In this document: positions 1-64,000 of the stretch, one piece after another
Position numbering within the stretch: the stretch's first letter is position 1
Layout of the letters: every line of letters starts with the position of its first letter
Source of the DNA: Streptosporangiales bacterium
GTDB taxonomy: Bacteria > Actinomycetota > Actinomycetes > Streptosporangiales > WHST01
Assembly: GCA_009379955.1 (NCBI GenBank)
Contig: WHST01000018.1
Coordinates: 1-64,000, forward strand
DNA: 64,000 nucleotides
Reading direction: 5' to 3'
Notes under the pieces: generated by a model
What the model saw: the letters and a program-made list of their open reading frames with translations, nothing else
What the model was told of the DNA's origin: nothing
Database searches by the model: none
Program-made: the position numbers and the translations under genes

Positions 1-57
1 CACGCCGGCACGGTGAACCGGCCGGGCCTCGGGGCTGATCCGCGGCCGGTCACCAGC

Positions 58-186
58 TCAGACGTTGTTCCAGACGGGGACGTGGTACTTCTCGGCGAGG
101 CACATCGGGCACGGGAGCCGGTTGCCGTGCGGCTCGCACCGTTCGTCCGTGTCGTCGTCGATCGGTGCCGTCTGTTCCTCGCTCAC
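58..186 (-). CDS. 42-aa Cys/His microprotein (zinc-ribbon-like)
   Basis: A GTG start with a GGGGG Shine-Dalgarno about 7 bases upstream opens a 42-residue frame ending in TGA. An acidic N-terminus (residues 3-15) is followed by the pattern C17-x2-H20-x5-C26-x2-C29, spacing that could hold one metal ion. The tail VPVWNNV is hydrophobic. The gene lies 99 bases beyond the XRE/DUF5753 gene on the same strand and has a copy of the AAGTTGCC motif (277-284) in the gap, so it may be co-regulated with that cluster. A second in-frame GTG lies 18 bases upstream. Function unknown. Small proteins next to DUF5753 regulators are common in actinomycetes (usually DUF397), but this one is not obviously DUF397. 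The Cys/His pattern and the ribosome-binding site are the reasons for calling it real. Confidence 0.6.
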   Translation of the reverse strand: MSEEQTAPIDDDTDERCEPHGNRLPCPMCLAEKYHVPVWNNV

Positions 187-285
187 TGCTGTTCCCCCAG
201 TCACTCCCAGACGAGATCGCGCTTCATGTCCGCGACGGTATGTGGGGCGCTCGGGGGCGGGCTACGAGTGTGCCGAAAGTTGCCC

Positions 286-1155
286 CTACGGGGCGAGCGA
301 CTCCGCGGCGCTGGCGATCAGGGCGCGAGCCGCCGCTCCATGCACAGCGGTCGCGGCGAGAGCGTCGAACTCGTCGCGGTACAGCGCGAGCTCGGATGGC
401 GTGGTGATCTGGAGGTAGCCGGAGACCAGCTCCACGTTGACTTTCCTCCAGCCGGGTCCTTCCATCATTGCGAACCCCTCACACGGCCAGCGCAGCGGGC
501 GATCGACGTCCGACGGAATGATGCCGAGAGAGACCGACGGGTAGGACATCACCGCACGGAGGTGCTTCAGCTGGGCGCGATGGACGTCAGGGACGCACAC
601 GCGATGATGTAGCACCTGTTCTTCCACCACGAACAGCCAACGGGCGTCGGGTCGATGGAGCACATGTTGGCGATCCATCCGCTCGACGACAGCCTCCGCG
701 ACGTCATCACCACTGAGACCGAGAAGGTCATTCACGGACTCCAACGCGGTTGCTGTGTAGTTCGCGATTTGTAGAAGCCCCGGCACGACCATCGGCTGGT
801 AGCAGCGGTAGAGGCGGACCTGTTCAAACTCCGAGCGTACGGACTCCTGTGCCTGTTTCAACCCGGCGCGGTGCAGGCGCTGCATCGTCGTCCACATGCC
901 GGCAGCAGTCGATCGCTCGGCCAGCAGCTCCTCTGTCCGTTCCGGTGAGACCCCGCAGATCTGGCACCACGTCGACAGGTCCACCGCCGAGATCGGGCGG
1001 ACGCCATGCTCGACCCGGCTGATCTTCTGCGGGCGCCAGCCCGCCTCGGCGGCGAGTGCCCGTGCCGTTAGTCCAGCTCGCTCCCGAACCTCCCGTAGCT
1101 GGACGACGAGGGCTTGTCGGGCGGCCTGCGCGCTGGAGGAGCTGGACGACGGCAC
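286..1155 (-). CDS. XRE-family regulator with DUF5753 domain
   Basis: The 289-aa product has a Ser-rich start, then a Cro/CI-type helix-turn-helix (about residues 18-70, with ERAGLTARALAAEAGW and KISRVEHG typical of XRE). The remainder (about 100-278) matches the DUF5753 ligand/partner domain by its EFEQVRLYRCYQPMVVPGLLQ segment, the RMDRQ motif and the LGIIP segment. This is the Scr1/WhiJ-like class found in dozens of paralogues in sporulating actinomycetes, usually paired with small DUF397 or DUF6879 proteins and thought to work as switch-like regulator pairs. It follows the DUF6879-type gene by 13 bases, so the two are probably one transcript. The stop codon lies in a short GC palindrome (CCCCTACGGGG, 283-293). 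DNA target and ligand are unknown; the TTGCC repeats nearby are an inferred operator. Confidence 0.9.
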   Translation of the reverse strand: MPSSSSSSAQAARQALVVQLREVRERAGLTARALAAEAGWRPQKISRVEHGVRPISAVDLSTWCQICGVSPERTEELLAERSTAAGMWTTMQRLHRAGLKQAQESVRSEFEQVRLYRCYQPMVVPGLLQIANYTATALESVNDLLGLSGDDVAEAVVERMDRQHVLHRPDARWLFVVEEQVLHHRVCVPDVHRAQLKHLRAVMSYPSVSLGIIPSDVDRPLRWPCEGFAMMEGPGWRKVNVELVSGYLQITTPSELALYRDEFDALAATAVHGAAARALIASAAESLAP

Positions 1156-1168
1156 GGGTGGGGGGCCG

Positions 1169-1945
1169 TCAGTCCGGCTGGAACTCGCCGTGCAGGATGC
1201 CGTGCTCCCATGCGGCGTCGAAAGCGGCGATCGTCTGTGCGACCACGGCCGGATCGTTGGTCAGCTCGTCGCCGTGGTCGATCAGACCCTCACCCTCGGG
1301 GTCGGGTGACAGATGGTGGAACTTCACGGTCCGCCGGTCGAACAACCAGAGGTCGTTGCCCGGCAGCAGCAGCCCGGAGGCGCGGCGGCGGGGCAGCCAC
1401 CGCACCTCCTCGCCCGCCTCGACGTTCACCGCGGTGGTGATGTGGTGCTCCCACCTCAGGTAGTCCGTCAGCGGCTCGGGAACGACCCGCAACCGCCGCC
1501 AGGTCACGCCACGTGCAACGGATTCCCGGACCAGCTCGTGCCACTTCTCCGCTTCTGCTGGCAGGACAGCATCGCCACGTTGCCCTTCCCGCCACCGTAG
1601 GTAGGCAGGGTCGTCGTGGCCGTAGTGCTCGCGCATCTCCAAGTGGGCGAGCGACCGTTGGGTCGCGCCGACCAGCTTGGCGAACGTCGGTCGTCCCGGT
1701 CCCTGGCGGCCCTTCTCGTAGGTGCCGCCTGCGGCCTCCGCGATGATCGGCCACATCCGAGCGGGCATCCGGAACACGCCCTCATCCGCGGCAATCGCGG
1801 TGTGCTCCGATACGTACGCGATGGTGGCGGGGTCGGTGACCTTCTTGCCGACGAACAGTCCGTCGCCGCTCTCGTCGTCCACGAGTACCGCCGGGCACTT
1901 CTCAGCTGGGCTGTCAGGATCCGTACCTACGAGGTCGAGTGCCAT
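1169..1945 (-). CDS. DUF6879-type protein with N-terminal TDPDSPAEKCP domain
   Basis: Start is the ATG at 1945, preceded by GGAGG at 8-bp spacing; a further upstream ATG would add 19 residues but lacks a good site. The 258-aa product has two parts. Residues 1-65 (LVGTDPDSPAEKCPAVLVDD to MWPIIAEAA) resemble a small actinomycete protein that I recall as a separate ORF beside XRE/DUF5753 genes. Residues about 75-255 carry DUF6879 hallmarks: FAKLVGATQRSLAHLEMRE, the WRRLRVVPEPLTDYLRWE stretch, VRWLPRRRASGLLLPGNDLW and VKFHHLSPD. The gene is 13 bp upstream of the XRE gene in the same direction. No catalytic residues are evident; a regulatory or partner role with the XRE protein is inferred from context only. 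Confidence 0.8.
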   Translation of the reverse strand: MALDLVGTDPDSPAEKCPAVLVDDESGDGLFVGKKVTDPATIAYVSEHTAIAADEGVFRMPARMWPIIAEAAGGTYEKGRQGPGRPTFAKLVGATQRSLAHLEMREHYGHDDPAYLRWREGQRGDAVLPAEAEKWHELVRESVARGVTWRRLRVVPEPLTDYLRWEHHITTAVNVEAGEEVRWLPRRRASGLLLPGNDLWLFDRRTVKFHHLSPDPEGEGLIDHGDELTNDPAVVAQTIAAFDAAWEHGILHGEFQPD

Positions 1946-1964
1946 GGTCGACGCCTCCATGTCT

Positions 1965-2046
1965 GGTTGCCGGGAGTTGCCCCCCACGCAACCGACCCTC
2001 ACCGCACCCGGTCAAGGAAGTTGCCAGAAGTTGCCCCTGGTTGCTC
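1965..2046. promoter_or_regulatory. 10-bp-phased TTGCC direct repeats (candidate operator)
   Basis: TTGCC occurs at 1967, 1977, 2021 and 2031, with TTGCT at 2041. Within each group the spacing is exactly 10 bp, one helical turn, and the best copies read AAGTTGCC. A further AAGTTGCC lies at 277-284, just upstream of the 42-aa gene. The array is directly upstream of the DUF6879/XRE transcription unit, so a site for the XRE regulator is the simplest reading. This is inferred; no binding motif for this regulator is known to me. Confidence 0.5.
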
Positions 2047-2098
2047 GGCAAGCATCGTTGTGCTGCCTGACGACGTCAAGAGCGTCCGTCGCCGCACC

Positions 2099-2148
2099 GT
2101 TGCGTCCGAGTAACCGGTGGCCATGGCGACCACTTACTCGGACGCAAC
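2099..2148. repeat. 50-bp near-perfect palindrome
   Basis: Two 15-bp arms (GTTGCGTCCGAGTAA, 2099-2113, and its reverse complement, 2134-2148) flank a 20-bp centre that is itself palindromic around GCCATGGC. Only 3 of 25 pairs mismatch. It lies between divergent genes, so it is not at the 3' end of any gene seen here. It could be a dimeric operator, a REP-like element or an orphan terminator. No second copy was noticed in this window. Confidence 0.75.
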
Positions 2149-2246
2149 GACCGGCGAGACCGCCGAGTAGGCTGTGCGCTCGAACCGACCGGTACCTTGA
2201 CGCCGTGGCCGTACGCGTGGCGCGGGACTGAAGCGGAAGGTACGTG

Positions 2247-3161
2247 ATGTCCGAGCCAGCGCCTCGGCCGCAGGCCGAGCGGCCCGGCCGCCTCACCGTC
2301 GGCGTCGTCGGCGCCGGCCGGGTGGGTGCGGTGCTCGGGGCGGCGCTGCAGCGCGCGGGTCACCGGGTCGTGGCCGTCGCGGCCACGTCGGAGGCGTCGC
2401 GCACCCGGGCCGAGGCGATGCTCCCCGGCGCCGAGATCCTCCCGGCACGCGACGTCGTCGCCGGTGCCGACCTCGCGCTGCTGTCGGTACCCGACGACGT
2501 GCTGCCCGACCTGGTCACCGGGCTCGTCGACGTCGGCGCGGTACGCGAGGGGCAGCTGCTCGCACACACCAGCGGTCGGCACGGCATCGGCGTCCTCGAG
2601 CCGGCGCTACGGGTGGGCGCCCTGCCGCTCGCACTGCACCCGGTCACCGCGCTCACCGGCACCTCCCTCGACCTCGGCCGGCTGTCCGGCTGCTGCTTCG
2701 GTGTCACCGCGCCGGACGTCCTGCGACCGATCGCCGAGGCGTTGGTGATCGAGATGGGCGGCGAGCCGGTGTGGGTGCCCGAGGAGCACCGCCCGCTCTA
2801 CCACGCCGCGCTCACCGTCGCGTCCGACCACCTCGTGACACTGGTGGCGCAGGCGGCCGACCTGCTGCAGCAGGCGGAGGTCGCCGACCCCAGGCGGCTG
2901 CTCGCGCCGCTGGTGTCCGCCGCCGTCGACCAGGCGCTCGCCGTGCCCGACGTCACGGCCGGTCCCGTCGCCCGTGGTGACGTGACGACCGTCGCGGCGC
3001 ACCGCGCCGAGCTCGACCGCACGTCGCGCGAGGCCGCCGCGGCGTACGTGACGCTCGCCCGCCTCGCCGCCGACCGTGCGCTCGCAGCGGGAGCGCTGGC
3101 ACCCGACCAGGCCGAGGCACTCCTCGACGTGCTCGCCGCCCCCACCGACAGGGAGGCCTGA
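2247..3161 (+). CDS. Rossmann-fold DUF2520 protein (reductase-like)
   Basis: The 304-aa product begins with a NAD(P)-binding glycine motif GVVGAGRVG (about residues 17-25), then VAVAATSE and a LLSVPDD strand end, as in ketopantoate reductase and ProC-like folds. The C-terminal half is helical and matches DUF2520 (HTSGRHG, LALHPVTALTG, AALTVASDHLVTLV). Start is ATG 2247, which sits 6 bases after GGAAGG; a GTG immediately upstream is too close to that site. In many actinobacteria this gene precedes panC and panD, which suggested a pantothenate link; here it is followed after 6 bp by the pantothenate kinase gene with no panC or panD between. Substrate is not established for the family. Confidence 0.85.
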   Translation: MSEPAPRPQAERPGRLTVGVVGAGRVGAVLGAALQRAGHRVVAVAATSEASRTRAEAMLPGAEILPARDVVAGADLALLSVPDDVLPDLVTGLVDVGAVREGQLLAHTSGRHGIGVLEPALRVGALPLALHPVTALTGTSLDLGRLSGCCFGVTAPDVLRPIAEALVIEMGGEPVWVPEEHRPLYHAALTVASDHLVTLVAQAADLLQQAEVADPRRLLAPLVSAAVDQALAVPDVTAGPVARGDVTTVAAHRAELDRTSREAAAAYVTLARLAADRALAAGALAPDQAEALLDVLAAPTDREA

Positions 3162-3167
3162 GCCGGC

Positions 3168-3971
3168 ATGCTCCTCACCATCGACGTCGGCAACAGCAAC
3201 ACTGTGCTCGGCCTGTTCGAGGGCGCCGTGATGGCCGAGAAGTGGCGCATCGCCACCGACCCGCTGCGCACGGCGGACGAGCTTGCCGTCGTCCTGCAGG
3301 GCCTGCTCGCGCAGTACCCCGAGCCGGGCGGTGCCGAGGTCACCGGCATCTCGCTGTGCTCCACCGTGCCCAACGTGCTGCAGCAGGTGCGTCAGCTGTG
3401 CAGCCGCTACTTCGCCGACGTCCCCACGGTGATCGTCGAGCCGGGGATCAAGACCGGCGTGCCGATCCGTTACGACAACCCGCGCGAGGTCGGCGCCGAC
3501 CGCATCATGAACTCCCTCGCCGCGCACGAGCTGTACGGCGGCCCCGCCATCGTGGTCGACTTCGGCACCTCGACGAACTTCGACGTCGTCTCCGGCCGCG
3601 GCGAGTTCCTCGGCGGCGCGCTCGCTCCCGGCATCGAGATCTCGCTCGACGCGCTCGCGGGCCGCGCCGCCCAGCTGCTCAAGGTCGAGCTGCGCCGGCC
3701 GCGGTCGGTCGTGGGCAAGTCGACGGTCGAGGCGCTGCAGTCCGGCATCCTGTACGGCTTCGTCGGTCTCGTCGACGGCATCGTCGAACGGATGATCACC
3801 GAGCTCGGCCTCCCCGCGGGCGACGTCACGGTGATCGCCACCGGCGGCCTCGCGCCGACCATCGTGCCCGAGTCGCGCACGATCACCGTGCACGACCCGT
3901 GGCTCACCCTCGTCGGCCTGCGCCTGGTCTGGGAGCGCAACGTCGGTTCCGAGAGCCACGCGGCCTCCTGA
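3168..3971 (+). CDS. coaX: type III pantothenate kinase
   Basis: CoaX phosphorylates pantothenate, the first step from vitamin B5 to coenzyme A. The 267-aa length is typical. Visible signatures are the N-terminal phosphate motif DVGNSNTVLGLF (residues 6-17), the DFGTSTNFDVVS motif (about 129-140) of the ASKHA fold, and GGALAPGIEIS. The variant TSTNFD replaces the more common TATTFD, still within the acidic/hydroxyl pattern. The gene starts 6 bp after the DUF2520 gene, so they are co-transcribed. Type III kinases are not inhibited by CoA and do not act on pantothenamide antimetabolites; that is family knowledge, not visible here. Confidence 0.95.
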   Translation: MLLTIDVGNSNTVLGLFEGAVMAEKWRIATDPLRTADELAVVLQGLLAQYPEPGGAEVTGISLCSTVPNVLQQVRQLCSRYFADVPTVIVEPGIKTGVPIRYDNPREVGADRIMNSLAAHELYGGPAIVVDFGTSTNFDVVSGRGEFLGGALAPGIEISLDALAGRAAQLLKVELRRPRSVVGKSTVEALQSGILYGFVGLVDGIVERMITELGLPAGDVTVIATGGLAPTIVPESRTITVHDPWLTLVGLRLVWERNVGSESHAAS

Positions 3972-4037
3972 CGCCGGCAACCGGCGCCCGGGTAATCGGG
4001 TCGCGGGGCCGTCGGGGCCCGGCTATAGCCTGGCGGG

Positions 4038-5536
<1,499 letters not shown>

Positions 5537-5537
<1 letters not shown>

Positions 5538-5692
5538 TGGTCGACGTGCTCGTGGCCCTTCTGCCACCCGGAGTCATGGCGGGGGTCGTCATCGCTTTCG
5601 TGGTCTGGGTATTCCGTCAGCGGTCGAAAAAGGACGCCGAGGATCACCTGCAGAACCCCTCGCACCCCGATGAGGACCGCACTAAGCGCTGA
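5537..5692 (+). CDS. 51-aa single-span membrane microprotein coupled to lysS
   Basis: An ATG overlapping the lysS stop (TAATG) begins a 51-residue protein. A hydrophobic stretch of about 20 residues (VALLPPGVMAGVVIAFVVWV) is followed by the basic stop-transfer FRQRSKK and a polar tail rich in D, E and K. The predicted topology is one transmembrane helix with a cytoplasmic tail. The overlap suggests translational coupling with LysRS. I do not recognise a family; small single-span proteins downstream of lysS occur in related genomes as hypothetical proteins. No function can be assigned. Confidence 0.7.
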
Positions 5693-5781
5693 ATCCCTCG
5701 GTGTGCCGTCTCCAGATTTGCGTTCCCGAGTGATTTACTGTTTCCTAGGCGGGACGATTTCAGGGAGCGAAGGGAAGCCCA

Positions 5782-6120
5782 GTGGCGCAGAAGGTCATGA
5801 CCCTACTCGTCTGCGATCTCCACGGTGACGAGACCGAGGGCGTCGAGACGATCGCCTTCGGCCTGGAGGGCAGTGCGTACGAGGTCGACGTGTGCAAGAA
5901 GCACGCGAAGGAGATCAGAGACGCGGTCGGCAGGTATGTGCCCGCCGCGCGCAAGGTGACAGCCCGGTCGGTCGGACGTGGCCGGGGCCGCCGCGGCTCG
6001 AAGGTCGCCGGCGCCTCCACCGCGGACGTCCGCACCTGGGCGATCGACAGCGGCTACGACGTGGGCGAGCGGGGCCGCATCCCCGCCGCCGTCGTCGACG
6101 CGTACCGCGCGGCACACTGA
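5782..6120 (+). CDS. lsr2: Lsr2-family nucleoid-associated protein
   Basis: Lsr2 is the actinobacterial H-NS analogue: it bridges DNA and silences AT-rich, often acquired, genes. This 112-aa protein has the N-terminal dimerisation domain (residues 1-58, TIAFGLEGSAYEVDVCKKHA) and a basic linker with GRGRGRRGS. The C-terminal DNA-binding domain STADVRTWAIDSGYDVGERGRIPAAVVDAY contains the RGR minor-groove hook. Start is a GTG, with GGGAGCGAAGGGAAG upstream. A perfect 16-bp stem terminator follows. The order lysS-lsr2-clpC is conserved in actinobacteria. The Cys residues in the N-terminal part are not usual in mycobacterial Lsr2 but the fold signature is clear. Confidence 0.96.
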   Translation: MAQKVMTLLVCDLHGDETEGVETIAFGLEGSAYEVDVCKKHAKEIRDAVGRYVPAARKVTARSVGRGRGRRGSKVAGASTADVRTWAIDSGYDVGERGRIPAAVVDAYRAAH

Positions 6121-6134
6121 CCGACGCGACGTCA

Positions 6135-6169
6135 CAGGGCCTGCACGAGGTCGCCTCGTGCAGGCCCTG
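6135..6169 (+). terminator. Lsr2 terminator hairpin
   Basis: A perfect 16-bp stem (CAGGGCCTGCACGAGG, 6135-6150, and its complement, 6154-6169) closes a TCG loop, 14 bases after the lsr2 stop. There is no U-tract, as is usual in actinomycetes. Confidence 0.85.
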
Positions 6170-6456
6170 CGCACGGCCGGGTGCCGGACCCGGGACCGCT
6201 TCGTCACGCGGAATGCCTATCCTGTGACGCTATGTGATGATCCTGGCCCGCCGCCGTTCGCTCGGCGCGTAACGCGAAGACTCGGTGACCGGAACATGGT
6301 CAATTCGCGACCTGTTGTGGTCAGCATGGGAGAAGCACCCGCACGTGCGCCGTTAGCAGGATGCACGGGCGGGTGGCCAGCACCGAACGATTAGCATGCA
6401 GCGGGAAGGGCGCCGGCCTCCCGGCACCACCCCCACCGCGCCGAGGGAGCGGACTG
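6170..6456 (+). other. clpC upstream region
   Basis: About 290 bases without a credible gene. It contains the ClgR-type box at 6256-6269, so the clpC promoter should lie here, and the site GGGAGCGG just before the clpC ATG. Frames that read into clpC from further upstream (TTAGCATGCAGCGGG region) have no ribosome-binding site and no family similarity. Confidence 0.6.
6256..6269 (+). promoter_or_regulatory. ClgR-type operator upstream of clpC
   Basis: The sequence GTTCGC-N5-GCG matches exactly the ClgR consensus as I recall it from Streptomyces and Corynebacterium. ClgR activates clpP1P2, clpC and other proteolysis genes there. The site is 188 bp upstream of the clpC start. The clgR gene is not in this window. 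Confidence 0.65.
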
Positions 6457-8955
<2,499 letters not shown>

Positions 8956-8972
8956 CACCGCACGGAGCCGCA

Positions 8973-9010
8973 CGAGGGCCCGCATCCGATCCGTCGGGTG
9001 CGGGCCCTCG
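8973..9010 (+). terminator. clpC terminator hairpin
   Basis: A 17-bp stem (8973-8989 with 8994-9010, one G-U pair) closes a TCCG loop, 18 bases after the clpC stop. No U-tract. Confidence 0.85.
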
Positions 9011-9026
9011 TCGTCGCGGTTACCGC

Positions 9027-9055
9027 TTGCACAGTACTGCGCTATATGGAATAGT
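9027..9055 (+). promoter_or_regulatory. candidate promoter of the padR operon
   Basis: TTGCAC (9027-9032) and AATAGT (9050-9055) are separated by 17 bp and lie 29 bases before the padR GTG. The AT-rich segment CGCTATATGGAATAG overlaps the -10 and is the likely place for PadR autoregulation; no clean dyad was found. Confidence 0.5.
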
Positions 9056-9083
9056 CCCCCGTGCGCCATAGAGGAGGGCAGCG

Positions 9084-9431
9084 GTGGACACGAGCCAGTT
9101 GTTGAAGGGTGTGCTCGACGTCGCCGTGCTCGCCGTGCTCAGGGGTGAGGACGGCTACGGCTACGACGTCCTCCGCCGGCTGCGGCAACAGGGCATCGCG
9201 GAGGTGGGCGACGCCTCGGTGTACGGCACGCTGCGCCGACTCTACGGCCAGGGTGCGCTCACGACCTACGTCGTGCCCAGCGAAGAGGGTCCGCACCGCA
9301 AGTACTACGCACTCAACGACACGGGCAGGTCGGTCCTGGAGTCGTCGAGCACGACCTGGCGCCAGTTCTCCGACACGATGACCCGGTTGCTCGACGGCAC
9401 GGAGGCTGGGCGAACGGAGGTCATCCGATGA
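9084..9431 (+). CDS. PadR-family transcriptional regulator
   Basis: The 115-aa product is a PadR winged-helix repressor: LLKGVLDVAVLAVLRGEDGYGYDVLRRL, then the recognition region ASVYGTLRRLYGQGALTTYVV and the wing segment RKYYALNDTGR. Start is GTG preceded by GAGGAGGGCAG. It overlaps the next gene by 4 bp (ATGA), an arrangement typical of PadR/HAAS-domain pairs, in which PadR controls the membrane partner. The inducer is unknown. The short C-terminal helix marks subfamily 2. Confidence 0.93.
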   Translation: MDTSQLLKGVLDVAVLAVLRGEDGYGYDVLRRLRQQGIAEVGDASVYGTLRRLYGQGALTTYVVPSEEGPHRKYYALNDTGRSVLESSSTTWRQFSDTMTRLLDGTEAGRTEVIR

Positions 9432-10453
9432 CGGTGACGCAGGCCGCCGAGGCCGTGCGGCGCTACGCGGCCGAGGTCAGGCAGGCGCTGTCCGACATCC
9501 CGGAGGCCGAGCTCGGCGAGCTGGGCGAGGACCTCGACGGGCACCTCGCCGAGGTGGGCGCCGAGATCGGCGACGACGTCCCGTACGAGGCCATGGTCGA
9601 ACGCCTCGGCACACCCGCGGAGTACGCCGCCGAGCTGCGGCAGGCGGCCGGCCTCCCGGCGGCCGGCAACGCGCCGGACAGCCGGCCAGGAGTCGGCTGG
9701 CGCGTCGCCGGCTGGTGGTGGCTGTGCGCGCAGATCGTCGCGACGCTGCCCTTCCTCGGCCTCGCCGGCCTCGCGGGCGGCGCCCCCGAGGCCGTGGTCC
9801 TGGCCCTGATCCTCGCCGTGGCCGCCTGGGGGGCGGCGCTGCTGGCCCTGAGCATCGGCTCGCGACGTCTCGCGCGGTGGTCCGACATCGTCGCCACCGC
9901 ACGTGAGGCACGGCGCCCCGACCACGGCGGCACGGTGCCCGGATGGGCGGTGTCGGAAGGGGTCACCACCTGGTGGCTGCGCGTCCTCGCCGTGCTGACC
10001 CTGGTCGCCTTCGTCGGCGCCGGCGCGACCGACGGAATCGCGCTCGGACTCGCCGTCGCCGTCTGGCTCGGCACCGCCGTCGGCTTCGCTATCGCATGGG
10101 GTAAGGCGCCCTGGCGGGCGTCGTACACCCAGATCGTCAAGGACCTGCCGGACGTCCGCGCCCTGCGGCGCCTGCGCGACCATCTGCACGACTGGTCACC
10201 CGGCGCCCAGGTGCTCGACTACCTCGCGTCGTTGCGCCCGGCCTGGTGGCTCGCCCGCGCCCTCGCCGCGACCGTACTCGTGGACCAGGCCCTCGGGGGT
10301 GGTCTGGTCCTCGACCTCGTCGTCTTCCTCGCGGCGGCGGTGATCTCGGTCTGGCTCGGCCGGCGCAACCGGGTCTACGCCGGGTGGAACGCCGTCACCG
10401 TTCCCGGCAACCTGCTCGCCGTCGCCGTCCTGCTCGCGCTGCTGACCTGGTGA
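9428..10453 (+). CDS. HAAS-domain multi-pass membrane protein
   Basis: Residues 1-75 form a small helical domain (AEAVRRYAAEVRQALSDIP to YAAELRQAAGLPAAG) resembling the HAAS/DUF1700 signalling domain that accompanies PadR regulators. The rest of the 341 aa holds several hydrophobic segments (about residues 95-115, 118-140, 185-225, 275-300, 315-340), predicting six or seven transmembrane helices. Basic loops suggest an internal N-terminus. It overlaps padR by 4 bp, so the pair is translationally coupled. Function is unknown; homologous pairs are thought to respond to envelope stress, which is inference from context. Confidence 0.75.
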   Translation: MTVTQAAEAVRRYAAEVRQALSDIPEAELGELGEDLDGHLAEVGAEIGDDVPYEAMVERLGTPAEYAAELRQAAGLPAAGNAPDSRPGVGWRVAGWWWLCAQIVATLPFLGLAGLAGGAPEAVVLALILAVAAWGAALLALSIGSRRLARWSDIVATAREARRPDHGGTVPGWAVSEGVTTWWLRVLAVLTLVAFVGAGATDGIALGLAVAVWLGTAVGFAIAWGKAPWRASYTQIVKDLPDVRALRRLRDHLHDWSPGAQVLDYLASLRPAWWLARALAATVLVDQALGGGLVLDLVVFLAAAVISVWLGRRNRVYAGWNAVTVPGNLLAVAVLLALLTW

Positions 10454-10601
10454 GGTGCGCCGTGCATGTCATGACCGACCCCGCCGACCGGTGCCGAGGG
10501 CGATACTGGCAGGATCGGGACGTACCGTACCGGAGGCGGGTTCCGGTACGTGCAGGGTCCCGGATGGGCGAAAACCGGTCGAATTTGATATCAGAAAGCC
10601 A

Positions 10602-10622
10602 TCGTCCACAGGCTGTGGATCG
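10602..10622. promoter_or_regulatory. inverted DnaA-box-like pair
   Basis: TCGTCCACA fits the Streptomyces DnaA-box pattern, and TGTGGATCG is the reverse complement of CGATCCACA, one mismatch from it. The two face each other across two bases, forming TCCACAGGCTGTGGA. A non-origin DnaA cluster or a chance dyad are both possible. Confidence 0.3.
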
Positions 10623-10772
10623 CGGTACCCTCATAGTCAGGATGTCCGAAACCTTCCCCAGCCTGGTGCCGCCAGGCGGCTGAAGCAACCGGATCTTCCG
10701 ATGAAGCTGCGCACATCTCGGGGCAGCGTAAGGCTTCGTCGGACTGCTCGCGCAATTGCACGCGGGCGGGCG

Positions 10773-10800
10773 GGGCGGCTCGCAGGGGCGCGAGCCGCCC
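10773..10800. terminator. bidirectional GC hairpin
   Basis: GGGCGGCTCGC (10773-10783) pairs perfectly with 10790-10800 around a 6-base loop; it is followed by CCTTCC. It lies between the convergent membrane-protein and mutY genes. Confidence 0.55.
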
Positions 10801-11011
10801 CCTTCCTTCCCCCTGTTCGTTGGTCGTTGAACCAACTTCCCCAGCCCGTGCATCTACCTGGGGGCCGAGCCCCCAGACCCCCACGTTCCCGGGTCGTCGT
10901 GGAATGCCTCTGGTTGGGCGCTTTGGGACTTCGTCCCTCGCTCTTCCCTTGACCTTCGGCTGCTCTCCTCGCGTCGCTTCGCTGCGGTCTGGGGGGTGAC
11001 CGGTTGTGTGG

Positions 11012-11911
11012 TCAGGTGAGTGGTGGGGTGGTGCTGGGGAGGCGGTAGCGGTTGCCTTTCAGGGGCTCTACCAGGCCGTCGGATACCAGGGTGTCTAGGG
11101 CTCTCGCTCGCTGGAGGGGATCCGGCCAGGTCTTGTCGAGCTCGGCGGCCGGCAGCGGAGCCGCCGAGTCGCGGAGGGCTTGTAACAGGCGGCCTCGCGC
11201 CTGGCGGTCGGTGCCCTCGTAGCGCTGGACCCTGCGGGTCCCGTCGCCGGGCGGGTAGCCCGCGCGGCGCCAGGTACACCTGCTCGTGATCGGGCATCTC
11301 TCGCACGCCGGCGACCTGGCCGTGCAGACCAGGGCGCCCAGCTCCATCGACGCGACCGCCCAGCGCGCCGCCGTCGGGCCGTCCGCAGGGACGAGGGCCT
11401 CGGCTCGGCGGCGTTCCGACACCGTGGGCGCGGCGGCCGGCAGCGCGGCGCCGCCGACCACGCGGGACAGCACCCGCCGGACGTTGGTGTCGAGGACGAC
11501 ATGACGGCGCTGGTGGGCGAACGACGCCACGGCCGCCGCCGTGTAGTCGCCGACGCCCGGGAGCGCGACGAGATCGTCGTACGAGGCCGGCACCGCTCCG
11601 CTGTGGCGTTCGACCACGGCACGGGCGGCGGCGTGCAGGCGCAGCGCGCGGCGCGGGTACCCCAGCCGACTCCAGGCGCGTACGGCCTCCCCCGGCTCCT
11701 CCGCGGCCAGCGCCGCCGGGGTCGGCCACCGGTCGAGCCAGGACAGGTACGCGGGCAGCACCCGGCCGACGGGCGTCTGCTGGAGCATGAACTCGCTGAC
11801 GAGCACCGCCCACGCCGACGCCCCCGGATCCCTCCACGGGAGGTCGCGCGCGTGCCGGGCGTACCAGTCGAGGACCTCGCGCACCAGGGGATCGGGGGCG
11901 GTCACCGTCAC
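11012..11911 (-). CDS. mutY: A/G-specific adenine glycosylase
   Basis: MutY removes adenine mispaired with 8-oxoguanine. The 299-aa protein shows LPWR (24-27), the catalytic glutamate E40 in SEFMLQQT, the helix-hairpin-helix LPGVGDYTAAAV and the aspartate in LDTNVRRV. A [4Fe-4S] loop C-x6-C-x2-C-x5-C lies near residue 200 (CTARSPACERCPITSRC). The C-terminal half is shorter than in E. coli and carries only a small winged-helix-like end (LLQALRDS ... DGLVEPLKGNRYRLP), as in other actinobacteria, without a full NUDIX-type 8-oxoG domain. Start is GTG. In actinobacteria mutY commonly lies near disA and radA, as here. Confidence 0.95.
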   Translation of the reverse strand: MTVTAPDPLVREVLDWYARHARDLPWRDPGASAWAVLVSEFMLQQTPVGRVLPAYLSWLDRWPTPAALAAEEPGEAVRAWSRLGYPRRALRLHAAARAVVERHSGAVPASYDDLVALPGVGDYTAAAVASFAHQRRHVVLDTNVRRVLSRVVGGAALPAAAPTVSERRRAEALVPADGPTAARWAVASMELGALVCTARSPACERCPITSRCTWRRAGYPPGDGTRRVQRYEGTDRQARGRLLQALRDSAAPLPAAELDKTWPDPLQRARALDTLVSDGLVEPLKGNRYRLPSTTPPLT

Positions 11912-12032
11912 GGACCGATCGTCACATACGGGTCCGGAGGCGTGGAGAGCGGTGCCGGACCGCCGCGGCGACTTCGGGGCGTGTCCGGCGTGCCGTCGCG
12001 ATGTTGCGCGCTGACCGTTTTATGGTCGAAGC

Positions 12033-12752
12033 GTGGACACGCTGCGTAATCCCTCGGGACCGCTGCCTGCCAGCACCTACTGGCGTCGGCGGCTCGTGAT
12101 CATCGGCGTGCTCCTGGCCGTCGTCGCGGGGGTCGTCTGGGCCTGCGCGAACAACTCCGGCGCCGAACAGAAGCCCACCGGGGCCGCCGGCACGCCGACG
12201 GACATCCCGACCGTGCCGGCCGATACGGTGAGCCCGACACCCACCCCGACCCCCACCGGGACCGGTACGACCGGCACCGGAGAGCCGACGGGCACCGCGA
12301 CCACGGGCACGACCTCGGCGAAGGCGTCGCCGTCGCTCAGCACCAGGAACGGCAAGCTGTTGTGCCCGGCGAGCGACCTGCGGGTGAGCGTCCGCTCGGA
12401 CCAGAAGTTCTACTCCGCCGGCCAGCAGCCGAAGTTCACGCTCATCGTGGTCAACCTCCGCAAGAAGCCGTGCTACGTCGACGTCGGGTCGAGCGCTCTC
12501 GGGGTCACCGTCATCTCGGGCAAGGACCGCGTCTGGTCCACCGTGGACTGCGCGAAGTCGCCGGCGGAGAAGCTACGCAGGTTCGAGAGCGGCGACGTCT
12601 ACACCGCCACCGCCAGCTGGAAGAAGACCAGGTCCGCGAAGGGCTGCCCCGCCACCAAGGGCACGGCCAAACCCGGCTACTACGTGCTCGACGGGCATGT
12701 CGGCAAGGTGAAGCCGGAGGAGCGATCGGTCTTCGTGCTGGAGAAGGGCTGA
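12033..12752 (+). CDS. membrane-anchored secreted protein with Thr/Pro linker
   Basis: The 239-aa product has a basic N-terminus and a single hydrophobic helix (about residues 21-41, LVIIGVLLAVVAGVVWACA). A low-complexity Thr/Pro/Gly linker (about 45-100, repeats of PTPTPTG) follows, then a compact C-terminal domain of about 135 residues with four cysteines (LCPASD, KPCYVDV, VDCAKS, KGCPATK) that could form two disulphides. This architecture is a surface domain held away from the membrane. The β-rich pattern resembles DUF4232-like extracellular domains but I cannot assign it. It is the conserved neighbour of mutY/disA in some actinomycetes. GTG start. Confidence 0.7.
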   Translation: MDTLRNPSGPLPASTYWRRRLVIIGVLLAVVAGVVWACANNSGAEQKPTGAAGTPTDIPTVPADTVSPTPTPTPTGTGTTGTGEPTGTATTGTTSAKASPSLSTRNGKLLCPASDLRVSVRSDQKFYSAGQQPKFTLIVVNLRKKPCYVDVGSSALGVTVISGKDRVWSTVDCAKSPAEKLRRFESGDVYTATASWKKTRSAKGCPATKGTAKPGYYVLDGHVGKVKPEERSVFVLEKG

Positions 12753-12808
12753 CCCGCGAGTTTCGATGGCGTGGAACGACACGCCGCAGGGCTCACGTCA
12801 CTGCGATC

Positions 12809-13453
12809 ATGCGCGACCTCGAAGCCATTGACCCGTCCTCGGTCCGCCGCCTGCCGGCCGCCCACCAGCACTTCCTGCGACCGCTCGGCCTGATCCTCGT
12901 CATGAACGGCGTCAACCTTCTCACCTCGACCCTCCTCGACGACGCCCCGAGCGCCGGTGCCGTACTCGACGGTCTCGGCCTCGTCGCCGGCGCCGTCAGC
13001 CTGCTCGTCGCGCCGTTGCTCATCGTCGCGCCGCGGCTGACGTGGGCCCGGCTGGAGGGCACGACCCTGGTCACCAGGCACGTGTTCGTCACGCGCAGGG
13101 TGGACCTTGCCGCCGCCCGGGTACGGATCACCAACCATCTGCTGGTGGCCAAGGACGACCTCTCCGGTCGCTCGGTCTCCCAGCCGCTGCTCAGTGAGGG
13201 TGCGCCGCTGGCGTCCGCCGACCTGCTCGCACTGGCCGACGCGGTCCACCGGGTGGAGGGGCAGGCGAGTGGCGCGTCCACGGCGGCGGAGACGGCCGGT
13301 GCCCTGCGTGACCTGGCGACCAACGAGCCACTCAGGCACAGTCTCAGTGGCCGGAAGAACCGGCTCGTGTCGGTCATGTACGTCCTGGCCTGGATCGTCT
13401 GTGGCCTGACGGTGCTCGCCATCCTGATCCGGTTGCTCGACTTCTCGTCCTGA
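12809..13453 (+). CDS. membrane protein with PH-like domain
   Basis: The 214-aa protein begins at ATG 12809 (no strong ribosome site; an upstream extension reads through the preceding gene). Two adjacent hydrophobic segments (about residues 22-40 and 50-72) precede a soluble part with RLEGTTLVTRHVFVTRRVDLAAARVRI, and a last helix (about 190-210) ends the protein. The LEGT.L..R..F.T.RVDLA.AR pattern recurs in the protein at 23651-24223, so the two are distant paralogues. The motif order looks like bacterial PH-type membrane proteins. It lies 56 bp after the Thr/Pro-linker protein in the same direction. Function unknown. Confidence 0.65.
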   Translation: MRDLEAIDPSSVRRLPAAHQHFLRPLGLILVMNGVNLLTSTLLDDAPSAGAVLDGLGLVAGAVSLLVAPLLIVAPRLTWARLEGTTLVTRHVFVTRRVDLAAARVRITNHLLVAKDDLSGRSVSQPLLSEGAPLASADLLALADAVHRVEGQASGASTAAETAGALRDLATNEPLRHSLSGRKNRLVSVMYVLAWIVCGLTVLAILIRLLDFSS

Positions 13454-13468
13454 AGACCGTCTGCGGCA

Positions 13469-14015
13469 CTACGGGTCGGCGATGCGGGAGAAGACGACCG
13501 CGTCCGTACGTCGTCCGCCGAAGGTGAGGAAGCTGCGCAGCACGCCCTCGCGCTCGAACCCCGCGGCCAGCAGGGCGCGTTGCGACGCGGCGTTGTCGGG
13601 CTCGACCCAGGCCTCCACCCCGGGAGAGGCCGAGACGGTCGAGGCCCCAGGCCGTCATGAGCCGAACCGCACGGGTGGCGCGACCGGCGCCGCGGGCGCT
13701 CGGCACGATCCAGTAGCCGAGGCCGCCGACGCCACACTGCGGCCGCAGCGTGAGGATCACCAGGCCGACGGCTCGGTCGGTGGCGCTGTCGGCGATCGCG
13801 AGCGACACGCCGTGGCGGTCGGTGAGCCGGCTCCACTGCCGATGCACGAACGCCACGCCCTCCTCGGGCGTGAACACCGAGGGCACGGTCGTGTAGTGCG
13901 GGATGAGCGGGTCGTGAGCGGCCTCCTCGACGCACCCGATGTCGTCCTCGGCCCACGGGCGAAGGCGCAGCGTGCCGTCGTCGATGACGGGATCGGGGTA
14001 CGCGAGCGTCGTCAT
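13469..14015 (-). pseudogene. GNAT acetyltransferase with +1 frameshift
   Basis: The first 130 residues (MTTLAYPDPVIDDGTLRLRPWAEDD to LMTAWGLDRLGLS) are a RimJ/RimL-type GNAT. After LGLSR the frame becomes Arg/Gly-rich nonsense. One base less in the C-run at 13618-13621 (CCCC for an expected CCC; GGGG on the coding strand) restores EAWVEPDNAASQRALLAAGF, the standard GNAT acetyl-CoA end, then FGGRRTDAVVFSRIADP and a TAG at 13469-13471. The repaired protein would be 181 aa, a usual length. Either a recent inactivating insertion or a homopolymer sequencing error. Left unrepaired, the frame runs on to overlap the end of the neighbouring gene (13374). Confidence 0.8.
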
Positions 14016-14021
14016 CGTCGC

Positions 14022-15149
14022 TCAGTTGAACCGGTCGACGAGCGAGACCTCGGCGATCCGTGACAGGCCCTCGCGTACGGCGCGTGCGCGCAGCTCGCCG
14101 ATGCCCTCGACGAGCTGGAGCTCCTCGACGCTGGCGGCGAGGAGCTCCTGCAGCCGGCCGAAGTGGTTGACGAGTCGGTCGCACACGGCCTGCGGGAGGC
14201 GCGGCAGCTTGGCGAGCAGACGGTAGCCGCGCGGGCTCACGACGCTGTCGAGCACCTCGCTGCCGCCGAAGCCGAAGGCGCGGGTCACGGAGCCGATGTC
14301 GAGCATCTCGGTGTCGCCGAGCCCTTCGAGCGCGGCGAGCACGAGGGGGGTGAGCTCGGCCGGGTCGCCCGGTGCGTAGTCGCGCACCACGAGGTCGCGG
14401 TCGGGCTCGATGCCCGCGACGAGTTCGTTGAGCTGCAACGAGAGCAACCGGCCGTCGGTGCCGAGCTCGACGACGTAGGCCTCGATCTCGGCGGCGATGC
14501 GCCGCACCATGTCGAGGCGCTGGACCACCGTGCAGACGTCGCGGACGGTGACGTGGTCCTCGATCTCGAGGGCGGACAGGCCGCGGGACACCTCGTCGTA
14601 CCTGAGCCGGTAGCGCTCCAGGGTCTGCAACGCCTGGTTGGCGCTGAACAGGATCGTCGCCGGCTGCTCGATGACGTGGCGCCGGTCGCCGACGTACAGC
14701 TGGATGATCCGCATCGACTGGCTGACGGTGATGACGGGCCGTCCCGTCTGCAACGCGACGCGGGCCGCGGTGCGGTGCCTGGTGCCGGACTCCATCGTCG
14801 GGATCGACGGGTCGGGCATCAGGTGGACGTTGACCCGCAGGATGCGGTTGTGCCCGCTGTCGAGGACGATCGCGCCGTCCATCTTCGCGAGCTCGCGCAA
14901 CCGCTGCCCGGTGAGCTCGACGTTGAGGCCGAAACCTCCGGTGCACAACGAGTCGACCGTGCGGTCGTGGCCCAGCACGATGAGGGCGCCGGTGTTGCCG
15001 CGGAGGATGCGCTCGAGCCCGTCACGCATCGCCGTGCCTGGGGCGACGGCGGCAAGGGTCACCCGCAGCAGTTCGCCGTAGTCCTTGACCACCTGGTGTT
15101 CCGCCCCGGTTCCGTACAACTGGCCTCGCCGCGGATCCCCTCCGGTCAC
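14022..15149 (-). CDS. disA: diadenylate cyclase / DNA integrity scanning protein DisA
   Basis: DisA makes the second messenger c-di-AMP from two ATP and scans DNA for branched intermediates. In this 375-aa protein the DAC domain carries DGA (residues 91-93) and RHRTA (124-128). A helical spine follows and the C-terminal helix-hairpin-helix domain ends the protein (LQLVEGIGELRARAVREGL). The start was fixed at GTG 15149 because it overlaps the radA stop by 4 bp (GTGA); the frame is open for 34 more residues upstream inside radA, and later alternatives near VVKDYGELLR would remove about 20 residues. The radA-disA operon is a standard actinobacterial arrangement. Confidence 0.95.
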   Translation of the reverse strand: MTGGDPRRGQLYGTGAEHQVVKDYGELLRVTLAAVAPGTAMRDGLERILRGNTGALIVLGHDRTVDSLCTGGFGLNVELTGQRLRELAKMDGAIVLDSGHNRILRVNVHLMPDPSIPTMESGTRHRTAARVALQTGRPVITVSQSMRIIQLYVGDRRHVIEQPATILFSANQALQTLERYRLRYDEVSRGLSALEIEDHVTVRDVCTVVQRLDMVRRIAAEIEAYVVELGTDGRLLSLQLNELVAGIEPDRDLVVRDYAPGDPAELTPLVLAALEGLGDTEMLDIGSVTRAFGFGGSEVLDSVVSPRGYRLLAKLPRLPQAVCDRLVNHFGRLQELLAASVEELQLVEGIGELRARAVREGLSRIAEVSLVDRFN

Positions 15150-16645
15150 GGCGAAATCGGTCGTAAGTGTACAGGTCGGGAAGCCGGCGCCCGCCGCCCA
15201 CGGCCTCCGCGGTACGGCGAGCGCGCCGGAGCCTGGTGGGGGACGGGCCACTCGGCGGGTCGAGCCGCGACTCGGCCGGGTCTGGTGCCGAGCCCGATCG
15301 CCAGCAGCGCGGCTCCGACGTCGGCGACCTCGACCACCTCGATCCCCCGGGGAACGGGACCGGGGTCGGGCGGGACGAGCGCGCGGGTGAAGCCGAGCCG
15401 TGCCGCCTCGGCCAGCCGCTGCCTGACGTCAGGGATCCGGCGGACCTCCCCGGCGAGGCCGACCTCGCCGATCGCGGCGGTCATCGACTGCCCCGGCTGG
15501 TCGGTGGCCGCGCTCGCGACCGCGAGCGCCACGGCGAGGTCGACCGCCGGCTCGGCCAGCCGAACGCCGCCGACGGTGGCCGCGAAGACGTCGGACGTCG
15601 CGAGCGGCAGCCGCGCCCTGCGCTGCAGGACGGCGAGTACGAGTGCCAGCCGCGAGCCGTCGAGGCCCGAGGTGGTGCGGCGCGGCGAGCTGCCGGACAT
15701 CGGCGCCACGAGCGCCTGCACCTCGGCCACGAGCGGTCGCCGGCCCTCGAGTGCCACGGTGACGCTGGTGCCCGACACGGGCTTGTCGCGCTTGCTGAGG
15801 AACAGGCCGCTGGGATCGGGCAATGAAGTGATGCCCCCGGCGCCGAGGTCGAAGCAGCCGACCTCCTCGGTGGGACCGAAGCGGTTCTTCACGGCGCGGA
15901 CCATGCGCAGCCTGGTGTGCCGGTCGCCCTCGAACGACAGCACGACGTCGACGAGGTGCTCCATCACGCGTGGCCCGGCGACGGTGCCGTCCTTGGTGAC
16001 GTGACCGACGAGGATGGTGGGGATGCCGCGCTCCTTGGCGACCCGGACGAGGGCCGCCGCGACCGCGCGGACCTGCGAGACGCCGCCCGCGACGCCGTCG
16101 GTGTCGGCGGTGGCGATGGTCTGAACGGAGTCGACGACCAGCAGCGACGGACGTACCTGCTCGAGGTGACCGAGCACCGCGCCGAGGTCGGTCTCCGCGG
16201 CCAGGAACAGGGCGGGAGCCAGCGCGCCGACGCGGTCGGCCCGCAGCCGCACCTGGGCCGCGGACTCCTCGCCGGTGACGTACAGCGCGGGCGAGCCGCT
16301 GCGCGCGGCCTCGGCCGCGACCTCGAGCAGGAGCGTCGACTTGCCCACGCCGGGCTCGCCGTGGAGCAGCACGGCCGCGCCCTCGACCAGCCCGCCGCCG
16401 AGCACGCGGTCGAGCTCGGGCACGCCGGTCGGCCGGTGCTGCGCGTCGACCGCCGGCACATCGACGATGCGCCGTGCCGGCGCCGAGACCGGGCCCGGTG
16501 TCGTGCGCACCGACGTCGGCGCGGCCTGCCGCTCGCCGACCGTGCCCCATGCCTGGCACTCGCCGCACCGGCCGACCCACCTACCGGTCTGCCAGCCGCA
16601 CTCGGCACACCGGTACGTCGCGCGCTCCGCCGCCTTCTTCACCAT
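15146..16645 (-). CDS. radA: DNA repair protein RadA
   Basis: RadA is a RecA-like branch-migration helicase. The 499-aa product has an N-terminal zinc finger with Cys 13, 16, 27 and 30 (YRCAECGW ... GRCGECQAWG), Walker A GEPGVGKST (96-104), the RadA-specific KNRFG motif (about 250) and the C-terminal Lon-protease-like domain (LVAPMSGSSPRRTTSGLD, GEVGLAGEVRRIPDVRQRL). About 50 Arg/Pro-rich residues extend beyond the usual end (ARPAEWPVPHQAP onward). Start is ATG 16645; a longer frame exists but the zinc finger should sit near the N-terminus. Its stop overlaps disA by 4 bp. Confidence 0.96.
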   Translation of the reverse strand: MVKKAAERATYRCAECGWQTGRWVGRCGECQAWGTVGERQAAPTSVRTTPGPVSAPARRIVDVPAVDAQHRPTGVPELDRVLGGGLVEGAAVLLHGEPGVGKSTLLLEVAAEAARSGSPALYVTGEESAAQVRLRADRVGALAPALFLAAETDLGAVLGHLEQVRPSLLVVDSVQTIATADTDGVAGGVSQVRAVAAALVRVAKERGIPTILVGHVTKDGTVAGPRVMEHLVDVVLSFEGDRHTRLRMVRAVKNRFGPTEEVGCFDLGAGGITSLPDPSGLFLSKRDKPVSGTSVTVALEGRRPLVAEVQALVAPMSGSSPRRTTSGLDGSRLALVLAVLQRRARLPLATSDVFAATVGGVRLAEPAVDLAVALAVASAATDQPGQSMTAAIGEVGLAGEVRRIPDVRQRLAEAARLGFTRALVPPDPGPVPRGIEVVEVADVGAALLAIGLGTRPGRVAARPAEWPVPHQAPARSPYRGGRGRRAPASRPVHLRPISP

Positions 16646-16725
16646 GCCGAGCACCGTAGGCCCGCCCACCGACAGTCGACGCCGGGCCACGCCGTCGGCC
16701 GCAACCGCGGACGGCGCCAGCTCTC

Positions 16726-16803
16726 CTCGTTGATCACGTCAACGTGATCAACGAGGACTTCACCTCGTGCAGGGACGAGGTGAAGTCCATGTTCGTGAGA
16801 TGA
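16726..16803 (+). repeat. R1 dispersed double-hairpin repeat, copy 1
   Basis: Hairpin A (16729-16752) has 10-bp arms GTTGATCACG / CGTGATCAAC around TCAA. Hairpin B (16755-16788) has a 14-bp stem beginning GGACTTCACCTCGT and a GCAGGG loop. A tail GTTCGTGAGATGA follows. It lies between the end of the HAD gene and the start of radA. See copies at 28620 and 45927. Confidence 0.9.
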
Positions 16804-16818
16804 CGTGGACGGCGGGTG

Positions 16819-17514
16819 TCACAGGTCGAGCAGCGCGGGGAGCTCGGCGAGGGACGTGATGCGTTCGCCGGTCCAGGAGGCGCCCTCGTAGTCGGCGCCC
16901 GGGCGTTCGGGGCGTTCGGCGTCGAGGTGGATCGTCCTGATGCCGAGCGCCGCGGCACCGGTGAGCTCGTTGCTGTTGCCGTCGCCGACGTACATGCAGT
17001 GCTCCGGCGCGACCCCGAGCGCCTCGTACGCCGTGGCGTACATGACGGGATCGGGCTTGCGGGTGCCCATCGCCGAGGAGAACACGGCGACCGGGAAGTA
17101 CGCCGCCATCGGTGTGGTCGGCCAGATGTCCTCGACGTCGGGGGAGCAGTCGCTCACCAGTGCCAGTGGCACGCCGGCGTCGCGCAGCCGGCGCAGGGTC
17201 GGCAGGGTGACGTCGCGTGGAGTCATCCAGCGCCGCATCGACGCGATACGGGCCGCCTCGGCGGCCTCGACCTGGGCGTCGGTGACCGGAACGCCGGCGC
17301 CGGCGCAGATCTGCTGGATGCTCGTGGCGAAGTCGAGCGTTCCCGCCATCCGTTGTGGCCGGGTGCGGGTGAACCCGTCGCCGACCACGTCGACGGGCAG
17401 GCCGAGCGGCTCTGCCAGCCGGCGCATCTGCTCGTCCCAGCTCTCCTCGGGTCCCGCGGGTACGAGCGTGCCGAAGAAGTCGAACAGCACCGCCCCGGGA
17501 CGGCCGTCCGTCAT
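16819..17514 (-). CDS. HAD-superfamily hydrolase
   Basis: The 231-aa product is a subfamily I HAD phosphatase. It has motif I DFFGTLVP with nucleophile D12, motif II S in LVSDCSPD, the Lys of motif III in GTRKPDPVMY, and motif IV YVGDGNSNEL. The second position after the nucleophile is Phe (DFF), so the usual second catalytic Asp (DxD) is missing; DxF variants are known among HAD dehalogenase-like enzymes that can still act as phosphatases. Start ATG 17514 is 5 bases after the stop of the upstream Cys-rich gene, indicating an operon. Substrate unknown; the sequence is closest to phosphoglycolate phosphatase/dehalogenase-like members. Confidence 0.85.
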   Translation of the reverse strand: MTDGRPGAVLFDFFGTLVPAGPEESWDEQMRRLAEPLGLPVDVVGDGFTRTRPQRMAGTLDFATSIQQICAGAGVPVTDAQVEAAEAARIASMRRWMTPRDVTLPTLRRLRDAGVPLALVSDCSPDVEDIWPTTPMAAYFPVAVFSSAMGTRKPDPVMYATAYEALGVAPEHCMYVGDGNSNELTGAAALGIRTIHLDAERPERPGADYEGASWTGERITSLAELPALLDL

Positions 17515-17519
17515 CGCGG

Positions 17520-18299
17520 TCAGACCTCGACGATCGGCAACGATCGCTTGCCGGCCGGGAGCGGTGGATCGGCGGGATGCCTGGCGACGAGCCCGTCGCG
17601 GTGGCGCTGGTCGCAGATGTCGGCGAGCACCTCGTACGCCTTGGCGCCCATCAGCTCGCGGAGCTCGGGGGCGTACGAGACGTACAGCGGGTCGGCGCCG
17701 ACGTGCGCCTCCGTGGCGCTCGAGCACCACCAGGCGAACTCGTGGCCGCCAGGCCCCCACGCGCGGCGGTCGAACTCGCCGATCGAGATGACGAGCACGC
17801 GGGTGTCGTCGGGACGGTCGACCCAGTCGTACGTGCGGCGCACCGGCACCTGCCAGCAGACCTCGGGTTTGGTCTCATGGATGGGCTGGTCACGCTCGAG
17901 TGCGAGCTTGTGCAGGGCGCAGCCCTTGCCCGCGGCGAACCCCGGCCGGTTCAGGAAGATGCACGCGCCGTCGACGGTGCGGGTCTGCTTCTCGCCGTCG
18001 TCGTCGCGCATGAAGATGCCGCCGTCGCGACCCTCGTCGTGGTACTCCCACAGCTCGGGGGTGAGCTCGGCGGCGTACTTCCTGACGCGCTTGCGGTCGG
18101 CCTTGTCGGTGAAGTGCGCGCCGAGCGTGCAGCACCCGTCGTCCGGGCGGTCGGCGTAGATGCCCTTGCAGCCGTTGCCGAAGATGCACGTGTACTGCGA
18201 GCACAGGTATGTCAGGTCACAACGGAAGACCTGCTCGTCGTCGTCGGGGTCGGGGAACTCGACCCATTCGCGGGGGAAGTCAAGACCTACCTCGGGCAC
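17520..18299 (-). CDS. Cys-rich conserved protein (YkgJ/DUF3109-like)
   Basis: The 259-aa protein carries many cysteines clustered as in metal-binding proteins. The N-terminal part has [24 protein letters not shown] and [11 protein letters not shown]; later come [22 protein letters not shown] and [12 protein letters not shown]. The pattern of CxxxxC and CxLH near a bound aromatic residue is reminiscent of the YkgJ/DUF3109 family of putative Fe-S or zinc proteins. It begins with GTG and is followed after 5 bp of gap by the HAD gene. Conserved in actinobacteria as a hypothetical protein; function not known to me. Soluble, no signal peptide. Confidence 0.65.
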
Positions 18300-18345
18300 C
18301 GCTCAACGATACGCGTGCCACCGCCAGCTGCGACGCGTGGGGCGG

Positions 18346-19572
18346 TCACTCGGCGCGTCGTAAGGCCCACGGATTCCACGCGATCGCGGCGGCCGCCAGC
18401 AGGGTGGACGACGCCATCAGCACGTACGCCACGGGGAAGCCGCCGACCGCGTCGGCGAGCAGTGCGCCACCGCCGGGGGCCAGTGCGATCACGGCGGTGA
18501 TCGGAGCGCTGAAGACGCCGTTCCTGCGGCCGAATCCCCGCGTGCCCCAGCGGTCTGCGACGGCGGTGGCCTGCAGCAGCGTGAACGAGCCGCGCACGGC
18601 GCCCGCGACGACGGCGACGCCGATGAGGACCGCGGTGGGTCCGGGAATCAGGCCGAGGGCGACGATGGTCGCGGCGCCGGCGGCGACGATCCCCGCGGTA
18701 CGCACGCGCGGCGTCGTCCGCCGGGACAGCGAGGCATAGCCGAGCCGGCCGAGCAACTGGCCCGCGCCGCAGAGGCCGAGCGCGATCGCGGCGAGGTGGG
18801 TGCCGATCCCGCGCGAGGTGAGCAGCGGTACCAGGTTGACCGTCGCCGCGTACATCCCGAACGCGCCGGCGGCCATGGCGACGGTCAGGGTGACGAACGC
18901 GCCGCTGCGCAGGACGGACCTCGTCTCCGCCGGTGTCGCGTCCGGCGCCACTTGCCGTCCCCGCCGGCCGACGGGCCAGGGCGGTGTCAGACAGGTCGCG
19001 TGCAGCGGGATCGTCACGACCGCGAGGACGACGGCCAGCACGACGTACACGCCGCGCCACTCCATCCGGTCGAGCAGGACGGCGGTGAGCGGCGCGAAGA
19101 CGGTGCTGGCGAGACCGCCGACGAGCGTCAGAGTTGTCAGCGCGCGCACCCGATCGGGTCCGTACCACCGGGTGAGCGCGACGAACGCGGGCGGGTACAG
19201 GAGCATCGACTGGGCCAGTCCGGCGACGACCCACGCCCCGAAGAACAGCGGCAGTGTCGGCGCGGCCGCGATCGCGAGCACGGCGAGCACGCCGACGACC
19301 GATCCCAGCGTCATGACCCGCCGCGGACCGAACCTGTCGAGCGCCCGCCCGACCACGACCCCGGCGAGCGCGTTGACCACGGCGCCTGTCGAGAACGCCG
19401 CCATCGCCTGGGCGGTGGTCCAGCCGGTGTCGTCGGTGACCGACGCCAGCATCACGGGGAACGCGTAGTAGAGGACGCCCCAGCTGGTGATCTGCGTGGC
19501 GCAGAGGGCGACGAGCGCGCGTCGCAACCGGCGGCCGTCCGGGGTGCGTCGCGCCGGTGATCCTCCGTGCAT
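18346..19572 (-). CDS. MFS transporter (OxlT-like), divergent from ArsR-GNAT
   Basis: The 408-aa protein has 12 predicted transmembrane helices in two halves of six. Loop 2-3 carries GRALDRFGPRRVM, the MFS motif A, and the second half has the weaker copy LGRLGYASLSRR. Overall it resembles the monocarboxylate/oxalate-formate branch (TSWGVLYYAFPVMLASV, ATDDTGWT-type start, LTRWYGPDRV). It is divergently transcribed from the ArsR-GNAT fusion gene, with the candidate ArsR operator in the 65-bp gap, so the two are likely co-regulated. In that context export of an arsenical or of the substrate of the acetyltransferase is plausible, but the family alone does not say so. Confidence 0.85.
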   Translation of the reverse strand: MHGGSPARRTPDGRRLRRALVALCATQITSWGVLYYAFPVMLASVTDDTGWTTAQAMAAFSTGAVVNALAGVVVGRALDRFGPRRVMTLGSVVGVLAVLAIAAAPTLPLFFGAWVVAGLAQSMLLYPPAFVALTRWYGPDRVRALTTLTLVGGLASTVFAPLTAVLLDRMEWRGVYVVLAVVLAVVTIPLHATCLTPPWPVGRRGRQVAPDATPAETRSVLRSGAFVTLTVAMAAGAFGMYAATVNLVPLLTSRGIGTHLAAIALGLCGAGQLLGRLGYASLSRRTTPRVRTAGIVAAGAATIVALGLIPGPTAVLIGVAVVAGAVRGSFTLLQATAVADRWGTRGFGRRNGVFSAPITAVIALAPGGGALLADAVGGFPVAYVLMASSTLLAAAAIAWNPWALRRAE

Positions 19573-19597
19573 TCCGAGCGACTCTATCGACGCCCAT

Positions 19598-19629
19598 CGA
19601 TTGACGCAATCGCGGGCGCGCTCGATAAT
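19598..19629 (+). promoter_or_regulatory. ArsR-type operator and promoter
   Basis: A perfect dyad CGATTG-ACG-CAATCG (19598-19612) overlaps the -35 hexamer TTGACG (19601-19606). With a 17-bp spacer, GATAAT (19624-19629) is a near-ideal -10. Transcription should begin near 19636, two bases before the ATG of the regulator, giving a leaderless mRNA. The MFS gene starts at 19572 in the other direction, so the dyad is well placed to repress both. Confidence 0.75.
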
Positions 19630-19637
19630 CGAGCCAC

Positions 19638-20477
19638 ATGACAGGGGAACACGTGCCGACGCCCACTCTCGCCGCCGAGTCCGCCGCCGTCTACGCGAGC
19701 TGGTTCGGGTGCCTCGCCGACCCGACCCGGGTGCGCCTGCTCCACGCGGTCGCCGCCGCGCGCAGGGAGAGCACGGTCGGCGAGCTGACCGAGGCGCTCG
19801 GCATCAGCCAGTCGACCTGCTCCCACCACCTGCGCAAGCTCGCCGTCGTCGGCTTCGTCCGGCTGCGCAAGGACGGCACGAGCACGCTCGTGTCGGTCAA
19901 CGAAGCCTGCTGCGCCGGGCTCCCGCACGCGGCGGACGTCGTGATGGGCTCGCTCGCGGCGCAGGCGCGTCCGCCGATCGACCCGCCCGGTGGTGTCTCG
20001 GTCCGCGCCATGCGCGTGGCGGACTGGACGTACATACGCCGCATCTACGCCGAGGGCATCGCCACCCGCAACGCCACCTTCGAGACCGACGTGCCGAGCC
20101 GCACGAGCCTCGACGCGAAGTGGCTGCCGGACCACCGCTGGGTCGCCGGGGTCGACGGCGACGTCGCGGGCTGGGCGGCGGTCACGCCCGTCTCACCGCG
20201 CGGCTGCTACGCGGGGGTCGCCGAGACCTCGCTGTACGTCGGGTCGGCCTTCCGCGGTCGGGGGGTGGGGAAGGCGCTGATCCACCGGCAGGTCACGGCC
20301 GCCGACGACGGCGGGCTCTGGACGCTGCAGAGCGCGATCTTTCCCGAGAACCGGGCGAGCCTCGCCCTGCACCACGCGGCCGGCTTCCGCACGGTCGGCG
20401 TCCGCGACCGCATCGCCAAACTCGACGGCCGATGGCGCGACACGATCATGGTCGAGCGCCGCGGACCGCGCGACTGA
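19638..20477 (+). CDS. ArsR regulator fused to GNAT acetyltransferase (ArsN-like)
   Basis: One 279-aa polypeptide combines an ArsR/SmtB winged helix (residues 13-100) with a GNAT domain (118-276). The ArsR part has the recognition helix ISQSTCSHHLRKL and cysteines C25, C61 and the vicinal pair C91-C92 (NEACCAGLP). Such pairs bind As(III) or organoarsenicals in some ArsR proteins. The GNAT part matches the phosphinothricin acetyltransferase/ArsN group: TYIRRIYAEGIATRNATFET, WVAGVDGDVAGWAAV, ETSLYVGSAFRGRGVGKALI and the end FRTVGVRDRIAKLDGRWRDTIMVER. ArsN1 enzymes acetylate arsinothricin or phosphinothricin. The fusion therefore reads as a sensor joined to its own detoxifying enzyme. Ligand is inferred; the promoter and dyad lie directly upstream. 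Confidence 0.88.
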   Translation: MTGEHVPTPTLAAESAAVYASWFGCLADPTRVRLLHAVAAARRESTVGELTEALGISQSTCSHHLRKLAVVGFVRLRKDGTSTLVSVNEACCAGLPHAADVVMGSLAAQARPPIDPPGGVSVRAMRVADWTYIRRIYAEGIATRNATFETDVPSRTSLDAKWLPDHRWVAGVDGDVAGWAAVTPVSPRGCYAGVAETSLYVGSAFRGRGVGKALIHRQVTAADDGGLWTLQSAIFPENRASLALHHAAGFRTVGVRDRIAKLDGRWRDTIMVERRGPRD

Positions 20478-20490
20478 CGCCGCCACTGAT

Positions 20491-20580
20491 CTGGGGTCCG
20501 CGGTCGTGGTGCCTGTACCGGTTGGGGTCCCCGGTCGTGGTGCCCGCCCCCGCCGGGGTCCCCACGTGTGGCGGGTGGTC
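20491..20580. repeat. degenerate tandem repeat of about 31 bp
   Basis: Units beginning GGGGTCC at 20493, 20524 and 20555 each continue with CGGTCGTGGTGCC or a variant (third unit CCCACGTGTGGCGGG). It fills the gap after the ArsR-GNAT gene and may act in termination; no gene is apparent. Confidence 0.5.
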
Positions 20581-20644
20581 CCGGACCAGTCGACCGGCAG
20601 TGGCGGCGTGACCAGTCGGCGTGGGGGCCGATTACAGTGTCAGC

Positions 20645-21484
20645 GTGCGCGATACCTCGGCCGTTCCTGAGACGGACGTCGTCCTGTCGACCGGCTCGGT
20701 CTACCCGGAGTCGACGGCCACGGCGTTCGAGATCGCTGCCCGCCTCGGGTACGACGGTGTCGAGGTCATGGTCTCGACCGACCCGATCAGCCAGGACATC
20801 GACGCCCTGCAACGCCTCTCCGACTACCACGAGATGCCGGTCAAGGCGATCCACGCGCCGTGCCTGCTCGTCACCCAGTTCGTCTGGGGCAGCGATCCGT
20901 GGGCCAAGGTCGAACGCTCGCGCGACGCCGCGGAGAAGCTCGGGTCCGACGTCGTCGTCCTGCATCCGCCCTTTCGCTGGCAGTTCGACTACGCGCGCGA
21001 CTTCACCGGCAAGGTGAGCAGGCTGCAGGAGACCACCGACGTCGCGCTGGCCGTCGAGAACATGTACCCGTGGCGCGGGCCGGGCGGCATCTCGACCGGC
21101 GCGTACGCCCCGCACTGGTCGCCCGTCGGCCAGGACTACGCCCACGTCACGCTCGACCTGTCGCACGCCGCGGTGTCGCACTCCGACTCCCTGGAGATGG
21201 CGAAGGCCCTCGGCGACCAGCTCTCCCACCTGCACCTCGGCGACGGCACCGGCAGCAAGACCGACGAGCACCTGGTGCCGGGCCGCGGCAGCCAGCCCTG
21301 CGCGGAGGTGCTGGAGTTCGTCGCCGCGTCCTCGTTCACCGGCATGGTCGTGCTGGAGCTCAACACCCGCAAGGCGGAGAGCCGCGCCGACCGCGAGGCC
21401 GACATCGCCGAGTCGCTCGCGTTCGCCCGGCTGCACCTCGCGGCCGCGCACGACGACAGCGACCACTCGGCCTGGCGTCGCTAG
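20645..21484 (+). CDS. sugar phosphate isomerase/epimerase-type TIM barrel
   Basis: The 279-aa product belongs to the xylose-isomerase-like/AP-endonuclease 2 fold. Strand ends show the expected metal ligands: YDGVEVMV (Glu near 40), VKAIHAP (His), DVVVLHPP (His), [10 protein letters not shown] (Glu), [11 protein letters not shown] (Asp/His), LSHLHLGDG (His/Asp) and MVVLELNT (Glu). This metal site suits isomerisation or epimerisation of a small sugar or polyol. Start is GTG 20645; the frame is open upstream but lacks a site. The TetR gene begins 5 bp after its stop, so they are probably co-transcribed, but the substrate is not indicated. Confidence 0.8.
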
Positions 21485-21489
21485 ACCGC

Positions 21490-22098
21490 ATGACGCGGCA
21501 GGGCGGTCGCGCCGCGCGAGGGCCGGGCCGCCGTCCCGGCGCTCCCGACACCCGTGGCTCGATCCTCGACGTGGCGCGCCAGTCGTTCGCCGACCACGGC
21601 TACGACGCCACGACGCTGCGGGGCGTCGCGCGGGCGGCGGGCGTCGATCCGGCTCTGGTGCACCACTACTTCGCCGGCAAGCACCAGCTGTTCCTCGCCG
21701 CGATGGACCTTTCCGTCGACCCAGAGGTCCTCGTCTCCCAGGTGCTCGACGGTGACCTGGCCGACATCGGTGATCGCCTGGTGCGGACGTTCCTCGGCGT
21801 CTGGGGACAACCCGCGCACCGGGCCAGGCTCACCGCCATGGTGCGCGCGACCGCGAGCAGCGAGAACGTCTCGGGGCTGATGCGCGAGGCGCTCACCCAC
21901 CTCATCTTCGACCGGATCGCGGCCCGCCTCGACCGGCCCGACACCGCGCTGCGCGTCTCCGCGGTCGCGAGCCAGCTGATGGGTCTGGCTATGGCGCGCT
22001 ACGTGGTCCGGATCGAGCCGCTGGCGAGCCTCGACGACGACGCCGTGGTCCGCCTGGTCGGGCCGACGATCCAGCGCTACCTGACGGCGGATCTCTAG
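21490..22098 (+). CDS. TetR-family transcriptional regulator
   Basis: The 202-aa protein has an N-terminal basic tail, then the TetR helix-turn-helix (about residues 22-70; ILDVARQSFADHGYDATTLRGVARAAGVDPALVHHYFAGKHQLF). The rest is a helical ligand-binding domain of the TetR_C type (GVWGQPAHRARLTAMVRA, ARYVVRIEPLASL). It precedes an ABC exporter operon by 50 bp, and a dyad overlaps that operon's start codon, so it is the likely local repressor. The ligand is unknown, presumably the exported compound. It lies 5 bp after the isomerase-like gene. Confidence 0.93.
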   Translation: MTRQGGRAARGPGRRPGAPDTRGSILDVARQSFADHGYDATTLRGVARAAGVDPALVHHYFAGKHQLFLAAMDLSVDPEVLVSQVLDGDLADIGDRLVRTFLGVWGQPAHRARLTAMVRATASSENVSGLMREALTHLIFDRIAARLDRPDTALRVSAVASQLMGLAMARYVVRIEPLASLDDDAVVRLVGPTIQRYLTADL

Positions 22099-22112
22099 GA
22101 GACTCCGGCCTC

Positions 22113-22159
22113 TTGACCGCGCCACGTTCGCGGCGTTGAATTCATCGTATGGTGAATTC
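22113..22159 (+). promoter_or_regulatory. promoter and TetR-type operator over the ABC start
   Basis: TTGACC (22113-22118) and TTGAAT (22136-22141) are 17 bp apart, placing the transcript start near the ATG at 22149 (leaderless). A dyad GAATTCA-N8-TGAATTC (22138-22159) spans the -10, the start point and the ATG. This is a typical position for a TetR repressor site. Confidence 0.6.
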
Positions 22160-22910
22160 GGTGGACGAGGGCGCCTCGGCCGCGGTCGTCGCCGAGGGGC
22201 TGCGGGTCGTGCGCGGTGGGCGTGAGGTGCTGCACGGGATCGACTGCACCATTCCGCGCGGCGAGGTCGTGGGACTGCTCGGACCCTCGGGTGGCGGGAA
22301 GACGACGCTCATGCGGTGCGTCATGGGCGTCCAGGTGGTGGCGGCCGGAACGGTCACCGTGCTCGGGCTGCCGGCGGGACACCCGCGGTTGCGCAGGCGG
22401 ATCGGCTACCGCACACAGGCACCGTCGGTCTACGACGACCTCAGCGTCGAGGAGAACCTGCGCTACTTCGCCACCGTGCTCGGCGCCCCGCGTGACCATG
22501 TCGACCGCGTGGTCGACGATGTCGATCTCGGCTCGCACCGTCGCCAGGTGGTCAGGCGGCTGTCCGGTGGCCAGCAGGCACGGGTCTCGCTCGCGGTCGC
22601 GCTGCTCGGCGATCCCGAGGTGCTCGTGCTGGACGAGCCGACGGTGGGCCTGGACCCGGTGCTCAGGCACGACCTGTGGGCGTTGTTCGCCCGGCTCGCC
22701 GCCGACCGGGGCAGCACCCTGCTCGTGAGCAGCCACGTGATGGACGAGGCCGCCAGGTGTGATCGGCTCCTGCTGCTGCACGACGGCGACCTGCTGGCCA
22801 CGTCGACGGCGGACGGCCTGCGCGAGCGAACGGGCGCGGCCGACCTGGAGGAGGCCTTCCTCGCCCTGGTGCGAGATGCCGGGCACGAGCGGAACGGGGT
22901 GCGGACATGA
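22149..22910 (+). CDS. ABC-2 exporter ATP-binding protein
   Basis: The 253-aa ATPase shows Walker A GPSGGGKT (45-52), Q-loop YRTQAPSVYDDL, signature LSGGQQARV (about 138) and Walker B VLVLDEPTVGLD, then the H-loop VSSHVMDEA. The DEPTVGLDP and MDEAARCDR segments are typical of drug/ABC-2 exporters. It overlaps the permease gene by 4 bp (ATGA). With one ATPase and one permease, the working transporter would be a dimer of each. Controlled most likely by the adjacent TetR protein. Confidence 0.93.
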   Translation: MVNSVDEGASAAVVAEGLRVVRGGREVLHGIDCTIPRGEVVGLLGPSGGGKTTLMRCVMGVQVVAAGTVTVLGLPAGHPRLRRRIGYRTQAPSVYDDLSVEENLRYFATVLGAPRDHVDRVVDDVDLGSHRRQVVRRLSGGQQARVSLAVALLGDPEVLVLDEPTVGLDPVLRHDLWALFARLAADRGSTLLVSSHVMDEAARCDRLLLLHDGDLLATSTADGLRERTGAADLEEAFLALVRDAGHERNGVRT

Positions 22911-23641
22911 GCCTGCGTCTCACCCTCGCGACCGCCGGGCGGATCCTCGCCCAGCTGCGCCGCGACCCGCGGACGATCGCCATGCTGCTGCTCGTCCCGC
23001 TGATCCTGATGGCGCTGCTCTCCTGGGTCTTCGACGACGAGCGCCGGTTCAACCAGGCGGGGCCCGCGCTGCTCGGCCTGTTCCCGTTCGTCGTGATGTT
23101 CATCGTCACCTCGATCGCCACCCTGCGCGAACGCACGTCAGGCGTGCTCGAGCGCCTGCTCGCCATGCCGCTGCACAAGCTCGACCTGTTGTTCGGCTAC
23201 GCGCTCGCGTTCGGCCTCGTCGCGACGGTGCAGGCGCTCGTCACCGCGAGCGTGTCGGTCTGGTGGCTGGGGCTCGACATCGCCGGGTCGACGTGGCTGC
23301 TCGTCGTCGTGGCGGTCCTCGACGCGCTCCTCGGCGTCTCGCTCGGACTCCTCGCGAGCGCGTTCGCCCGCACCGAGTTCCAGGCCGTGCAGTTCATGCC
23401 CGCGCTCGTCCTCCCGCAGGCGCTGCTGTGCGGCCTGCTCGCGCCGAGGGACCAGATGCACGACGTGCTGCGATGGATCTCCGACGCATTGCCCCTCAGC
23501 TACGCCGTCGACGCGATGCAGGAGGTGACCGCCCACGCCGACGTGACGGACGCCGTCGTCGTCGACCTGGTGGTGGTCGGCGGTTGCGTGGTGCTCGCCC
23601 TGCTGCTCGGCGCCGCCACCCTGCGCCGTCGCACCGGCTGA
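22907..23641 (+). CDS. ABC-2 type exporter permease
   Basis: The 244-aa protein has six predicted transmembrane helices (about 25-43, 58-80, 100-122, 130-155, 162-180, 220-238) and the ABC-2 family pattern: LRRDPRTIAMLLLVPLILMALL near the N-terminus, RERTSGVLERLLAMPLHKLDLL in the cytoplasmic loop, and LPLSYAVDAMQEV before the last helix. Translationally coupled to the ATPase gene. Substrate unknown; such small drug/lipid exporters usually remove hydrophobic compounds. Confidence 0.92.
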   Translation: MSLRLTLATAGRILAQLRRDPRTIAMLLLVPLILMALLSWVFDDERRFNQAGPALLGLFPFVVMFIVTSIATLRERTSGVLERLLAMPLHKLDLLFGYALAFGLVATVQALVTASVSVWWLGLDIAGSTWLLVVVAVLDALLGVSLGLLASAFARTEFQAVQFMPALVLPQALLCGLLAPRDQMHDVLRWISDALPLSYAVDAMQEVTAHADVTDAVVVDLVVVGGCVVLALLLGAATLRRRTG

Positions 23642-23650
23642 CCGGGCGCC

Positions 23651-24223
23651 TCAGGCACCCGGTGCGGCGGCCCTGAGGTAGAGCTCCTGGATTGCATGCT
23701 CGGCCTGCTGCGCCTCCACGCCCTGCCTCGCGCCCGTGCGGATGGCGGCGACAAGTGCCTCCACCTCGTGGAGCGGCAGGTAGCCGTTCCTGGCGCGACC
23801 GAACGCGACCTTCGCCGATCGACCTTGCGCGTCCATGCCGGCGAAGAGCGTCGAGACGGCCGACATGCCGCTCGACTCGGCGGCGAGCCGCAGCTGCCTG
23901 GCGGACGCCAGGTCGACCCGGTGGGTCGAGAACGCACCCGGCCGTACGGTCAGCTCCGTGCCCTCGAGGTGCGCGCCGGCACGGAAGACGCGGAGGAGAC
24001 CCCAGACGAGAGCGACCAGCAGGCCGAGCAGGAGCAGCCCGATGAACAGCGGTCCCGCGACCGACATGGCTCCGCCGAAGCGGGAGAAGGCCGAGGCGAT
24101 GATGGGACCGAGGGGCAGCACCATCAGGACGACGACGGGCACCAGGACGATGAGCAGGATCCTCCCGAACGACGGCAGGCCCGCGGCGGTCAGCGTCAGT
24201 CGGGTGGTCGGTGGGGTGGTCAC
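23651..24223 (-). CDS. membrane protein with PH-like domain
   Basis: The 190-aa protein has two close hydrophobic segments (about residues 20-48 and 55-80), followed by a soluble half beginning HLEGTELTVRPGAFSTHRVDLASARQLRL. A predicted amphipathic helical tail (EVEALVAAIRTGARQGVEAQQAEHAIQELYLRA) ends it. The LEGT.L..R...F.T.RVDLA.AR core is shared with the product of 12809-13453, which has the same order of segments. It converges with the ABC permease gene (9 bp apart). Function unknown. A site for partners in the envelope is only a guess. Confidence 0.65.
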   Translation of the reverse strand: MTTPPTTRLTLTAAGLPSFGRILLIVLVPVVVLMVLPLGPIIASAFSRFGGAMSVAGPLFIGLLLLGLLVALVWGLLRVFRAGAHLEGTELTVRPGAFSTHRVDLASARQLRLAAESSGMSAVSTLFAGMDAQGRSAKVAFGRARNGYLPLHEVEALVAAIRTGARQGVEAQQAEHAIQELYLRAAAPGA

Positions 24224-24244
24224 GGGGACATCGAACCATGTGAC

Positions 24245-24279
24245 CGCTAGCGGCTCACTAGCGCCGCGCTAGCGGCTCA
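24245..24279. repeat. 13-bp direct repeats with nested dyads
   Basis: CGCTAGCGGCTCA occurs at 24245-24257 and 24267-24279, 22 bp apart, with CACTAGCGC between. The CCGCTAGCGG palindrome suggests a small hairpin at the end of the glycerophosphotransferase gene, whose last codon it touches. Confidence 0.5.
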
Positions 24280-25974
24280 GAGATAGCGCCGGGCGCCGCG
24301 GATGAAGCCGTCGGCGTACGTGTCGGCCGGGAAGTCGCCGAGGTAGTAAGACCGCGCCTCCCGCCTGACCTGCCCGAGCGGGTCGGTCTTGAGCAGGTTG
24401 TCGAGCACGTCGTCGACGTTCGACAGGTTGCGGCGCAGGACGTACGCGGCCCGCGCCAGGGGGAACGAGTCGGTGAACTCCCCACGCTCGTCGACCATGT
24501 CGGTGATGGCGAACGGCTTCTCGGAGAACAGGAAGTCGGACACGACGCTCGACACGTCGGACACGAGCACGTCGGCCCTGTTGAAGCACTCCACGATGCC
24601 GATCTCGGTGGTCGCGGCCGCGCCGAACAGGTGCTTGCGGCCGGTCTTCTGCGCGTCGGCGGCGAGCATCTGCTGCAGTGTGCTGAGCTGTCGTGCCGAG
24701 GCCGGGTCCTTGGACGTGAACGGGTGCGCGCGCAGGATGATCGTCGTGTCGCGCTCGAGCAGCTTGCCGAGCAGCTTCTTCCCCACCGGCAGCGAGCAGT
24801 AGTTGACGTCCTCGGAGTAGCCCCGCCAGGTCGGCGCGTACAGCACGACCTTGTGGTCGCTGTCGTCCGCGCTGCGCTCGGTGACGCGGATCGTCTCGAC
24901 CTGGGGCCGGCCGACGATGTCGAACTTCGACTCGGGGATCTGGATGCCGTGCTTGCGGTACCGGTCGATCCCCGCCTGTCCCGCCACGAAGATCCGGTCG
25001 TACATCCCGGTGACCGGGTTGAAGCTCGGCGGCTTGTCGCTGTCGCCGTGCAGCAGCTGGATGTGGGTGAGGTGCCGCAGCCGGACGAACTGGCTGTTCT
25101 TCATGCCGTTGTTGACGTAGAACGCCGCGTTCAGGCCCTCGACGGCGACGTTGTCGAGGCTCGCGATCGAGTGGCAGACCACGACGGGGGCCGAGGTCAG
25201 GTCGGTGATCGTGTCGAACGCGTGGGTCTCGCGCAGCACCACGACGAACGGCTTGCCCAGCCGCTCGAAGTACGGCAGCCACATCTCGAACTGGTAGAGC
25301 ACGCCGAGCGGCCCGCTGAAGTAGACGGCGAACGCGGGCCCGTACGCCTCCAGGGCCTTGCCGAGCTCCGCCCAGGTCTGCTCGCTGCGGTTGCGCAGGT
25401 GTCGCGCGTCGAGCAGCAGCGCCCCGACGCCGAGCACCAGCGCGATGCTCACGAGCATCAGCGGCCAGCTCGGCAGCCTCGGCACGGCGAACGCGCCGAG
25501 CAGCACGATCATGCCGGTGTTGGCGTGGAACACGATCTGCGGGTCGGCGAACGCTCCCTTGCGCGTGGCGAAGCCGGGCAGGTTGGCGATCGAGAACTGC
25601 GCCGACGACACCACGCGCCTGATCATGCTCTCGTGCATGATCAGCATCACCAGCAGCGCGGCGGCCACGAGCAGGCCGTAGTCGTTGCCGTCCTCGAGCT
25701 CGGGGACGTACGCCGCGAGTAGGCCGCAGGTGACGAGGATGCGCGCGGCGACGGCCTTGCCCAGCCCGGCCGTGCGGTTGCGGTACCAGGCGATGGCGAG
25801 CGCGGCCGCGCCGATCACGAAGCCGAGCCAGGTGAGCGGGCTCAGGGCGAGGAGAGCGAACGAGGCGATGGCCAGCGCGTTGAGGCCGAACATGCGTACG
25901 AGGTTCTGCGCACGGCGGATCACGTAACGGAGGCCTTCCCTGATGGTGCTGGAGCGCGCATTCCGGCGGCTCAC
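24277..25974 (-). CDS. CDP-glycerol glycerophosphotransferase family protein
   Basis: The 565-aa protein begins with a membrane portion (hydrophobic segments about 32-50, 55-72, 80-115, 155-185). The CDP-glycerol:poly(glycerophosphate) glycerophosphotransferase domain (about 200-560) follows. It is recognised by VVVCHSIASLDN, LLHGDSDKPPSFNPVTGMYD, VAGQAGIDRYRKHGI, KVVLYAPTWRG, IILRAHPF, and DVLVSDVSSVVSDFLFSEKPFAITD. TagF/TarL-like enzymes polymerise polyol phosphates from CDP-polyols into teichoic-acid-type wall polymers. Start GTG overlaps the SDR stop by 4 bp (GTGA), so the two form an operon; an SDR partner raises the possibility that the polyol is ribitol rather than glycerol. Confidence 0.88.
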   Translation of the reverse strand: MSRRNARSSTIREGLRYVIRRAQNLVRMFGLNALAIASFALLALSPLTWLGFVIGAAALAIAWYRNRTAGLGKAVAARILVTCGLLAAYVPELEDGNDYGLLVAAALLVMLIMHESMIRRVVSSAQFSIANLPGFATRKGAFADPQIVFHANTGMIVLLGAFAVPRLPSWPLMLVSIALVLGVGALLLDARHLRNRSEQTWAELGKALEAYGPAFAVYFSGPLGVLYQFEMWLPYFERLGKPFVVVLRETHAFDTITDLTSAPVVVCHSIASLDNVAVEGLNAAFYVNNGMKNSQFVRLRHLTHIQLLHGDSDKPPSFNPVTGMYDRIFVAGQAGIDRYRKHGIQIPESKFDIVGRPQVETIRVTERSADDSDHKVVLYAPTWRGYSEDVNYCSLPVGKKLLGKLLERDTTIILRAHPFTSKDPASARQLSTLQQMLAADAQKTGRKHLFGAAATTEIGIVECFNRADVLVSDVSSVVSDFLFSEKPFAITDMVDERGEFTDSFPLARAAYVLRRNLSNVDDVLDNLLKTDPLGQVRREARSYYLGDFPADTYADGFIRGARRYL

Positions 25975-26684
25975 ATCCTGACGATGAGGTTCTGACTGTC
26001 GACGAAGCGTCCGGTGTCCGAGGCGAGCATCTCGATGACCGCGGCGACGTCGCCCGGCTGCATGATCGTGGACGGATCCTCGTCAGGAGCAAGCGTACGG
26101 CGCAGGTCGGTGGCGCACCGGCCAGGGGAGAGGCAGACGACCCGGGTGCCGTAGATCTTGAGCTCCTCCTTCATCACCTCGGACATGGTGATGAGCGCCG
26201 ACTTCGACGCGGAGTAGGTGAGCCAACCGGGCCGGCCGCCGAGACCGGCGGTGGAGGCGATGTTGACCACGAGGTCGAACGTGTTGCCGAGTCTGAGCAG
26301 CTCCTGGACGATCGTGAAGGGCGCGTACAGGTTGACCGCCATCGTGCGCTCGAACGAGCCGAAGTCGATCTGCTGGATGGCCTTGGGGTCGGTGTAGCCG
26401 GCGTTGTTGACGAGGACCTCGACGTGCTCGTGCCGGTGCATGACCTCGCCCATCAGCGCGACGAGGGCGTCGCGGTCGGCCAGGTCGATGTCGTAGCGGT
26501 GCAGCACCTTGTCGTGCGGGTTGTCGGCCGCGAGCTCGTCGAGGGTCTCGTCGAACGCCTCGGACGACCGGGCGAGCAGGACCAGCTCGGTCACCGCGTT
26601 GTCGGTGTGGAAGAAGCGGCGAACGGTTTCGCGTCCGATACCCTTGGAAGCCCCTGTGACCAGCATCGTCTGTGGCTTCGTCAT
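25971..26684 (-). CDS. short-chain dehydrogenase/reductase
   Basis: The 237-aa SDR has TGASKGIG (residues 10-17), DIDLADRDALV, the NNAGYTDPK motif near 91, and the active-site Ser-Tyr-Lys as NIASTAG ... YSASKSALI near 160, then the PGRCATD substrate loop. Start ATG 26684 has GGAGG 11 bases upstream; the frame is open far beyond it but without sense. It shares GTGA with the glycerophosphotransferase gene downstream. SDR domains that reduce ribulose 5-phosphate are known in CDP-ribitol synthesis (Bcs1-type), which would fit the neighbour; other substrates are possible and no cytidylyltransferase is nearby. Confidence 0.88.
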   Translation of the reverse strand: MTKPQTMLVTGASKGIGRETVRRFFHTDNAVTELVLLARSSEAFDETLDELAADNPHDKVLHRYDIDLADRDALVALMGEVMHRHEHVEVLVNNAGYTDPKAIQQIDFGSFERTMAVNLYAPFTIVQELLRLGNTFDLVVNIASTAGLGGRPGWLTYSASKSALITMSEVMKEELKIYGTRVVCLSPGRCATDLRRTLAPDEDPSTIMQPGDVAAVIEMLASDTGRFVDSQNLIVRM

Positions 26685-26840
26685 CGGTGCACGGCCTCCA
26701 GCGGCACGGAGTTGAACGACGGGCGTCACCTGCGTGAACGCCACGAGCGTAGCGTGCCGGACTCGGTGGGTAGGCACACCGGGGTCGTCCGGCCGGGGCG
26801 CGTAGCCTTCTGGTCGGACCGAGGAGATGAGGAGCGGGTG

Positions 26841-27776
26841 GTGCTGAGCAGGGTGCTGGGTCAGGTCGCGGATTCGGCGCGGTTGAAGCACGTCGTCGAG
26901 ACCGCACCGGTGTCGCGCGGGGTCGTCAAGCGGTTCGTCGCGGGCGATCTGGAGGCCGACGCCGTCGCCGTGACCCGCGACATCACGGACACCGGTCTCC
27001 TGGTGACGCTCGACCACCTCGGCGAGGACACCACCGACCTCGAGCAGGCGTCGCGCACGGCGGAGGCGTATGTCTCCGTGCTCCACCGGCTCGCCGCGGA
27101 GGGGCTCGCGACGCACGCCGAGGTGTCGGTGAAGCTGTCGGCGGTCGGCCAGGCGCTGTCGATCGTCGGCGACGGGCACAAGATCGCGCTCGAGCACGCT
27201 CACCGGATCTGCGCCGCGGCGAAGGATTCCGGCACGACGGTCACCCTCGACATGGAGGACCACACCACCACCGACTCCACGCTGGAGATCCTCACCGAGG
27301 TACGCCGTGACTTCCCGTGGGTGGGTGTCGCGCTGCAGAGTTACCTGCGCCGCACCGAGGGCGACTGCCGCGACCTCGCCGGCGCGGGGTCGCGCGTGCG
27401 GCTGGTGAAGGGGGCGTACGCCGAGCCCGACTCGGTCGCCTACCAGCGCGGCCGCGACGTCGACCGCGCGTACGTGCGGTGCCTCAAGCTGCTGTTCAAC
27501 GGCGCCGGGTACCCGATGGTGGCCACGCACGACCCGCGGCTCGTCGAGATCGCGGCATCCCTGGCCGTGCAGTACCACCGCGACCCGTCGTCGTACGAGT
27601 TCCAGATGCTCTACGGCGTGCGTCCCGACGAGCAGCGGCGCCTCGGCCAGCGCGGCGAGCAGGTGCGCGTCTACGTGCCGTACGGCGTGCAGTGGTACGG
27701 CTACCTGATGCGGCGCATGGCGGAGCGACCGTCCAACGCCATGGTGTTCCTGCGCGCCCTCACCACGAAACGCTGA
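26841..27776 (+). CDS. proline dehydrogenase
   Basis: PRODH oxidises L-proline to pyrroline-5-carboxylate using FAD. The 311-aa TIM-barrel protein shows VSVKLSAVGQAL, VTLDMEDHTTTDSTL, GVALQSYLRRTEGDC, RLVKGAYAEP, MVATHDPRL, EFQMLYGVR and the C-terminal YVPYGVQWYGYLMRRMAERPSN. The last segment holds the arginines that bind the proline carboxylate. GTG 26841 was chosen over GTG 26838 because it sits 6 bases after AGGAG. proC lies 20 bp downstream, so catabolic and biosynthetic proline enzymes are adjacent, opposing reactions in one transcript unless a promoter intervenes. No P5C dehydrogenase in the window. Confidence 0.95.
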   Translation: MLSRVLGQVADSARLKHVVETAPVSRGVVKRFVAGDLEADAVAVTRDITDTGLLVTLDHLGEDTTDLEQASRTAEAYVSVLHRLAAEGLATHAEVSVKLSAVGQALSIVGDGHKIALEHAHRICAAAKDSGTTVTLDMEDHTTTDSTLEILTEVRRDFPWVGVALQSYLRRTEGDCRDLAGAGSRVRLVKGAYAEPDSVAYQRGRDVDRAYVRCLKLLFNGAGYPMVATHDPRLVEIAASLAVQYHRDPSSYEFQMLYGVRPDEQRRLGQRGEQVRVYVPYGVQWYGYLMRRMAERPSNAMVFLRALTTKR

Positions 27777-27796
27777 CGTCTGGAGTCTTCGGTCCC

Positions 27797-28603
27797 ATGA
27801 CAGACAAGGTCGCCGTCCTCGGCGTGGGCAAGATGGGTGAGGCGCTGCTCTCCGGCATGCTGCGCGCGGGCAAGCCGGTCGGTCAGCTGCTCGGCACCAC
27901 GCGCGGGGCCGAGCGCGCCGACACCCTGCGGGAGCGCTACGGCGTCGCCATGGTCGACAACGCCGAGGCCGTCACGTCCGCCGACACCCTGCTGCTCGCG
28001 GTCAAGCCGCAGGACATGGGCGTGCTGCTCGACACCATCGCTCCGCACGTGTCGGCGCACCAGCTGGTGGTGTCCGTCGCCGCGGGCATCCCGACCGCGT
28101 TCCTGGAGAGCCGGCTGCCGGCCGGCACCCCCTGCGTCCGCGTCATGTCCAACACCCCGGTGCTGGTCGACGAGGCGATGAGCGCGGTGTCGGCCGGTGC
28201 GCACGCCACCGAGGAGCACCTGCGCCGCACCGAGGAGATCCTGCAGCCGGTCGGCAACGTCATGCGCGTGCCCGAGTCGCAGCAGGACGCCGTCACCGCG
28301 CTGTCCGGCAGCGGCCCGGCGTACGTCTACTACCTCGTCGAGGCGATGACCGACGCCGGCATCCTGCTCGGCCTGCCCCGCGGGGTGGCGCACGACCTGA
28401 TCGTCCAGGCCGTCCGCGGCGCCGCCGCGATGCTCGTCGAGTCCGGCGAGCACCCGGTGCGCCTGCGCGAGGCCGTCACCTCGCCCGCGGGCACGACCAT
28501 CAACGCGATCCGCGAGCTGGAGAACCACGGCGTCCGCGCGGCCGTCCTCGACGCGATCGTCGCCGCCCGCGACCGCTCCCGCGAACTCGCCTCCGGCAGC
28601 TGA
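27797..28603 (+). CDS. proC: pyrroline-5-carboxylate reductase
   Basis: ProC reduces P5C to proline, the last step of proline synthesis. The 268-aa protein has the dinucleotide motif GVGKMG (9-14), LLLAVKPQDM, VSVAAGIPT, RVMSNTPVLV and the family signature in ALSGSGPAYVYYLVEAMTDAG with the LREAVTSPAGTTINAI stretch. It begins at ATG, 20 bases after the proline dehydrogenase stop. The R1 double hairpin follows 17 bases after its stop codon and separates it from the convergent trpS gene. Confidence 0.97.
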   Translation: MTDKVAVLGVGKMGEALLSGMLRAGKPVGQLLGTTRGAERADTLRERYGVAMVDNAEAVTSADTLLLAVKPQDMGVLLDTIAPHVSAHQLVVSVAAGIPTAFLESRLPAGTPCVRVMSNTPVLVDEAMSAVSAGAHATEEHLRRTEEILQPVGNVMRVPESQQDAVTALSGSGPAYVYYLVEAMTDAGILLGLPRGVAHDLIVQAVRGAAAMLVESGEHPVRLREAVTSPAGTTINAIRELENHGVRAAVLDAIVAARDRSRELASGS

Positions 28604-28619
28604 GGCGCCGCGCCTTCTC

Positions 28620-28698
28620 CCGTTGATCACGTCAACGTGATCAACGTGGGCTTCACCTCGTGCACGGACGAGGTGAAGCCCGAGTTCGCTGGGTGAAG
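28620..28698 (+). repeat. R1 dispersed double-hairpin repeat, copy 2
   Basis: Hairpin A (28622-28645) is identical to copy 1. Hairpin B (28648-28681) begins GGGCTTC and ends GAAGCCC, where copies 1 and 3 have GGACTTC and GAAGTCC: both sides of one base pair changed, keeping the 14-bp stem. The tail GAGTTCGCTGGGTGAAG is diverged. It sits between the convergent proC and trpS genes and may terminate both. Confidence 0.9.
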
Positions 28699-28705
28699 CA
28701 GCCCG

Positions 28706-29719
28706 TCAGCGCCCGGCCGGCGGCGCCGGGAGCGGCATCAGGCCGAACGCGCATTGCGCCCTGGCCAGCACCGGGGCGGCGAGCTCCGTGGCGTGCTGGG
28801 CGCCGAGTGCCAGCGCGGTGTCGACGTAGCCGGGGTCGGCGACGAGCGTCGCGTACCTTTCGCGGACCGGGCGGAGCGCGTCGAGCACGGCGTCGGTCAC
28901 GTCGGCCTTCAGCTCGCCGTACGTGGCGTACCTGGTGGCCAGATCCTCGGGACCGTCGTCGGAGAACGCCGCCAGCAGGTCGAGCAGGTTGGACACGCCC
29001 GGCCTCGCAGCCGGGTCGTACCGCACCTCCCGCTCGCTGTCGGTCACGGCGCGGGCGATCTTCCTGCGTACGACGTCCGGCGGGTCGAGGAGACGGACCG
29101 CGCCGAGCGCCTCGTCCGGGTCGGACTTGCTCATCTTGCGTTCCGGCTCCTGCAGGTCCGACAGTCTCGCGGCCACCCGTGGCAGGACGGTCTCGGGCAC
29201 GACGAACGTCTCGCCGTACCGGTGGTTGAACCGCAGCGCGAGGTCGCGGGCGAGCTCGACGTGTTGGCGCTGGTCGTCGCCGACCGGCACCTCGGTCGTG
29301 TCGTACAGCAGGATGTCGGCGGCCATCAGCACCGGGTACGTGAGCAGGCTCGCGCGCACCGACTGCTGCCGGCCGGCCTTCTCGCGGTACTGGATCATCC
29401 GTCGCAGCTCGCCGTCGTACGCCGTGCACTCCAGCAGCCAGGTGAGGCCGAGGTGCTCGGGCACGTGGCTCTGCACGAAGACCGTGCAGACCTCCGGGTC
29501 GAGCCCGGCCGCGAGCAGCGTGGTGGCGAACTCGCGGGTGCGTACGGCGAGCTGCCGCGGGTCGTGCTCGACGGTCGGCGCGTGCAGGTCGACGACGGAG
29601 AAGAGGCAGTCGGCCTCGTACTGCTGCACTGTCCAGCGGCCCACGGCGCCGAGCAGGTTGCCGAGGGTGAGTCGCCCGCTGGGAGCGGTACCGCTGAAGA
29701 TGCGGCGCTTGCGTGCCAT
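28706..29719 (-). CDS. trpS: tryptophanyl-tRNA synthetase
   Basis: The 337-aa class I synthetase charges tRNA-Trp. It has the HIGH-equivalent TAPSGRLTLGN (11-21), the Trp pocket segment TYPVLMAADILLYDTTEVPVGDDQ, and KMSKSDP (about 193-199). In this frame the HIGH motif is LTLGN rather than the common LHLGN, so the first His is replaced by Thr, seen in some synthetases. Start ATG follows GGAGGAACG. The 5' leader carries what looks like a Trp-codon leader peptide and an intrinsic terminator, described separately. It converges on proC across R1 copy 2. Confidence 0.95.
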   Translation of the reverse strand: MARKRRIFSGTAPSGRLTLGNLLGAVGRWTVQQYEADCLFSVVDLHAPTVEHDPRQLAVRTREFATTLLAAGLDPEVCTVFVQSHVPEHLGLTWLLECTAYDGELRRMIQYREKAGRQQSVRASLLTYPVLMAADILLYDTTEVPVGDDQRQHVELARDLALRFNHRYGETFVVPETVLPRVAARLSDLQEPERKMSKSDPDEALGAVRLLDPPDVVRRKIARAVTDSEREVRYDPAARPGVSNLLDLLAAFSDDGPEDLATRYATYGELKADVTDAVLDALRPVRERYATLVADPGYVDTALALGAQHATELAAPVLARAQCAFGLMPLPAPPAGR

Positions 29720-29757
29720 CGTTCCTCCGTCGTACGGGCCTCGCGGAGGTGGGCATG

Positions 29758-29826
29758 AAAAAGACCGCCTCGGCGAGGCGGCCTCAAGGTGTCGTGCGCT
29801 ACCCGGCTCGCCTCAACAGGCGAGCC
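29758..29826 (-). promoter_or_regulatory. transcription attenuator in the trpS leader
   Basis: On the minus strand, hairpin 1 (29826-29805; GGCTCGCC/GGCGAGCC, 6-base loop) is followed by an intrinsic terminator (29781-29765; CCGCCTC/GAGGCGG) and a run of T (TCTTTTT, 29764-29758). No gene ends upstream on this strand, so the terminator belongs to the trpS leader. The GAGGCG of the 3' arm of hairpin 1 can pair with CGCCTC of the terminator's 5' arm, making the two structures exclusive. A ribosome stalled at the leader TGG would block hairpin 1, free GAGGCG and prevent termination: induction on Trp shortage. Confidence 0.65.
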
Positions 29827-29851
29827 AGCACTGGAGCGATCGGATGCGCAC
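29813..29851 (-). CDS. putative trpS leader peptide (12 aa, one Trp)
   Basis: GTG at 29851 opens MRIRSLQCWLAC, with the TGG codon at 29827-29825 just before hairpin 1 and the TGA inside the loop region of that hairpin. The start has only a weak site (TTGGAC), and TAGATT upstream could be a -10 giving an almost leaderless message. It is meaningful mainly because of the attenuator structure that follows. Confidence 0.45.
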   Translation of the reverse strand: MRIRSLQCWLAC

Positions 29852-29892
29852 GCGTCCAATCTACCGCACGGGACCGGGGATATCGTCGCGTC

Positions 29893-30393
29893 ATGCCAGG
29901 TCCCGTCCGCGTCCGCACCCTGCGCCCCGACGATTGGCGGACGGCGCGTTCCGTCCGGCTCGCCGCCCTCACCGACGCGCCGCTGGCGTTCGCCTCGTCG
30001 CTCGACCGCGAACGGGCGAAGGGCGAGGCCGACTGGCGCGAGATGCTGACGCCGGAGCGCGGCGTACGCGCGCTGGCCGAGTGCGACGGCGCCGTCGCCG
30101 GGGTCATCGGCGTGTTCAGCAGGGGCGACGACGGCGAGATCATCTGGATGTGGGTCGACCCCGCGTTCCGCGGCCAGGGTGTCGGCGACGCGCTCGTCGC
30201 GTACGCGCTCGACTGGTGCTGGAGCCGGGGCCTCGGCTGCCACCTCTGGGTGGCCGACGGCAACGACGTCGCGTGGCGGTTCTACGAGCGGCTCGGTTTC
30301 GTGGCGACCGGCGAGCGCCAGCCGCTGCCGAACGACGGCGCCCGCATGGAGTCGCAGATGCGTTACGTGGGCAGCCAGGACCTCCACCCGTGA
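29893..30393 (+). CDS. GNAT-family N-acetyltransferase
   Basis: The 166-aa protein is a single GNAT domain: VRTLRPDDWRTARSVRLAAL start, RALAECDGAVAGVIGVFS, IIWMWVDPAFRGQGVGDALV (acetyl-CoA motif A, Q/RxxGxG/A) and VADGNDVAWRFYERLGFVATGER. Begins at ATG, divergent from trpS with 173 bp between. A hairpin terminator follows directly. Substrate unknown. Confidence 0.9.
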   Translation: MPGPVRVRTLRPDDWRTARSVRLAALTDAPLAFASSLDRERAKGEADWREMLTPERGVRALAECDGAVAGVIGVFSRGDDGEIIWMWVDPAFRGQGVGDALVAYALDWCWSRGLGCHLWVADGNDVAWRFYERLGFVATGERQPLPNDGARMESQMRYVGSQDLHP

Positions 30394-30394
30394 C

Positions 30395-30432
30395 GGGCAC
30401 CCGCACCGTGCCAGGACGCGGTGAGGGTGCCC
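30395..30432 (+). terminator. hairpin after the GNAT gene
   Basis: GGGCACCC (30395-30402) pairs with GGGTGCCC (30425-30432), with inner CACCG/CGGTG pairing. It begins 2 bases after the stop codon. Confidence 0.75.
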
Positions 30433-30593
30433 CTCACGGGGTGGACGGATCGTGAGCACCGCCTCGGGGCATCGAGCCGCGATCTCACCGAAGGTGATCG
30501 GCGGGAGACTCTGGGTCTTCCGCCGTGATCGTCGTTGCTCGTACGTTCAGCTCGTTACTCGCCCGTGATCCGGGCGGACGAGAGAAGGTGCCC

Positions 30594-31394
30594 ATGAAAC
30601 GCATGCGATATCTCCTCGCGACGCTGGTGGCCCTCGCCGGCTGCCTCGTCGCCGTCTCACCGGTGTCGGCCGCGCCGCCCCCGGGCGTACCGTCGGCGGC
30701 GCCGAGCTTCAAGGCGCCGTTCCCGTGCGGCCAGTCGTGGACGTACTCCCACCACGGTTCCGAGGTACGGCTCGCGCTCGACTTCATCGACAACGCCGGC
30801 AACACCAACGGTGCTCCCGCGCTCGCCTCCGCCCCCGGGACGGCGTACCAGCACTCGCAGCCCTCCGGCGCCGGCAGCTGGATCTCCATCGACCACGGCG
30901 GCGGCTGGCTGACGTACTACTTCCACCTCCAGTCGTTCTCCGTCGCGAACGGCGCGGCCGTGGCGCAGGGACAGGAGATCGGCAAGGTCGGCTCGTCGGG
31001 CAACAGCAGCGGACCTCACCTGCACTACGAGCAGCTGTACAACGGCGGCGGCCAGACCGTCCACATCAACGGCCAGTCGCTGGCCCCGTACCCGGGCAGC
31101 TACGGACAGAAGAGCATCACCAGCGACAACGCGTGCGGCGGGCCGGGCAAGCCGTTCCAGACGTGGGGGAGTGGCATCAGGGTGCGCAGCGACGCCTTCC
31201 TTTCCTCGCCCGTCGTCACCACCCTGCCCGGGCCGACCGGTGTGTACGTCCTCTGCCAGAAGCAGGGCGACGTGGTGAACGCCGAGGGCTACACGAACGA
31301 CTGGTGGGCCAAGCTGCGCGACCAGAACGGCTTCATCTCGAACATCTACATCGACACGCCGGAGGCGGTCTTACCCGGCGTGCCCACCTGCTAG
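30594..31394 (+). CDS. secreted M23-type (LasA-like) peptidase with SH3-like tail
   Basis: The 266-aa precursor has a signal peptide (KRMR, hydrophobic core, SPVSAAPPP cleavage area about residue 26). The peptidase part resembles the M23 fold used for zinc-dependent wall-peptide cleavage: HHGSEVRLALDFIDN supplies His and Asp, and HLHYEQ supplies the HxH. GNTNGAPALASAPGT and GSWISIDHGGGWLTYYFHLQSFSV follow the LasA/β-lytic pattern. The final 75 residues (IRVRSDAFLSSPVVTTLPG ... VNAEGYTNDWWAKLRDQNGFISNIYI) look like a bacterial SH3 domain for wall binding. A candidate c-di-AMP riboswitch was looked for in the leader and not found. ATG follows GAGAAGG. Confidence 0.85.
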   Translation: MKRMRYLLATLVALAGCLVAVSPVSAAPPPGVPSAAPSFKAPFPCGQSWTYSHHGSEVRLALDFIDNAGNTNGAPALASAPGTAYQHSQPSGAGSWISIDHGGGWLTYYFHLQSFSVANGAAVAQGQEIGKVGSSGNSSGPHLHYEQLYNGGGQTVHINGQSLAPYPGSYGQKSITSDNACGGPGKPFQTWGSGIRVRSDAFLSSPVVTTLPGPTGVYVLCQKQGDVVNAEGYTNDWWAKLRDQNGFISNIYIDTPEAVLPGVPTC

Positions 31395-31414
31395 CGCAGT
31401 GCCGTCGCGCCTCG

Positions 31415-31432
31415 CCCGCCCGTGCGGGCGGG
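31415..31432 (+). terminator. hairpin after the M23-like gene
   Basis: CCCGCCC pairs with GGGCGGG across a GTGC loop, 20 bases after the stop codon. Short but very stable. Confidence 0.6.
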
Positions 31433-31543
31433 ACGTGACGGCAGGTTGCGAATCGGCCACAAATGGTCTGTTGACGTGGTGTGGACCACCCTGACAGGGC
31501 ACCCTCCCGGAGAAGCGGGACAGTACTTTTCCGAAGGAGACCC

Positions 31544-33136
31544 ATGAGTCGAAAGATCTTGCCCCGCGTCATCGCGGGCGCGGCGGTGCTCGCGCTCGCC
31601 GCGGCGTGCGGCGGTGGTGGCGGTGGCGAAGAAGAGGCCGCGGCGTCGAGCTTCTCGCTGCAGGGGTGCGAGCCCGAGGAGTTCATCACCCCTCATAGCA
31701 ACGAGCTGTGCGGCGGCCAGATCCTGAAGTTCCTGTTCACCGGTCTCGTCGACTTCGACAAGGACTCCAAGCCGGTCAACGCCATGGCCGAGTCGATCGA
31801 GTCGCCCGACCAGAAGGTCTGGACGATCAAGATCAAGAGCGGGTGGAAGTTCCACAACGGCGATGCGGTGACCGCCCAGTCGTTCGCCGATGCATGGAAC
31901 TACACCGCGTACGGCCCCAACGCGATGAACAACAGCTACTTCATGGAGAAGATCGAGGGCTACGCCGACCTCAACCCCGAGAGCGGCAAGCCGAAGACCG
32001 ACAAGATGTCCGGTCTCGAGGTGGTCGACGACACGACGCTGAAGGTCACGCTCGACGCGCCGTTCAGCCAGTTCCCGCTCGTGATCGGCTACAGCGCCTT
32101 CTCGCCGATGCCGAAGGTCGCGTTCGAGGACATGAAGAAGTTCGAAGAGGCCCCGATCGGCAACGGGCCCTACCGAATGAACGGCAAGTGGCAGCACGAC
32201 CGCGAGATCAAGATCAAGCGGTACGCCGACTACCAGGGGTCGGAAAAGGGCAAGGTCGAGAACATCGACTACAAGATCTACTCCAACCTCGAGACGGCGT
32301 ACAACGACCTGCTCGCCGGCAACCTCGACCAGTCGCCGATCCCGCCGACCCGCCTGTCGGGCGCCAAGGCCGAGCTCGGTGACCAGTACTTCCAGGCACC
32401 CACGTCGCAGTTCTCGCGGCTGGACTTCCCGATGTACGACAAGAGGTTCCAGAACAAGGACCTGCGTCACGCCCTCTCGATGGCGATCAACCGGCAGGAG
32501 ATCATCGACAAGATCTTCGCCGGCGCGCACACACCGGCCAAGTCGCTCATCACGCCGGTCGTCGGCGGGCAACGACCCGACGCCTGCAAGGAGTACTGCG
32601 ACTACAACCCGACGGAGGCCAAGAAGCTGTACCAGAAGTCCGGTGGCCTCAAGGGCACGCTCACTCTCTGGTACAACAGCGACGGTGGCCACGAGGAGTG
32701 GATGCAGGCGGTCGCCAACCAGCTGCGCGCCAACCTCGGCATCAAGGACATCAAGCTGAAGCAGCTGCAGCAGGCCGAGTACCTGCCGGCGCAGCGGGCG
32801 AAGAAGATGGACGGCCCGTTCCGCAACAGCTGGGTGATGGACTACCCGTCGATGCAGAACTACCTCGAGCCGCTGTACGCGACGGGTGGTTCGGCGAACC
32901 GCACGTTCTACAGCAACAAGCAGGTCGACAAGTACATCGACCAGGGCAACCAGAAGGACACGATCGAGGCCGGTTACCCGGACTACTACAAGGCCGAGGA
33001 CCAGGTACTCGAGGACATGCCGGTCATCCCGCTGTGGTTCCACAACACCCAGCAGGCACGGTCCGACCACATCAAGAACGTCAGGGTCGACCCCTTCAGC
33101 GTCGTCGTCCTGACCGACATCGAGATCGCCGACTAG
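31544..33136 (+). CDS. oligopeptide-type ABC substrate-binding lipoprotein
   Basis: The 530-aa precursor has a lipobox ending at Cys22 (LALAAACGG) and a Gly/Glu linker, then the family 5 extracellular solute-binding domain. Visible features are GQILKFLFTGLVDFD, WTIKIKSGWKFHNGDAVTAQSFADAWNY, APIGNGPYRM, KRYADYQG, LRHALSMAINRQEII, TPVV and LYNPTEAKKLY. It is lysine-rich, which lowers its GC against its neighbours. ATG is preceded by AAGGAGACC. It stands alone: no DppBCDF-like permeases or ATPases are adjacent, so it either serves a transporter encoded elsewhere or acts as a sensor. A strong terminator follows. Confidence 0.92.
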   Translation: MSRKILPRVIAGAAVLALAAACGGGGGGEEEAAASSFSLQGCEPEEFITPHSNELCGGQILKFLFTGLVDFDKDSKPVNAMAESIESPDQKVWTIKIKSGWKFHNGDAVTAQSFADAWNYTAYGPNAMNNSYFMEKIEGYADLNPESGKPKTDKMSGLEVVDDTTLKVTLDAPFSQFPLVIGYSAFSPMPKVAFEDMKKFEEAPIGNGPYRMNGKWQHDREIKIKRYADYQGSEKGKVENIDYKIYSNLETAYNDLLAGNLDQSPIPPTRLSGAKAELGDQYFQAPTSQFSRLDFPMYDKRFQNKDLRHALSMAINRQEIIDKIFAGAHTPAKSLITPVVGGQRPDACKEYCDYNPTEAKKLYQKSGGLKGTLTLWYNSDGGHEEWMQAVANQLRANLGIKDIKLKQLQQAEYLPAQRAKKMDGPFRNSWVMDYPSMQNYLEPLYATGGSANRTFYSNKQVDKYIDQGNQKDTIEAGYPDYYKAEDQVLEDMPVIPLWFHNTQQARSDHIKNVRVDPFSVVVLTDIEIAD

Positions 33137-33191
33137 CGCGGGCGCTCACCGCGGGCGGTTCAACGGCGAACGGTCCCGCGGAACGAGGAAG

Positions 33192-33222
33192 CGGTCCCGG
33201 ACCCCACAGGGGTCCGGGACCG
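33192..33222 (+). terminator. terminator after the binding-protein gene
   Basis: A perfect 14-bp stem, CGGTCCCGGACCCC (33192-33205) with its complement (33209-33222), and an ACA loop. Confidence 0.85.
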
Positions 33223-33381
33223 TCCCCGTTCCGGATATAGGCTGAATGTCCGTTATGTAGGCGAGGCGTGAACTGAGATCACAGGAGTCCCAGAGGGGTC
33301 ACCAGGTCTCGCTCTTCCCCACTGGTCACTTCACCGGTACCCTCGACCCACACAGTGGGTGGACGGGAAGATGCGAGCTCG

Positions 33382-33594
33382 ATGAGTCCAGGAGACAGGC
33401 CCCTCAGCGAGGTCAGGTTCCTTACCGTGGCCGAGGTGGCCACGGTCATGCGCGTGTCCAAGATGACCGTCTACCGGCTGGTCCACTCCGGCGATCTCCC
33501 CGCCGTGCGGGTCGGCCGGTCGTACCGGGTGCCCGAGCAGGTCGTGTACGACTACCTGCGTCCCTCCGGGGCGAGCTCGGCTGACACCGCGTAG
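33382..33594 (+). CDS. BldC/BdtA-like helix-turn-helix regulator
   Basis: The 70-aa protein is an excisionase/MerR-type winged HTH: FLTVAEVATVMRVSKMTVYRLVHSGDLPAVRVGRSYRVPEQVVYDYL. ATG 33382 was preferred to GTG 33355 because homologues begin MSPG.RPLSEV; its ribosome site is weak. It is the counterpart of the Streptomyces gene placed beside bldN (bdtA, as I recall), which affects development. A second BldC-type protein is at 58725-58937, with a PGGHRRF wing that this one lacks (VGRSYRVP instead), so they bind different sites. Confidence 0.85.
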   Translation: MSPGDRPLSEVRFLTVAEVATVMRVSKMTVYRLVHSGDLPAVRVGRSYRVPEQVVYDYLRPSGASSADTA

Positions 33595-33723
33595 CACCGC
33601 CCGGCCCGGCAACCTGCTCCCGTCAGGTCGACGGTAGGCTGATGCGTCGGCCGCGTGACATCTTTTCCCACGCGCCGTCCCGTCCCGCGCCTGCGGGAAA
33701 CTGCCAGTCGAAGGAAGACGTCC

Positions 33724-33825
33724 GTGGGTTCTGTCATCAAGAAGCGTCGCAAGCGCATGGCGAAGAAGAAGCACCGCAAGCTGCTGAAGAAGACGCGGGT
33801 GCAGCGACGCCGCCAGGGCAAGTAG
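33724..33825 (+). CDS. small ribosomal protein bS22 (33 aa)
   Basis: GTG with GGAAGACG upstream encodes a 33-residue, extremely basic peptide, [19 protein letters not shown] followed by [14 protein letters not shown]. This matches the actinobacterial AURKAIP1/COX24-type peptide identified in mycobacterial 30S structures as bS22, related to mitochondrial mS38, located near the decoding region. At least 17 of 33 residues are Lys or Arg. The gene is easily missed because of its length. It sits between the HTH gene and the epimerase, the same place as in Streptomyces. Confidence 0.92.
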
Positions 33826-33873
33826 CCACGAACCAAGGCACGAGTACGCAGGAGCCGCGGGGAGGAGGACGCG

Positions 33874-34875
33874 ATGGCGAGCGTCGTCCTGGTCACCGGT
33901 GTCGCGAGCGAGCCCGGTGTGGCACTCGCGCTCGACCTGGCCGAGCGTCCCGGGGTCGAGCGGGTCATCGGCGTCGACGTCGTCCCGCCGCGCCGTAGCC
34001 TTGCCCCCGCGGAGTTCATCCGCGCCGACGTCCGCGGCACGTCGCTGAGCCGGCTGCTCGACGCGTACGAGGTCGACACGGTGGTCCATGCGGGCGTGCT
34101 GACCGGGCCCAGCCGGGCCGGTGGACGCACCGCGCAGAAGGAGATCAATGTCATCGGCACGATGCAGCTCCTCGCGGCCTGCCAGCGTGCCGAGCGGCTG
34201 ACCAAGCTCATCGTCAGGTCGAGCACGGCCGTCTACGGCCTGTCGCCCCGCAACCCGGCCGTCTTCACCGAGGACGAGCCGCCGCGGTCGCCCCCCGGCT
34301 CGGGGTTCGCGAAGGACGTCGTCGAGGTCGAGGGCTACACCCGTGGCTTCGCGCGGCGCCGCCCCGACGTCACCGTCACGACGCTGCGCCTCGCCTACCT
34401 GCTCGGCGACGACTCCGCGCTCGGGCGCTACCTGACGCTGCCGGTCGTGCCGACGATCCTCGGGTACGACCCGCGGCTGCAGCTGCTGCACCTCGACGAC
34501 GCGGTGGAGGCGCTCGGCCGGGCCACCGTCGAGGAGCATCCGGGCACCTTCAACGTCGCCGGCGACGGCGTCGTCACGGTGTCGCAGGCCGCGCATCTCG
34601 CCGGTCGGCCCACCGTCCCCGTCTTCTGGCCGGCCGTGGGCGGGGTGGCGCGTGCGCTGCGGCGCGCACGCATCGTCGACATCAACCCCGAGCTCGCCGC
34701 CACCATCATGCACGCGCACGTCGCCGACACGTCCCGGATGCGGGCCGAGTTCGGCTGGCTGCCGTCGCGGTCGACGAGGCAGGCGCTCGCCGATCACGTT
34801 GCCGGCGCCGGCCTGGAGCCGACCGTCCCGGTGTCCCTGCTGCTCGATCGCGCCGAGGAGGTGCTCCGTGCCTGA
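33874..34875 (+). CDS. NAD-dependent epimerase/dehydratase family protein
   Basis: A 333-aa extended SDR. The nucleotide-binding loop is VTGVASEPG, a variant of TGGxGxxG that lacks the middle glycine. DVDT/VVHAGVL, INVIGTMQLLAACQ, VRSSTAVYG (Ser/Tyr region) and the missing YxxxK (GSGFAKDVVEVE instead) suggest altered or lost dehydratase chemistry. The C-terminal half has DPRLQLLHLDDAVEALGRA and TFNVAGDG. It overlaps the acyltransferase gene by 8 bp. The trio epimerase-acyltransferase-HAD is conserved beside bldN; a lipid or sugar-lipid modification role is inferred from those partners. Confidence 0.85.
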   Translation: MASVVLVTGVASEPGVALALDLAERPGVERVIGVDVVPPRRSLAPAEFIRADVRGTSLSRLLDAYEVDTVVHAGVLTGPSRAGGRTAQKEINVIGTMQLLAACQRAERLTKLIVRSSTAVYGLSPRNPAVFTEDEPPRSPPGSGFAKDVVEVEGYTRGFARRRPDVTVTTLRLAYLLGDDSALGRYLTLPVVPTILGYDPRLQLLHLDDAVEALGRATVEEHPGTFNVAGDGVVTVSQAAHLAGRPTVPVFWPAVGGVARALRRARIVDINPELAATIMHAHVADTSRMRAEFGWLPSRSTRQALADHVAGAGLEPTVPVSLLLDRAEEVLRA

Positions 34876-35854
34876 CGCCCAGGTGATCCCGTTCGACGGC
34901 GACCGCAGGCGCGACGGCGCGCGATCCGTCCCTGACGACGACCACGCCACCGCGCACGACGACGCCCGCGAGGAGACCGGGGAGACACCGCGGGAGTCCG
35001 CCGCAGGCCGCGGGCCACTCGACGGGCTCCTCGGCGATACGTTCGCGTTCCTACGGCGGCGGCTGACCGGCGACTACACCGTCGACGACACCGGGCTCGA
35101 CACCGACCTGACCGACCACCTCGTGCTGCCCGCCCTGCGCCTGCTCTACGACGGCTGGTTCCGGGTCGACGCGCGTGGGCTCGACAACGTCCCGGCCGAC
35201 AGCGGTGCGCTCATCGTCGCGAACCACTCCGGGGTGCTCCCGCTCGACGGCCTGATGGTCCAGGTGGCCCTGCACGACCATCACGAGGCGAAGCGCCGGC
35301 TGCGGCTGCTCGGTGCCGACTACATCTTCCGCTGGCCCGTCTTCGGACAGCTGGCGCGCAGCAGCGGCGTCACGGTCGCGTGCAACTCCGACGCGGAACG
35401 CCTGCTCGCCGCCGGCGAGGTGGTCGGCGTGTTCCCCGAGGGGTTCAAGGGCATCGGCAAGCCGTTCACCGAGCGGTACAAGCTGCAGCGGTTCGGCCGC
35501 GGCGGCTTCGTGTCGGCCGCGCTCCGTACGGGCACGCCGATCGTGCCGTGCTCCGTCGTCGGCGCCGAGGAGACCTACCCGTTGCTCGCCGACGTCCGTC
35601 CGTTGGCCCGGCTGTTCGGCGCGCCGTACGTGCCGGTCACGCCGACGTTCCCCTGGTTCGGGCCGCTCGGCCTGGTGCCGCTGCCGTCGAAGTGGCAGCT
35701 GCAGTTCGGCGAGCCGATCCGCACCGACCGCTACGACGCCGGCGCCGCCGACGACCCGACCCTCGTGCTCGGGCTCACCGACCACATCCGCGAGACGATC
35801 CAGCACACGCTCTACGCGATGCTCCTGCGGCGCCGGTCGGTCTTCCGCTCCTGA
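34868..35854 (+). CDS. lysophospholipid (PlsC-like) acyltransferase
   Basis: The 328-aa protein begins with an acidic, disordered region (about 1-70). The acyltransferase core has ALIVANHSGVLPLDGLMVQVAL, where H and D form the catalytic pair in an HX6D spacing, longer than the usual HX4D; GVFPEGFKGIGKPF matches the EGTR-like block, and GTPIVPCSVVGAEETYPLL the fourth block. GTG 34868 follows GAGGAGG and overlaps the epimerase stop. The product probably acylates a glycerophospholipid or related lipid at the membrane. It converges on the HAD gene with only 5 bp between. Confidence 0.87.
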   Translation: MPDAQVIPFDGDRRRDGARSVPDDDHATAHDDAREETGETPRESAAGRGPLDGLLGDTFAFLRRRLTGDYTVDDTGLDTDLTDHLVLPALRLLYDGWFRVDARGLDNVPADSGALIVANHSGVLPLDGLMVQVALHDHHEAKRRLRLLGADYIFRWPVFGQLARSSGVTVACNSDAERLLAAGEVVGVFPEGFKGIGKPFTERYKLQRFGRGGFVSAALRTGTPIVPCSVVGAEETYPLLADVRPLARLFGAPYVPVTPTFPWFGPLGLVPLPSKWQLQFGEPIRTDRYDAGAADDPTLVLGLTDHIRETIQHTLYAMLLRRRSVFRS

Positions 35855-35859
35855 CGGGG

Positions 35860-36801
35860 TCAGTGGCGGCGCTTGAGGCGCTCGATCTCGATGACGGCGC
35901 GCTCCGCCAGTGACCTGCGCCGCCGCTTGCGGACGACGAGGGCGGCGTAGAGCGCGCCGACCGCGGCGCCGGTGATCGCCGCGGCGGGGAGCACCACGCG
36001 CAGGGTGCGGCGGGTCGTGCGGAAGTCGTACACCGGCCAGCCGTTGTGCCGCGCGTACTCCGCCAGTGCGGGCTCGGGATTGACCGCGACCGGGCGGCCG
36101 ACGAGCTCGAGCATCGGCAGGTCGTTGATCGAGTCGCTGTACGCGGTGCACTTGGCGAGGTCGAGGCCCTCGCGTTCGGCGAGCTCGCGGACGGCGACCG
36201 CCTTGGCCTTGCCGTGCATGAACTGACTGAGCTGGCCCGTGTAGACGCCGTCCTCGGTCTTGGCGATAGTGCCGAGCGCGCCGGTGAGGCCGAGCTTCTT
36301 CGCGATGATCTCCGCGAGCTCGACCGGTGTCGCCGTGACGAGCCACACCGGCTGGCCGGCGTCGAGGTGCAGGTCGGTGAGGGCTCGGGCTCCCGGCCAG
36401 ATGCGGTCGGCCATCCGCTCGTCGTAGATCTCCTCGGCCAGCCTGACGACGTCGGTCAGCCGGTGGCCGGCGATGAACGAGAGCGCGGCCTCCTGCGCGT
36501 CGGAGATGGTCTTGTTCGTCTCGCCGCGCAGGCGGAACTGCGCCTGCTGCCACGCGAAGCTCGCGATGTCGCGGGTGGTGAAGAAGTCCCTGGCGGCCAG
36601 GCCGCGGGCGATGAAGTACAACGACGCGCCCTGCATCACCGTGTTGTCGACGTCGAAGAAGGCCGCCGCGCCCGGCCCCTGCTCGAGCAGGCCGAGCTGG
36701 CTCGCGTGGACGTGCGCGATGACCTGCTCGGAACTCAGGGGATCGTCGTGCTGTCCTGCGCCGTCGGTGGGGGCGTCGCCGTCTCGCCGGAACTTGGGCA
36801 T
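35860..36801 (-). CDS. HAD-IB (SerB-like) hydrolase with C-terminal membrane segment
   Basis: The 313-aa protein has motif I AFFDVDNTVMQG (DxDxT), the TSR-like VTATPVELAE, and KAKAV with SDSINDLPML as motifs III/IV. A hydrophobic segment near residue 270 (VLPAAAITGAAVGALYAALVV) followed by KRRRR anchors it, with the catalytic part probably cytoplasmic. HAD-IB proteins are phosphoserine phosphatase-like and include lipid phosphate phosphatases. Paired with the acyltransferase, a lysophosphatidate or similar substrate is possible but not shown. Confidence 0.87.
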   Translation of the reverse strand: MPKFRRDGDAPTDGAGQHDDPLSSEQVIAHVHASQLGLLEQGPGAAAFFDVDNTVMQGASLYFIARGLAARDFFTTRDIASFAWQQAQFRLRGETNKTISDAQEAALSFIAGHRLTDVVRLAEEIYDERMADRIWPGARALTDLHLDAGQPVWLVTATPVELAEIIAKKLGLTGALGTIAKTEDGVYTGQLSQFMHGKAKAVAVRELAEREGLDLAKCTAYSDSINDLPMLELVGRPVAVNPEPALAEYARHNGWPVYDFRTTRRTLRVVLPAAAITGAAVGALYAALVVRKRRRRSLAERAVIEIERLKRRH

Positions 36802-36818
36802 GCGCCGAGCTTAGTGCC

Positions 36819-38066
36819 CTAGCCGTCGCCTTCGGTGGACGTGGCGTCGGCGGCCGTGCGCTCGGCGTCGGGCGCCACCTCGTCGCCGGAGGAGGTCGAC
36901 TCGTCGGCCGACGTGGTCGAGTCCTGGGAGCCCGTCGAGTCGGACGGCTGCGAGGGCACCCCGGTGGGCTGTGGTGGGCTGGAGGACGGCGAGCCCTCGG
37001 AGGGTGTGCCGGTGCCGCTGGGGTCCGTGCCGCCGCTCGAGCCGCCCGTCGTCGACCCGCTGCCGCTCGTGCCGCTGCCGGGCGGCGGGTCGGTGGATCC
37101 GCCGTTGCTCGATTCCTGCGAGCTCGAGCTGCCGGAACCGGTCGAGGAGCCGGGTGCCAGGGCGCTGCTCGACGACGACGAGATCGGCGGTGCGCTCGTG
37201 CTCGGATCGCCGGCCTGCGTCGACGAGCTGCTACCCGACGACGACGCGGTCTCGCCATCGCAGCTGGCGGACGGCCGGCAGCTCGCCTGCAGCATCGTCG
37301 TGGTCTGGCGGCTCAGCTCGCTGACGAGGTCGAGCGACCTGCTGGCCGAGCCGCGCGACGCGCCGGGGAGGCGGGGGAGGAGCGCGCGGATCGCGTCGCT
37401 CTGGTCGCGGGTGAACTCGTCGAGGTAGGACAGCGGCTGGGTCTCGCCGGTGGCCTGGTATGCGCTCCGGAGCAGGTGCGCCCCGGAGTCGGTGTAGGTG
37501 TTCATGGTGGTCAGGGTGCGGTTGATGAGGCCGGCGACCGACCTGCCGCCCTTGTGTCCGTCTGCCTTGGCCGTCTCGACCGACGGCCAGACACCGCCGT
37601 GCTCGACCAGTCGGTCGACCTCCTCGAGCCGGGAGTCGGCGAACCTGAGGTTCTTGCGCCCGCGCTCCTCGTCGGAGTTGACGAAGGCGAGCTGCACGCT
37701 CTCGCCGCGCAGCTTGACGCCGTACAGCGTGTCGCCGGGCAGTGCGCTCATGGTGCCCACGCCGATGCCGGTGATGGCGACCGCCGCCGTCACCATGACG
37801 GTCGTCGAGGCCAGGCCGCGCCTGATGCGGAGGTGGTCGAGCCACTCGAGCACGGCCGCCCGGCGAGACGTGACCGGCGTGGTGGTCGCGGCGGTCTCGA
37901 GCCGGCGGCGGATGGCCTGCCGGAGGTCGCCGCCGGGACGCAGTGGCACGGCACGGAGGGCGTTGGCGAGGGTGACCAGGCGGGACACCGACGGGCCTGG
38001 TGTGGCGCCGCCGTCGACGGCACGCGAGAACTCACGCGTGCGCCGCCGGCCCGGCAGCTTCCTCAT
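36819..38066 (-). CDS. DUF5667 transmembrane protein, RsbN-like position
   Basis: The 415-aa protein has a cytoplasmic N-terminal part (about 1-85; FSRAVDGG, LRQAIRRRLETAATT). One transmembrane helix (about 90-112; STTVMVTAAVAITGIGVG) is followed by the DUF5667 region (SALPGDTLYGVKLRGESVQLAF through SYLDEFTRDQSDAIRALL). A low-complexity tail of about 140 residues of Ser, Gly, Thr and Pro lies outside. In Streptomyces the gene after bldN encodes the anti-sigma factor RsbN, and this protein occupies the same place with the same topology. A BldN-type promoter lies in the gap upstream, as expected for feedback control. Anti-sigma activity is inferred. Confidence 0.75.
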   Translation of the reverse strand: MRKLPGRRRTREFSRAVDGGATPGPSVSRLVTLANALRAVPLRPGGDLRQAIRRRLETAATTTPVTSRRAAVLEWLDHLRIRRGLASTTVMVTAAVAITGIGVGTMSALPGDTLYGVKLRGESVQLAFVNSDEERGRKNLRFADSRLEEVDRLVEHGGVWPSVETAKADGHKGGRSVAGLINRTLTTMNTYTDSGAHLLRSAYQATGETQPLSYLDEFTRDQSDAIRALLPRLPGASRGSASRSLDLVSELSRQTTTMLQASCRPSASCDGETASSSGSSSSTQAGDPSTSAPPISSSSSSALAPGSSTGSGSSSSQESSNGGSTDPPPGSGTSGSGSTTGGSSGGTDPSGTGTPSEGSPSSSPPQPTGVPSQPSDSTGSQDSTTSADESTSSGDEVAPDAERTAADATSTEGDG

Positions 38067-38132
38067 GGGTGACGCTCCACTGTGCCCGATCCCGCTCGAC
38101 CCGAATCCTTCATCTCCCGCTCGCCCAACCTG

Positions 38133-38161
38133 GAAACGAGTGGTCGGGGCCGGGGGTTACG
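38133..38161 (-). promoter_or_regulatory. BldN-type promoter before the RsbN-like gene
   Basis: On the minus strand CGTAAC (38161-38156) and CGTTTC (38138-38133) are separated by 17 bp. Published BldN promoters have CGTAAC and CGTT-starting hexamers at 16-17 bp spacing, as I recall. The site lies 67 bp before the start of the DUF5667 gene. Confidence 0.5.
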
Positions 38162-38193
38162 GGCGACGCCGTTCTGGTGCGCGGAGTATTCGT

Positions 38194-39006
38194 TCACCGA
38201 AGGTCGTCGGGGACGAGCCGGCCGAGCGCCCGGACGGCTCGATACTGGAGCGCCTTGACCGCGCCCTCGTTCCTGCCCATGATCCGCGCGGTCTCGGCGA
38301 CCGACAGGCCCTGCAGGAAGCGGAGCACGATGCACTCCTGCTGCTCGGGGCCGAGCTGCTTGACCGCCTCGATCAGCGCGACGTTGGTGAACGCCTTGAG
38401 CACGGCGTTCTCCGGGCTCTCCTCGATGCGGTCGCTGTCGAGCATGTCGGCGGTCGTCACCTCGAGCCGGTAGCGCGAGGATTTGAAGTGGTCGGCGACG
38501 ATGTTGCGCGCGATGGTGACGAGCCAGGCGCCGAAGTCGCGGCCCTGCCAGGTGAAGCTGTCGAGGCGGCGCAGCGCGCGGAGGAAGGTCTCGCTGACGA
38601 CGTCCTCGGCCAGCTGTTGGGAGCCGACCCGGAAATAGACGTAGCGGTAGACGAGGTCGGCGTACCGCTCGTACAGGCCGGCGAACGCGGCCATGTCCTG
38701 CGCCTGTGCCGCGTGGATGAGGGCGACGATCTCGGCCTGGTCGGCGTCGACCGCGGCGGGTGGCGCGGTCTCCCTGCGTGCACGGCGCCTGAGGCGTACC
38801 GGCGCGGTGAACCCGGGCAGGAAGGCCCCGGGGTCGACGGTCGCCTCGGAACGGGCGATGAGTGCCCCGCCTCCCGCGACGGCGACGGCGGGCTGGAACG
38901 GTCCGAGGAACATCGGTTCGAGGCGGGCGGCGAGCTGCCTGGCGGCCTGGGCCGCGAGGGCGCGCAGCTGCTGAAGGCCGTGCGGTAGCCGCTCGGGTGT
39001 CGGCAT
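38194..39006 (-). CDS. bldN: ECF sigma factor, BldN family, with N-terminal pro-region
   Basis: The 270-aa product has a non-sigma N-terminal extension of about 85 residues (MPTPERLPHGLQQLRALAAQ ... VRLRRRARRETAPPA) and then sigma region 2 (AGLYERYADLVYRYVYFRVGSQQLAEDVVSETFLRALRRL, WQGRDFGAWLVTIARN). Sigma region 4 follows (LGPEQQECIVLRFLQGLSVAETARIMGRNEGAVKALQYRAVRAL). These match Streptomyces BldN, made as a pro-protein whose extension is removed. BldN drives bldM and aerial-hypha genes there. ATG 39006 has GGGGGACC 7 bases upstream. The next gene downstream encodes the RsbN-like membrane protein. Confidence 0.93.
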   Translation of the reverse strand: MPTPERLPHGLQQLRALAAQAARQLAARLEPMFLGPFQPAVAVAGGGALIARSEATVDPGAFLPGFTAPVRLRRRARRETAPPAAVDADQAEIVALIHAAQAQDMAAFAGLYERYADLVYRYVYFRVGSQQLAEDVVSETFLRALRRLDSFTWQGRDFGAWLVTIARNIVADHFKSSRYRLEVTTADMLDSDRIEESPENAVLKAFTNVALIEAVKQLGPEQQECIVLRFLQGLSVAETARIMGRNEGAVKALQYRAVRALGRLVPDDLR

Positions 39007-39239
39007 GTAAATGGTCCCCCTGTTGCCCGGACTGCTCGATCCGTCGGTTGTGCCCACCCCGGTGCCCCGTCCTAGGCTGGCGTGAGTCGATCTCCGGACG
39101 CGCGGCCCATGCTAGGAAACGACCGGACCCGCAGGCTAGGGCCTAAAGACCGTGGCCCTGTTCGCTGCGACGGGTTTGCCCGGTTCGTGCGTCGATTGAT
39201 GGTATTGACCTGCTCAGCGTAGCCGAAAGGGTTCGTCTT

Positions 39240-39515
39240 GTGGCCGAGAGTAGCGGTGCCGAGCGACGACCACGGGTCCGCCTTCTCGGTAAGGCGGACT
39301 GTCACCTCTGCGACGACGCCCGGACGGTGATCGCCGAGGTCTGCGCCGAGCTCGGCGTCGCCTGGACCGAGGACGACCTCGGCGGCTCGCCGGACGAACT
39401 CGCGCGCTGGTGGGACAAGATCCCCGTCACCCTCGTCGACGGTGAGGTGCACAACTACTGGCGCCTCGACCCGACCCGCCTCCGCACCGCACTGACCAGG
39501 CCACCCCGCCGCTGA
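39240..39515 (+). CDS. glutaredoxin-like protein
   Basis: The 91-aa thioredoxin-fold protein has CHLC in RVRLLGKADCHLCDDARTVI, then WTEDDLGGSP and a cis-Pro in KIPVTLVDGEVH. The redox pair is Cys-His-Leu-Cys. The N-terminus is a short tail (AESSGAERRP) before the first strand. Homologues follow bldN in actinomycetes. Starting GTG at 39240; divergent from bldN. It probably serves as a small thiol reductant, but its partner is unknown (mycothiol systems are likely). Confidence 0.88.
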   Translation: MAESSGAERRPRVRLLGKADCHLCDDARTVIAEVCAELGVAWTEDDLGGSPDELARWWDKIPVTLVDGEVHNYWRLDPTRLRTALTRPPRR

Positions 39516-39527
39516 CGGGCGCCACGG

Positions 39528-40784
39528 CTAGGGCTGGTGGGCGTGGTGGATGCGGACGGCCCGGAGCCAGTCGATCCAGAGCCAGCCGGCCACGAGGGCG
39601 CCGACGATCCCGGCCACGCAGATCGTGACACCGATCGTCAGCTGCCGCGCGAGCGCGCCCGCGGCGATCGTCGACACGCCCTGGGCGAGCATCAGCAGGG
39701 TCTGCGCGAGACCGAGGGCCTGGCCGCGGGTCGCGTGCGGCACGATCGAGATGAACGCCTGGTTGGCGGCGAGGTTGTAGCCGCAGGCGAGTCCCGAGAG
39801 GAACAGCAGCAGGCACGAGACGTAGAAGCCCGGCACGAACCAGAACGGCAGCAGCAGGAGCAGCCCGGCGACGGCGAGCGGGCCCATCAAGCCGACCCGG
39901 CGGCTTGGCCTGACCAGCCTGGTGATCAGGATCGCGCCGAGCGCGACGCCGAGCGGTCCGAGTGCCAGCATCGCGCCGGCGTGCGTGGCGTCGAGGCCGA
40001 GCTCCTGGCGGACGTACGGGACGGCCAGCGCCTCGGGGACGACGTAGAAGCCGGCGAGCATGCCCAGACCGATGAGCGCGCGGAGCCGCGGGTCGGCGAA
40101 GATCGCCCGCGAGCCGTGTCGTACGAGGTGCCGCAGGGTCGGCCTGCGGTCGGCGTGCGGGGCGTCGCGCTTGCGCATGCCGACGCGGAACAGCAGGGCG
40201 GCGAGGAGGAACGAGGCCGCGTTGAGGGCGAGAGCCTGCGGTGCCCCGATCAGGGCGACGGCGATGCCGCCCACCGCGAAGCCGAGCACCTGGGTGGCCT
40301 GGTTGGTGGTCTGGGTGACGGCGCTGCCGACGACGAACAGGTCACCGGGGAGGATGTCGGGCAGGCTCGCGGAGCGCGCCGCCTCGAACGGTGGTCGCGC
40401 GAGACCGGTGGCGAAGACCAGGACGAACAGCACCCACAGCGGCAGACCGGGGATGACCATCAGCCCGACGAGGCAGGCGCGGACGAGGTCGGTGGTGATG
40501 AGCACCGCGCGGCGGGGGTACCTGTCGGCGAGCGGCGACAGCAGGGGGCCTGCGACCAGGTACGGCAGGTAGGTGACGCCGTAGGTCAGGGTCGTCAGCA
40601 GCGCGGAGCCGGTGCGGTCGAAGACGAGGATCGACAGCGCGACCTTGGCGAGCTGGTCGCCGATCCCCGACTGGGCGAGCGCGATCCAGAGCACCTGGAA
40701 CTCGCGCACGGAGAAGACCTCCCCGAACCGCGCAGTGCGGTCCTGGGAGGGCGGGCGGAACGCACGGTCTTCCCCGAGAGACAT
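39528..40784 (-). CDS. MFS transporter
   Basis: The 418-aa protein has 12 predicted helices with a long cytoplasmic loop near the middle (FRVGMRKRDAPHADRRP). Motif A-like ADRYPRRAVL and the later LGVALGAILITRLVRPSR mark two halves. It resembles the MFS_3/enterobactin-exporter and macrolide-efflux branch (FQVLWIALAQSGIGDQLAKVALSILVFDRTGSALLTTL). ATG 40784 lacks a strong ribosome site. It converges on the glutaredoxin-like gene (12 bp). Substrate unknown. Confidence 0.87.
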   Translation of the reverse strand: MSLGEDRAFRPPSQDRTARFGEVFSVREFQVLWIALAQSGIGDQLAKVALSILVFDRTGSALLTTLTYGVTYLPYLVAGPLLSPLADRYPRRAVLITTDLVRACLVGLMVIPGLPLWVLFVLVFATGLARPPFEAARSASLPDILPGDLFVVGSAVTQTTNQATQVLGFAVGGIAVALIGAPQALALNAASFLLAALLFRVGMRKRDAPHADRRPTLRHLVRHGSRAIFADPRLRALIGLGMLAGFYVVPEALAVPYVRQELGLDATHAGAMLALGPLGVALGAILITRLVRPSRRVGLMGPLAVAGLLLLLPFWFVPGFYVSCLLLFLSGLACGYNLAANQAFISIVPHATRGQALGLAQTLLMLAQGVSTIAAGALARQLTIGVTICVAGIVGALVAGWLWIDWLRAVRIHHAHQP

Positions 40785-40956
40785 TGGCGTGAAGACTAAC
40801 CCCACGGTAGTTCGGACGCTGCGGTAATCCCCAACCCACGCGAGGTGTTCGCGCCGGCCGGTCGGGCCCGGTGGCCGGATCCTCGGGGACACTGTGCCAT
40901 GACGGGCTTCTGTCGTTCTGCTGAGCAGCCGGCCGACGTCACGTACCGTGGTGTCC

Positions 40957-41211
40957 ATGGCGATGCCGCAGATCTTCGAGGAGCCCAAGAAGCCGCTGGG
41001 CGCCGTCACGGCGGTCGTCGCCGCGTTCGGCGGGATCTTCGCGTATGGGCAGGACCGCAGCGACCTGGGCATGATCGTCGTGCTCTTCGTGCCGGTCGTG
41101 ATCCTGGCCCTCGTCGCCAGGACGAGCAAGGGGTTCCGCGGCTGGCTCCTCCTGGTCATCGCGTGGGTCCTCGGCGTGCTCGGCGCCGGGGCCGTCCTCG
41201 GCGTGAACTGA
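40957..41211 (+). CDS. small two-helix membrane protein
   Basis: The 84-residue protein (ATG 40957; GTG 40948 and ATG 40963 also possible) has KKPLGAVTAVVAAFGGIFAYG, a polar turn with DRSDLG, a second hydrophobic helix MIVVLFVPVVILALVA, then GWLLLVIAWVLGVLGAGAVLG as a third. It lies between the MFS gene and rex. No family recognised. The alternation of helices and short basic loops (RTSKGF) is typical of small integral proteins. Confidence 0.6.
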   Translation: MAMPQIFEEPKKPLGAVTAVVAAFGGIFAYGQDRSDLGMIVVLFVPVVILALVARTSKGFRGWLLLVIAWVLGVLGAGAVLGVN

Positions 41212-41233
41212 CGAGGGCTCCGGGCCCCCGACT

Positions 41234-41251
41234 TTGTGCGAACGTTCACAA
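41234..41251 (+). promoter_or_regulatory. Rex operator (ROP) upstream of rex
   Basis: TTGTGCGAACGTTCACAA matches the Rex consensus TTGTGAA-N4-TTCACAA except for two positions in the left arm (CG for AA). It is 65 bp upstream of the rex start. Rex autoregulates rex-hemACD in Streptomyces through such a site. Confidence 0.8.
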
Positions 41252-41315
41252 GGACGTAGCCTGGGGACGAGAGCGCACCGTCCGTCGCGGCGCGTCCACC
41301 CCGTCCAGGAGTCCC

Positions 41316-42059
41316 GTGTCGTCGCCCAACCGTCCCGCCGACCGCGTCCGCCGCGCGCACGGGGGTCGTGACCGCGGCATCCCTGACGCCACCGTCGCCA
41401 GGCTGCCGCTCTACCTGCGTGCCCTGACCGGGCTGGGCGAGCGCGGCACCCTGACGGTCTCGTCCGAGGACCTCGCCGCCGCGTCGGGGGTCAACTCGGC
41501 GAAGCTTCGCAAGGACCTCTCGCACCTCGGGTCGTACGGCACTCGCGGCGTCGGCTATGACGTGCAGTACCTCGTCTACCAGATCTCCCGCGAGCTCGGC
41601 CTCACCCAGGACTGGGCGGTGGCCATCATCGGGATGGGCAACCTGGGCCGCGCCCTCGCCGACTATGGCGGCTTCGTGTCGCGCGGGTTCAGCGTGGCGG
41701 CGCTGTTCGACGTCGACCCGGGCAAGGTCGGCAACCAGGTGGCCGAGAAGGTCGTGCGGCACGTCGACACGCTCGAGGCGGTCGTCCGCGAGGCGCGCAT
41801 CGCGATCGGGGTCATCGCGACGCCCCCGCAGGCCGCGCAGGACGTCTGCGACCGGCTCGTCGCTGCCGGTGTCCGGAGCATCCTCAATTTCGCGCCCGCC
41901 GTGTTGCATGTGCCGTCGGACGTGCAGCTACGTAAGGTCGACCTGTCGATCGAACTGCAGATCCTCGCGTTCCACGTCCAGCGCAACACCGGTGTCGACC
42001 CGGTGCACGCGATCCAGGACGCCGGCACGAGTGACGACCGAGGAGGTGAGCGACGGTGA
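41316..42059 (+). CDS. rex: redox-sensing transcriptional repressor Rex
   Basis: Rex represses respiratory and haem genes and lets go of DNA when NADH rises. The 247-aa protein has an N-terminal winged helix (about 28-90; ATVARLPLYLRALTGLGERG, SEDLAAASGVNSAKLRKDLSHLGSYGTRGVGYDV) and a Rossmann domain with GMGNLGRALADY (about 106). A C-terminal swapped helix (SIELQILAFHVQRNTGVD) completes the fold. GTG 41316 follows CAGGAG. Its stop overlaps the hemA start by 4 bp, so the repressor heads the operon rex-hemA-hemC-hemD; the ROP site lies in front. Confidence 0.96.
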   Translation: MSSPNRPADRVRRAHGGRDRGIPDATVARLPLYLRALTGLGERGTLTVSSEDLAAASGVNSAKLRKDLSHLGSYGTRGVGYDVQYLVYQISRELGLTQDWAVAIIGMGNLGRALADYGGFVSRGFSVAALFDVDPGKVGNQVAEKVVRHVDTLEAVVREARIAIGVIATPPQAAQDVCDRLVAAGVRSILNFAPAVLHVPSDVQLRKVDLSIELQILAFHVQRNTGVDPVHAIQDAGTSDDRGGERR

Positions 42060-43357
42060 CACTGCTCGTGGTGGGGCTCAACCACCGCACCGCCCCCGTC
42101 GACGTGCTGGAACGCGCCGTGGCGGCCGACGCCCACGGCAAGGTCACCGCCGACGTGCGTGACTCCCACAACGTCCTCGAGTCCGTCGTCCTCGTGACGT
42201 GCAACCGGGTCGAGCTCTACGCCGACGTCACGAGGTTCCACGTCGGGGTCGCCGACCTCACGAGCGCGCTCGAGCGCCACAGCGGCGTGCCGCAGGAGCA
42301 GCTCACCCGCTGCCTCTACGTCCACTACCAGGAGCGCGCCGTCCAGCACCTGTTCGGCGTCGCCTGCGGGCTCGACTCGATGGTGGTGGGCGAGCCGCAG
42401 ATCCTCGGCCAGGTACGCACCGCGATGCGCACGGCCGACGACGACGGCAGCCTGGGTCGCGAGCTCGGCGAGCTGTTCCGCCGCGCGCTGCGGGTGGGCA
42501 AGCGCGCGCGGTCGGAGGCCGGCATCGACGCCACGGGTGCGTCGCTCGTCAGCGTGGCCCTCGACGAGGTCCGCGAGCTCACTGGCGAGGCGGCCGGCAG
42601 GCGCGCGCTCGTCGTCGGGGCCGGTGCGATGGGCGGCCTCGCCGTGTCCGCGCTGAGCCGTGCGGGTGCCGACGTCGTCGTCGCCAACCGCACCCCGGAG
42701 CCGGCCGCGCGGCTCGCGGCCGACTACGGCGGACGGGCGGTGGGGCTCGCCGACGTCGACGCCGAGCTCGCCGCAGCCGATGTCGTGGTCACCTGCACCG
42801 GTGCGGTCGGCACCGTGCTCTCCCGGTCCGGCGTCGAGGCCGCGCTGGCGCGCCGCGACGGTCGCCGGCTCGTGCTCGTCGACCTCGCCGTGCCCCGTGA
42901 CGTCGATCCCGAGGTCGCCGACCTGCCGGGCGTCACGCTCGTGGGGCTCGAGCGGCTCGCCGACCGCAGCACCGAACCGGCCGAGGTGGCCGCCGTACGC
43001 CGGCTCGTCGCCGAGGAGATCGAGGCGTTCGCCAGGAGCCTCGAACAGGCCCAGGTGGCGCCCACGGTCGCCGCGCTGCGCGGTGTCGCGGCGCGGGTCG
43101 TCGAGCACGAGATGGAGCGGCTGCGCGGCCGCGCACCCGACCTCGACGAGCGCACCAGGGCCGAGGTCGCCAAGACGGTCCACCGGATCGTCGACAAGCT
43201 CCTGCATACCCCGACCGTGCGGGTGAAGCAGCTCGCGTCGGGGCCCGGCGGCGGCTCCTACGCCGCCGCGCTGCGCGAGCTGTTCGACCTCGACCCGGCC
43301 ACGGCTGAGGCCGTCGCCCGGGTCGACCATGGTCGCGGGGGAGACGGCGAGTCGTGA
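42056..43357 (+). CDS. hemA: glutamyl-tRNA reductase
   Basis: HemA reduces Glu-tRNA to glutamate-1-semialdehyde, the first committed step of C5-pathway haem synthesis. The 433-aa protein has GLNHRTAPVD (8-17), catalytic Cys49 in LVTCNRVELY, the GLDSMVVGEPQILGQVR block, the NADPH-binding VVGAGAMGG and the C-terminal dimerisation helices. GTG 42056 overlaps the rex stop. HemL, which uses its product, is at 52367. Confidence 0.97.
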   Translation: MTLLVVGLNHRTAPVDVLERAVAADAHGKVTADVRDSHNVLESVVLVTCNRVELYADVTRFHVGVADLTSALERHSGVPQEQLTRCLYVHYQERAVQHLFGVACGLDSMVVGEPQILGQVRTAMRTADDDGSLGRELGELFRRALRVGKRARSEAGIDATGASLVSVALDEVRELTGEAAGRRALVVGAGAMGGLAVSALSRAGADVVVANRTPEPAARLAADYGGRAVGLADVDAELAAADVVVTCTGAVGTVLSRSGVEAALARRDGRRLVLVDLAVPRDVDPEVADLPGVTLVGLERLADRSTEPAEVAAVRRLVAEEIEAFARSLEQAQVAPTVAALRGVAARVVEHEMERLRGRAPDLDERTRAEVAKTVHRIVDKLLHTPTVRVKQLASGPGGGSYAAALRELFDLDPATAEAVARVDHGRGGDGES

Positions 43358-44292
43358 CCAAGGCCATCAGAATCGGCACCAGGGCGAGCGCGCTCGCGCA
43401 CGCCCAGACCCAGCTCGTCGCCGACGCGCTCGCCGAGGCGTCCGGCCGCACCGTCGAGCTCGTCGACGTGACGACCTACGGAGACGTCAACCGCGGCTCG
43501 CTCGCGCAGATCGGCGGCACCGGCGTCTTCGTCAGCGCCCTTCGCGACCGGCTGCTCGACGGCACCGTCGACGTCGCCGTCCACTCGCTGAAGGACCTGC
43601 CGACCGCCGAGCCGGAGGGCCTCGCTCTCGGGGCGGTACCCGTCCGCGGGCACTGGGCCGACGCGCTCGTGGCACCGGGTGCCCGCACCCTCGCCGCGCT
43701 GCCCGCCGGCGCGCGGGTGGGCACGGGCTCGCCGCGGCGCGCCGCGCAGCTGCTCGCCGCCCGTCCCGACCTCGAGATCATCGACATCAGGGGCAATGTC
43801 GACTCCCGGCTGAAGCGCGTGCTCGGTGGCCCCGACGTACCCGACGAGCGCCGGCTCGACGCCGTGGTGCTCGCGCACGCCGGGCTCGACCGCCTCGGTC
43901 GCGCCGGCGTCGTCACCGAGGTGCTCGGGCCCGACGTCATGCTGCCGGCACCCGGGCAGGGCGCCCTCGCCGTCGAGTGCCGGGGCGACGACGAGGGAAC
44001 CGCGGCGCTCCTCGCGGCGTTGGACGATCGGGGGAGCCGGGCTACCGTCACCGCTGAGCGTGCGCTGCTCGCGGCGTTGGAGGCCGGGTGCGCAGCCCCC
44101 GTGGGTGCGCTCGCGACCGTGATCGACGCCGGACGGCTGGAGCTGACGGCCGGCGCGTTTGCTCTCGACGGCACCGTTTCGGTAAGAAGGACCGCCACTG
44201 GTTCCTCAGGTGAGCCCGCACGACTCGGCCGCGAACTCGCGGCGGGGTTGCTCGCCGAGGGTGCCGCAGCTCTGATGGGAGAGCACGTCTAG
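43354..44292 (+). CDS. hemC: hydroxymethylbilane synthase
   Basis: HemC joins four porphobilinogen molecules into the linear tetrapyrrole. The 312-aa protein has RIGTRASALAHAQTQ, VDVAVHSLKDLPTAEPEGL, GTGSPRRAAQL, DIRGNVDSRLKR and PAPGQGALAVECR. The cofactor-binding Cys of LEAGCAAPVGA (about residue 246) holds the dipyrromethane. GTGA overlap with hemA and TAGTG overlap with hemD show tight translational coupling. Confidence 0.97.
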   Translation: MTKAIRIGTRASALAHAQTQLVADALAEASGRTVELVDVTTYGDVNRGSLAQIGGTGVFVSALRDRLLDGTVDVAVHSLKDLPTAEPEGLALGAVPVRGHWADALVAPGARTLAALPAGARVGTGSPRRAAQLLAARPDLEIIDIRGNVDSRLKRVLGGPDVPDERRLDAVVLAHAGLDRLGRAGVVTEVLGPDVMLPAPGQGALAVECRGDDEGTAALLAALDDRGSRATVTAERALLAALEAGCAAPVGALATVIDAGRLELTAGAFALDGTVSVRRTATGSSGEPARLGRELAAGLLAEGAAALMGEHV

Positions 44293-45884
44293 TGAGCTCG
44301 GCTCGCACCCGCAAGAAGAAGACAAGAGGACAGATCTGGTTCCTCGGGGCAGGTCCCGGCGACCCGGAGCTCCTGACGCTCCGCGGTGTCGCCGCGCTGT
44401 CCGACGCCGAGGTCCTCGTCGTCGACGCCGACGTCGCGACCGACTCGCTGCGCGGCAGGTGCCGCGACGACGTCGAGGTGCACCGGGTCGACGGTGACGA
44501 CCACGCCGGCAACGGCAAGCTCGTCGTCCGCGAGGCCAGGGCCGGCCGCCAGGTCGTCCGCCTGGTCGGCGGCGACCCCGTGCTGTTCGGGCCGTTCGCC
44601 AACGAGGCCGCGGCATGCGCCAAGGCCGGCCTCCCGTACGAGGTGCTCCCCGGCGTCAGCGCGGCGATTGCCGTCCCCGCCTACGCGGGCGTGCCGCTCA
44701 CGACCGCGAAGCAGCGCGAGGTACGGGTCGTGTCGGCAGCGGACGAGACCGAGGTCTCCGCGCTCGGCGACTCCACCGCCACGGTGGTCGTCCTCGACGT
44801 CGAGGCGGCGGTCGCCGAGACCGCGGCGGCACTCGTCGAGGGCGGCAGGGACGAGTCCACGCCCGTCTCCGTCACCTGGGAGGGCACCACCACGAGGCAG
44901 CGCACCGTCGTGTCGACCCTCGGCGGCGTGGCCGCCGACACCAAGGACTCCGACACCGAGGCGCCTGCCGTGCTCGTCGTCGGCGACGTCGTGGCGCAGC
45001 GCGAGCGCCTGTCGTGGTTCGAGACCAAACCACTGTTCGGTTGGCGGGTGCTCATCCCGCGCACGAGGGAGCAGGCCGCACCGCTGACCGAGCGGCTGCG
45101 CCGCTACGGCGCGGTGCCCGAGGAGGTCCCCACGATCTCCGTCGAGCCGCCGCGCACCCCGCAGCAGATGGAGCGCGCCGTCAAGGGGCTCGTCAACGGC
45201 AGCTACGAGTGGCTGGTGTTCACCTCGGCCAACGCCGTCCGTGCCGTCCGCGAGAAGTTCACCGAGTACGGCCTCGACGCGCGTGCGTTCGCCGGAGTCA
45301 AGATCGCCGCCATCGGCGAGCAGACTGCCGAGTCGATCGAGGCGTTCGGCATCAGGCCCGACCTCGTCCCGACCGGCCAGCAGTCGAGCGAGGGCCTGCT
45401 GGAGGAGTTCCCGCCGTACGACTCGGTGTTCGACCCGATCAACAAGGTGCTGCTGCCACGCGCCGACATCGCCACCGAGACGCTCGTCGCCGGTCTCGAA
45501 CGGCTCGGCTGGGAGGCCGAGGACGTCACCGCGTACCGCACCGTCCGCGCGGCGCCGCCGCCGGCCGAGACCCGTGAGGCGATCAAGTCGGGCGGGTTCG
45601 ACGCGGTGCTGTTCACCTCGTCCTCGACCGTCCGCAACCTCGTCGGCATCGCGGGCAAGCCGCACGCCACCACGATCGTCGGCGTGATCGGTCCTGCGAC
45701 GGCGGAGACCGCAGAGGAGTTCGGCCTGCGGGTCGACGTCACCGCGTCGTCGCCGTCCGCGCTGCAGCTGGCCGACGAGGTGGCGGAGTTCGCCGCGACC
45801 CGTCGCGACGAGATGCTCGAGGCCGGCCAGGCGTTCCGCCGCCCCAGCGAGATGCGCCGCGGAGCCCGCCGCCGCGCCAAGTAG
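44292..45884 (+). CDS. hemD: bifunctional uroporphyrinogen-III C-methyltransferase/synthase
   Basis: The 530-aa protein fuses a tetrapyrrole methylase domain (about 10-250) with a uroporphyrinogen-III synthase domain (about 260-510). The first has IWFLGAGPGDPELLTLRG, VVRLVGGDPVLFG and LPGVSAAIAVPAYAGVPLTT; the second has FGWRVLIPRTREQAAPLTERL, WLVFTSANAVRAV and FTSSSTVRNLVG. The HemD part cyclises hydroxymethylbilane; the CobA/CysG-like part methylates uroporphyrinogen III to precorrin-2 for sirohaem and cobalamin. The combination is usual in actinobacteria. A basic start (RTRKKKTRG) is noteworthy. R1 copy 3 follows its stop. Confidence 0.94.
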   Translation: MSSARTRKKKTRGQIWFLGAGPGDPELLTLRGVAALSDAEVLVVDADVATDSLRGRCRDDVEVHRVDGDDHAGNGKLVVREARAGRQVVRLVGGDPVLFGPFANEAAACAKAGLPYEVLPGVSAAIAVPAYAGVPLTTAKQREVRVVSAADETEVSALGDSTATVVVLDVEAAVAETAAALVEGGRDESTPVSVTWEGTTTRQRTVVSTLGGVAADTKDSDTEAPAVLVVGDVVAQRERLSWFETKPLFGWRVLIPRTREQAAPLTERLRRYGAVPEEVPTISVEPPRTPQQMERAVKGLVNGSYEWLVFTSANAVRAVREKFTEYGLDARAFAGVKIAAIGEQTAESIEAFGIRPDLVPTGQQSSEGLLEEFPPYDSVFDPINKVLLPRADIATETLVAGLERLGWEAEDVTAYRTVRAAPPPAETREAIKSGGFDAVLFTSSSTVRNLVGIAGKPHATTIVGVIGPATAETAEEFGLRVDVTASSPSALQLADEVAEFAATRRDEMLEAGQAFRRPSEMRRGARRRAK

Positions 45885-45926
45885 TCGAGCACCCGCCGCC
45901 CGGCGGGTTCCGGTCATCGCGGCGCT

Positions 45927-46010
45927 GACGTTCACCTCACGAACATGGACTTCACCTCGCTCCTGCACGAGGTGAAGTCCACGTTGATCACGTCAACGTG
46001 ATCAACAGGG
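45927..46010 (-). repeat. R1 dispersed double-hairpin repeat, copy 3 (inverted)
   Basis: In the reverse orientation to copies 1 and 2: the tail TTCACCTCACGAAC first (45931-45944), then hairpin B (45947-45980, 13-bp stem, 8-base loop), then hairpin A (45983-46006), identical to the others. It lies between hemD and hemB, both on the plus strand. Confidence 0.9.
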
Positions 46011-46050
46011 AGGCAGGCAGCCCGCGGGAGGCCCGGCGTACCCTGGACGG

Positions 46051-47043
46051 GTGAGCACGCCCCGTTTTCCCGTCGCACGTCCACAGCGCCTCCGTCGGAC
46101 GCCCGCACTCCGCCGGCTGGTCGCGGAGACCGCACTCGCGCCCGGCGACCTCGTGCTGCCGCTGTTCGTCAAGGAGGGCATCGCGGCGCCGGCGCCCGTC
46201 GCCTCGATGCCCGGCGTCGTCCAGCACACCAGGGAGTCGTTGCGCAAGGCGGCGTTCGACGCCGTCTCGGCCGGCGTCGGCGGGCTGATCCTGTTCGGCA
46301 TCCCGGCGCACAAGGACGCCCGCGGCTCGGGGGCCGACGACCCCGCCGGGATCGTGCAGCTCGCCCTCGGTGACCTCGCCACGGAGGTCGGCGACGAGAC
46401 GGTGCTCATGGCCGATCTCTGCCTCGACGAGTACACCGACCACGGCCACTGCGCGGTCCTGCGGGCCGACGGGAGCATCGACAACGACGCCACGCTCGAG
46501 CGCTACGCCGCGATCGCCGTGGCCCAGGCGCGCGCAGGTGCCCACGTCGTCGGACCGAGCGGCATGATGGACGGCCAGGTCGGCGCGATCCGCACCGCGC
46601 TCGACGAGGCGGGCTTCGCCGAGGTCGCGATCCTCGCCTACTCCGTGAAATACGCCTCCGCCTTCTACGGGCCGTTCCGCGAGGCGGCCGAGTGCGTGCC
46701 GAGGTTCGGCGACAGGTCCGCGTACCAGCAGGACCCGCCGAACGTCGACGAGGCGTTGCGCGAGGTGCGCATGGATCTCGCCGAGGGCGCCGACATGGTC
46801 ATGGTGAAGCCGGCGCTCAGCTACCTCGACGTCGTCCGCGTCGTCGCCGACGAGGTCGACGTGCCCGTCGGCGCGTACCAGGTGTCGGGGGAGTACGCGA
46901 TGATCGAGGCGGCCGCGGCGAACGGCTGGCTCGACCGCGACCGGGTGATCCTCGAGACGCTCACCGCGATGCGGCGTGCCGGTGCCGACATCGTGCTGTC
47001 GTACTGGGCGACCGAGGTCGCCCGCCGCCTCACCGCCGGCTGA
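46051..47043 (+). CDS. hemB: delta-aminolevulinic acid dehydratase (porphobilinogen synthase)
   Basis: HemB condenses two 5-aminolevulinate molecules to porphobilinogen. The 330-aa TIM barrel has the two Schiff-base lysines in AYSVKYASAFYGPF (about residue 199) and MVMVKPALSYLDV (about 252). The metal loop DLCLDEYTDHGHC is mixed: it keeps two Cys of the zinc type but has Asp where the middle Cys should be. The gene begins with GTG, 40 bp after R1 copy 3, and is separated from hemD, so it may have its own promoter; no ROP was seen. Confidence 0.96.
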   Translation: MSTPRFPVARPQRLRRTPALRRLVAETALAPGDLVLPLFVKEGIAAPAPVASMPGVVQHTRESLRKAAFDAVSAGVGGLILFGIPAHKDARGSGADDPAGIVQLALGDLATEVGDETVLMADLCLDEYTDHGHCAVLRADGSIDNDATLERYAAIAVAQARAGAHVVGPSGMMDGQVGAIRTALDEAGFAEVAILAYSVKYASAFYGPFREAAECVPRFGDRSAYQQDPPNVDEALREVRMDLAEGADMVMVKPALSYLDVVRVVADEVDVPVGAYQVSGEYAMIEAAAANGWLDRDRVILETLTAMRRAGADIVLSYWATEVARRLTAG

Positions 47044-47050
47044 CCAGGGC

Positions 47051-47749
47051 TCAGCCGCCGACGGTGAAGTCCGCGGGCCGCAACGGCGCCGACGGGAACT
47101 CGGCCGCCTCGCCGGTCTCGGGCGGGCCGCACCACAGCTGGTCCACCACCTCGACCACGCCGCCGACCTGGCGGGTCAGGTGCACCGCGAGCGGGATCAT
47201 CCCACTCGCGGGGACCTCGCCGGAGAGGGTCACCACGGCCTCGGCGACGTCGACCTGTGCCACCGCCGCCACCGACGGCAGGTGGGTCCCCAGGACCTCG
47301 CGCACGATCTCCGCCCTGATCTCGTCGTCGGGTCGGACGTACATCGCCAACAGGTCGCGCGCGCCGACGATACCGACGAGCTTGTCCTGCCGGTCGACGA
47401 CGGGCAGGACTCCGACCCCGCGACCTGCCATCAGCCTGGCCGCGGCGGCGATCGAGGCGTCGGGCGGGATCGTCACCGCCGGGGACGTCATTCGCTCTCC
47501 CACGGTGGACGAGGTCGCCAGCGGCCGCCACAGTCGTTTCCGCCGCCGCAGGGGCGACGCGTTCGGGTCGTGCTGGAACAGGTCGGGGTAGGACACGACA
47601 CCGACGACCCGGTCGTAGAGGTCGAGCACCGGTACGGCGGTGAGACGCAACGCGATCATCAGCTCCGCGAGATCGACCGCGCGCGTGTCCTGCAACGCGA
47701 TGACGACATCTGCCGTCATGACGTCGCGGACCGGGCGGTGTGCGGACAT
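47051..47749 (-). CDS. CBS-pair and BON domain protein
   Basis: The 232-aa protein has two CBS repeats (about 1-55, VRDVMTADVVIALQDTRAVDLAELMIALRLTAVPVLD; and about 80-140, ERMTSPAVTIPPDASIAAAARLMAGRGVGVLPVVD), a nucleotide-sensing pair. A C-terminal BON-like domain (about 150-205; IRAEIVREVLGTHLPSVAAVAQVDVAEAVVTLSGEVP) is followed by a tail. ATG 47749 was preferred to 47755 for spacing to AGGA. CBS pairs bind adenine nucleotides, including c-di-AMP in some families; BON domains bind lipids or membranes. Typical of redox/hypoxia-linked regulons in mycobacteria. Converges on hemB (7 bp). Confidence 0.88.
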   Translation of the reverse strand: MSAHRPVRDVMTADVVIALQDTRAVDLAELMIALRLTAVPVLDLYDRVVGVVSYPDLFQHDPNASPLRRRKRLWRPLATSSTVGERMTSPAVTIPPDASIAAAARLMAGRGVGVLPVVDRQDKLVGIVGARDLLAMYVRPDDEIRAEIVREVLGTHLPSVAAVAQVDVAEAVVTLSGEVPASGMIPLAVHLTRQVGGVVEVVDQLWCGPPETGEAAEFPSAPLRPADFTVGG

Positions 47750-47984
47750 CGTCATGTCCTGCCCGACCGCCGCGGCGTGAAACGCGGTCCGCACGGCCGG
47801 TGCTGGGCACCGTCGCGACGAGGCATGGGCGTCGCCTTCTCCCACCGAAGAAGGCCGCCGGATCCGAGGCGACCGACAACATGGCATCAGCAGTGACAGC
47901 TGATGACGAAAACCCTATGCGACCTCACCTGCAAACGACTGCTTCCTCTGTGCCTGGTACAGCACGTAGTCACATCTGCGGGGT

Positions 47985-48013
47985 GTAGTCGCACGACTCC
48001 GGCGTGCGGCTAC
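47985..48013. terminator. hairpin at the end of the GAF-ANTAR operon
   Basis: GTAGTCGCACG (47985-47995) pairs with CGTGCGGCTAC (48003-48013; one G-U) around ACTCCGG. It overlaps the stop codon of the GAF-ANTAR gene. The flanking 230 bases up to 47750 hold no gene that I could support. Confidence 0.6.
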
Positions 48014-48756
48014 AGGTCAGCCATGTCGGTGCCTCGGTTCCACGTGCTGATGTCCGCCGTCCCGTCGATGACCGCCGTGGCCAGCTCGCCGAGGCGGGTG
48101 TTCGTACGCCTGGCCCGCTGGCGGAGCACGGCGAAGCCGTCGGTCACGCTGATGCCCAGCCGCTCGGCCAGCACACCCTTGGCCTGCTCGATCAGGACCC
48201 GGCTGTTGAGTGCGGTCTGTAACTGCTCGGCGAGCACCTCGTGCCGGCGGACCGCGCGTTCGTGCAGGATTCCGATCGTTGCGATGTCTGCGAGTGCCTG
48301 GCCGAGCTCCAGGGCAGGCGCACCGAGAGCGCCCGGCGCCTCGCTGAACAGGTTGATCGCACCGATGGTCTCGCTGCGCAGGCGCATCGGCAGGGCGTGG
48401 ACGGCCCGGTATCCCTCCTGCAGCGCGGCCGGCGCGAACTGCGGCCAGCGCCCTTCCTGCCCCGACAGGTCGGGGCATGAGACGGGTGCGCCCTGGCCGT
48501 AGCAGTCGAGGCACGGCCCCTCGGAGTTCTGGAGCTGGAAGAGCTCGAGCAGGCGCGCACGCTCGTGTGACGCCGCTACCGCGTTGAGCCGGCCGCCGAG
48601 GTCGACGAGCAGGAGTCCCGAGGCGTCGACGCCCAGGAGCTGGACGCTGCGGTGCGCCAGCATGTCGAGGAAATCGATGACGTCGAACTCGGCGACGAGC
48701 GTGTCGGCCAGTTCGACGAAGGTCTCGCGTACGAGCTGGTCAGCGGCGGGAGTCAT
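48010..48756 (-). CDS. GAF-ANTAR regulator (downstream of pair)
   Basis: The 248-aa protein has a GAF sensor domain (about 20-160; VIDFLDMLAHRSVQLLGVDASGLLLVD, SEGPCLDCYGQGAPVSCPDL, FAPAALQEGYRAVHALPMRL) and an ANTAR RNA-binding domain (about 180-235; LQTALNSRVLIEQAKGVLAERLGISVTDGFAVLRQRARRTNTRLGELATAVI). ANTAR proteins bind paired hexaloop hairpins in mRNA and prevent termination. The CLDC in the GAF domain may bind metal or react with redox signals. Its start overlaps the stop of the second GAF-ANTAR gene by 4 bp, so the two are translationally coupled. Targets unknown. Confidence 0.92.
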   Translation of the reverse strand: MTPAADQLVRETFVELADTLVAEFDVIDFLDMLAHRSVQLLGVDASGLLLVDLGGRLNAVAASHERARLLELFQLQNSEGPCLDCYGQGAPVSCPDLSGQEGRWPQFAPAALQEGYRAVHALPMRLRSETIGAINLFSEAPGALGAPALELGQALADIATIGILHERAVRRHEVLAEQLQTALNSRVLIEQAKGVLAERLGISVTDGFAVLRQRARRTNTRLGELATAVIDGTADISTWNRGTDMADL

Positions 48757-49547
48757 GACCCTGCATCCTCACTAGTGTCCCGTCCAGGGGAGAACCGAAG
48801 CCGCCTGTCGACGACATCACCTGCCACGTCGGCTACCCGCCGGTCGTTCACGTAAGCGTAGGCCCGTAACCGGGCGAGCGCATCGATGGCACCGACGCCG
48901 AGCTGTACGGACATCATGCCGGTTGCCTGGTGCACCTCCGCCGATCGCTCGACGAACCCGCCGTCGACGAACGGGCGCCGGGCGGTGTCGACGCCGACGA
49001 GGTCGTCGAGCACCAGCGCGAGCGCCGCGTCGGCGTAGACGTACGCGTCGGTCAGCTCGTCGCGGGTGAGTGAACCGGCGCGGCGCCGGTAGAGACCGAG
49101 CACGCCGACCTTCACCGCTCCTGCCGCAAGGGGCATCGCGAACACCGCGCGCACGCCGTGGCCGACCGCGGCGGGAGCGAACGCCGGCCAGCGCCGGCCG
49201 TTGTCCTCGGTCGACAGGTCGGAGACGAGGACGGACTGGATCAGGCCGAGCGCTTCCACGCACGGGCCCTCGCCGATGGTGAACTGCAGCTCCTCGAGCT
49301 CGTCGCTCAGGGGGTCGCTGGAGTAGACGGGCTCGCGGTCGTGTCCAGGGCCGCGGCTGAGGGACAGTCCGGCGCCGGTCACGGGCAGCGCCTCCGCGCA
49401 GGCGATGCACGCATGTCGCAGCGAGACGGTCTTCCCCTCGCGCCGGGCGCATTCCGTGACCGCCGTCCAGACCCGGCCGGCGCGGCTGCGGGCCGGTACG
49501 ACGTTGACCTGCGGAGGGTCTGCCGACACCCGGTCATTGTCGCCCAT
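48753..49547 (-). CDS. GAF-ANTAR regulator (upstream of pair)
   Basis: The 264-aa protein has a GAF-like domain (about 30-185; HACIACAEALPVTGAGLSLSR, FTIGEGPCVEALGLIQSVLVSDL, FAPAAVGHGVRAVFAMPL). An ANTAR domain (about 200-255; VERSAEVHQATGMMSVQLGVGAIDALARLRAYAYVNDRRVADVAGDVVDRRLRF) ends it. The AxGMxxVQLGV pattern and the Arg/Tyr positions are typical of ANTAR. It precedes and overlaps the other GAF-ANTAR gene. The two GAF domains share the sequence FTIGEGPC/QNSEGPC and so probably arose by duplication. Confidence 0.9.
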   Translation of the reverse strand: MGDNDRVSADPPQVNVVPARSRAGRVWTAVTECARREGKTVSLRHACIACAEALPVTGAGLSLSRGPGHDREPVYSSDPLSDELEELQFTIGEGPCVEALGLIQSVLVSDLSTEDNGRRWPAFAPAAVGHGVRAVFAMPLAAGAVKVGVLGLYRRRAGSLTRDELTDAYVYADAALALVLDDLVGVDTARRPFVDGGFVERSAEVHQATGMMSVQLGVGAIDALARLRAYAYVNDRRVADVAGDVVDRRLRFSPGRDTSEDAGS

Positions 49548-49593
49548 GCTGCCGGGACCGGACAGTCGGACGGCGGGCGACCGCAGGGAGTGC

Positions 49594-50049
49594 TCAGTGG
49601 TGGCCGCGGTGGGCGTGGACGACGGCGTGGCCGCGTCCGTGCCCGATCATCCATTTGTTGACCGGGGTCGTGACGACGAACGCGATCACGAGCGCCAGCG
49701 CCAGTGCGCCCCAGAACAGCGGGCTGGCCAGACCGGCCTCCATCGCACCCGGGACACCGACGATCACGAGGTTGTCGACGATCTCCATCACCGCGATCGA
49801 CACGGTGTCGGCGGCCAGTGCGATGCGCAGGGCCTGGCGAACGGTCAGACCGGCGCGCATGACACCGCGCATCGTGAGGCCGTAGCCGAAGACGAAGGCC
49901 AGCGCGATCGCGAGCACCACTGTGGCCGCGTTCGGCAGGCCGGCGGTCGTGCCGATGACCATGCCGAGTACCTCGCCGATGGCGCAGCCGGTGAGGCAGT
50001 GCAGCGTGGCGGATGCGGCGGTCGACCAGGACGCGGTGCTCGTAGCCAT
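49594..50049 (-). CDS. DUF4396 membrane protein under CsoR-like control
   Basis: The 151-aa protein (ATG 50049, GAGGAG 8 bases upstream) has four hydrophobic segments (about 14-35, 40-62, 75-110, 115-138). They include CLTGCAIGEVLGMVIG, in which a CxxxC pair sits in a helix, and the C-terminus is His-rich (HGRGHAVVHAHRGHH), both of which could bind a metal. DUF4396 proteins lie near copper genes in many bacteria. A palindrome of the CsoR type covers its promoter -10, which strengthens a copper-handling role. The protein is small for a transporter; it may be a copper-binding membrane or chaperone-like component. Confidence 0.8.
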   Translation of the reverse strand: MATSTASWSTAASATLHCLTGCAIGEVLGMVIGTTAGLPNAATVVLAIALAFVFGYGLTMRGVMRAGLTVRQALRIALAADTVSIAVMEIVDNLVIVGVPGAMEAGLASPLFWGALALALVIAFVVTTPVNKWMIGHGRGHAVVHAHRGHH

Positions 50050-50059
50050 GGCAACTCCT

Positions 50060-50110
50060 CTGCGTAGATACCCCACTAGGGTATCTACGCAGTTCTTGGC
50101 CCAACGTCAA
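50060..50110 (-). promoter_or_regulatory. CsoR-like operator over the promoter of the DUF4396 gene
   Basis: A perfect 14-bp inverted repeat (CTGCGTAGATACCC, 50060-50073, and its complement, 50079-50092) has a CACTA centre, so the core is ATACCC-N5-GGGTAT, the CsoR operator pattern as I recall it. On the minus strand TTGACG (50110-50105) and TAGATA (50087-50082), 17 bp apart, form a strong promoter whose -10 lies inside the dyad. Copper-responsive repression of the downstream gene is the natural reading. Confidence 0.75.
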
Positions 50111-50176
50111 GGGAGAGTACCCGGCCGCTATTTGCCGCGATGCTCTCCCTGAGACGGTTGTCCGCCGCGTTCTCCG

Positions 50177-52132
50177 TCACGAGGTCGGCGGACCGCGTTC
50201 CGGAGGTGACCGCGCGGGCGGGGACCGCGCCTGCGAACGTACGTCGACGATGTGCGCCGGGGAAGCCTCGCTCACCGCGACGACCACCGTGCCGTGCGCG
50301 GCCGAGTCGATGCCGGAGTAGTGGGTCGGCAGGCCGGTCACCGGGACGACCGCGGGGACCGGGACGGGCCGGGGCCGGTCGCCGTTCCATGGCGGCGCGG
50401 CGGTGCCGACGCCGCGCATGCACGGGTCACGGGTCAGCGCGATGAGCGTGGCGTGGAGTCGCGCGACGCTCGGCAGCGGTGCGACGACCGGCTCCGGCGT
50501 GGTCGTCGACTCCAGCGTCGAGCCCGGGACCAGGCCGCTGACGTTCGCCGGCTGCAGCTCGGGGTTGTCAGCGGTGGACGAGCCGTCGGTGCCGTCCTGG
50601 CCGCTGCCGTCCGAGCCGTTGCCGCCGGAGCCGCCGTCGTCACCGCCGCCGGTCTGGCCCGGCGTCGGCGTCGGCTTCGGGGTGTCGCTCGGCGTGGGTG
50701 ACGTCGTCGGCGTCGGGTCGGTCGGCGTCGGGTCGGGTGACTGCGTGGTGCAGGGCGTCGGCGACGGCTCGGTGCCGCCGGTCGAGGTCGCGCACGGCGT
50801 GGGCTCGCAGGTGGTGGTCGTCGTGGGCGTCGGCGTGCTGGTCGGCGATCCCGTCGGCCGCGGGCTCGTGCACGGTGTCGGCGAGTCGCTCGGGTCTGGT
50901 GTCTCCGACGCGTCCCCATCGTCTGCCGCGAGCATCGCGGCCGAGAGCGCACGCCCCTGCGCCGTGCCCTCGGTCCCGTCGGTCTTGTCGTCGGCGCAGG
51001 TCGGCGAGGGCGACGGCGTGGGGGTCGGCGTGGCGCTGTCGCTCGGGCACGGGGTCGTGCTGGGGGTCGGCGTGGTCTTGGTCGCCGTCGGGCGCGGCGA
51101 CGACGCCGTGACCGTGGGCGATGGCGACGTGGTCGAGTCGGTGGGCCGTGGCGTGTCGCCGTCCGAGTCGGTCGGGTCGGGCGAGTCCGGTGGGTCAGGT
51201 GAGTCGGACGGGGTCGACCCGGTCGGATCCGGTCGGCTCGAGGTCTCGCCCGGCGTGGGGTCCGGGACGTTCGAGGTCGGTGAGGAGCCGGGCGTGGTGG
51301 AACCGGTCGGCCCGCTGCCGCCCGGCGAGGTCGTGCCGACAGACCGCGGCTCCGGCAGGCTGCCGGCGAGTCCGCTGCGGTACGCCTCGGCCAGCGTCAG
51401 CACCTGCGCCACGTAGGTGAGCGAGTGGTTGTACCGGTAGACCGCCTGCTCCGGGTCGGCGACCAGGTCGGCGCCGCCGCTGCACAGGTAGCGCGCCGCC
51501 GCGAGTGCGGCGTCGAAGACGTTCTGCGGATCGGCCCGGCCGTCGCCGTCGCCGTCTGCGCCGAAGCCCTGCCAGGTGCCGGGGATGAACTGCATCGGAC
51601 CGACGGCCCGGTCGAAGGTGCTGTCACCGTCGAGGCGGCCACCGTCGGTGTCGCGGATCTTCGTGAGCGTCGGCCCGAGGATGGCGGGGACGGCGACGCC
51701 GTCGGTCCCGAGGTTCGCGCCGCCGTGCCGGCCGTGGTCGGACTCGATCCGGCCGATCGCGGCGAGCAAGGCCCAGTCGATGCCGCATTGGGGGGTCGTG
51801 CGCGCCATCGTGTCGGCGGCGGACTGGTACGCCTGCATCGCGACCGTGGGGATGCCGTTGCCGGTGAGGCCGGTCGTGCCGACGCGTCCCCTGCCCGTCG
51901 GGTCGTCACCGACCGTGATCGGCTCCGCGCCCTCGTAGCCCTCGGATCCATCCGCCCCCGGCTCGGACTCGGGCGGCAACGCTCCGTACCCGGCCTGCGG
52001 TGGCGCGGCGAGCGGGGTGCGGGGGACCAGGACGTCGTCGGTGACGGTTCGCGCGGGAACGCCCAGGAGAACAGGCATGATCGCGGCGCAGCACACTGCT
52101 GCGACTGCCATCGCGCGCGTTCCACCGGTCAC
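50177..52132 (-). CDS. secreted lytic transglycosylase with long Pro/Thr tail
   Basis: The 651-aa product starts at GTG 52132 (GGGGG 5 bases upstream; ATG 52111 is an alternative). A signal peptide (about 1-28; [19 protein letters not shown]) is followed by a short linker. A transglycosylase-like catalytic domain (about 95-255) has [18 protein letters not shown] with Glu130 as the likely general acid, ILGPTLTKI, and [23 protein letters not shown], as in MltB/SLT-type murein cleavage. Then about 330 residues are nearly only P, T, S, D and G ([14 protein letters not shown]), a stalk or wall-spanning tail. The last 80 residues ([20 protein letters not shown] ... [18 protein letters not shown]) form a separate end. 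R2 copy C is upstream. Confidence 0.82.
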
Positions 52133-52237
52133 GTGTGCCCCCGATCGCAAGGGGACCGAACACCCAGCTTCCCTCACCTCGGCGGGCGACGGAACCCGCT
52201 TCACGAAAGGTTCAGCGGAACGTCGTAGTGCGTAGCG

Positions 52238-52320
52238 AGGCGGCCTCCAGAGTGAGCATCGCAGCGACCCACCCCCATGCGTGCCATGTGACCACGTAGC
52301 GAGGAGCGGAGCGGAGGAGG
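52238..52320 (-). repeat. R2 intergenic repeat, copy C
   Basis: On the minus strand it begins TCCTCCGCTCCGCTCCTCGCT, then GTGGTCACATGGCACGC, and ends CGCTGCGATGCTCACTCTGGAGGCCGCCTC. It lies in the gap between the divergent transglycosylase and hemL genes, about 105 bp before the transglycosylase start, so its GGAGG is not that gene's ribosome-binding site. Related to copies at 53725 and 57561. Confidence 0.85.
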
Positions 52321-52366
52321 GCGACGGGAGGCACGACCGCGACGGGCGTTGCGACAGGATGGGGGC

Positions 52367-53713
52367 ATGGTCTCGCCTCCTATCGACCCGACCCTCGAGC
52401 CGCGCCTGTCCACCGACAACTCCGCCGCGCTGATGGACCGCGCCCGCAGGAGCATTCCCGGTGGCGTGAACTCGCCCGTCCGGGCGTTCCGCGCCGTGGG
52501 CGGCACGCCGCTGTTCATGGAGTCGGGTGAGGGTGCCTGGATCCTCGACGCCGACACCAACGAGTACGTCGACCTCGTGTGCTCGTGGGGCCCGCTGCTG
52601 CTCGGTCACGCGTACCCGCCGGTGGTCAAGGCGGTGCGCAGAGCGGTCAGCCGCGGCACGTCGTTCGGCACGCCGACCGAGGGGGAGGTGGCGTTGGCCG
52701 AGGAGATCCTGGCGCGTGCCCCGCAGGTCGAACGCGTCCGCCTCGTCAACTCCGGCACCGAGGCGACGATGTCGGCCATCAGGCTCGCCCGTGGGTTCAC
52801 GAGCCGGCCCAGGGTCGTGAAGTTCGCCGGCTGCTACCACGGTCACGTCGACTCGCTCCTCGCCGCGGCGGGCTCCGGCGTCGCGACGCTCGCCCTGCCC
52901 GACTCGCCCGGCGTCACGCCGGCGCAGGCGGCCGACACGATCGTGCTGCCGTACAACGACCTCGAGGCCGTGGAGCGCATGTTCGCCGAACGCGGCGAGG
53001 AGATCGCCTGCGTCATCACCGAGGCGGCCGCGGGCAACATGGGCGTGATCGCCCCGCGCGACGGCTTCAACGAGGGGCTGCGCCGGATCTGCGACGAGTA
53101 CGGCGCGCTGCTCGTCATGGACGAGGTCATGACGGGCTTTCGCGTCACGAGGTCGGGCTGGTATGGCGTCGACGGCGTCGCGGGCGACCTCGTGACGTTC
53201 GGCAAGGTGATGGGCGGCGGGTTCCCCGCGGCGGCGTTCGGCGGCCGGGCCGACGTCATGGCGATGCTCGCACCCGAGGGTCCGGTGTACCAGGCGGGCA
53301 CGCTGTCGGGTAACCCGATCGCGGCCGCCGCCGGTCTCGCGACCCTGCGGGCATGCACCGACGAGGTCTACGCACGCGTCGACGCGACGTCGGCGCGGCT
53401 GCGTCAGCTCGTCCACGAGGCGCTCGACGAGGAGGGCGTCGCCCACCGGATCAGCGCCGCGGGCAACATGTTCAGCGTCTTCTTCACCGACGAGGACGTC
53501 ACCGACTTCGCCGCGGCGAAACGGCAGCAGGCGTACCGGTACTCCGCGTTCTTCCACGAGATGCTCCGTCTCGGGGTCTACCTGCCGCCGAGCGCGTTCG
53601 AGGCGTGGTTCGTCTCGGCCGCGCACGACGAGGAAGCGATCGACAGGATCGCCGCGGCGCTGCCGTACGCTGCGCGCGACGCTCTCATCGCGGAGCCGGA
53701 AGGGGCGCAGTGA
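52367..53713 (+). CDS. hemL: glutamate-1-semialdehyde 2,1-aminomutase
   Basis: HemL converts glutamate-1-semialdehyde to 5-aminolevulinate with PLP. The 448-aa protein has [57 protein letters not shown] and the PLP lysine in [18 protein letters not shown] (about residue 279). ATG 52367 follows GGATGGGGGC. It supplies the product used by HemB (46051). The R2 copy A begins 12 bases after its stop and carries the start of the next gene. Confidence 0.97.
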
Positions 53714-53724
53714 CTCCGTTTCCC

Positions 53725-53813
53725 GGCGGCCTCCGCCGCTCCGCTCCTCGCTCTGTGGTCACGTGGCGCGCAGGAGACGGGGCCGCTGCGATACTCACTT
53801 TGGAGGCCGCCTC
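53725..53813 (+). repeat. R2 intergenic repeat, copy A (supplies SD and start)
   Basis: About 89 bp beginning GCGGCCTCCGCCGCTCCGC, followed by TCCTCGCTCTGTGGTCACGTGG, and ending GCTGCGATACTCACTTTGGA then GGCCGCCTC. Its ends (CGGCCTCC / GGAGGCCG) are inverted repeats of each other. It begins 12 bp after the hemL stop and ends exactly at the TTG of the next gene, so GGAGG at 53802-53806 is that gene's ribosome-binding site. Confidence 0.88.
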
Positions 53814-54464
53814 TTGACAGCCGCCGGCACGCGCACGGTCGTCCACCTGGTCAGGCACGGCGAGGTGCACAACCCCGCCGGCGTGCTGTACGGCCGGCTC
53901 CCCGAGTTCCATCTCTCCGAGGCGGGACGTTCGATGGCCGAGCGCGTGGCCACGTGGTTCGCCGGACGCGCCGTGGGTGCCCTCTACTCCTCACCGCTCG
54001 TCCGCGCACGCGAGACGGCGGCTCCGCTCGCCGACGCGACCGGCATGGACGTCGAGATCGACCTGCGGCTCATCGAGCCGTGGAACCACTTCGAGGGCCT
54101 GACGTTCGGCGTCGGCGACGGCTCGCTGCGGCACCCGCGGCACTGGCCGTACCTGCTCAATCCGCTCCGTCCCTCGTGGGGCGAGCCCTACCGCGAGGTC
54201 GTCGCACGGATGCGCGCGGCCATCGCGCGGGTGCGCACCGAAGCGCGGGGCGGCGAAGCGGTGTGCGTGAGCCACCAGCTGCCGATCGAGGTGACGCGGC
54301 GCGCACTGCAGGGCGACCGGCTGTGGCACCGGCCCGACCGGCGGCAGTGCGGGCTCGCGAGCGTCACGTCGTTGACCTACTTCGACGACCAGCTGGTCTC
54401 GATCGACTACGCCGAACCGGCGACCGACCTGCTCGTCGGACGCCCGGACCAGTTCGGCGCCTGA
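53814..54464 (+). CDS. histidine phosphatase (phosphoglycerate mutase-like)
   Basis: The 216-aa protein has LVRHGEV (about 12-18; RHG with catalytic His), LYSSPLVRARETAAPL with Arg, LRLIEPWNHFEGLTFG with Glu, and VCVSHQLPIEV with the second His, the full phosphohistidine set. TTG start follows GGAGG within R2 copy A; the frame also reads upstream through the repeat to an ATG (53763), but the SD supports TTG 53814. It heads the cytochrome c maturation operon in many actinobacteria; its role there is unclear. Confidence 0.9.
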   Translation: MTAAGTRTVVHLVRHGEVHNPAGVLYGRLPEFHLSEAGRSMAERVATWFAGRAVGALYSSPLVRARETAAPLADATGMDVEIDLRLIEPWNHFEGLTFGVGDGSLRHPRHWPYLLNPLRPSWGEPYREVVARMRAAIARVRTEARGGEAVCVSHQLPIEVTRRALQGDRLWHRPDRRQCGLASVTSLTYFDDQLVSIDYAEPATDLLVGRPDQFGA

Positions 54465-54511
54465 CCACCCCCACCGGGGTCCCCGGCAGCGGTGGCACCG
54501 AGAATGGCCGT

Positions 54512-55099
54512 ATGTCCGTCCGCACCGGTCTCGTCGTCGCGCTCTGCGGCGCCGTGTTCGCCGTCGGCGGGTGCACGACGGCCGGTGGTGTCACGGGATC
54601 GACCGGCTCCGGCGGCGACAACCAGCGGTACATCTCCGGTGACGGTGAGGTACAGGCGGTGCCCGTCGGCGAACGGAAGCCGGCTCCGGTCCTGACCGGC
54701 GAGTCGTTGTCCGGCAAGCGGATCAGCACAGCGTCGTACCGCGGTGACGTCGTCGTCGTGAACTTCTGGGCGTCGTGGTGCGCGCCGTGCCGCTCCGAGG
54801 CGCCGGCGCTGCAGGGCGTCCAGGACGCCACCCGCAAGGACGGCGTGCGCGTCGTCGGCGTGAACTTCAAGGACAACCGCGCCAACGCGAGCGTCTTCGT
54901 GCGGGAGTTCGACCTGACCTACCCGAGCATCTACGACCAGCCGGGGGAGACGGCACTCGCGTTCCGCGGCGAGCTGCCGCCCGCGGCGGTGCCGAGCACG
55001 ATCGTCGTCGACCGCGAGGGCAGGGTGGCGGCGCGCATCATCGGCGAGACCACGTACACGAAGCTGTTGCGGGTCGTCCGGCAGGTGGCCGGTGGTTGA
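54512..55099 (+). CDS. TlpA/ResA-like thioredoxin lipoprotein
   Basis: The 195-aa precursor has a lipobox ending at Cys21 (AVGGCTT) and a Gly/Ser linker. The thioredoxin-like domain (about 55-190) has VNFWASWCAPCRSEAPAL with redox Cys90 and Cys93 and the cis-Pro segment AVPSTIVVDREGRVAARIIG. ResA-type proteins reduce the haem-binding Cys of apocytochrome c on the outer face of the membrane. The gene overlaps ccdA by 8 bp, matching its electron donor. In-frame upstream start codons are not supported. Confidence 0.93.
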   Translation: MSVRTGLVVALCGAVFAVGGCTTAGGVTGSTGSGGDNQRYISGDGEVQAVPVGERKPAPVLTGESLSGKRISTASYRGDVVVVNFWASWCAPCRSEAPALQGVQDATRKDGVRVVGVNFKDNRANASVFVREFDLTYPSIYDQPGETALAFRGELPPAAVPSTIVVDREGRVAARIIGETTYTKLLRVVRQVAGG

Positions 55100-55847
55100 C
55101 TTCCTGGTCCAGGCGGTGACCGGCGGGTCGCTGCTGCTCGCCTTGCCGGTGGCGATGTTCGCCGGCCTCGTCTCGTTCCTCTCGCCGTGCGTGCTGCCGC
55201 TCGCGCCGGGCTACGTGTCGTACGTCACCGGCCTGTCCGGCGCCGACCTCGCGGCAGGCGGTCACCGGGGCAGGACCCTCGCCGGCTCGGCGCTGTTCGT
55301 CGCCGGCTTCAGCGCGGTGGTCGTCAGCGCCGGGGCGCTCTTCGGCGGTGTCGGCTACCTCCTCCAGGAGTACGCCGACCCGATCACTCGCGTGCTCGGC
55401 GTCGTCACGTTCGCGCTCGGCCTCGCGTTCATCGGCATGGTGCCGTGGCTGCAGCGCGACACCCGTCCCGTGCACAGGTGGCCGGCGCACCTGGGCATGG
55501 TCGGGGCGCCGCTGCTCGGCGTGCTGTTCGGCATCGGCTGGACGCCGTGCCTCAGCCCGACGCTCGGAGCGGTGCAGACGCTGGCGTTCAGCGAGGGCAG
55601 CGCGCTTCGCGGTGCGGTGCTCGGCGTCGCCTACTGCGTCGGTCTCGGCCTCCCGTTCCTGTTGGCGGGGGTGGCGTTCCGCCATGCGCTCGGGGCGTTC
55701 GGTCGGCTGCGGCGACTCGGGCCGCTGGTCACCCGCGTCGGCGGCGCCATGCTCATGGTGCTCGGCGTGCTGCTGGTGACGGGTGTGTGGACACAGATGG
55801 TCATGGCGATGCGTGGCTGGGTGTCGGGCTTCCAAACGATTGTGTAG
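55092..55847 (+). CDS. ccdA: cytochrome c biogenesis thiol:disulfide transporter
   Basis: CcdA moves reductant from cytoplasmic thioredoxin to ResA outside. The 251-aa protein has six helices with the two redox Cys in FLSPCVLPLAPGYVSYVTG (Cys33) and GIGWTPCLSPTLGAV (about 155). GTG start overlaps the TlpA gene. Near the end two tandem copies of ACGATTGTGTAG contain the stop codon and a second in-phase TAG, an 18-bp duplication. Confidence 0.94.
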   Translation: MVDFLVQAVTGGSLLLALPVAMFAGLVSFLSPCVLPLAPGYVSYVTGLSGADLAAGGHRGRTLAGSALFVAGFSAVVVSAGALFGGVGYLLQEYADPITRVLGVVTFALGLAFIGMVPWLQRDTRPVHRWPAHLGMVGAPLLGVLFGIGWTPCLSPTLGAVQTLAFSEGSALRGAVLGVAYCVGLGLPFLLAGVAFRHALGAFGRLRRLGPLVTRVGGAMLMVLGVLLVTGVWTQMVMAMRGWVSGFQTIV

Positions 55848-55871
55848 AGGCAGACGATTGTGTAGGGGCAG
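55836..55871 (+). repeat. 18-bp tandem duplication at the ccdA stop
   Basis: ACGATTGTGTAGAGGCAG (55836-55853) is repeated as ACGATTGTGTAGGGGCAG (55854-55871), one base different. The first copy includes the ccdA stop codon; the second extends the leader of resB. A recent slip-type duplication is likely. Confidence 0.8.
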
Positions 55872-55883
55872 AAGTGGGAGCGG

Positions 55884-57548
55884 ATGACGCGTAGCGAGGC
55901 GGTCGAGTCCGAGCAGGCGGTCGACGACGCCGTCGTCGAGCCCGGGGACGAGCTCGGCACCAAGCCGGTCGAGCCCGCGGCGCTGCGACCGCGTGGCATC
56001 GGCGTCCGCGGCTCGCTGCGCTGGGGCTGGCGTCAGCTCACGTCGATGCGCACCGCCCTGGTGCTGCTCTTCCTGCTCGCCCTCGCCGCGATCCCCGGAT
56101 CGCTGCTGCCCCAGCGGGCGGTGAACGAGGGCGGTGTCGCGCAGTACTTCGTGGAGCACCCGAAGCTCGCGCCCGTCCTCGACGCCATGTCCGGCTTCGA
56201 CGTCTTCGCCGCACCCTGGTTCGCGGCGATCTACCTGCTGCTGTTCGTCTCGCTGGTCGGCTGCATCATCCCGCGTACGAAGGCGCACCTCGCGCAGATG
56301 CGCGCGCGACCGCCGGCCGCACCTCGCAACCTCGGCCGGCTGCCGCACAGCGACGGCTTCGAGGTCGACGCGACGCCAGGTGAGGCGATGCGCGCCGCGG
56401 AGGAGCTGCTGCGGTCCAAGCGCTTCCGGGTCGACGCGTCGGACGGCGACCGCCCCTCGGTCGCGGCAGAGAAGGGGTTCCTGCGCGAGACCGGCAACCT
56501 CACGTTCCACGTCGCGCTGCTCGTGCTGCTCGTGGCCGTGGCGCTCGGCTCGCTGTTCGGCTACCGCGGCAACGTCCTCGTGACCGAGGGCGACGGGTTC
56601 GCCAACACGGTGATCTCCTACGACTCGCTGCAGCGCGGCCGGCTGTTCGCCGACGACCGGATGGCGCCGTTCACCGTGACGCTCGAGGACTTCAAGGCGA
56701 CCTATGTCGCCCGCGGCGAGGAACGTGGGACGCCGGAGACGTTCGACGCCCGGCTCAGGTACCGCGAGGAGCCCGGCGGGCCGAGCCGGCCGTACGACCT
56801 GCGGGTCAACGCGCCGCTCGAGGTCGGCGGGAGCAAGGTCTACCTGCTCGGCCACGGCTACTCGCCACAGCTCACCATCCGCGACGCGAAGGGCGAGGTG
56901 ACCTACGCCGGCGCCGTGCCGTTCGTCCCGCAGGACACCCGCACCTACGCGTCGCAGGGCGTGGTCAAGGTGCCGGCGACCGACCCCCAGCAGGGCTACC
57001 AGATGTACTTCCTGCCCACCTTCGCGATGAGCAAGTCGCGGGGCCCGACGTCCGCGTTCCCCGCGCCGCTCGATCCCGTGCTGCTGCTCGTCGCGTACGA
57101 GGGCGACCTCGGCCTCGACCGGGGCACCTCCCAGTCGGTCTTCGCGCTCGACACGAGCAAGATGACGCAGGTACGCCTGCCGCAGGGCAAGCAGCTGCTG
57201 CGTCCCGGCGACAAGGTGGAGCTGCCCCGCGGGCGCGGCAGCGTCGAGTTCTCCGGGCTGCGCGAGTACGCCGCCCTGCAGGTCAACCACGATCCCGGTC
57301 AGCTGCTGGCGCTGGTCAGCGCGGCGGTCGCGATCGGCTCCCTGTTGCTGTCGCTGTTCGTGCGGCGCCGGCGGGTGTGGGCACGCGCGAGCGACGACGG
57401 CGCGGGGCGTACCGTGGTCGAGCTGGGCGGCCTGACCCGAAGTGACGGCGTCGGCGGGTTCGCCACCGAGTTCAGGGATCTGGTCGAGGCGTTGCGAGCG
57501 GAGCTGCCCGCGCGCGACAAGCGGACCGACGAGGGAGCCGACACATGA
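55884..57548 (+). CDS. resB: cytochrome c biogenesis protein ResB
   Basis: ResB (Ccs1) works with CcsB to carry and attach haem to apocytochrome c. The 554-aa protein has an acidic N-terminal tail, then helices at about 56-78, 112-132 and 205-225. A large extracytoplasmic domain (about 230-490; GYRGNVLVTEGDGFANTVISYDSL, YDLRVNAPLEVGGSKVYLLGHGY) is followed by a final helix (about 470-495, LLALVSAAVAIGSLLLSLFV) and a basic cytoplasmic end. ATG follows GGGAGCGG. R2 copy B begins 12 bp after its stop. Confidence 0.92.
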   Translation: MTRSEAVESEQAVDDAVVEPGDELGTKPVEPAALRPRGIGVRGSLRWGWRQLTSMRTALVLLFLLALAAIPGSLLPQRAVNEGGVAQYFVEHPKLAPVLDAMSGFDVFAAPWFAAIYLLLFVSLVGCIIPRTKAHLAQMRARPPAAPRNLGRLPHSDGFEVDATPGEAMRAAEELLRSKRFRVDASDGDRPSVAAEKGFLRETGNLTFHVALLVLLVAVALGSLFGYRGNVLVTEGDGFANTVISYDSLQRGRLFADDRMAPFTVTLEDFKATYVARGEERGTPETFDARLRYREEPGGPSRPYDLRVNAPLEVGGSKVYLLGHGYSPQLTIRDAKGEVTYAGAVPFVPQDTRTYASQGVVKVPATDPQQGYQMYFLPTFAMSKSRGPTSAFPAPLDPVLLLVAYEGDLGLDRGTSQSVFALDTSKMTQVRLPQGKQLLRPGDKVELPRGRGSVEFSGLREYAALQVNHDPGQLLALVSAAVAIGSLLLSLFVRRRRVWARASDDGAGRTVVELGGLTRSDGVGGFATEFRDLVEALRAELPARDKRTDEGADT

Positions 57549-57560
57549 CTGAGTACTCCG

Positions 57561-57654
57561 CCGGCCTCCGCCGCTCCGCTCCTCGCTCACTGACGCGTGG
57601 CGTCGAGGGTGCGGGTTCCGTTCTCGCTGCGATGCTCACTCTGGAGGCCGGCTC
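57561..57654 (+). repeat. R2 intergenic repeat, copy B (supplies SD and start)
   Basis: About 94 bp, starting CCGGCCTCCGCCGCTCCGCT and ending TCGCTGCGATGCTCACTCTG, then GAGGCCGGCTC. The middle differs from copy A (TGACGCGTGGCGTCGAGGG). It ends at the ATG of ccsB, with GGAGG at 57643-57647 serving as its ribosome-binding site. As in copy A it starts 12 bp after the previous stop codon. Confidence 0.88.
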
Positions 57655-58644
57655 ATGACGATGACGGGTTACGCCAACCTGTCCAACCTGCTGATGAACG
57701 TCGCGATCGTGGGCTACTCCATCGCGATGCTCGTCTACGCGATGGAGATGCTCACCGCACGCGTCGTCGTCGCGAAGCGCGCCCCGGAGCGGAAGCCGGC
57801 GCTCGTGGGCGCCGGCGCGGCGGGCGCCGACGACAGCGACGAGCCGGACACCGCGCCCGCCACCACGGGCGAGGGTCCGGGGGCGCGCTCGCTGTTCCTC
57901 GGCCGCGCGGCGGTGGTGGTCACGGTCGTGGCGTGGGCGGCGCACCTCGCGCAGATCGTCACCCGCGGGGTCGCGGCCGACCGTTGGCCGTGGGGCAACA
58001 TGTACGAGTTCACCTCGACGATCTGCTTCGCGGCGGTCACCGCGTTCCTGCTGATCCTGCTCAAGCAGAACATCCGCTTCCTCGGCCTCTACCTCCTCGT
58101 GCCCGTCGTGCTCGGCCTCGGCCTCAACGGCGCCCTGCTCTACAAGTCCGCCGGACCGCTCGTGCCGGCGCTCGACTCGTACTGGATCGCGATCCACGTG
58201 ACGGCGGCGACCGTGGCGATCGGTCTGTTCGCCGTCGCGACGGTCGCCTCCGTGCTCTACCTGCTCGCCGAGCGGCACCGGGGCAGGCTCGCCCGCGGCC
58301 TGCCGACAGAGTCGGCAGGCCTGATCCGCCGGCTGCCGGCGCCTGAGGTGCTCGACAAGCTGGCGTACCGCGTGGTCGCCGTGTCGTTCCCGTTGTGGAC
58401 GTTCGGCATCGTCGGCGGTGCGATCTGGGCGGAAGCCGCCTGGGGTCGCTACTGGGGCTGGGACCCCAAGGAGACCTGGAGCTTCATCATCTGGGTGATC
58501 TATGCCGGATACCTGCACGCGCGGGTGACGGCGGGGTGGCGCGGTCGCCGCGCGGCGATCATCGCGATCGTCGCGTTCGCGGCGATCTGCGTGAACTACT
58601 TCGTGGTGAACATCTGGATCGTCGGCCTGCACTCGTACGCCTGA
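57655..58644 (+). CDS. ccsB: cytochrome c biogenesis protein CcsB/ResC
   Basis: CcsB (ResC) is the haem-delivery partner of ResB. The 329-aa protein has eight hydrophobic helices and the WWD haem motif WGRYWGWDPKETWSFIIWVIYAGYLHARV (about 264-292) in a loop. NMYEFTSTICFAAVTAFL is a second conserved block and TVAIGLFAVATVASVLYL a third; external histidines in AIHVTAAT and in AGYLHARV are the haem ligands of the family. ATG sits 7 bases after GGAGG within R2 copy B. A terminator-like hairpin follows. Confidence 0.95.
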   Translation: MTMTGYANLSNLLMNVAIVGYSIAMLVYAMEMLTARVVVAKRAPERKPALVGAGAAGADDSDEPDTAPATTGEGPGARSLFLGRAAVVVTVVAWAAHLAQIVTRGVAADRWPWGNMYEFTSTICFAAVTAFLLILLKQNIRFLGLYLLVPVVLGLGLNGALLYKSAGPLVPALDSYWIAIHVTAATVAIGLFAVATVASVLYLLAERHRGRLARGLPTESAGLIRRLPAPEVLDKLAYRVVAVSFPLWTFGIVGGAIWAEAAWGRYWGWDPKETWSFIIWVIYAGYLHARVTAGWRGRRAAIIAIVAFAAICVNYFVVNIWIVGLHSYA

Positions 58645-58669
58645 GAAGTTCCTCGGCGCAGGAACGACG

Positions 58670-58688
58670 AGCCTCCGAGCGGAGGCGC
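58670..58688. terminator. small hairpin between ccsB and bldC
   Basis: GCCTCC pairs with GGAGGC around GAGC (58671-58686). Convergent genes flank it. Confidence 0.45.
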
Positions 58689-58724
58689 TCCCCCTTCGAC
58701 GGATCCCTCGTCGAGTCGGGTCTG

Positions 58725-58937
58725 TCAGCTCGCTACGCGCGCCGAGACCTGGTGCACGTCGGCGTTGCCGTCGAGCAGGGCGCGCACGTACTTCTCGGAG
58801 AAGCGGCGGTGACCGCCTGGCGTGCGGATGCTCTCCAACCGACCGGACAGCGCCCATCGGGTGACGGTGCGCGGATCGACGCGGAACAGGTCCGCGACCT
58901 CCGTGGCGGTGAGCAACCGGTGTTCTTCTGGGTTCAC
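58725..58937 (-). CDS. bldC: BldC-type developmental regulator
   Basis: The 70-aa protein is the MerR-like winged HTH LLTATEVADLFRVDPRTVTRWALSGRLESIRTPGGHRRFSEKYVRALL, close to Streptomyces BldC (RVDPKTVTRWAKAGKL...RTLGGHRRY). BldC binds tandem direct repeats cooperatively and delays entry into development. GTG 58937 follows AAGGGA; a longer frame (to 59036) has no site. It converges on ccsB, the neighbour also found in Streptomyces as I recall. Confidence 0.9.
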   Translation of the reverse strand: MNPEEHRLLTATEVADLFRVDPRTVTRWALSGRLESIRTPGGHRRFSEKYVRALLDGNADVHQVSARVAS

Positions 58938-59187
58938 TTCGCGTCCCTTCCCATCCCCCCGGACACGGCACCTCAATACTGCGTGAATGATGCCAGTCTG
59001 CTGCACACGACGATCGAAGACATAGCAGTCAGCCAATTGCAGTCACGACTATGACGCTGCGTGCGGGGCGCTCCGCAAGATGCGCACGTACCGTGATGTC
59101 GCGAGACGGTCAGTGCGTCCGTACCTGTCCGTCACGCGGTCGGTAGCCTGCGTCGACGGGTCGTGGAATCGAAGGTCGAGGTGAGGG

Positions 59188-59664
59188 ATGGCTGAGGCTC
59201 TCGACGCGACGGACGTGCGCCTCGTCGAGGCGTTGCGTGCCGACGGTCGTGCGTCGTACGCCCAGCTGGGTCGGCTCGTGGGCCTGTCCGGGCCGGGCGT
59301 GCAGGACCGGCTGCGGCGGCTGGAGGAGCGCGGCGTGCTCACCGGCTACGGCGCCTTCGTCGACCCCGTCGCCGTGGGACTCGGCGTCAGCGCCCTCGTC
59401 GGCATCCACCTGTCCGACTCCGCCGACCAGGCGGTCGTCGACCGGTGCCTCGAGGCCGTCGCGGAGATCGAGCACTGCTGGTTCGTCGCGGGCGACGAGT
59501 CGTTCGTGGTCGTGGTCCGCTGCGCCGACGTCGACGCGCTGGAGAAGACGATCTGGCTCATCCGCGGCATCGAGGGCGTCTCGCGCACGATGACCAACGT
59601 CGTGCTGTCCACCCGCTGGGAGAACCGCCCCGTCCCCCTCGCCCCTCCGGAGGACGACGACTGA
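59188..59664 (+). CDS. Lrp/AsnC-family regulator
   Basis: The 158-aa protein has an N-terminal HTH (about 6-50; LDATDVRLVEALRADGRASYAQLGRLVGLSGPGVQDRLRRLEERGV) and a RAM ligand-binding domain (about 65-145; VGIHLSDSADQAVVDRCLEAVAEIEHCWFVAGDESFVVVVRCADV). It lies upstream of the threonine dehydratase-like gene by 32 bp in the same direction, so an amino-acid ligand related to that enzyme is likely. Confidence 0.92.
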   Translation: MAEALDATDVRLVEALRADGRASYAQLGRLVGLSGPGVQDRLRRLEERGVLTGYGAFVDPVAVGLGVSALVGIHLSDSADQAVVDRCLEAVAEIEHCWFVAGDESFVVVVRCADVDALEKTIWLIRGIEGVSRTMTNVVLSTRWENRPVPLAPPEDDD

Positions 59665-59695
59665 CCTCGGCCCGGCGCGTGGCTAGGGTGACCGT

Positions 59696-60655
59696 GTGTC
59701 CGATCTCGTTTCGCTCGACGACGTCCGTGCCGCCGCCGAACGCATCCGCGGCGCCGTCGTCCGCACCCCGCTCGTCCGCGCCTCGGGTGACCCGCGCGCG
59801 CTCGCGCTGAAGCCGGAGTCGCTCCAGCCGACGGGGGCGTTCAAGGCGCGCGGCGCCGTCAACGCCCTCGCCTCGATCCCGGCGGAGCGCCGCGGGGCCG
59901 GCGTGGTGACCCACTCCAGTGGCAACCATGGGCGGGCGCTCGCGTGGGCGGCGCAGGCGTTCGGCGTCCCCGCCGTGGTGGTCTGTCCCGAGGACGCTCC
60001 CGCGGTCAAGGTCGAGGGCATGCGCGCGGTCGGCGCCGAGGTCGTGCTCGTGGCCCCCGCCGACCGGCACGTGACCGCCGATCGGCTCGCGGCCGAGCGT
60101 GGCGCGACCCTCGTCCCTCCGTACGACGACATCCGGGTGATCGCCGGCCAGGGCACGATCGGCCTCGAGATCGCCGAGGACCTGCCCGACGTGGCGACCG
60201 TCCTGGTGCCCATCGGCGGCGGCGGGCTGATCTCGGGCGTCTCCCTGGCACTCGCCGAGCTGTGTCCGGGCGCGCGGGTGATCGGCGTCGAGCCCGAGCT
60301 CGCCGCCGACGCCGCGGAGAGCGTCGCGACCGGTCGGCGGGTGACCTGGGACGCCGACGCGGTGCGGCGTACCGTCGCCGACGGCGTCCGCCTGCCGGTC
60401 GTCGGCGAGCTCACCTGGGAGCACATCCGCAGGTACGTCCACGAGGTCGTCACCGTCTCCGAGGACGAGATCACGTCGGCGATGCGCGAGCTCGCGCTGA
60501 CCTACCGCGTCGTCGCCGAGCCGAGCGGCGCCGTCGCGCCCGCCGCGGCTCTCTTCCATGCCGCGGAGCTGCCGCCAGGCCCCGTCGTCGCCGTCGTCAG
60601 CGGCGGCAACGTCGACCCCGCACTGCTCGCGCGGGTCCTCCGTCCCGAGGTGTGA
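59696..60655 (+). CDS. PLP-dependent threonine/serine dehydratase-like enzyme
   Basis: The 319-aa fold-type II enzyme has the PLP lysine K50 in PTGAFKARGA, the asparagine loop THSSGNHGRALAWAA (72-86), the phosphate-binding glycine loop PIGGGGLISG and a C-terminal SGGN. It lacks the ACT-like regulatory domain of biosynthetic IlvA. The usual SFKxRGA sequence is AFKARGA here. It may deaminate threonine or serine, or racemise serine. The gene follows the Lrp regulator, which may control it. Start at GTG 59696 or 59694. Confidence 0.9.
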   Translation: MSDLVSLDDVRAAAERIRGAVVRTPLVRASGDPRALALKPESLQPTGAFKARGAVNALASIPAERRGAGVVTHSSGNHGRALAWAAQAFGVPAVVVCPEDAPAVKVEGMRAVGAEVVLVAPADRHVTADRLAAERGATLVPPYDDIRVIAGQGTIGLEIAEDLPDVATVLVPIGGGGLISGVSLALAELCPGARVIGVEPELAADAAESVATGRRVTWDADAVRRTVADGVRLPVVGELTWEHIRRYVHEVVTVSEDEITSAMRELALTYRVVAEPSGAVAPAAALFHAAELPPGPVVAVVSGGNVDPALLARVLRPEV

Positions 60656-60774
60656 GACGTCCGGGCCAACGGCTACCTACCTAACGTGACCCGGCGGCTG
60701 CCGAACCGTAACCAAACCCGGCTTAGCTTGCAGGAGTCGGCACGGGGCGCTCGGGGCAGGTAAGGGAGTGCTTG

Positions 60775-61248
60775 GTGATACGAATCCGGACCTGGTGGCA
60801 GGCCATGCTGCTCGGGCTCATGCTGGGGGCGGTCCTGGGCGCGCTGTACGGCCTGATGCTGTCGTTCCTGCCCGCGATGTCGGGGATGGCGTGGTACGGC
60901 TCGCCCACGTTGGGGGAGTCGATGCTCACCGGCGCGGCGATCGGGCTCTGTTACGGCGGCGCCGCGGGTCTCGCCGGCGCCATCACCCTCGCGGTCGACG
61001 CTCGCCTGGCCCGTGACGCGAAGGCACGCACGAGGTTCGCCGTCCGCGCCGCCGCCGCCGTGGCCGCCGCGATCGGCGTCGTGGTGGCGTTCCTGCTGAT
61101 CGCGATCGTGGCGGAGCTGGCGCGGCGGGCCCTGGACATGTCTGACCTCAGCCTGCTGGTCCTCGTCGGCGTGCCGGCCCTGCTGGCGGCACTCGTCGCC
61201 GCGGTCGTCGCGCAGTTCGTGTTCTCGCCGGTCACCCAGGGGGCCTGA
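60775..61248 (+). CDS. four-helix membrane protein
   Basis: The 157-aa protein has hydrophobic segments at about 8-30, 48-75, 85-112 and 125-148 (LLGLMLGAVLGALYGLML, MLTGAAIGLCYGGAAGLAGAITL, AAAVAAAIGVVVAFLLIAIV, LSLLVLVGVPALLAALVAAVV). The start was placed at GTG 60775, preceded by AAGGGAG; a TTG immediately upstream is possible. No family recognised. Loop charges suggest the N-terminus is inside. Confidence 0.6.
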   Translation: MIRIRTWWQAMLLGLMLGAVLGALYGLMLSFLPAMSGMAWYGSPTLGESMLTGAAIGLCYGGAAGLAGAITLAVDARLARDAKARTRFAVRAAAAVAAAIGVVVAFLLIAIVAELARRALDMSDLSLLVLVGVPALLAALVAAVVAQFVFSPVTQGA

Positions 61249-61286
61249 CCGGCGCACGGCACGGCCGCCCGCGTACGCTCGTGCCG

Positions 61287-61532
61287 ATGCGCCCGTTCCT
61301 GCAGTACACCGTCGCCCGGCTGGCCCTCTTCCTGGTCTGCTGGGGCATCGCGTGGCTCGTCGGCGCCAAGGGCGTGCTGGGCGTTCTGATCGGACTCGTC
61401 GTGAGCGGGCTGCTCGGCTACATCGTGCTCGACAAGCTGCGTGGTCGGCTCTCGGCCGCCGTGTCGTCCCGCGCCGGGCGGATGCGGGCGAAGAAGGACG
61501 AGGGCCGGGAGAAGCCCGTCGCCTCCGACTAG
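61287..61532 (+). CDS. DUF4229 membrane protein
   Basis: The 81-aa protein (ATG 61287; GTG 61281 also possible) has two hydrophobic helices (about 7-24 and 30-48; YTVARLALFLVCWGIAWLVGA, GVLIGLVVSGLLGYIVLDKL) and a basic tail (LSAAVSSRAGRMRAKKDEGRE). It matches DUF4229 by RLALFL and GLVVSGLLGY. Its stop shares CTAG with the convergent menB stop. The pairing with menB is common in actinobacteria. Function unknown. Confidence 0.85.
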   Translation: MRPFLQYTVARLALFLVCWGIAWLVGAKGVLGVLIGLVVSGLLGYIVLDKLRGRLSAAVSSRAGRMRAKKDEGREKPVASD

Positions 61533-62428
61533 AAGTACCAGGGGTACGGCGACCAGTCGGGGTCGCGCTTCTCGAGGAACGCGTCACGTCCCTCCGCCGC
61601 CTCGTCGGTCATGTACGCCAACCGCGTCGCCTCGCCGGCGAACAGCTGCTGACCGACGAACCCGTCGTCCGCCGCGTTGAACGCGTACTTCAGCATGCGC
61701 TGCGCGGTCGGGCTCTTGGCGTTGACCTCCGCGGCCCACTCCAGCGCGGTGCGCTCCAGCTCGGCGTGGGGGACCGCGGCGTTGGTCGCGCCCATCGCGT
61801 ACGCCTCGTCGGCGTCGTACGCGCGACCGAGGAAGAAGATCTCGCGGGCACGCTTCTGGCCGACCTGCCGGGCGAGGTACGCGGAGCCGAAGCCGCCGTC
61901 GAAGCTCGCGACGTCGGAGTCGGTCTGCTTGAAGCGACCGTGCTCGCGGCTCGCCAGGGTGAGGTCGCACACGACGTGCAGGCTGTGCCCGCCGCCCGCG
62001 GCCCAGCCGGGAACGACGCAGATCACGACCTTCGGCATGAACCTGATCAGCCGCTGCACCTCGAGGATGTGCAGCCGGCCGGCCCGTGCGCGGTCGACCG
62101 TCGCGGCCGTCTCGCCCTCCGCGTAGCGGTACCCGTCGCGACCGCGGATGCGCTGGTCACCGCCGGAGCAGAACGCCCAGCCGCCGTCGCGCGGCGACGG
62201 GCCGTTGCCGGTGAGCAGCACACAGCCGACGTCGGGCGTCATCCGCGCGTGGTCGAGCGCGCGGTAGAGCTCGTCGACCGTGCCGGGGCGGAACGCGTTG
62301 CGCACCTCGGGGCGGTCGAACGCGATGCGGACCGTGCCCTGGTCGACCGCGCGGTGGTAGGTGATGTCGGTGAGGTCGTCGAACCCCTGGACCTCGCGCC
62401 AGGCGCTCTCGTCGAACAGCTCGGACAC
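61529..62428 (-). CDS. menB: 1,4-dihydroxy-2-naphthoyl-CoA synthase
   Basis: MenB closes the naphthoate ring of menaquinone, the respiratory quinone. The 299-aa crotonase-fold protein has ITYHRAVDQGTVRIAFDRPEVRNAFRP, LLTGNGPSPRDGGWAFCSGGDQRIRGRDGY, CVVPGWAAGGGHSLHVVCDLTLAS, the FKQTDSDVASFDGGFGSAYLAR loop and EWAAEVNAKSPTAQRMLKYAFN. The start was placed at GTG 62428 (SELFDESAW), where homologues begin; ATG 62458 would add ten residues. Neither has a good ribosome site. It converges on the DUF4229 gene. Confidence 0.95.
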   Translation of the reverse strand: MSELFDESAWREVQGFDDLTDITYHRAVDQGTVRIAFDRPEVRNAFRPGTVDELYRALDHARMTPDVGCVLLTGNGPSPRDGGWAFCSGGDQRIRGRDGYRYAEGETAATVDRARAGRLHILEVQRLIRFMPKVVICVVPGWAAGGGHSLHVVCDLTLASREHGRFKQTDSDVASFDGGFGSAYLARQVGQKRAREIFFLGRAYDADEAYAMGATNAAVPHAELERTALEWAAEVNAKSPTAQRMLKYAFNAADDGFVGQQLFAGEATRLAYMTDEAAEGRDAFLEKRDPDWSPYPWYF

Positions 62429-62523
62429 CCGGTCGGACTCGCGCGGTTCGGATCGCATCAGGACAGTGTCGTGGATGCAACCCCGGCTTCCCAACCGAGG
62501 ACCATGTGTGGGACGCTGCCCCC

Positions 62524-62592
62524 ATGATCAGCCGTGTGTTCATCTGGTGGGATCGCACCATCGGACTCCAGCTGGTCGCCTCCGCTACCTAA
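62524..62592 (+). CDS. possible 22-codon upstream ORF
   Basis: ATG 62524 to TAA 62592 encodes MISRVFIWWDRTIGLQLVASAT, upstream of the cysteine dioxygenase gene. Ending in LQLVASAT resembles the end of short putative leader peptides (H.DL.RV.SA) seen before sulfur genes in actinomycetes, but the diagnostic Cys is missing. Ribosome site is weak. Reported because sulfur-gene leaders are known, not because the evidence is strong. Confidence 0.2.
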   Translation: MISRVFIWWDRTIGLQLVASAT

Positions 62593-62613
62593 GCACAGCA
62601 GCGGCACCAGCAC

Positions 62614-62638
62614 GTCGACGGATAGTGTGATCGTCGAC
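62614..62638 (+). promoter_or_regulatory. inverted repeat upstream of the cysteine dioxygenase gene
   Basis: GTCGACG (62614-62620) and CGTCGAC (62632-62638) flank GATAGTGTGAT. The TAGTGT inside could be a -10 element. A regulator dyad 92 bp before the start is plausible. Confidence 0.35.
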
Positions 62639-62729
62639 CCACGTGAGGCCCCTCGTGAGGGTCCTGTGGCAGCACGTGCCGCGTCCCGTACATCACGCCG
62701 AAACACCTCGTACTCGAACGGAGCGACTC

Positions 62730-63332
62730 ATGGCCCTGTCTATTCCGACTAAGACAGTCGACTTAACTGATAATGTTGACATGGACGCTGTCCCGGGCAT
62801 CCACCCCGCACTCGACACGCCGCACCTGCGTGCCCTGGTCCACCCGGAGCGCCTGCTGTGGAGCGCCGCGGAGCTGCGTACGCTCACCACGACCGTCGCG
62901 ACGCTCTTCCGCTCCGAGCTCACGGAGATCACCAGGTTCGCATCGGACTACCGCTGGTGGTCGCGGTTGGCGCTGAACGACGGTGTCGAGCTGTGGCTGC
63001 TCACCTGGCTGCCGGGTCAGGGGACGGAACCGCACGACCACGGCGGCGCATCTGGCTCGTTCACCGTCGTCCGCGGCGACCTGCACGAGGAGTACCGCTA
63101 CCCGCGCAGAGCCATCCGTGCGGCGACGCGCCGGACGGGCACCGCCATCGGCTTCGGTGCCGGCCGGGCGCACGAGGTGCGCAACCGTGGCACGGTCGAG
63201 GCGGCGAGTGTCCACGCGTACTCGCCGCCGCTCGTGCCGACGCGCGAGTACGCGAGCCTCGCCGACATCCCCGACGAGATCCCGCCGCTGCCGGCCGGGT
63301 CCGTGCGTATCCGCGACCGCGAGCGCGGGTGA
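62730..63332 (+). CDS. cysteine dioxygenase
   Basis: CDO oxidises cysteine to cysteine sulfinate with O2 and non-haem iron. The 200-aa cupin has EPHDHGGASGSFTVVRGDLHEEY, giving iron ligands H102 and H104, and H162 in SVHAYSPPL. The residue that is Cys93 in mammals (forming the Cys-Tyr cross-link) is Gly here, as in other bacterial enzymes. ATG 62730 follows AACGGAGCG. The stop overlaps the rhodanese start (GTGA), so both enzymes are made together for sulfur oxidation. Confidence 0.93.
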   Translation: MALSIPTKTVDLTDNVDMDAVPGIHPALDTPHLRALVHPERLLWSAAELRTLTTTVATLFRSELTEITRFASDYRWWSRLALNDGVELWLLTWLPGQGTEPHDHGGASGSFTVVRGDLHEEYRYPRRAIRAATRRTGTAIGFGAGRAHEVRNRGTVEAASVHAYSPPLVPTREYASLADIPDEIPPLPAGSVRIRDRERG

Positions 63333-63736
63333 AGGGGACGGTGACGGGCGTCGACGCGATGCTGGCCGAGGCGCGGGCCCACCTCGACAGGGTCGGCCCG
63401 CGCGAGGCCGACGAACTGCAGCGCGCGGGCGCGCTCCTCGTCGACATCAGGCCGCTGGCCGACCGGGTCGCCGAGGGCGAGATCCCGGGCTCCGTCCCGG
63501 TGGAGCGCATCGTGCTGGAGTGGCGGCTCGATCCCGCGGGTGCCGACCGCATCGACGGGGTCCATGCCGGCGCCACGGTCGTCGTGCTCTGCAACGAGGG
63601 GTACGCGTCCAGTCTCGCGGTGCGCGACCTGCGCCGGCTGGGGCTGGTGCGCGCCACCGACCTCGTCGGCGGATTCCGTGCCTGGCGCGCCGCCGGCCTC
63701 CCCGTGAGAGCGGGCGGGACACCTCCCGTGCCGTAG
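63329..63736 (+). CDS. rhodanese-like sulfurtransferase
   Basis: The 135-aa protein is a single rhodanese domain: ALLVDIRPLADRVAEGEIPGSVPVERIVLEWRL, then the active-site loop VVVLCNEGYASSLAVRDLRRLG with nucleophile C88, and FRAWRAAGLPV at the end. The CNEGYASS loop is of the single-domain, PspE-like type. It overlaps the cysteine dioxygenase gene by 4 bp, a pairing conserved in actinobacteria, and presumably handles sulfane sulfur from cysteine breakdown. Confidence 0.93.
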   Translation: MKGTVTGVDAMLAEARAHLDRVGPREADELQRAGALLVDIRPLADRVAEGEIPGSVPVERIVLEWRLDPAGADRIDGVHAGATVVVLCNEGYASSLAVRDLRRLGLVRATDLVGGFRAWRAAGLPVRAGGTPPVP

Positions 63737-63795
63737 GCGGATAACGACCGGGACGGGCGCCCCACCGTGTGCACGGCGATCGATACGGTCCTGCC

Positions 63796-64000
63796 ATGGC
63801 GACGACGGAGGCACCGCCGCGTACCGGACGACGGCTACCGGTGTGGCGGATGGTGGCCGAGCCGATCGTCGGGGCGATCGCCTTCCTCGTCGTGCTGGTG
63901 GTGACGCTGCCGGCCCTCGCCGGGCTCTCGGACGCCCCCGGCTTCGCCCACCTGACGTCGTTCCGCCTGATCTGCGGTCTCGGCTGGTTCGTGGTCGCGC
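63796..64000 (+). CDS. N-terminal part of a membrane protein (truncated by window end)
   Basis: ATG 63796 begins MATTEAPPRTGRRLPVWRM; the first 68 codons are open to the end of the window. A hydrophobic segment (AEPIVGAIAFLVVLVVTLPALAGL, about 21-44) and the start of a second (FRLICGLGWFVVA) predict at least two helices with a basic inside N-terminus. The layout would suit a sensor kinase or a permease, but too little is visible. Confidence 0.55.
   Translation, partial: MATTEAPPRTGRRLPVWRMVAEPIVGAIAFLVVLVVTLPALAGLSDAPGFAHLTSFRLICGLGWFVVA

Follow-up and report, generated by a model that had tools for sequence, protein, structure and literature searches.

Upstream of trpS, in the 64,000-nucleotide stretch of DNA analysed here (the window), a short leader carries a small open reading frame (ORF), a hairpin and an intrinsic terminator. 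A sequence-only reading had taken this leader for a Trp-codon attenuator, with the reservation that a single Trp codon is weak for attenuation. The locus raises the question of whether such a leader could regulate trpS, and by which signal. The comparative evidence (a conserved Trp codon, competing hairpins and the position of the likely upstream promoter) supports Trp-codon attenuation, and the leader very probably controls the genome's second trpS, an auxiliary, TrpRS1-type copy, by ribosome-mediated transcription attenuation.

Anatomy of the trpS leader

A GTG-started 12-codon ORF, a hairpin and a terminator can be read directly, in series, from positions 29851 to 29757 of the minus strand. 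The ORF lies where it had been proposed, with the refinement that its start codon is GTG. The features of the locus are as follows:

29858–29863, minus strand: probable −10 element TAGATT, 6 nt 5′ of the leader start codon, recognised by sequence and conserved position
29813–29851, minus strand: leader peptide ORF MRIRSLQCWLAC, GTG to TGA, with homologous leader ORFs at 86 other trpS loci
29846–29851, minus strand: 5′ strand of the P0 helix, GUGCGC, start codon included, pairing with 29794–29799 and covarying across leaders
29825–29827, minus strand: putative regulatory codon TGG, the only Trp codon of the leader, lying 15 nt from the GGCG core in the antiterminator arm
29805–29826, minus strand: P1 (pause/anti-antiterminator) hairpin GGCTCGCC-TGTTGA-GGCGAGCC, from sequence and folding
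29794–29799, minus strand: 3′ strand of P0, GCGCAC, in the spacer between P1 and terminator, covarying across leaders
29775–29814, minus strand: predicted antiterminator, GAGGCG (29814–29809) with CGCCTC (29780–29775), excluding P1 and the terminator
29757–29781, minus strand: intrinsic terminator CCGCCTC-GCC-GAGGCGG (29781–29765) with U-tract TCTTTTTC, unique in the window
28706–29719, minus strand: trpS, auxiliary-type tryptophanyl-tRNA synthetase (TrpRS) of 337 aa (PF00579, E 1.5e-65), with the Shine–Dalgarno (SD) sequence GGAGG before its ATG

P1 comprises 8 bp (GGCTCGCC at 29826–29819, GGCGAGCC at 29812–29805) and holds the stop codon TGA of the leader ORF in its loop; a spacer of 23 nt leads to the terminator, which lies 37 nt from trpS. 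The Trp codon had been described as sitting just before the hairpin, which is right as to position, except that the last two bases of TGG already belong to the P1 stem. The proposed competition between GAGGCG and CGCCTC was borne out by their complementarity, and P1, antiterminator and terminator are mutually exclusive through shared arms. The U-tract terminator was likewise confirmed. When both strands of the 64 kb were scanned under a strict definition (a stem of at least 7 perfect pairs, at least 5 GC, and at least 6 T in 8), the trpS-leader site was the only one found, in agreement with the earlier claim that U-tract terminators are otherwise absent from the window, and 20 Markov-shuffled windows gave none. 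A looser general scan returned 5 other weak sites in 20 kb, against a chance level of 3.9, and missed the trpS-leader terminator, probably by extending its stem into the U-tract. The leader and its downstream region fold with −66.1 kcal/mol, which is better than 200 of 200 dinucleotide shuffles (z −3.5).

In 71 of the 87 trpS leaders compared, a TANNNT motif ends 6–7 nt ahead of the start codon (shuffle mean 1.5, maximum 6), and 57 of 66 trpE/trpD-type leaders have it at the same spacing, while an SD-like motif occurs in 2 of the 87. The window leader carries TAGATT at the conserved spacing, and this candidate −10 element implies that the leader mRNA is probably leaderless, starting at the GTG or no more than a base or two away from it. 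The sequence-only reading had named a promoter downstream of the terminator as the finding that would speak against attenuation; the likely promoter lies upstream of the leader instead. A promoter between terminator and trpS was rejected, as these 37 nt contain no TANNNT-type site.

On the other side of the leader, a divergent GNAT acetyltransferase gene (29893–30393, plus strand) has TATCGT 6 nt before its ATG and is probably leaderless as well. Only 41 bp separate its start codon from the start of the trpS leader, and therefore the two promoters overlap; this divergent arrangement looks conserved at the related loci L003 and L084. Genes for proline dehydrogenase and pyrroline-5-carboxylate reductase (26424–28603, plus strand) converge on trpS from the opposite flank.

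Related leaders and the auxiliary trpS

At the window leader every Rfam 15 family stays below its gathering score, and an Rfam search with the leader and 11 related loci gave chance microRNA and sRNA matches only, none for a leader family; a T-box leader was rejected, there being no Rfam T-box match. Homologous leaders were nevertheless present at 87 trpS loci, window included, in Streptomyces, Streptosporangium, Nocardioides, Nocardia, Asanoa, Actinopolymorpha and others. The same arrangement precedes related trpS genes with the leader peptides MTTRTCTQLWWAA in Streptomyces, VLTTRSTQWWPA in Nocardioides, MRTLSFLGWWSP in Asanoa, MRTSTYFVWWLP in Nocardia and VSKHSLGLWRAA... in Streptosporangium, the first residue being the GTG start in each case, and two sister Acidothermales leaders encode VRTTNGTCWFAR and VRTTVHRCWLTS... 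The alignment of related leaders, which the sequence-only reading had suggested as a check, shows that the Trp codon and the competing hairpins are kept in relatives. The antiterminator pairs form in 89% of cells, compared to 16–61% when slid.

A covariance model (R1) was built from 27 leaders using P1 and terminator pairs only, with P0 pairing and the −10 element absent from it. R1 had at least one match in 152 of the 390 good Actinomycetia genomes sampled, where the leaders it found are selected for similarity and mutually related, so that counts over them are not independent. Even though it has no Rfam family, the leader family thus provides a testable set. On its own genome, the window leader, itself among the 27 training leaders, scored E 2.4e-10, and nothing else was better than 0.75. 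Among 127 retrieved matches, 59 precede a TrpRS gene; a sample of the remainder lies before genes for TrpE (anthranilate synthase) or TrpD (anthranilate phosphoribosyltransferase), as judged by reading the proteins and not by family search. No confident leader match was obtained at 66 loci of the unattenuated kind (best E 0.048). The trpD/trpE leaders of this type, noted at many loci, often carry two or three Trp codons, and P0 covaries there too. In the genome of the window, trpE (at ~3.6 kb of contig C1) lies directly 3′ of a hisI-like gene, by reading, and no leader was seen at this locus; therefore, the trpS leader is the sole one of its type found in its own genome.

The trpS product is a class I TrpRS whose best PDB relatives are TrpRS structures. 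Its host belongs to the order Acidothermales, the nearest named record being an Acidothermales metagenome bin with a TrpRS that is 86% identical. Each of the three family genomes examined has two TrpRS matches, and the second copy in the window's own genome (contig C100) is 48% identical to the window TrpRS. For this second copy no leader was found within ~200 nt upstream on the contig, nor was one found at the equivalent locus of a sister genome. Exactly two trpS genes were present in 18 of 18 sampled genomes with an attenuated trpS, which was always accompanied by an unattenuated partner. In a tree of 67 TrpRS, one group (support 97/92) unites 32 attenuated enzymes, including the window copy and those of Streptomyces; the unattenuated partners fall outside it, and five divergent attenuated TrpRS (families f18 and f42) make up a second group.

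With Gln9 of the Geobacillus enzyme as reference, the equivalent residue is Ala in the window copy, Lys in most Streptomyces copies and Gln in housekeeping copies, including the window copy's own partner; the His43 equivalent is kept in both the window copy and its partner. An auxiliary indolmycin-resistant TrpRS1 is reported from Streptomyces, and the Ala of the window copy would fit such an enzyme, which is suggestive of putative resistance, although the residue is no strict marker. Indeed, the idea that a non-Gln residue at position 9 goes strictly with the attenuator had to be rejected: Lys is found in many Acidimicrobiia trpS without an attenuator, and Gln in some trpS that have one. Family f18, seen at eleven loci, comprises divergent TrpRS (35–40% identical) with Arg in place of Gln9 and Gln in place of His43, and its trpS genes are preceded by the same leader type, mostly MKSLVLVWWLPS. 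Its His43 change is of note because Asn at His43 has been reported to confer indolmycin resistance (PMC4899734). That the leader goes with a second trpS suggests a cell prepared for antibiotics that inhibit TrpRS, such as indolmycin.

Trp codon spacing and the P0 helix

A ribosome was placed at each codon of 87 distinct trpS leaders, its edge taken as 16 nt past the first base of the P-site codon, and the nascent RNA downstream was folded. With codons −2 to +1 relative to the first Trp in the A site, the predicted antiterminator formed in 99–100% of the leaders; with codon +2 there the figure was 76%, and from +3 on it was at most 1%. With the ribosome stalled at TGG in the window leader, the RNA is free from exactly GAGGCG and forms 10 antiterminator pairs (−20.6 kcal/mol); this TGG lies 15 nt from the antiterminator arm, which is where the edge of the stalled ribosome falls. 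In 84 of the 87 leaders, the first Trp codon is 15–17 nt away from the GGCG core. Twelve of the 87 lack a second Trp beside the first, all of them at 15–16 nt, and single-Trp leaders recur in three lineages, Streptomyces included. Because of the fixed 15–17 nt spacing to the antiterminator, one Trp codon at this position is predicted to be enough. Together with single-Trp leaders in three lineages, such as S. lividans trpL2 (MMTRTCTQLWRAA), the spacing answers the reservation that one codon would be too weak. The lone Trp codon still counts against attenuation to the extent that the ribosome has to stall efficiently at a single place. The suggestion that single-Trp leaders owe their existence to the failure of a stall one codon further on found only partial support: such a stall costs ~9 kcal/mol in the window leader and ~6 in L084, but ~2–4 in L003 and in the WR leaders, a cost similar to that in WW leaders.

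All three Acidothermales leaders have a Cys codon (TGC) immediately ahead of Trp (QCWLAC, GTCWFAR and RCWLTS), and the window leader also ends in Cys, which would suit a leader that senses cysteine, or Cys and Trp together. Candidate Cys-codon leaders of cys operons are described for mycobacteria (PMC1262725), and the geometry alone is compatible, since an A site one codon earlier also gives the antiterminator. However, the regulated gene is trpS, and in other families the preceding codon varies (Gln, Leu, Arg, Gly, Ser or Thr) whereas the Trp codon is constant, so that cysteine sensing appears very improbable next to Trp-codon attenuation.

The opening codons of nearly every leader are complementary to the spacer that separates P1 from the terminator, and we call this pairing P0. 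Its strands are GTGCGC/GCGCAC in the window and GTGCTGA/TCAGCAC, ATGCGG/CCGCAT, GTGTCGA/TCGACAC, GCGTACGTG/CACGTATGC or ATGCAGCGAGCG/TGCTCGCTGCGT in other leaders. Across 21 non-redundant trpS leaders, the mean P0 score was 16.4 with their own partners, compared to 11.85 with swapped spacers (sd 0.82, maximum 14.63 of 2000); for 20 trpE/trpD-type leaders the scores were 16.3 and, when swapped, 12.8 (maximum 15.68 of 2000). P0 has at least 5 pairs in 84 of the 87 leaders and includes the start codon in 28, and it contributes a median −8.4 kcal/mol to the leader before the terminator. In the median leader, the 5′ strand would be largely covered by a ribosome stalled on Trp, while GTGCGC would stay free in the window leader. 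Since P0 nests with P1 and the terminator yet crosses the antiterminator, it likely favours termination. We tentatively propose that actinobacterial Trp attenuators have in P0 a working part not described before, a helix that ties the start region of a leaderless ORF, often including the start codon, to the pre-terminator RNA. If true, P0 would lock the leader in the terminated state when the Trp codons are ribosome-free, and would close the start codon to a second ribosome, so that each transcript gives one reading of tRNA-Trp charging; it would also predict how an untranslated leaderless attenuator avoids false antitermination.

The locus could alternatively hold a plain, unregulated terminator next to an incidental small ORF, given that short GTG ORFs are common in GC-rich DNA and that the terminator is strong on its own. 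Such a reading is made extremely unlikely by the joint conservation of Trp codon, arm distance, competing pairing, −10 spacing and P0 across distant families, and by the association of the leader with Trp genes, namely trpS plus, by protein reading, trpE/trpD. Control exerted mainly on translation or through Rho, in which the hairpins would affect mRNA stability or the trpS ribosome binding site, would fit the poor U-tracts of many actinobacterial relatives and the S. lividans trpL2 reported without a U-rich stretch (PMC8079986), but it is hardly credible for a leader whose U-tract is strong and unique in the window and whose terminator hairpin leaves the trpS SD GGAGG outside.

Proposed mechanism and known systems

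The sequences and structures, their conservation and covariation, the geometry, the gene family and the paralogue are computed or observed. From them we infer how Trp-codon attenuation would proceed here: where transcription starts, that the ribosome stalls, how the leader responds to charged tRNA-Trp, what P0 does and which physiological signal is read. When charged tRNA-Trp is plentiful, the ribosome would clear TGG and reach the stop codon in the P1 loop, where it would either cover the P1 3′ arm or be released, allowing P1 (and P0) to fold; the terminator would then form, and transcription would end 37 nt before trpS. When charged tRNA-Trp is scarce, through starvation or inhibition of the other TrpRS, the ribosome would stall with TGG in the A site and cover the P1 5′ arm, and the free 3′ arm GAGGCG could pair with the terminator 5′ arm CGCCTC, so that trpS would be transcribed. 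A known Trp-sensing switch would thereby extend to an order with few sequenced genomes.

The E. coli trp operon attenuator works alike, with its 1:2, 2:3 and 3:4 helices and Trp codons in the leader peptide; the likeness is one of mechanism, and no sequence homology is claimed. The E. coli trp leader has a Shine–Dalgarno site and two Trp codons. Closer systems are found in actinobacteria. Ribosome-mediated attenuation of an auxiliary Streptomyces trpS was reported by Vecchione and Sello 2010 (J Bacteriol 192:3565; cited in PMC4787780). This S. coelicolor trpRS1 attenuator reportedly also combines a leader peptide with Trp codon(s) and a terminator, and its target is an auxiliary, antibiotic-resistant trpS. 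In the TrpRS tree, the window trpS falls together with the attenuated Streptomyces trpS; it differs from trpRS1 in its order (Acidothermales), in CW[L/F] instead of WW or WR, in a better U-tract, and in Ala at the Gln9 position, where Streptomyces copies usually have Lys. In S. lividans TK24, trpL2-trpS (SLIV_21112/21110) has a 13-residue leader (MMTRTCTQLWRAA) with one Trp codon, a leaderless transcript and two hairpins (PMC8079986). The window leader resembles it in its one Trp codon, two hairpins and candidate leaderless start, but the peptide sequence is different, and the strong U-tract of the window contrasts with trpL2, for which no U-rich stretch was reported. Seliverstov et al. 2005 listed candidate attenuators of S. 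avermitilis trpS2 and of trp operons of Streptomyces and Corynebacterium, which share a conserved complementary triple GGCC-rGCy-GGCC, Trp codons and a GC-rich terminator; their text describes antiterminator and terminator hairpins only, and not P0 (PMC1262725). The mechanism is already known, and what the present leaders add to it are P0, the conserved, probably leaderless start and the spacing rule.
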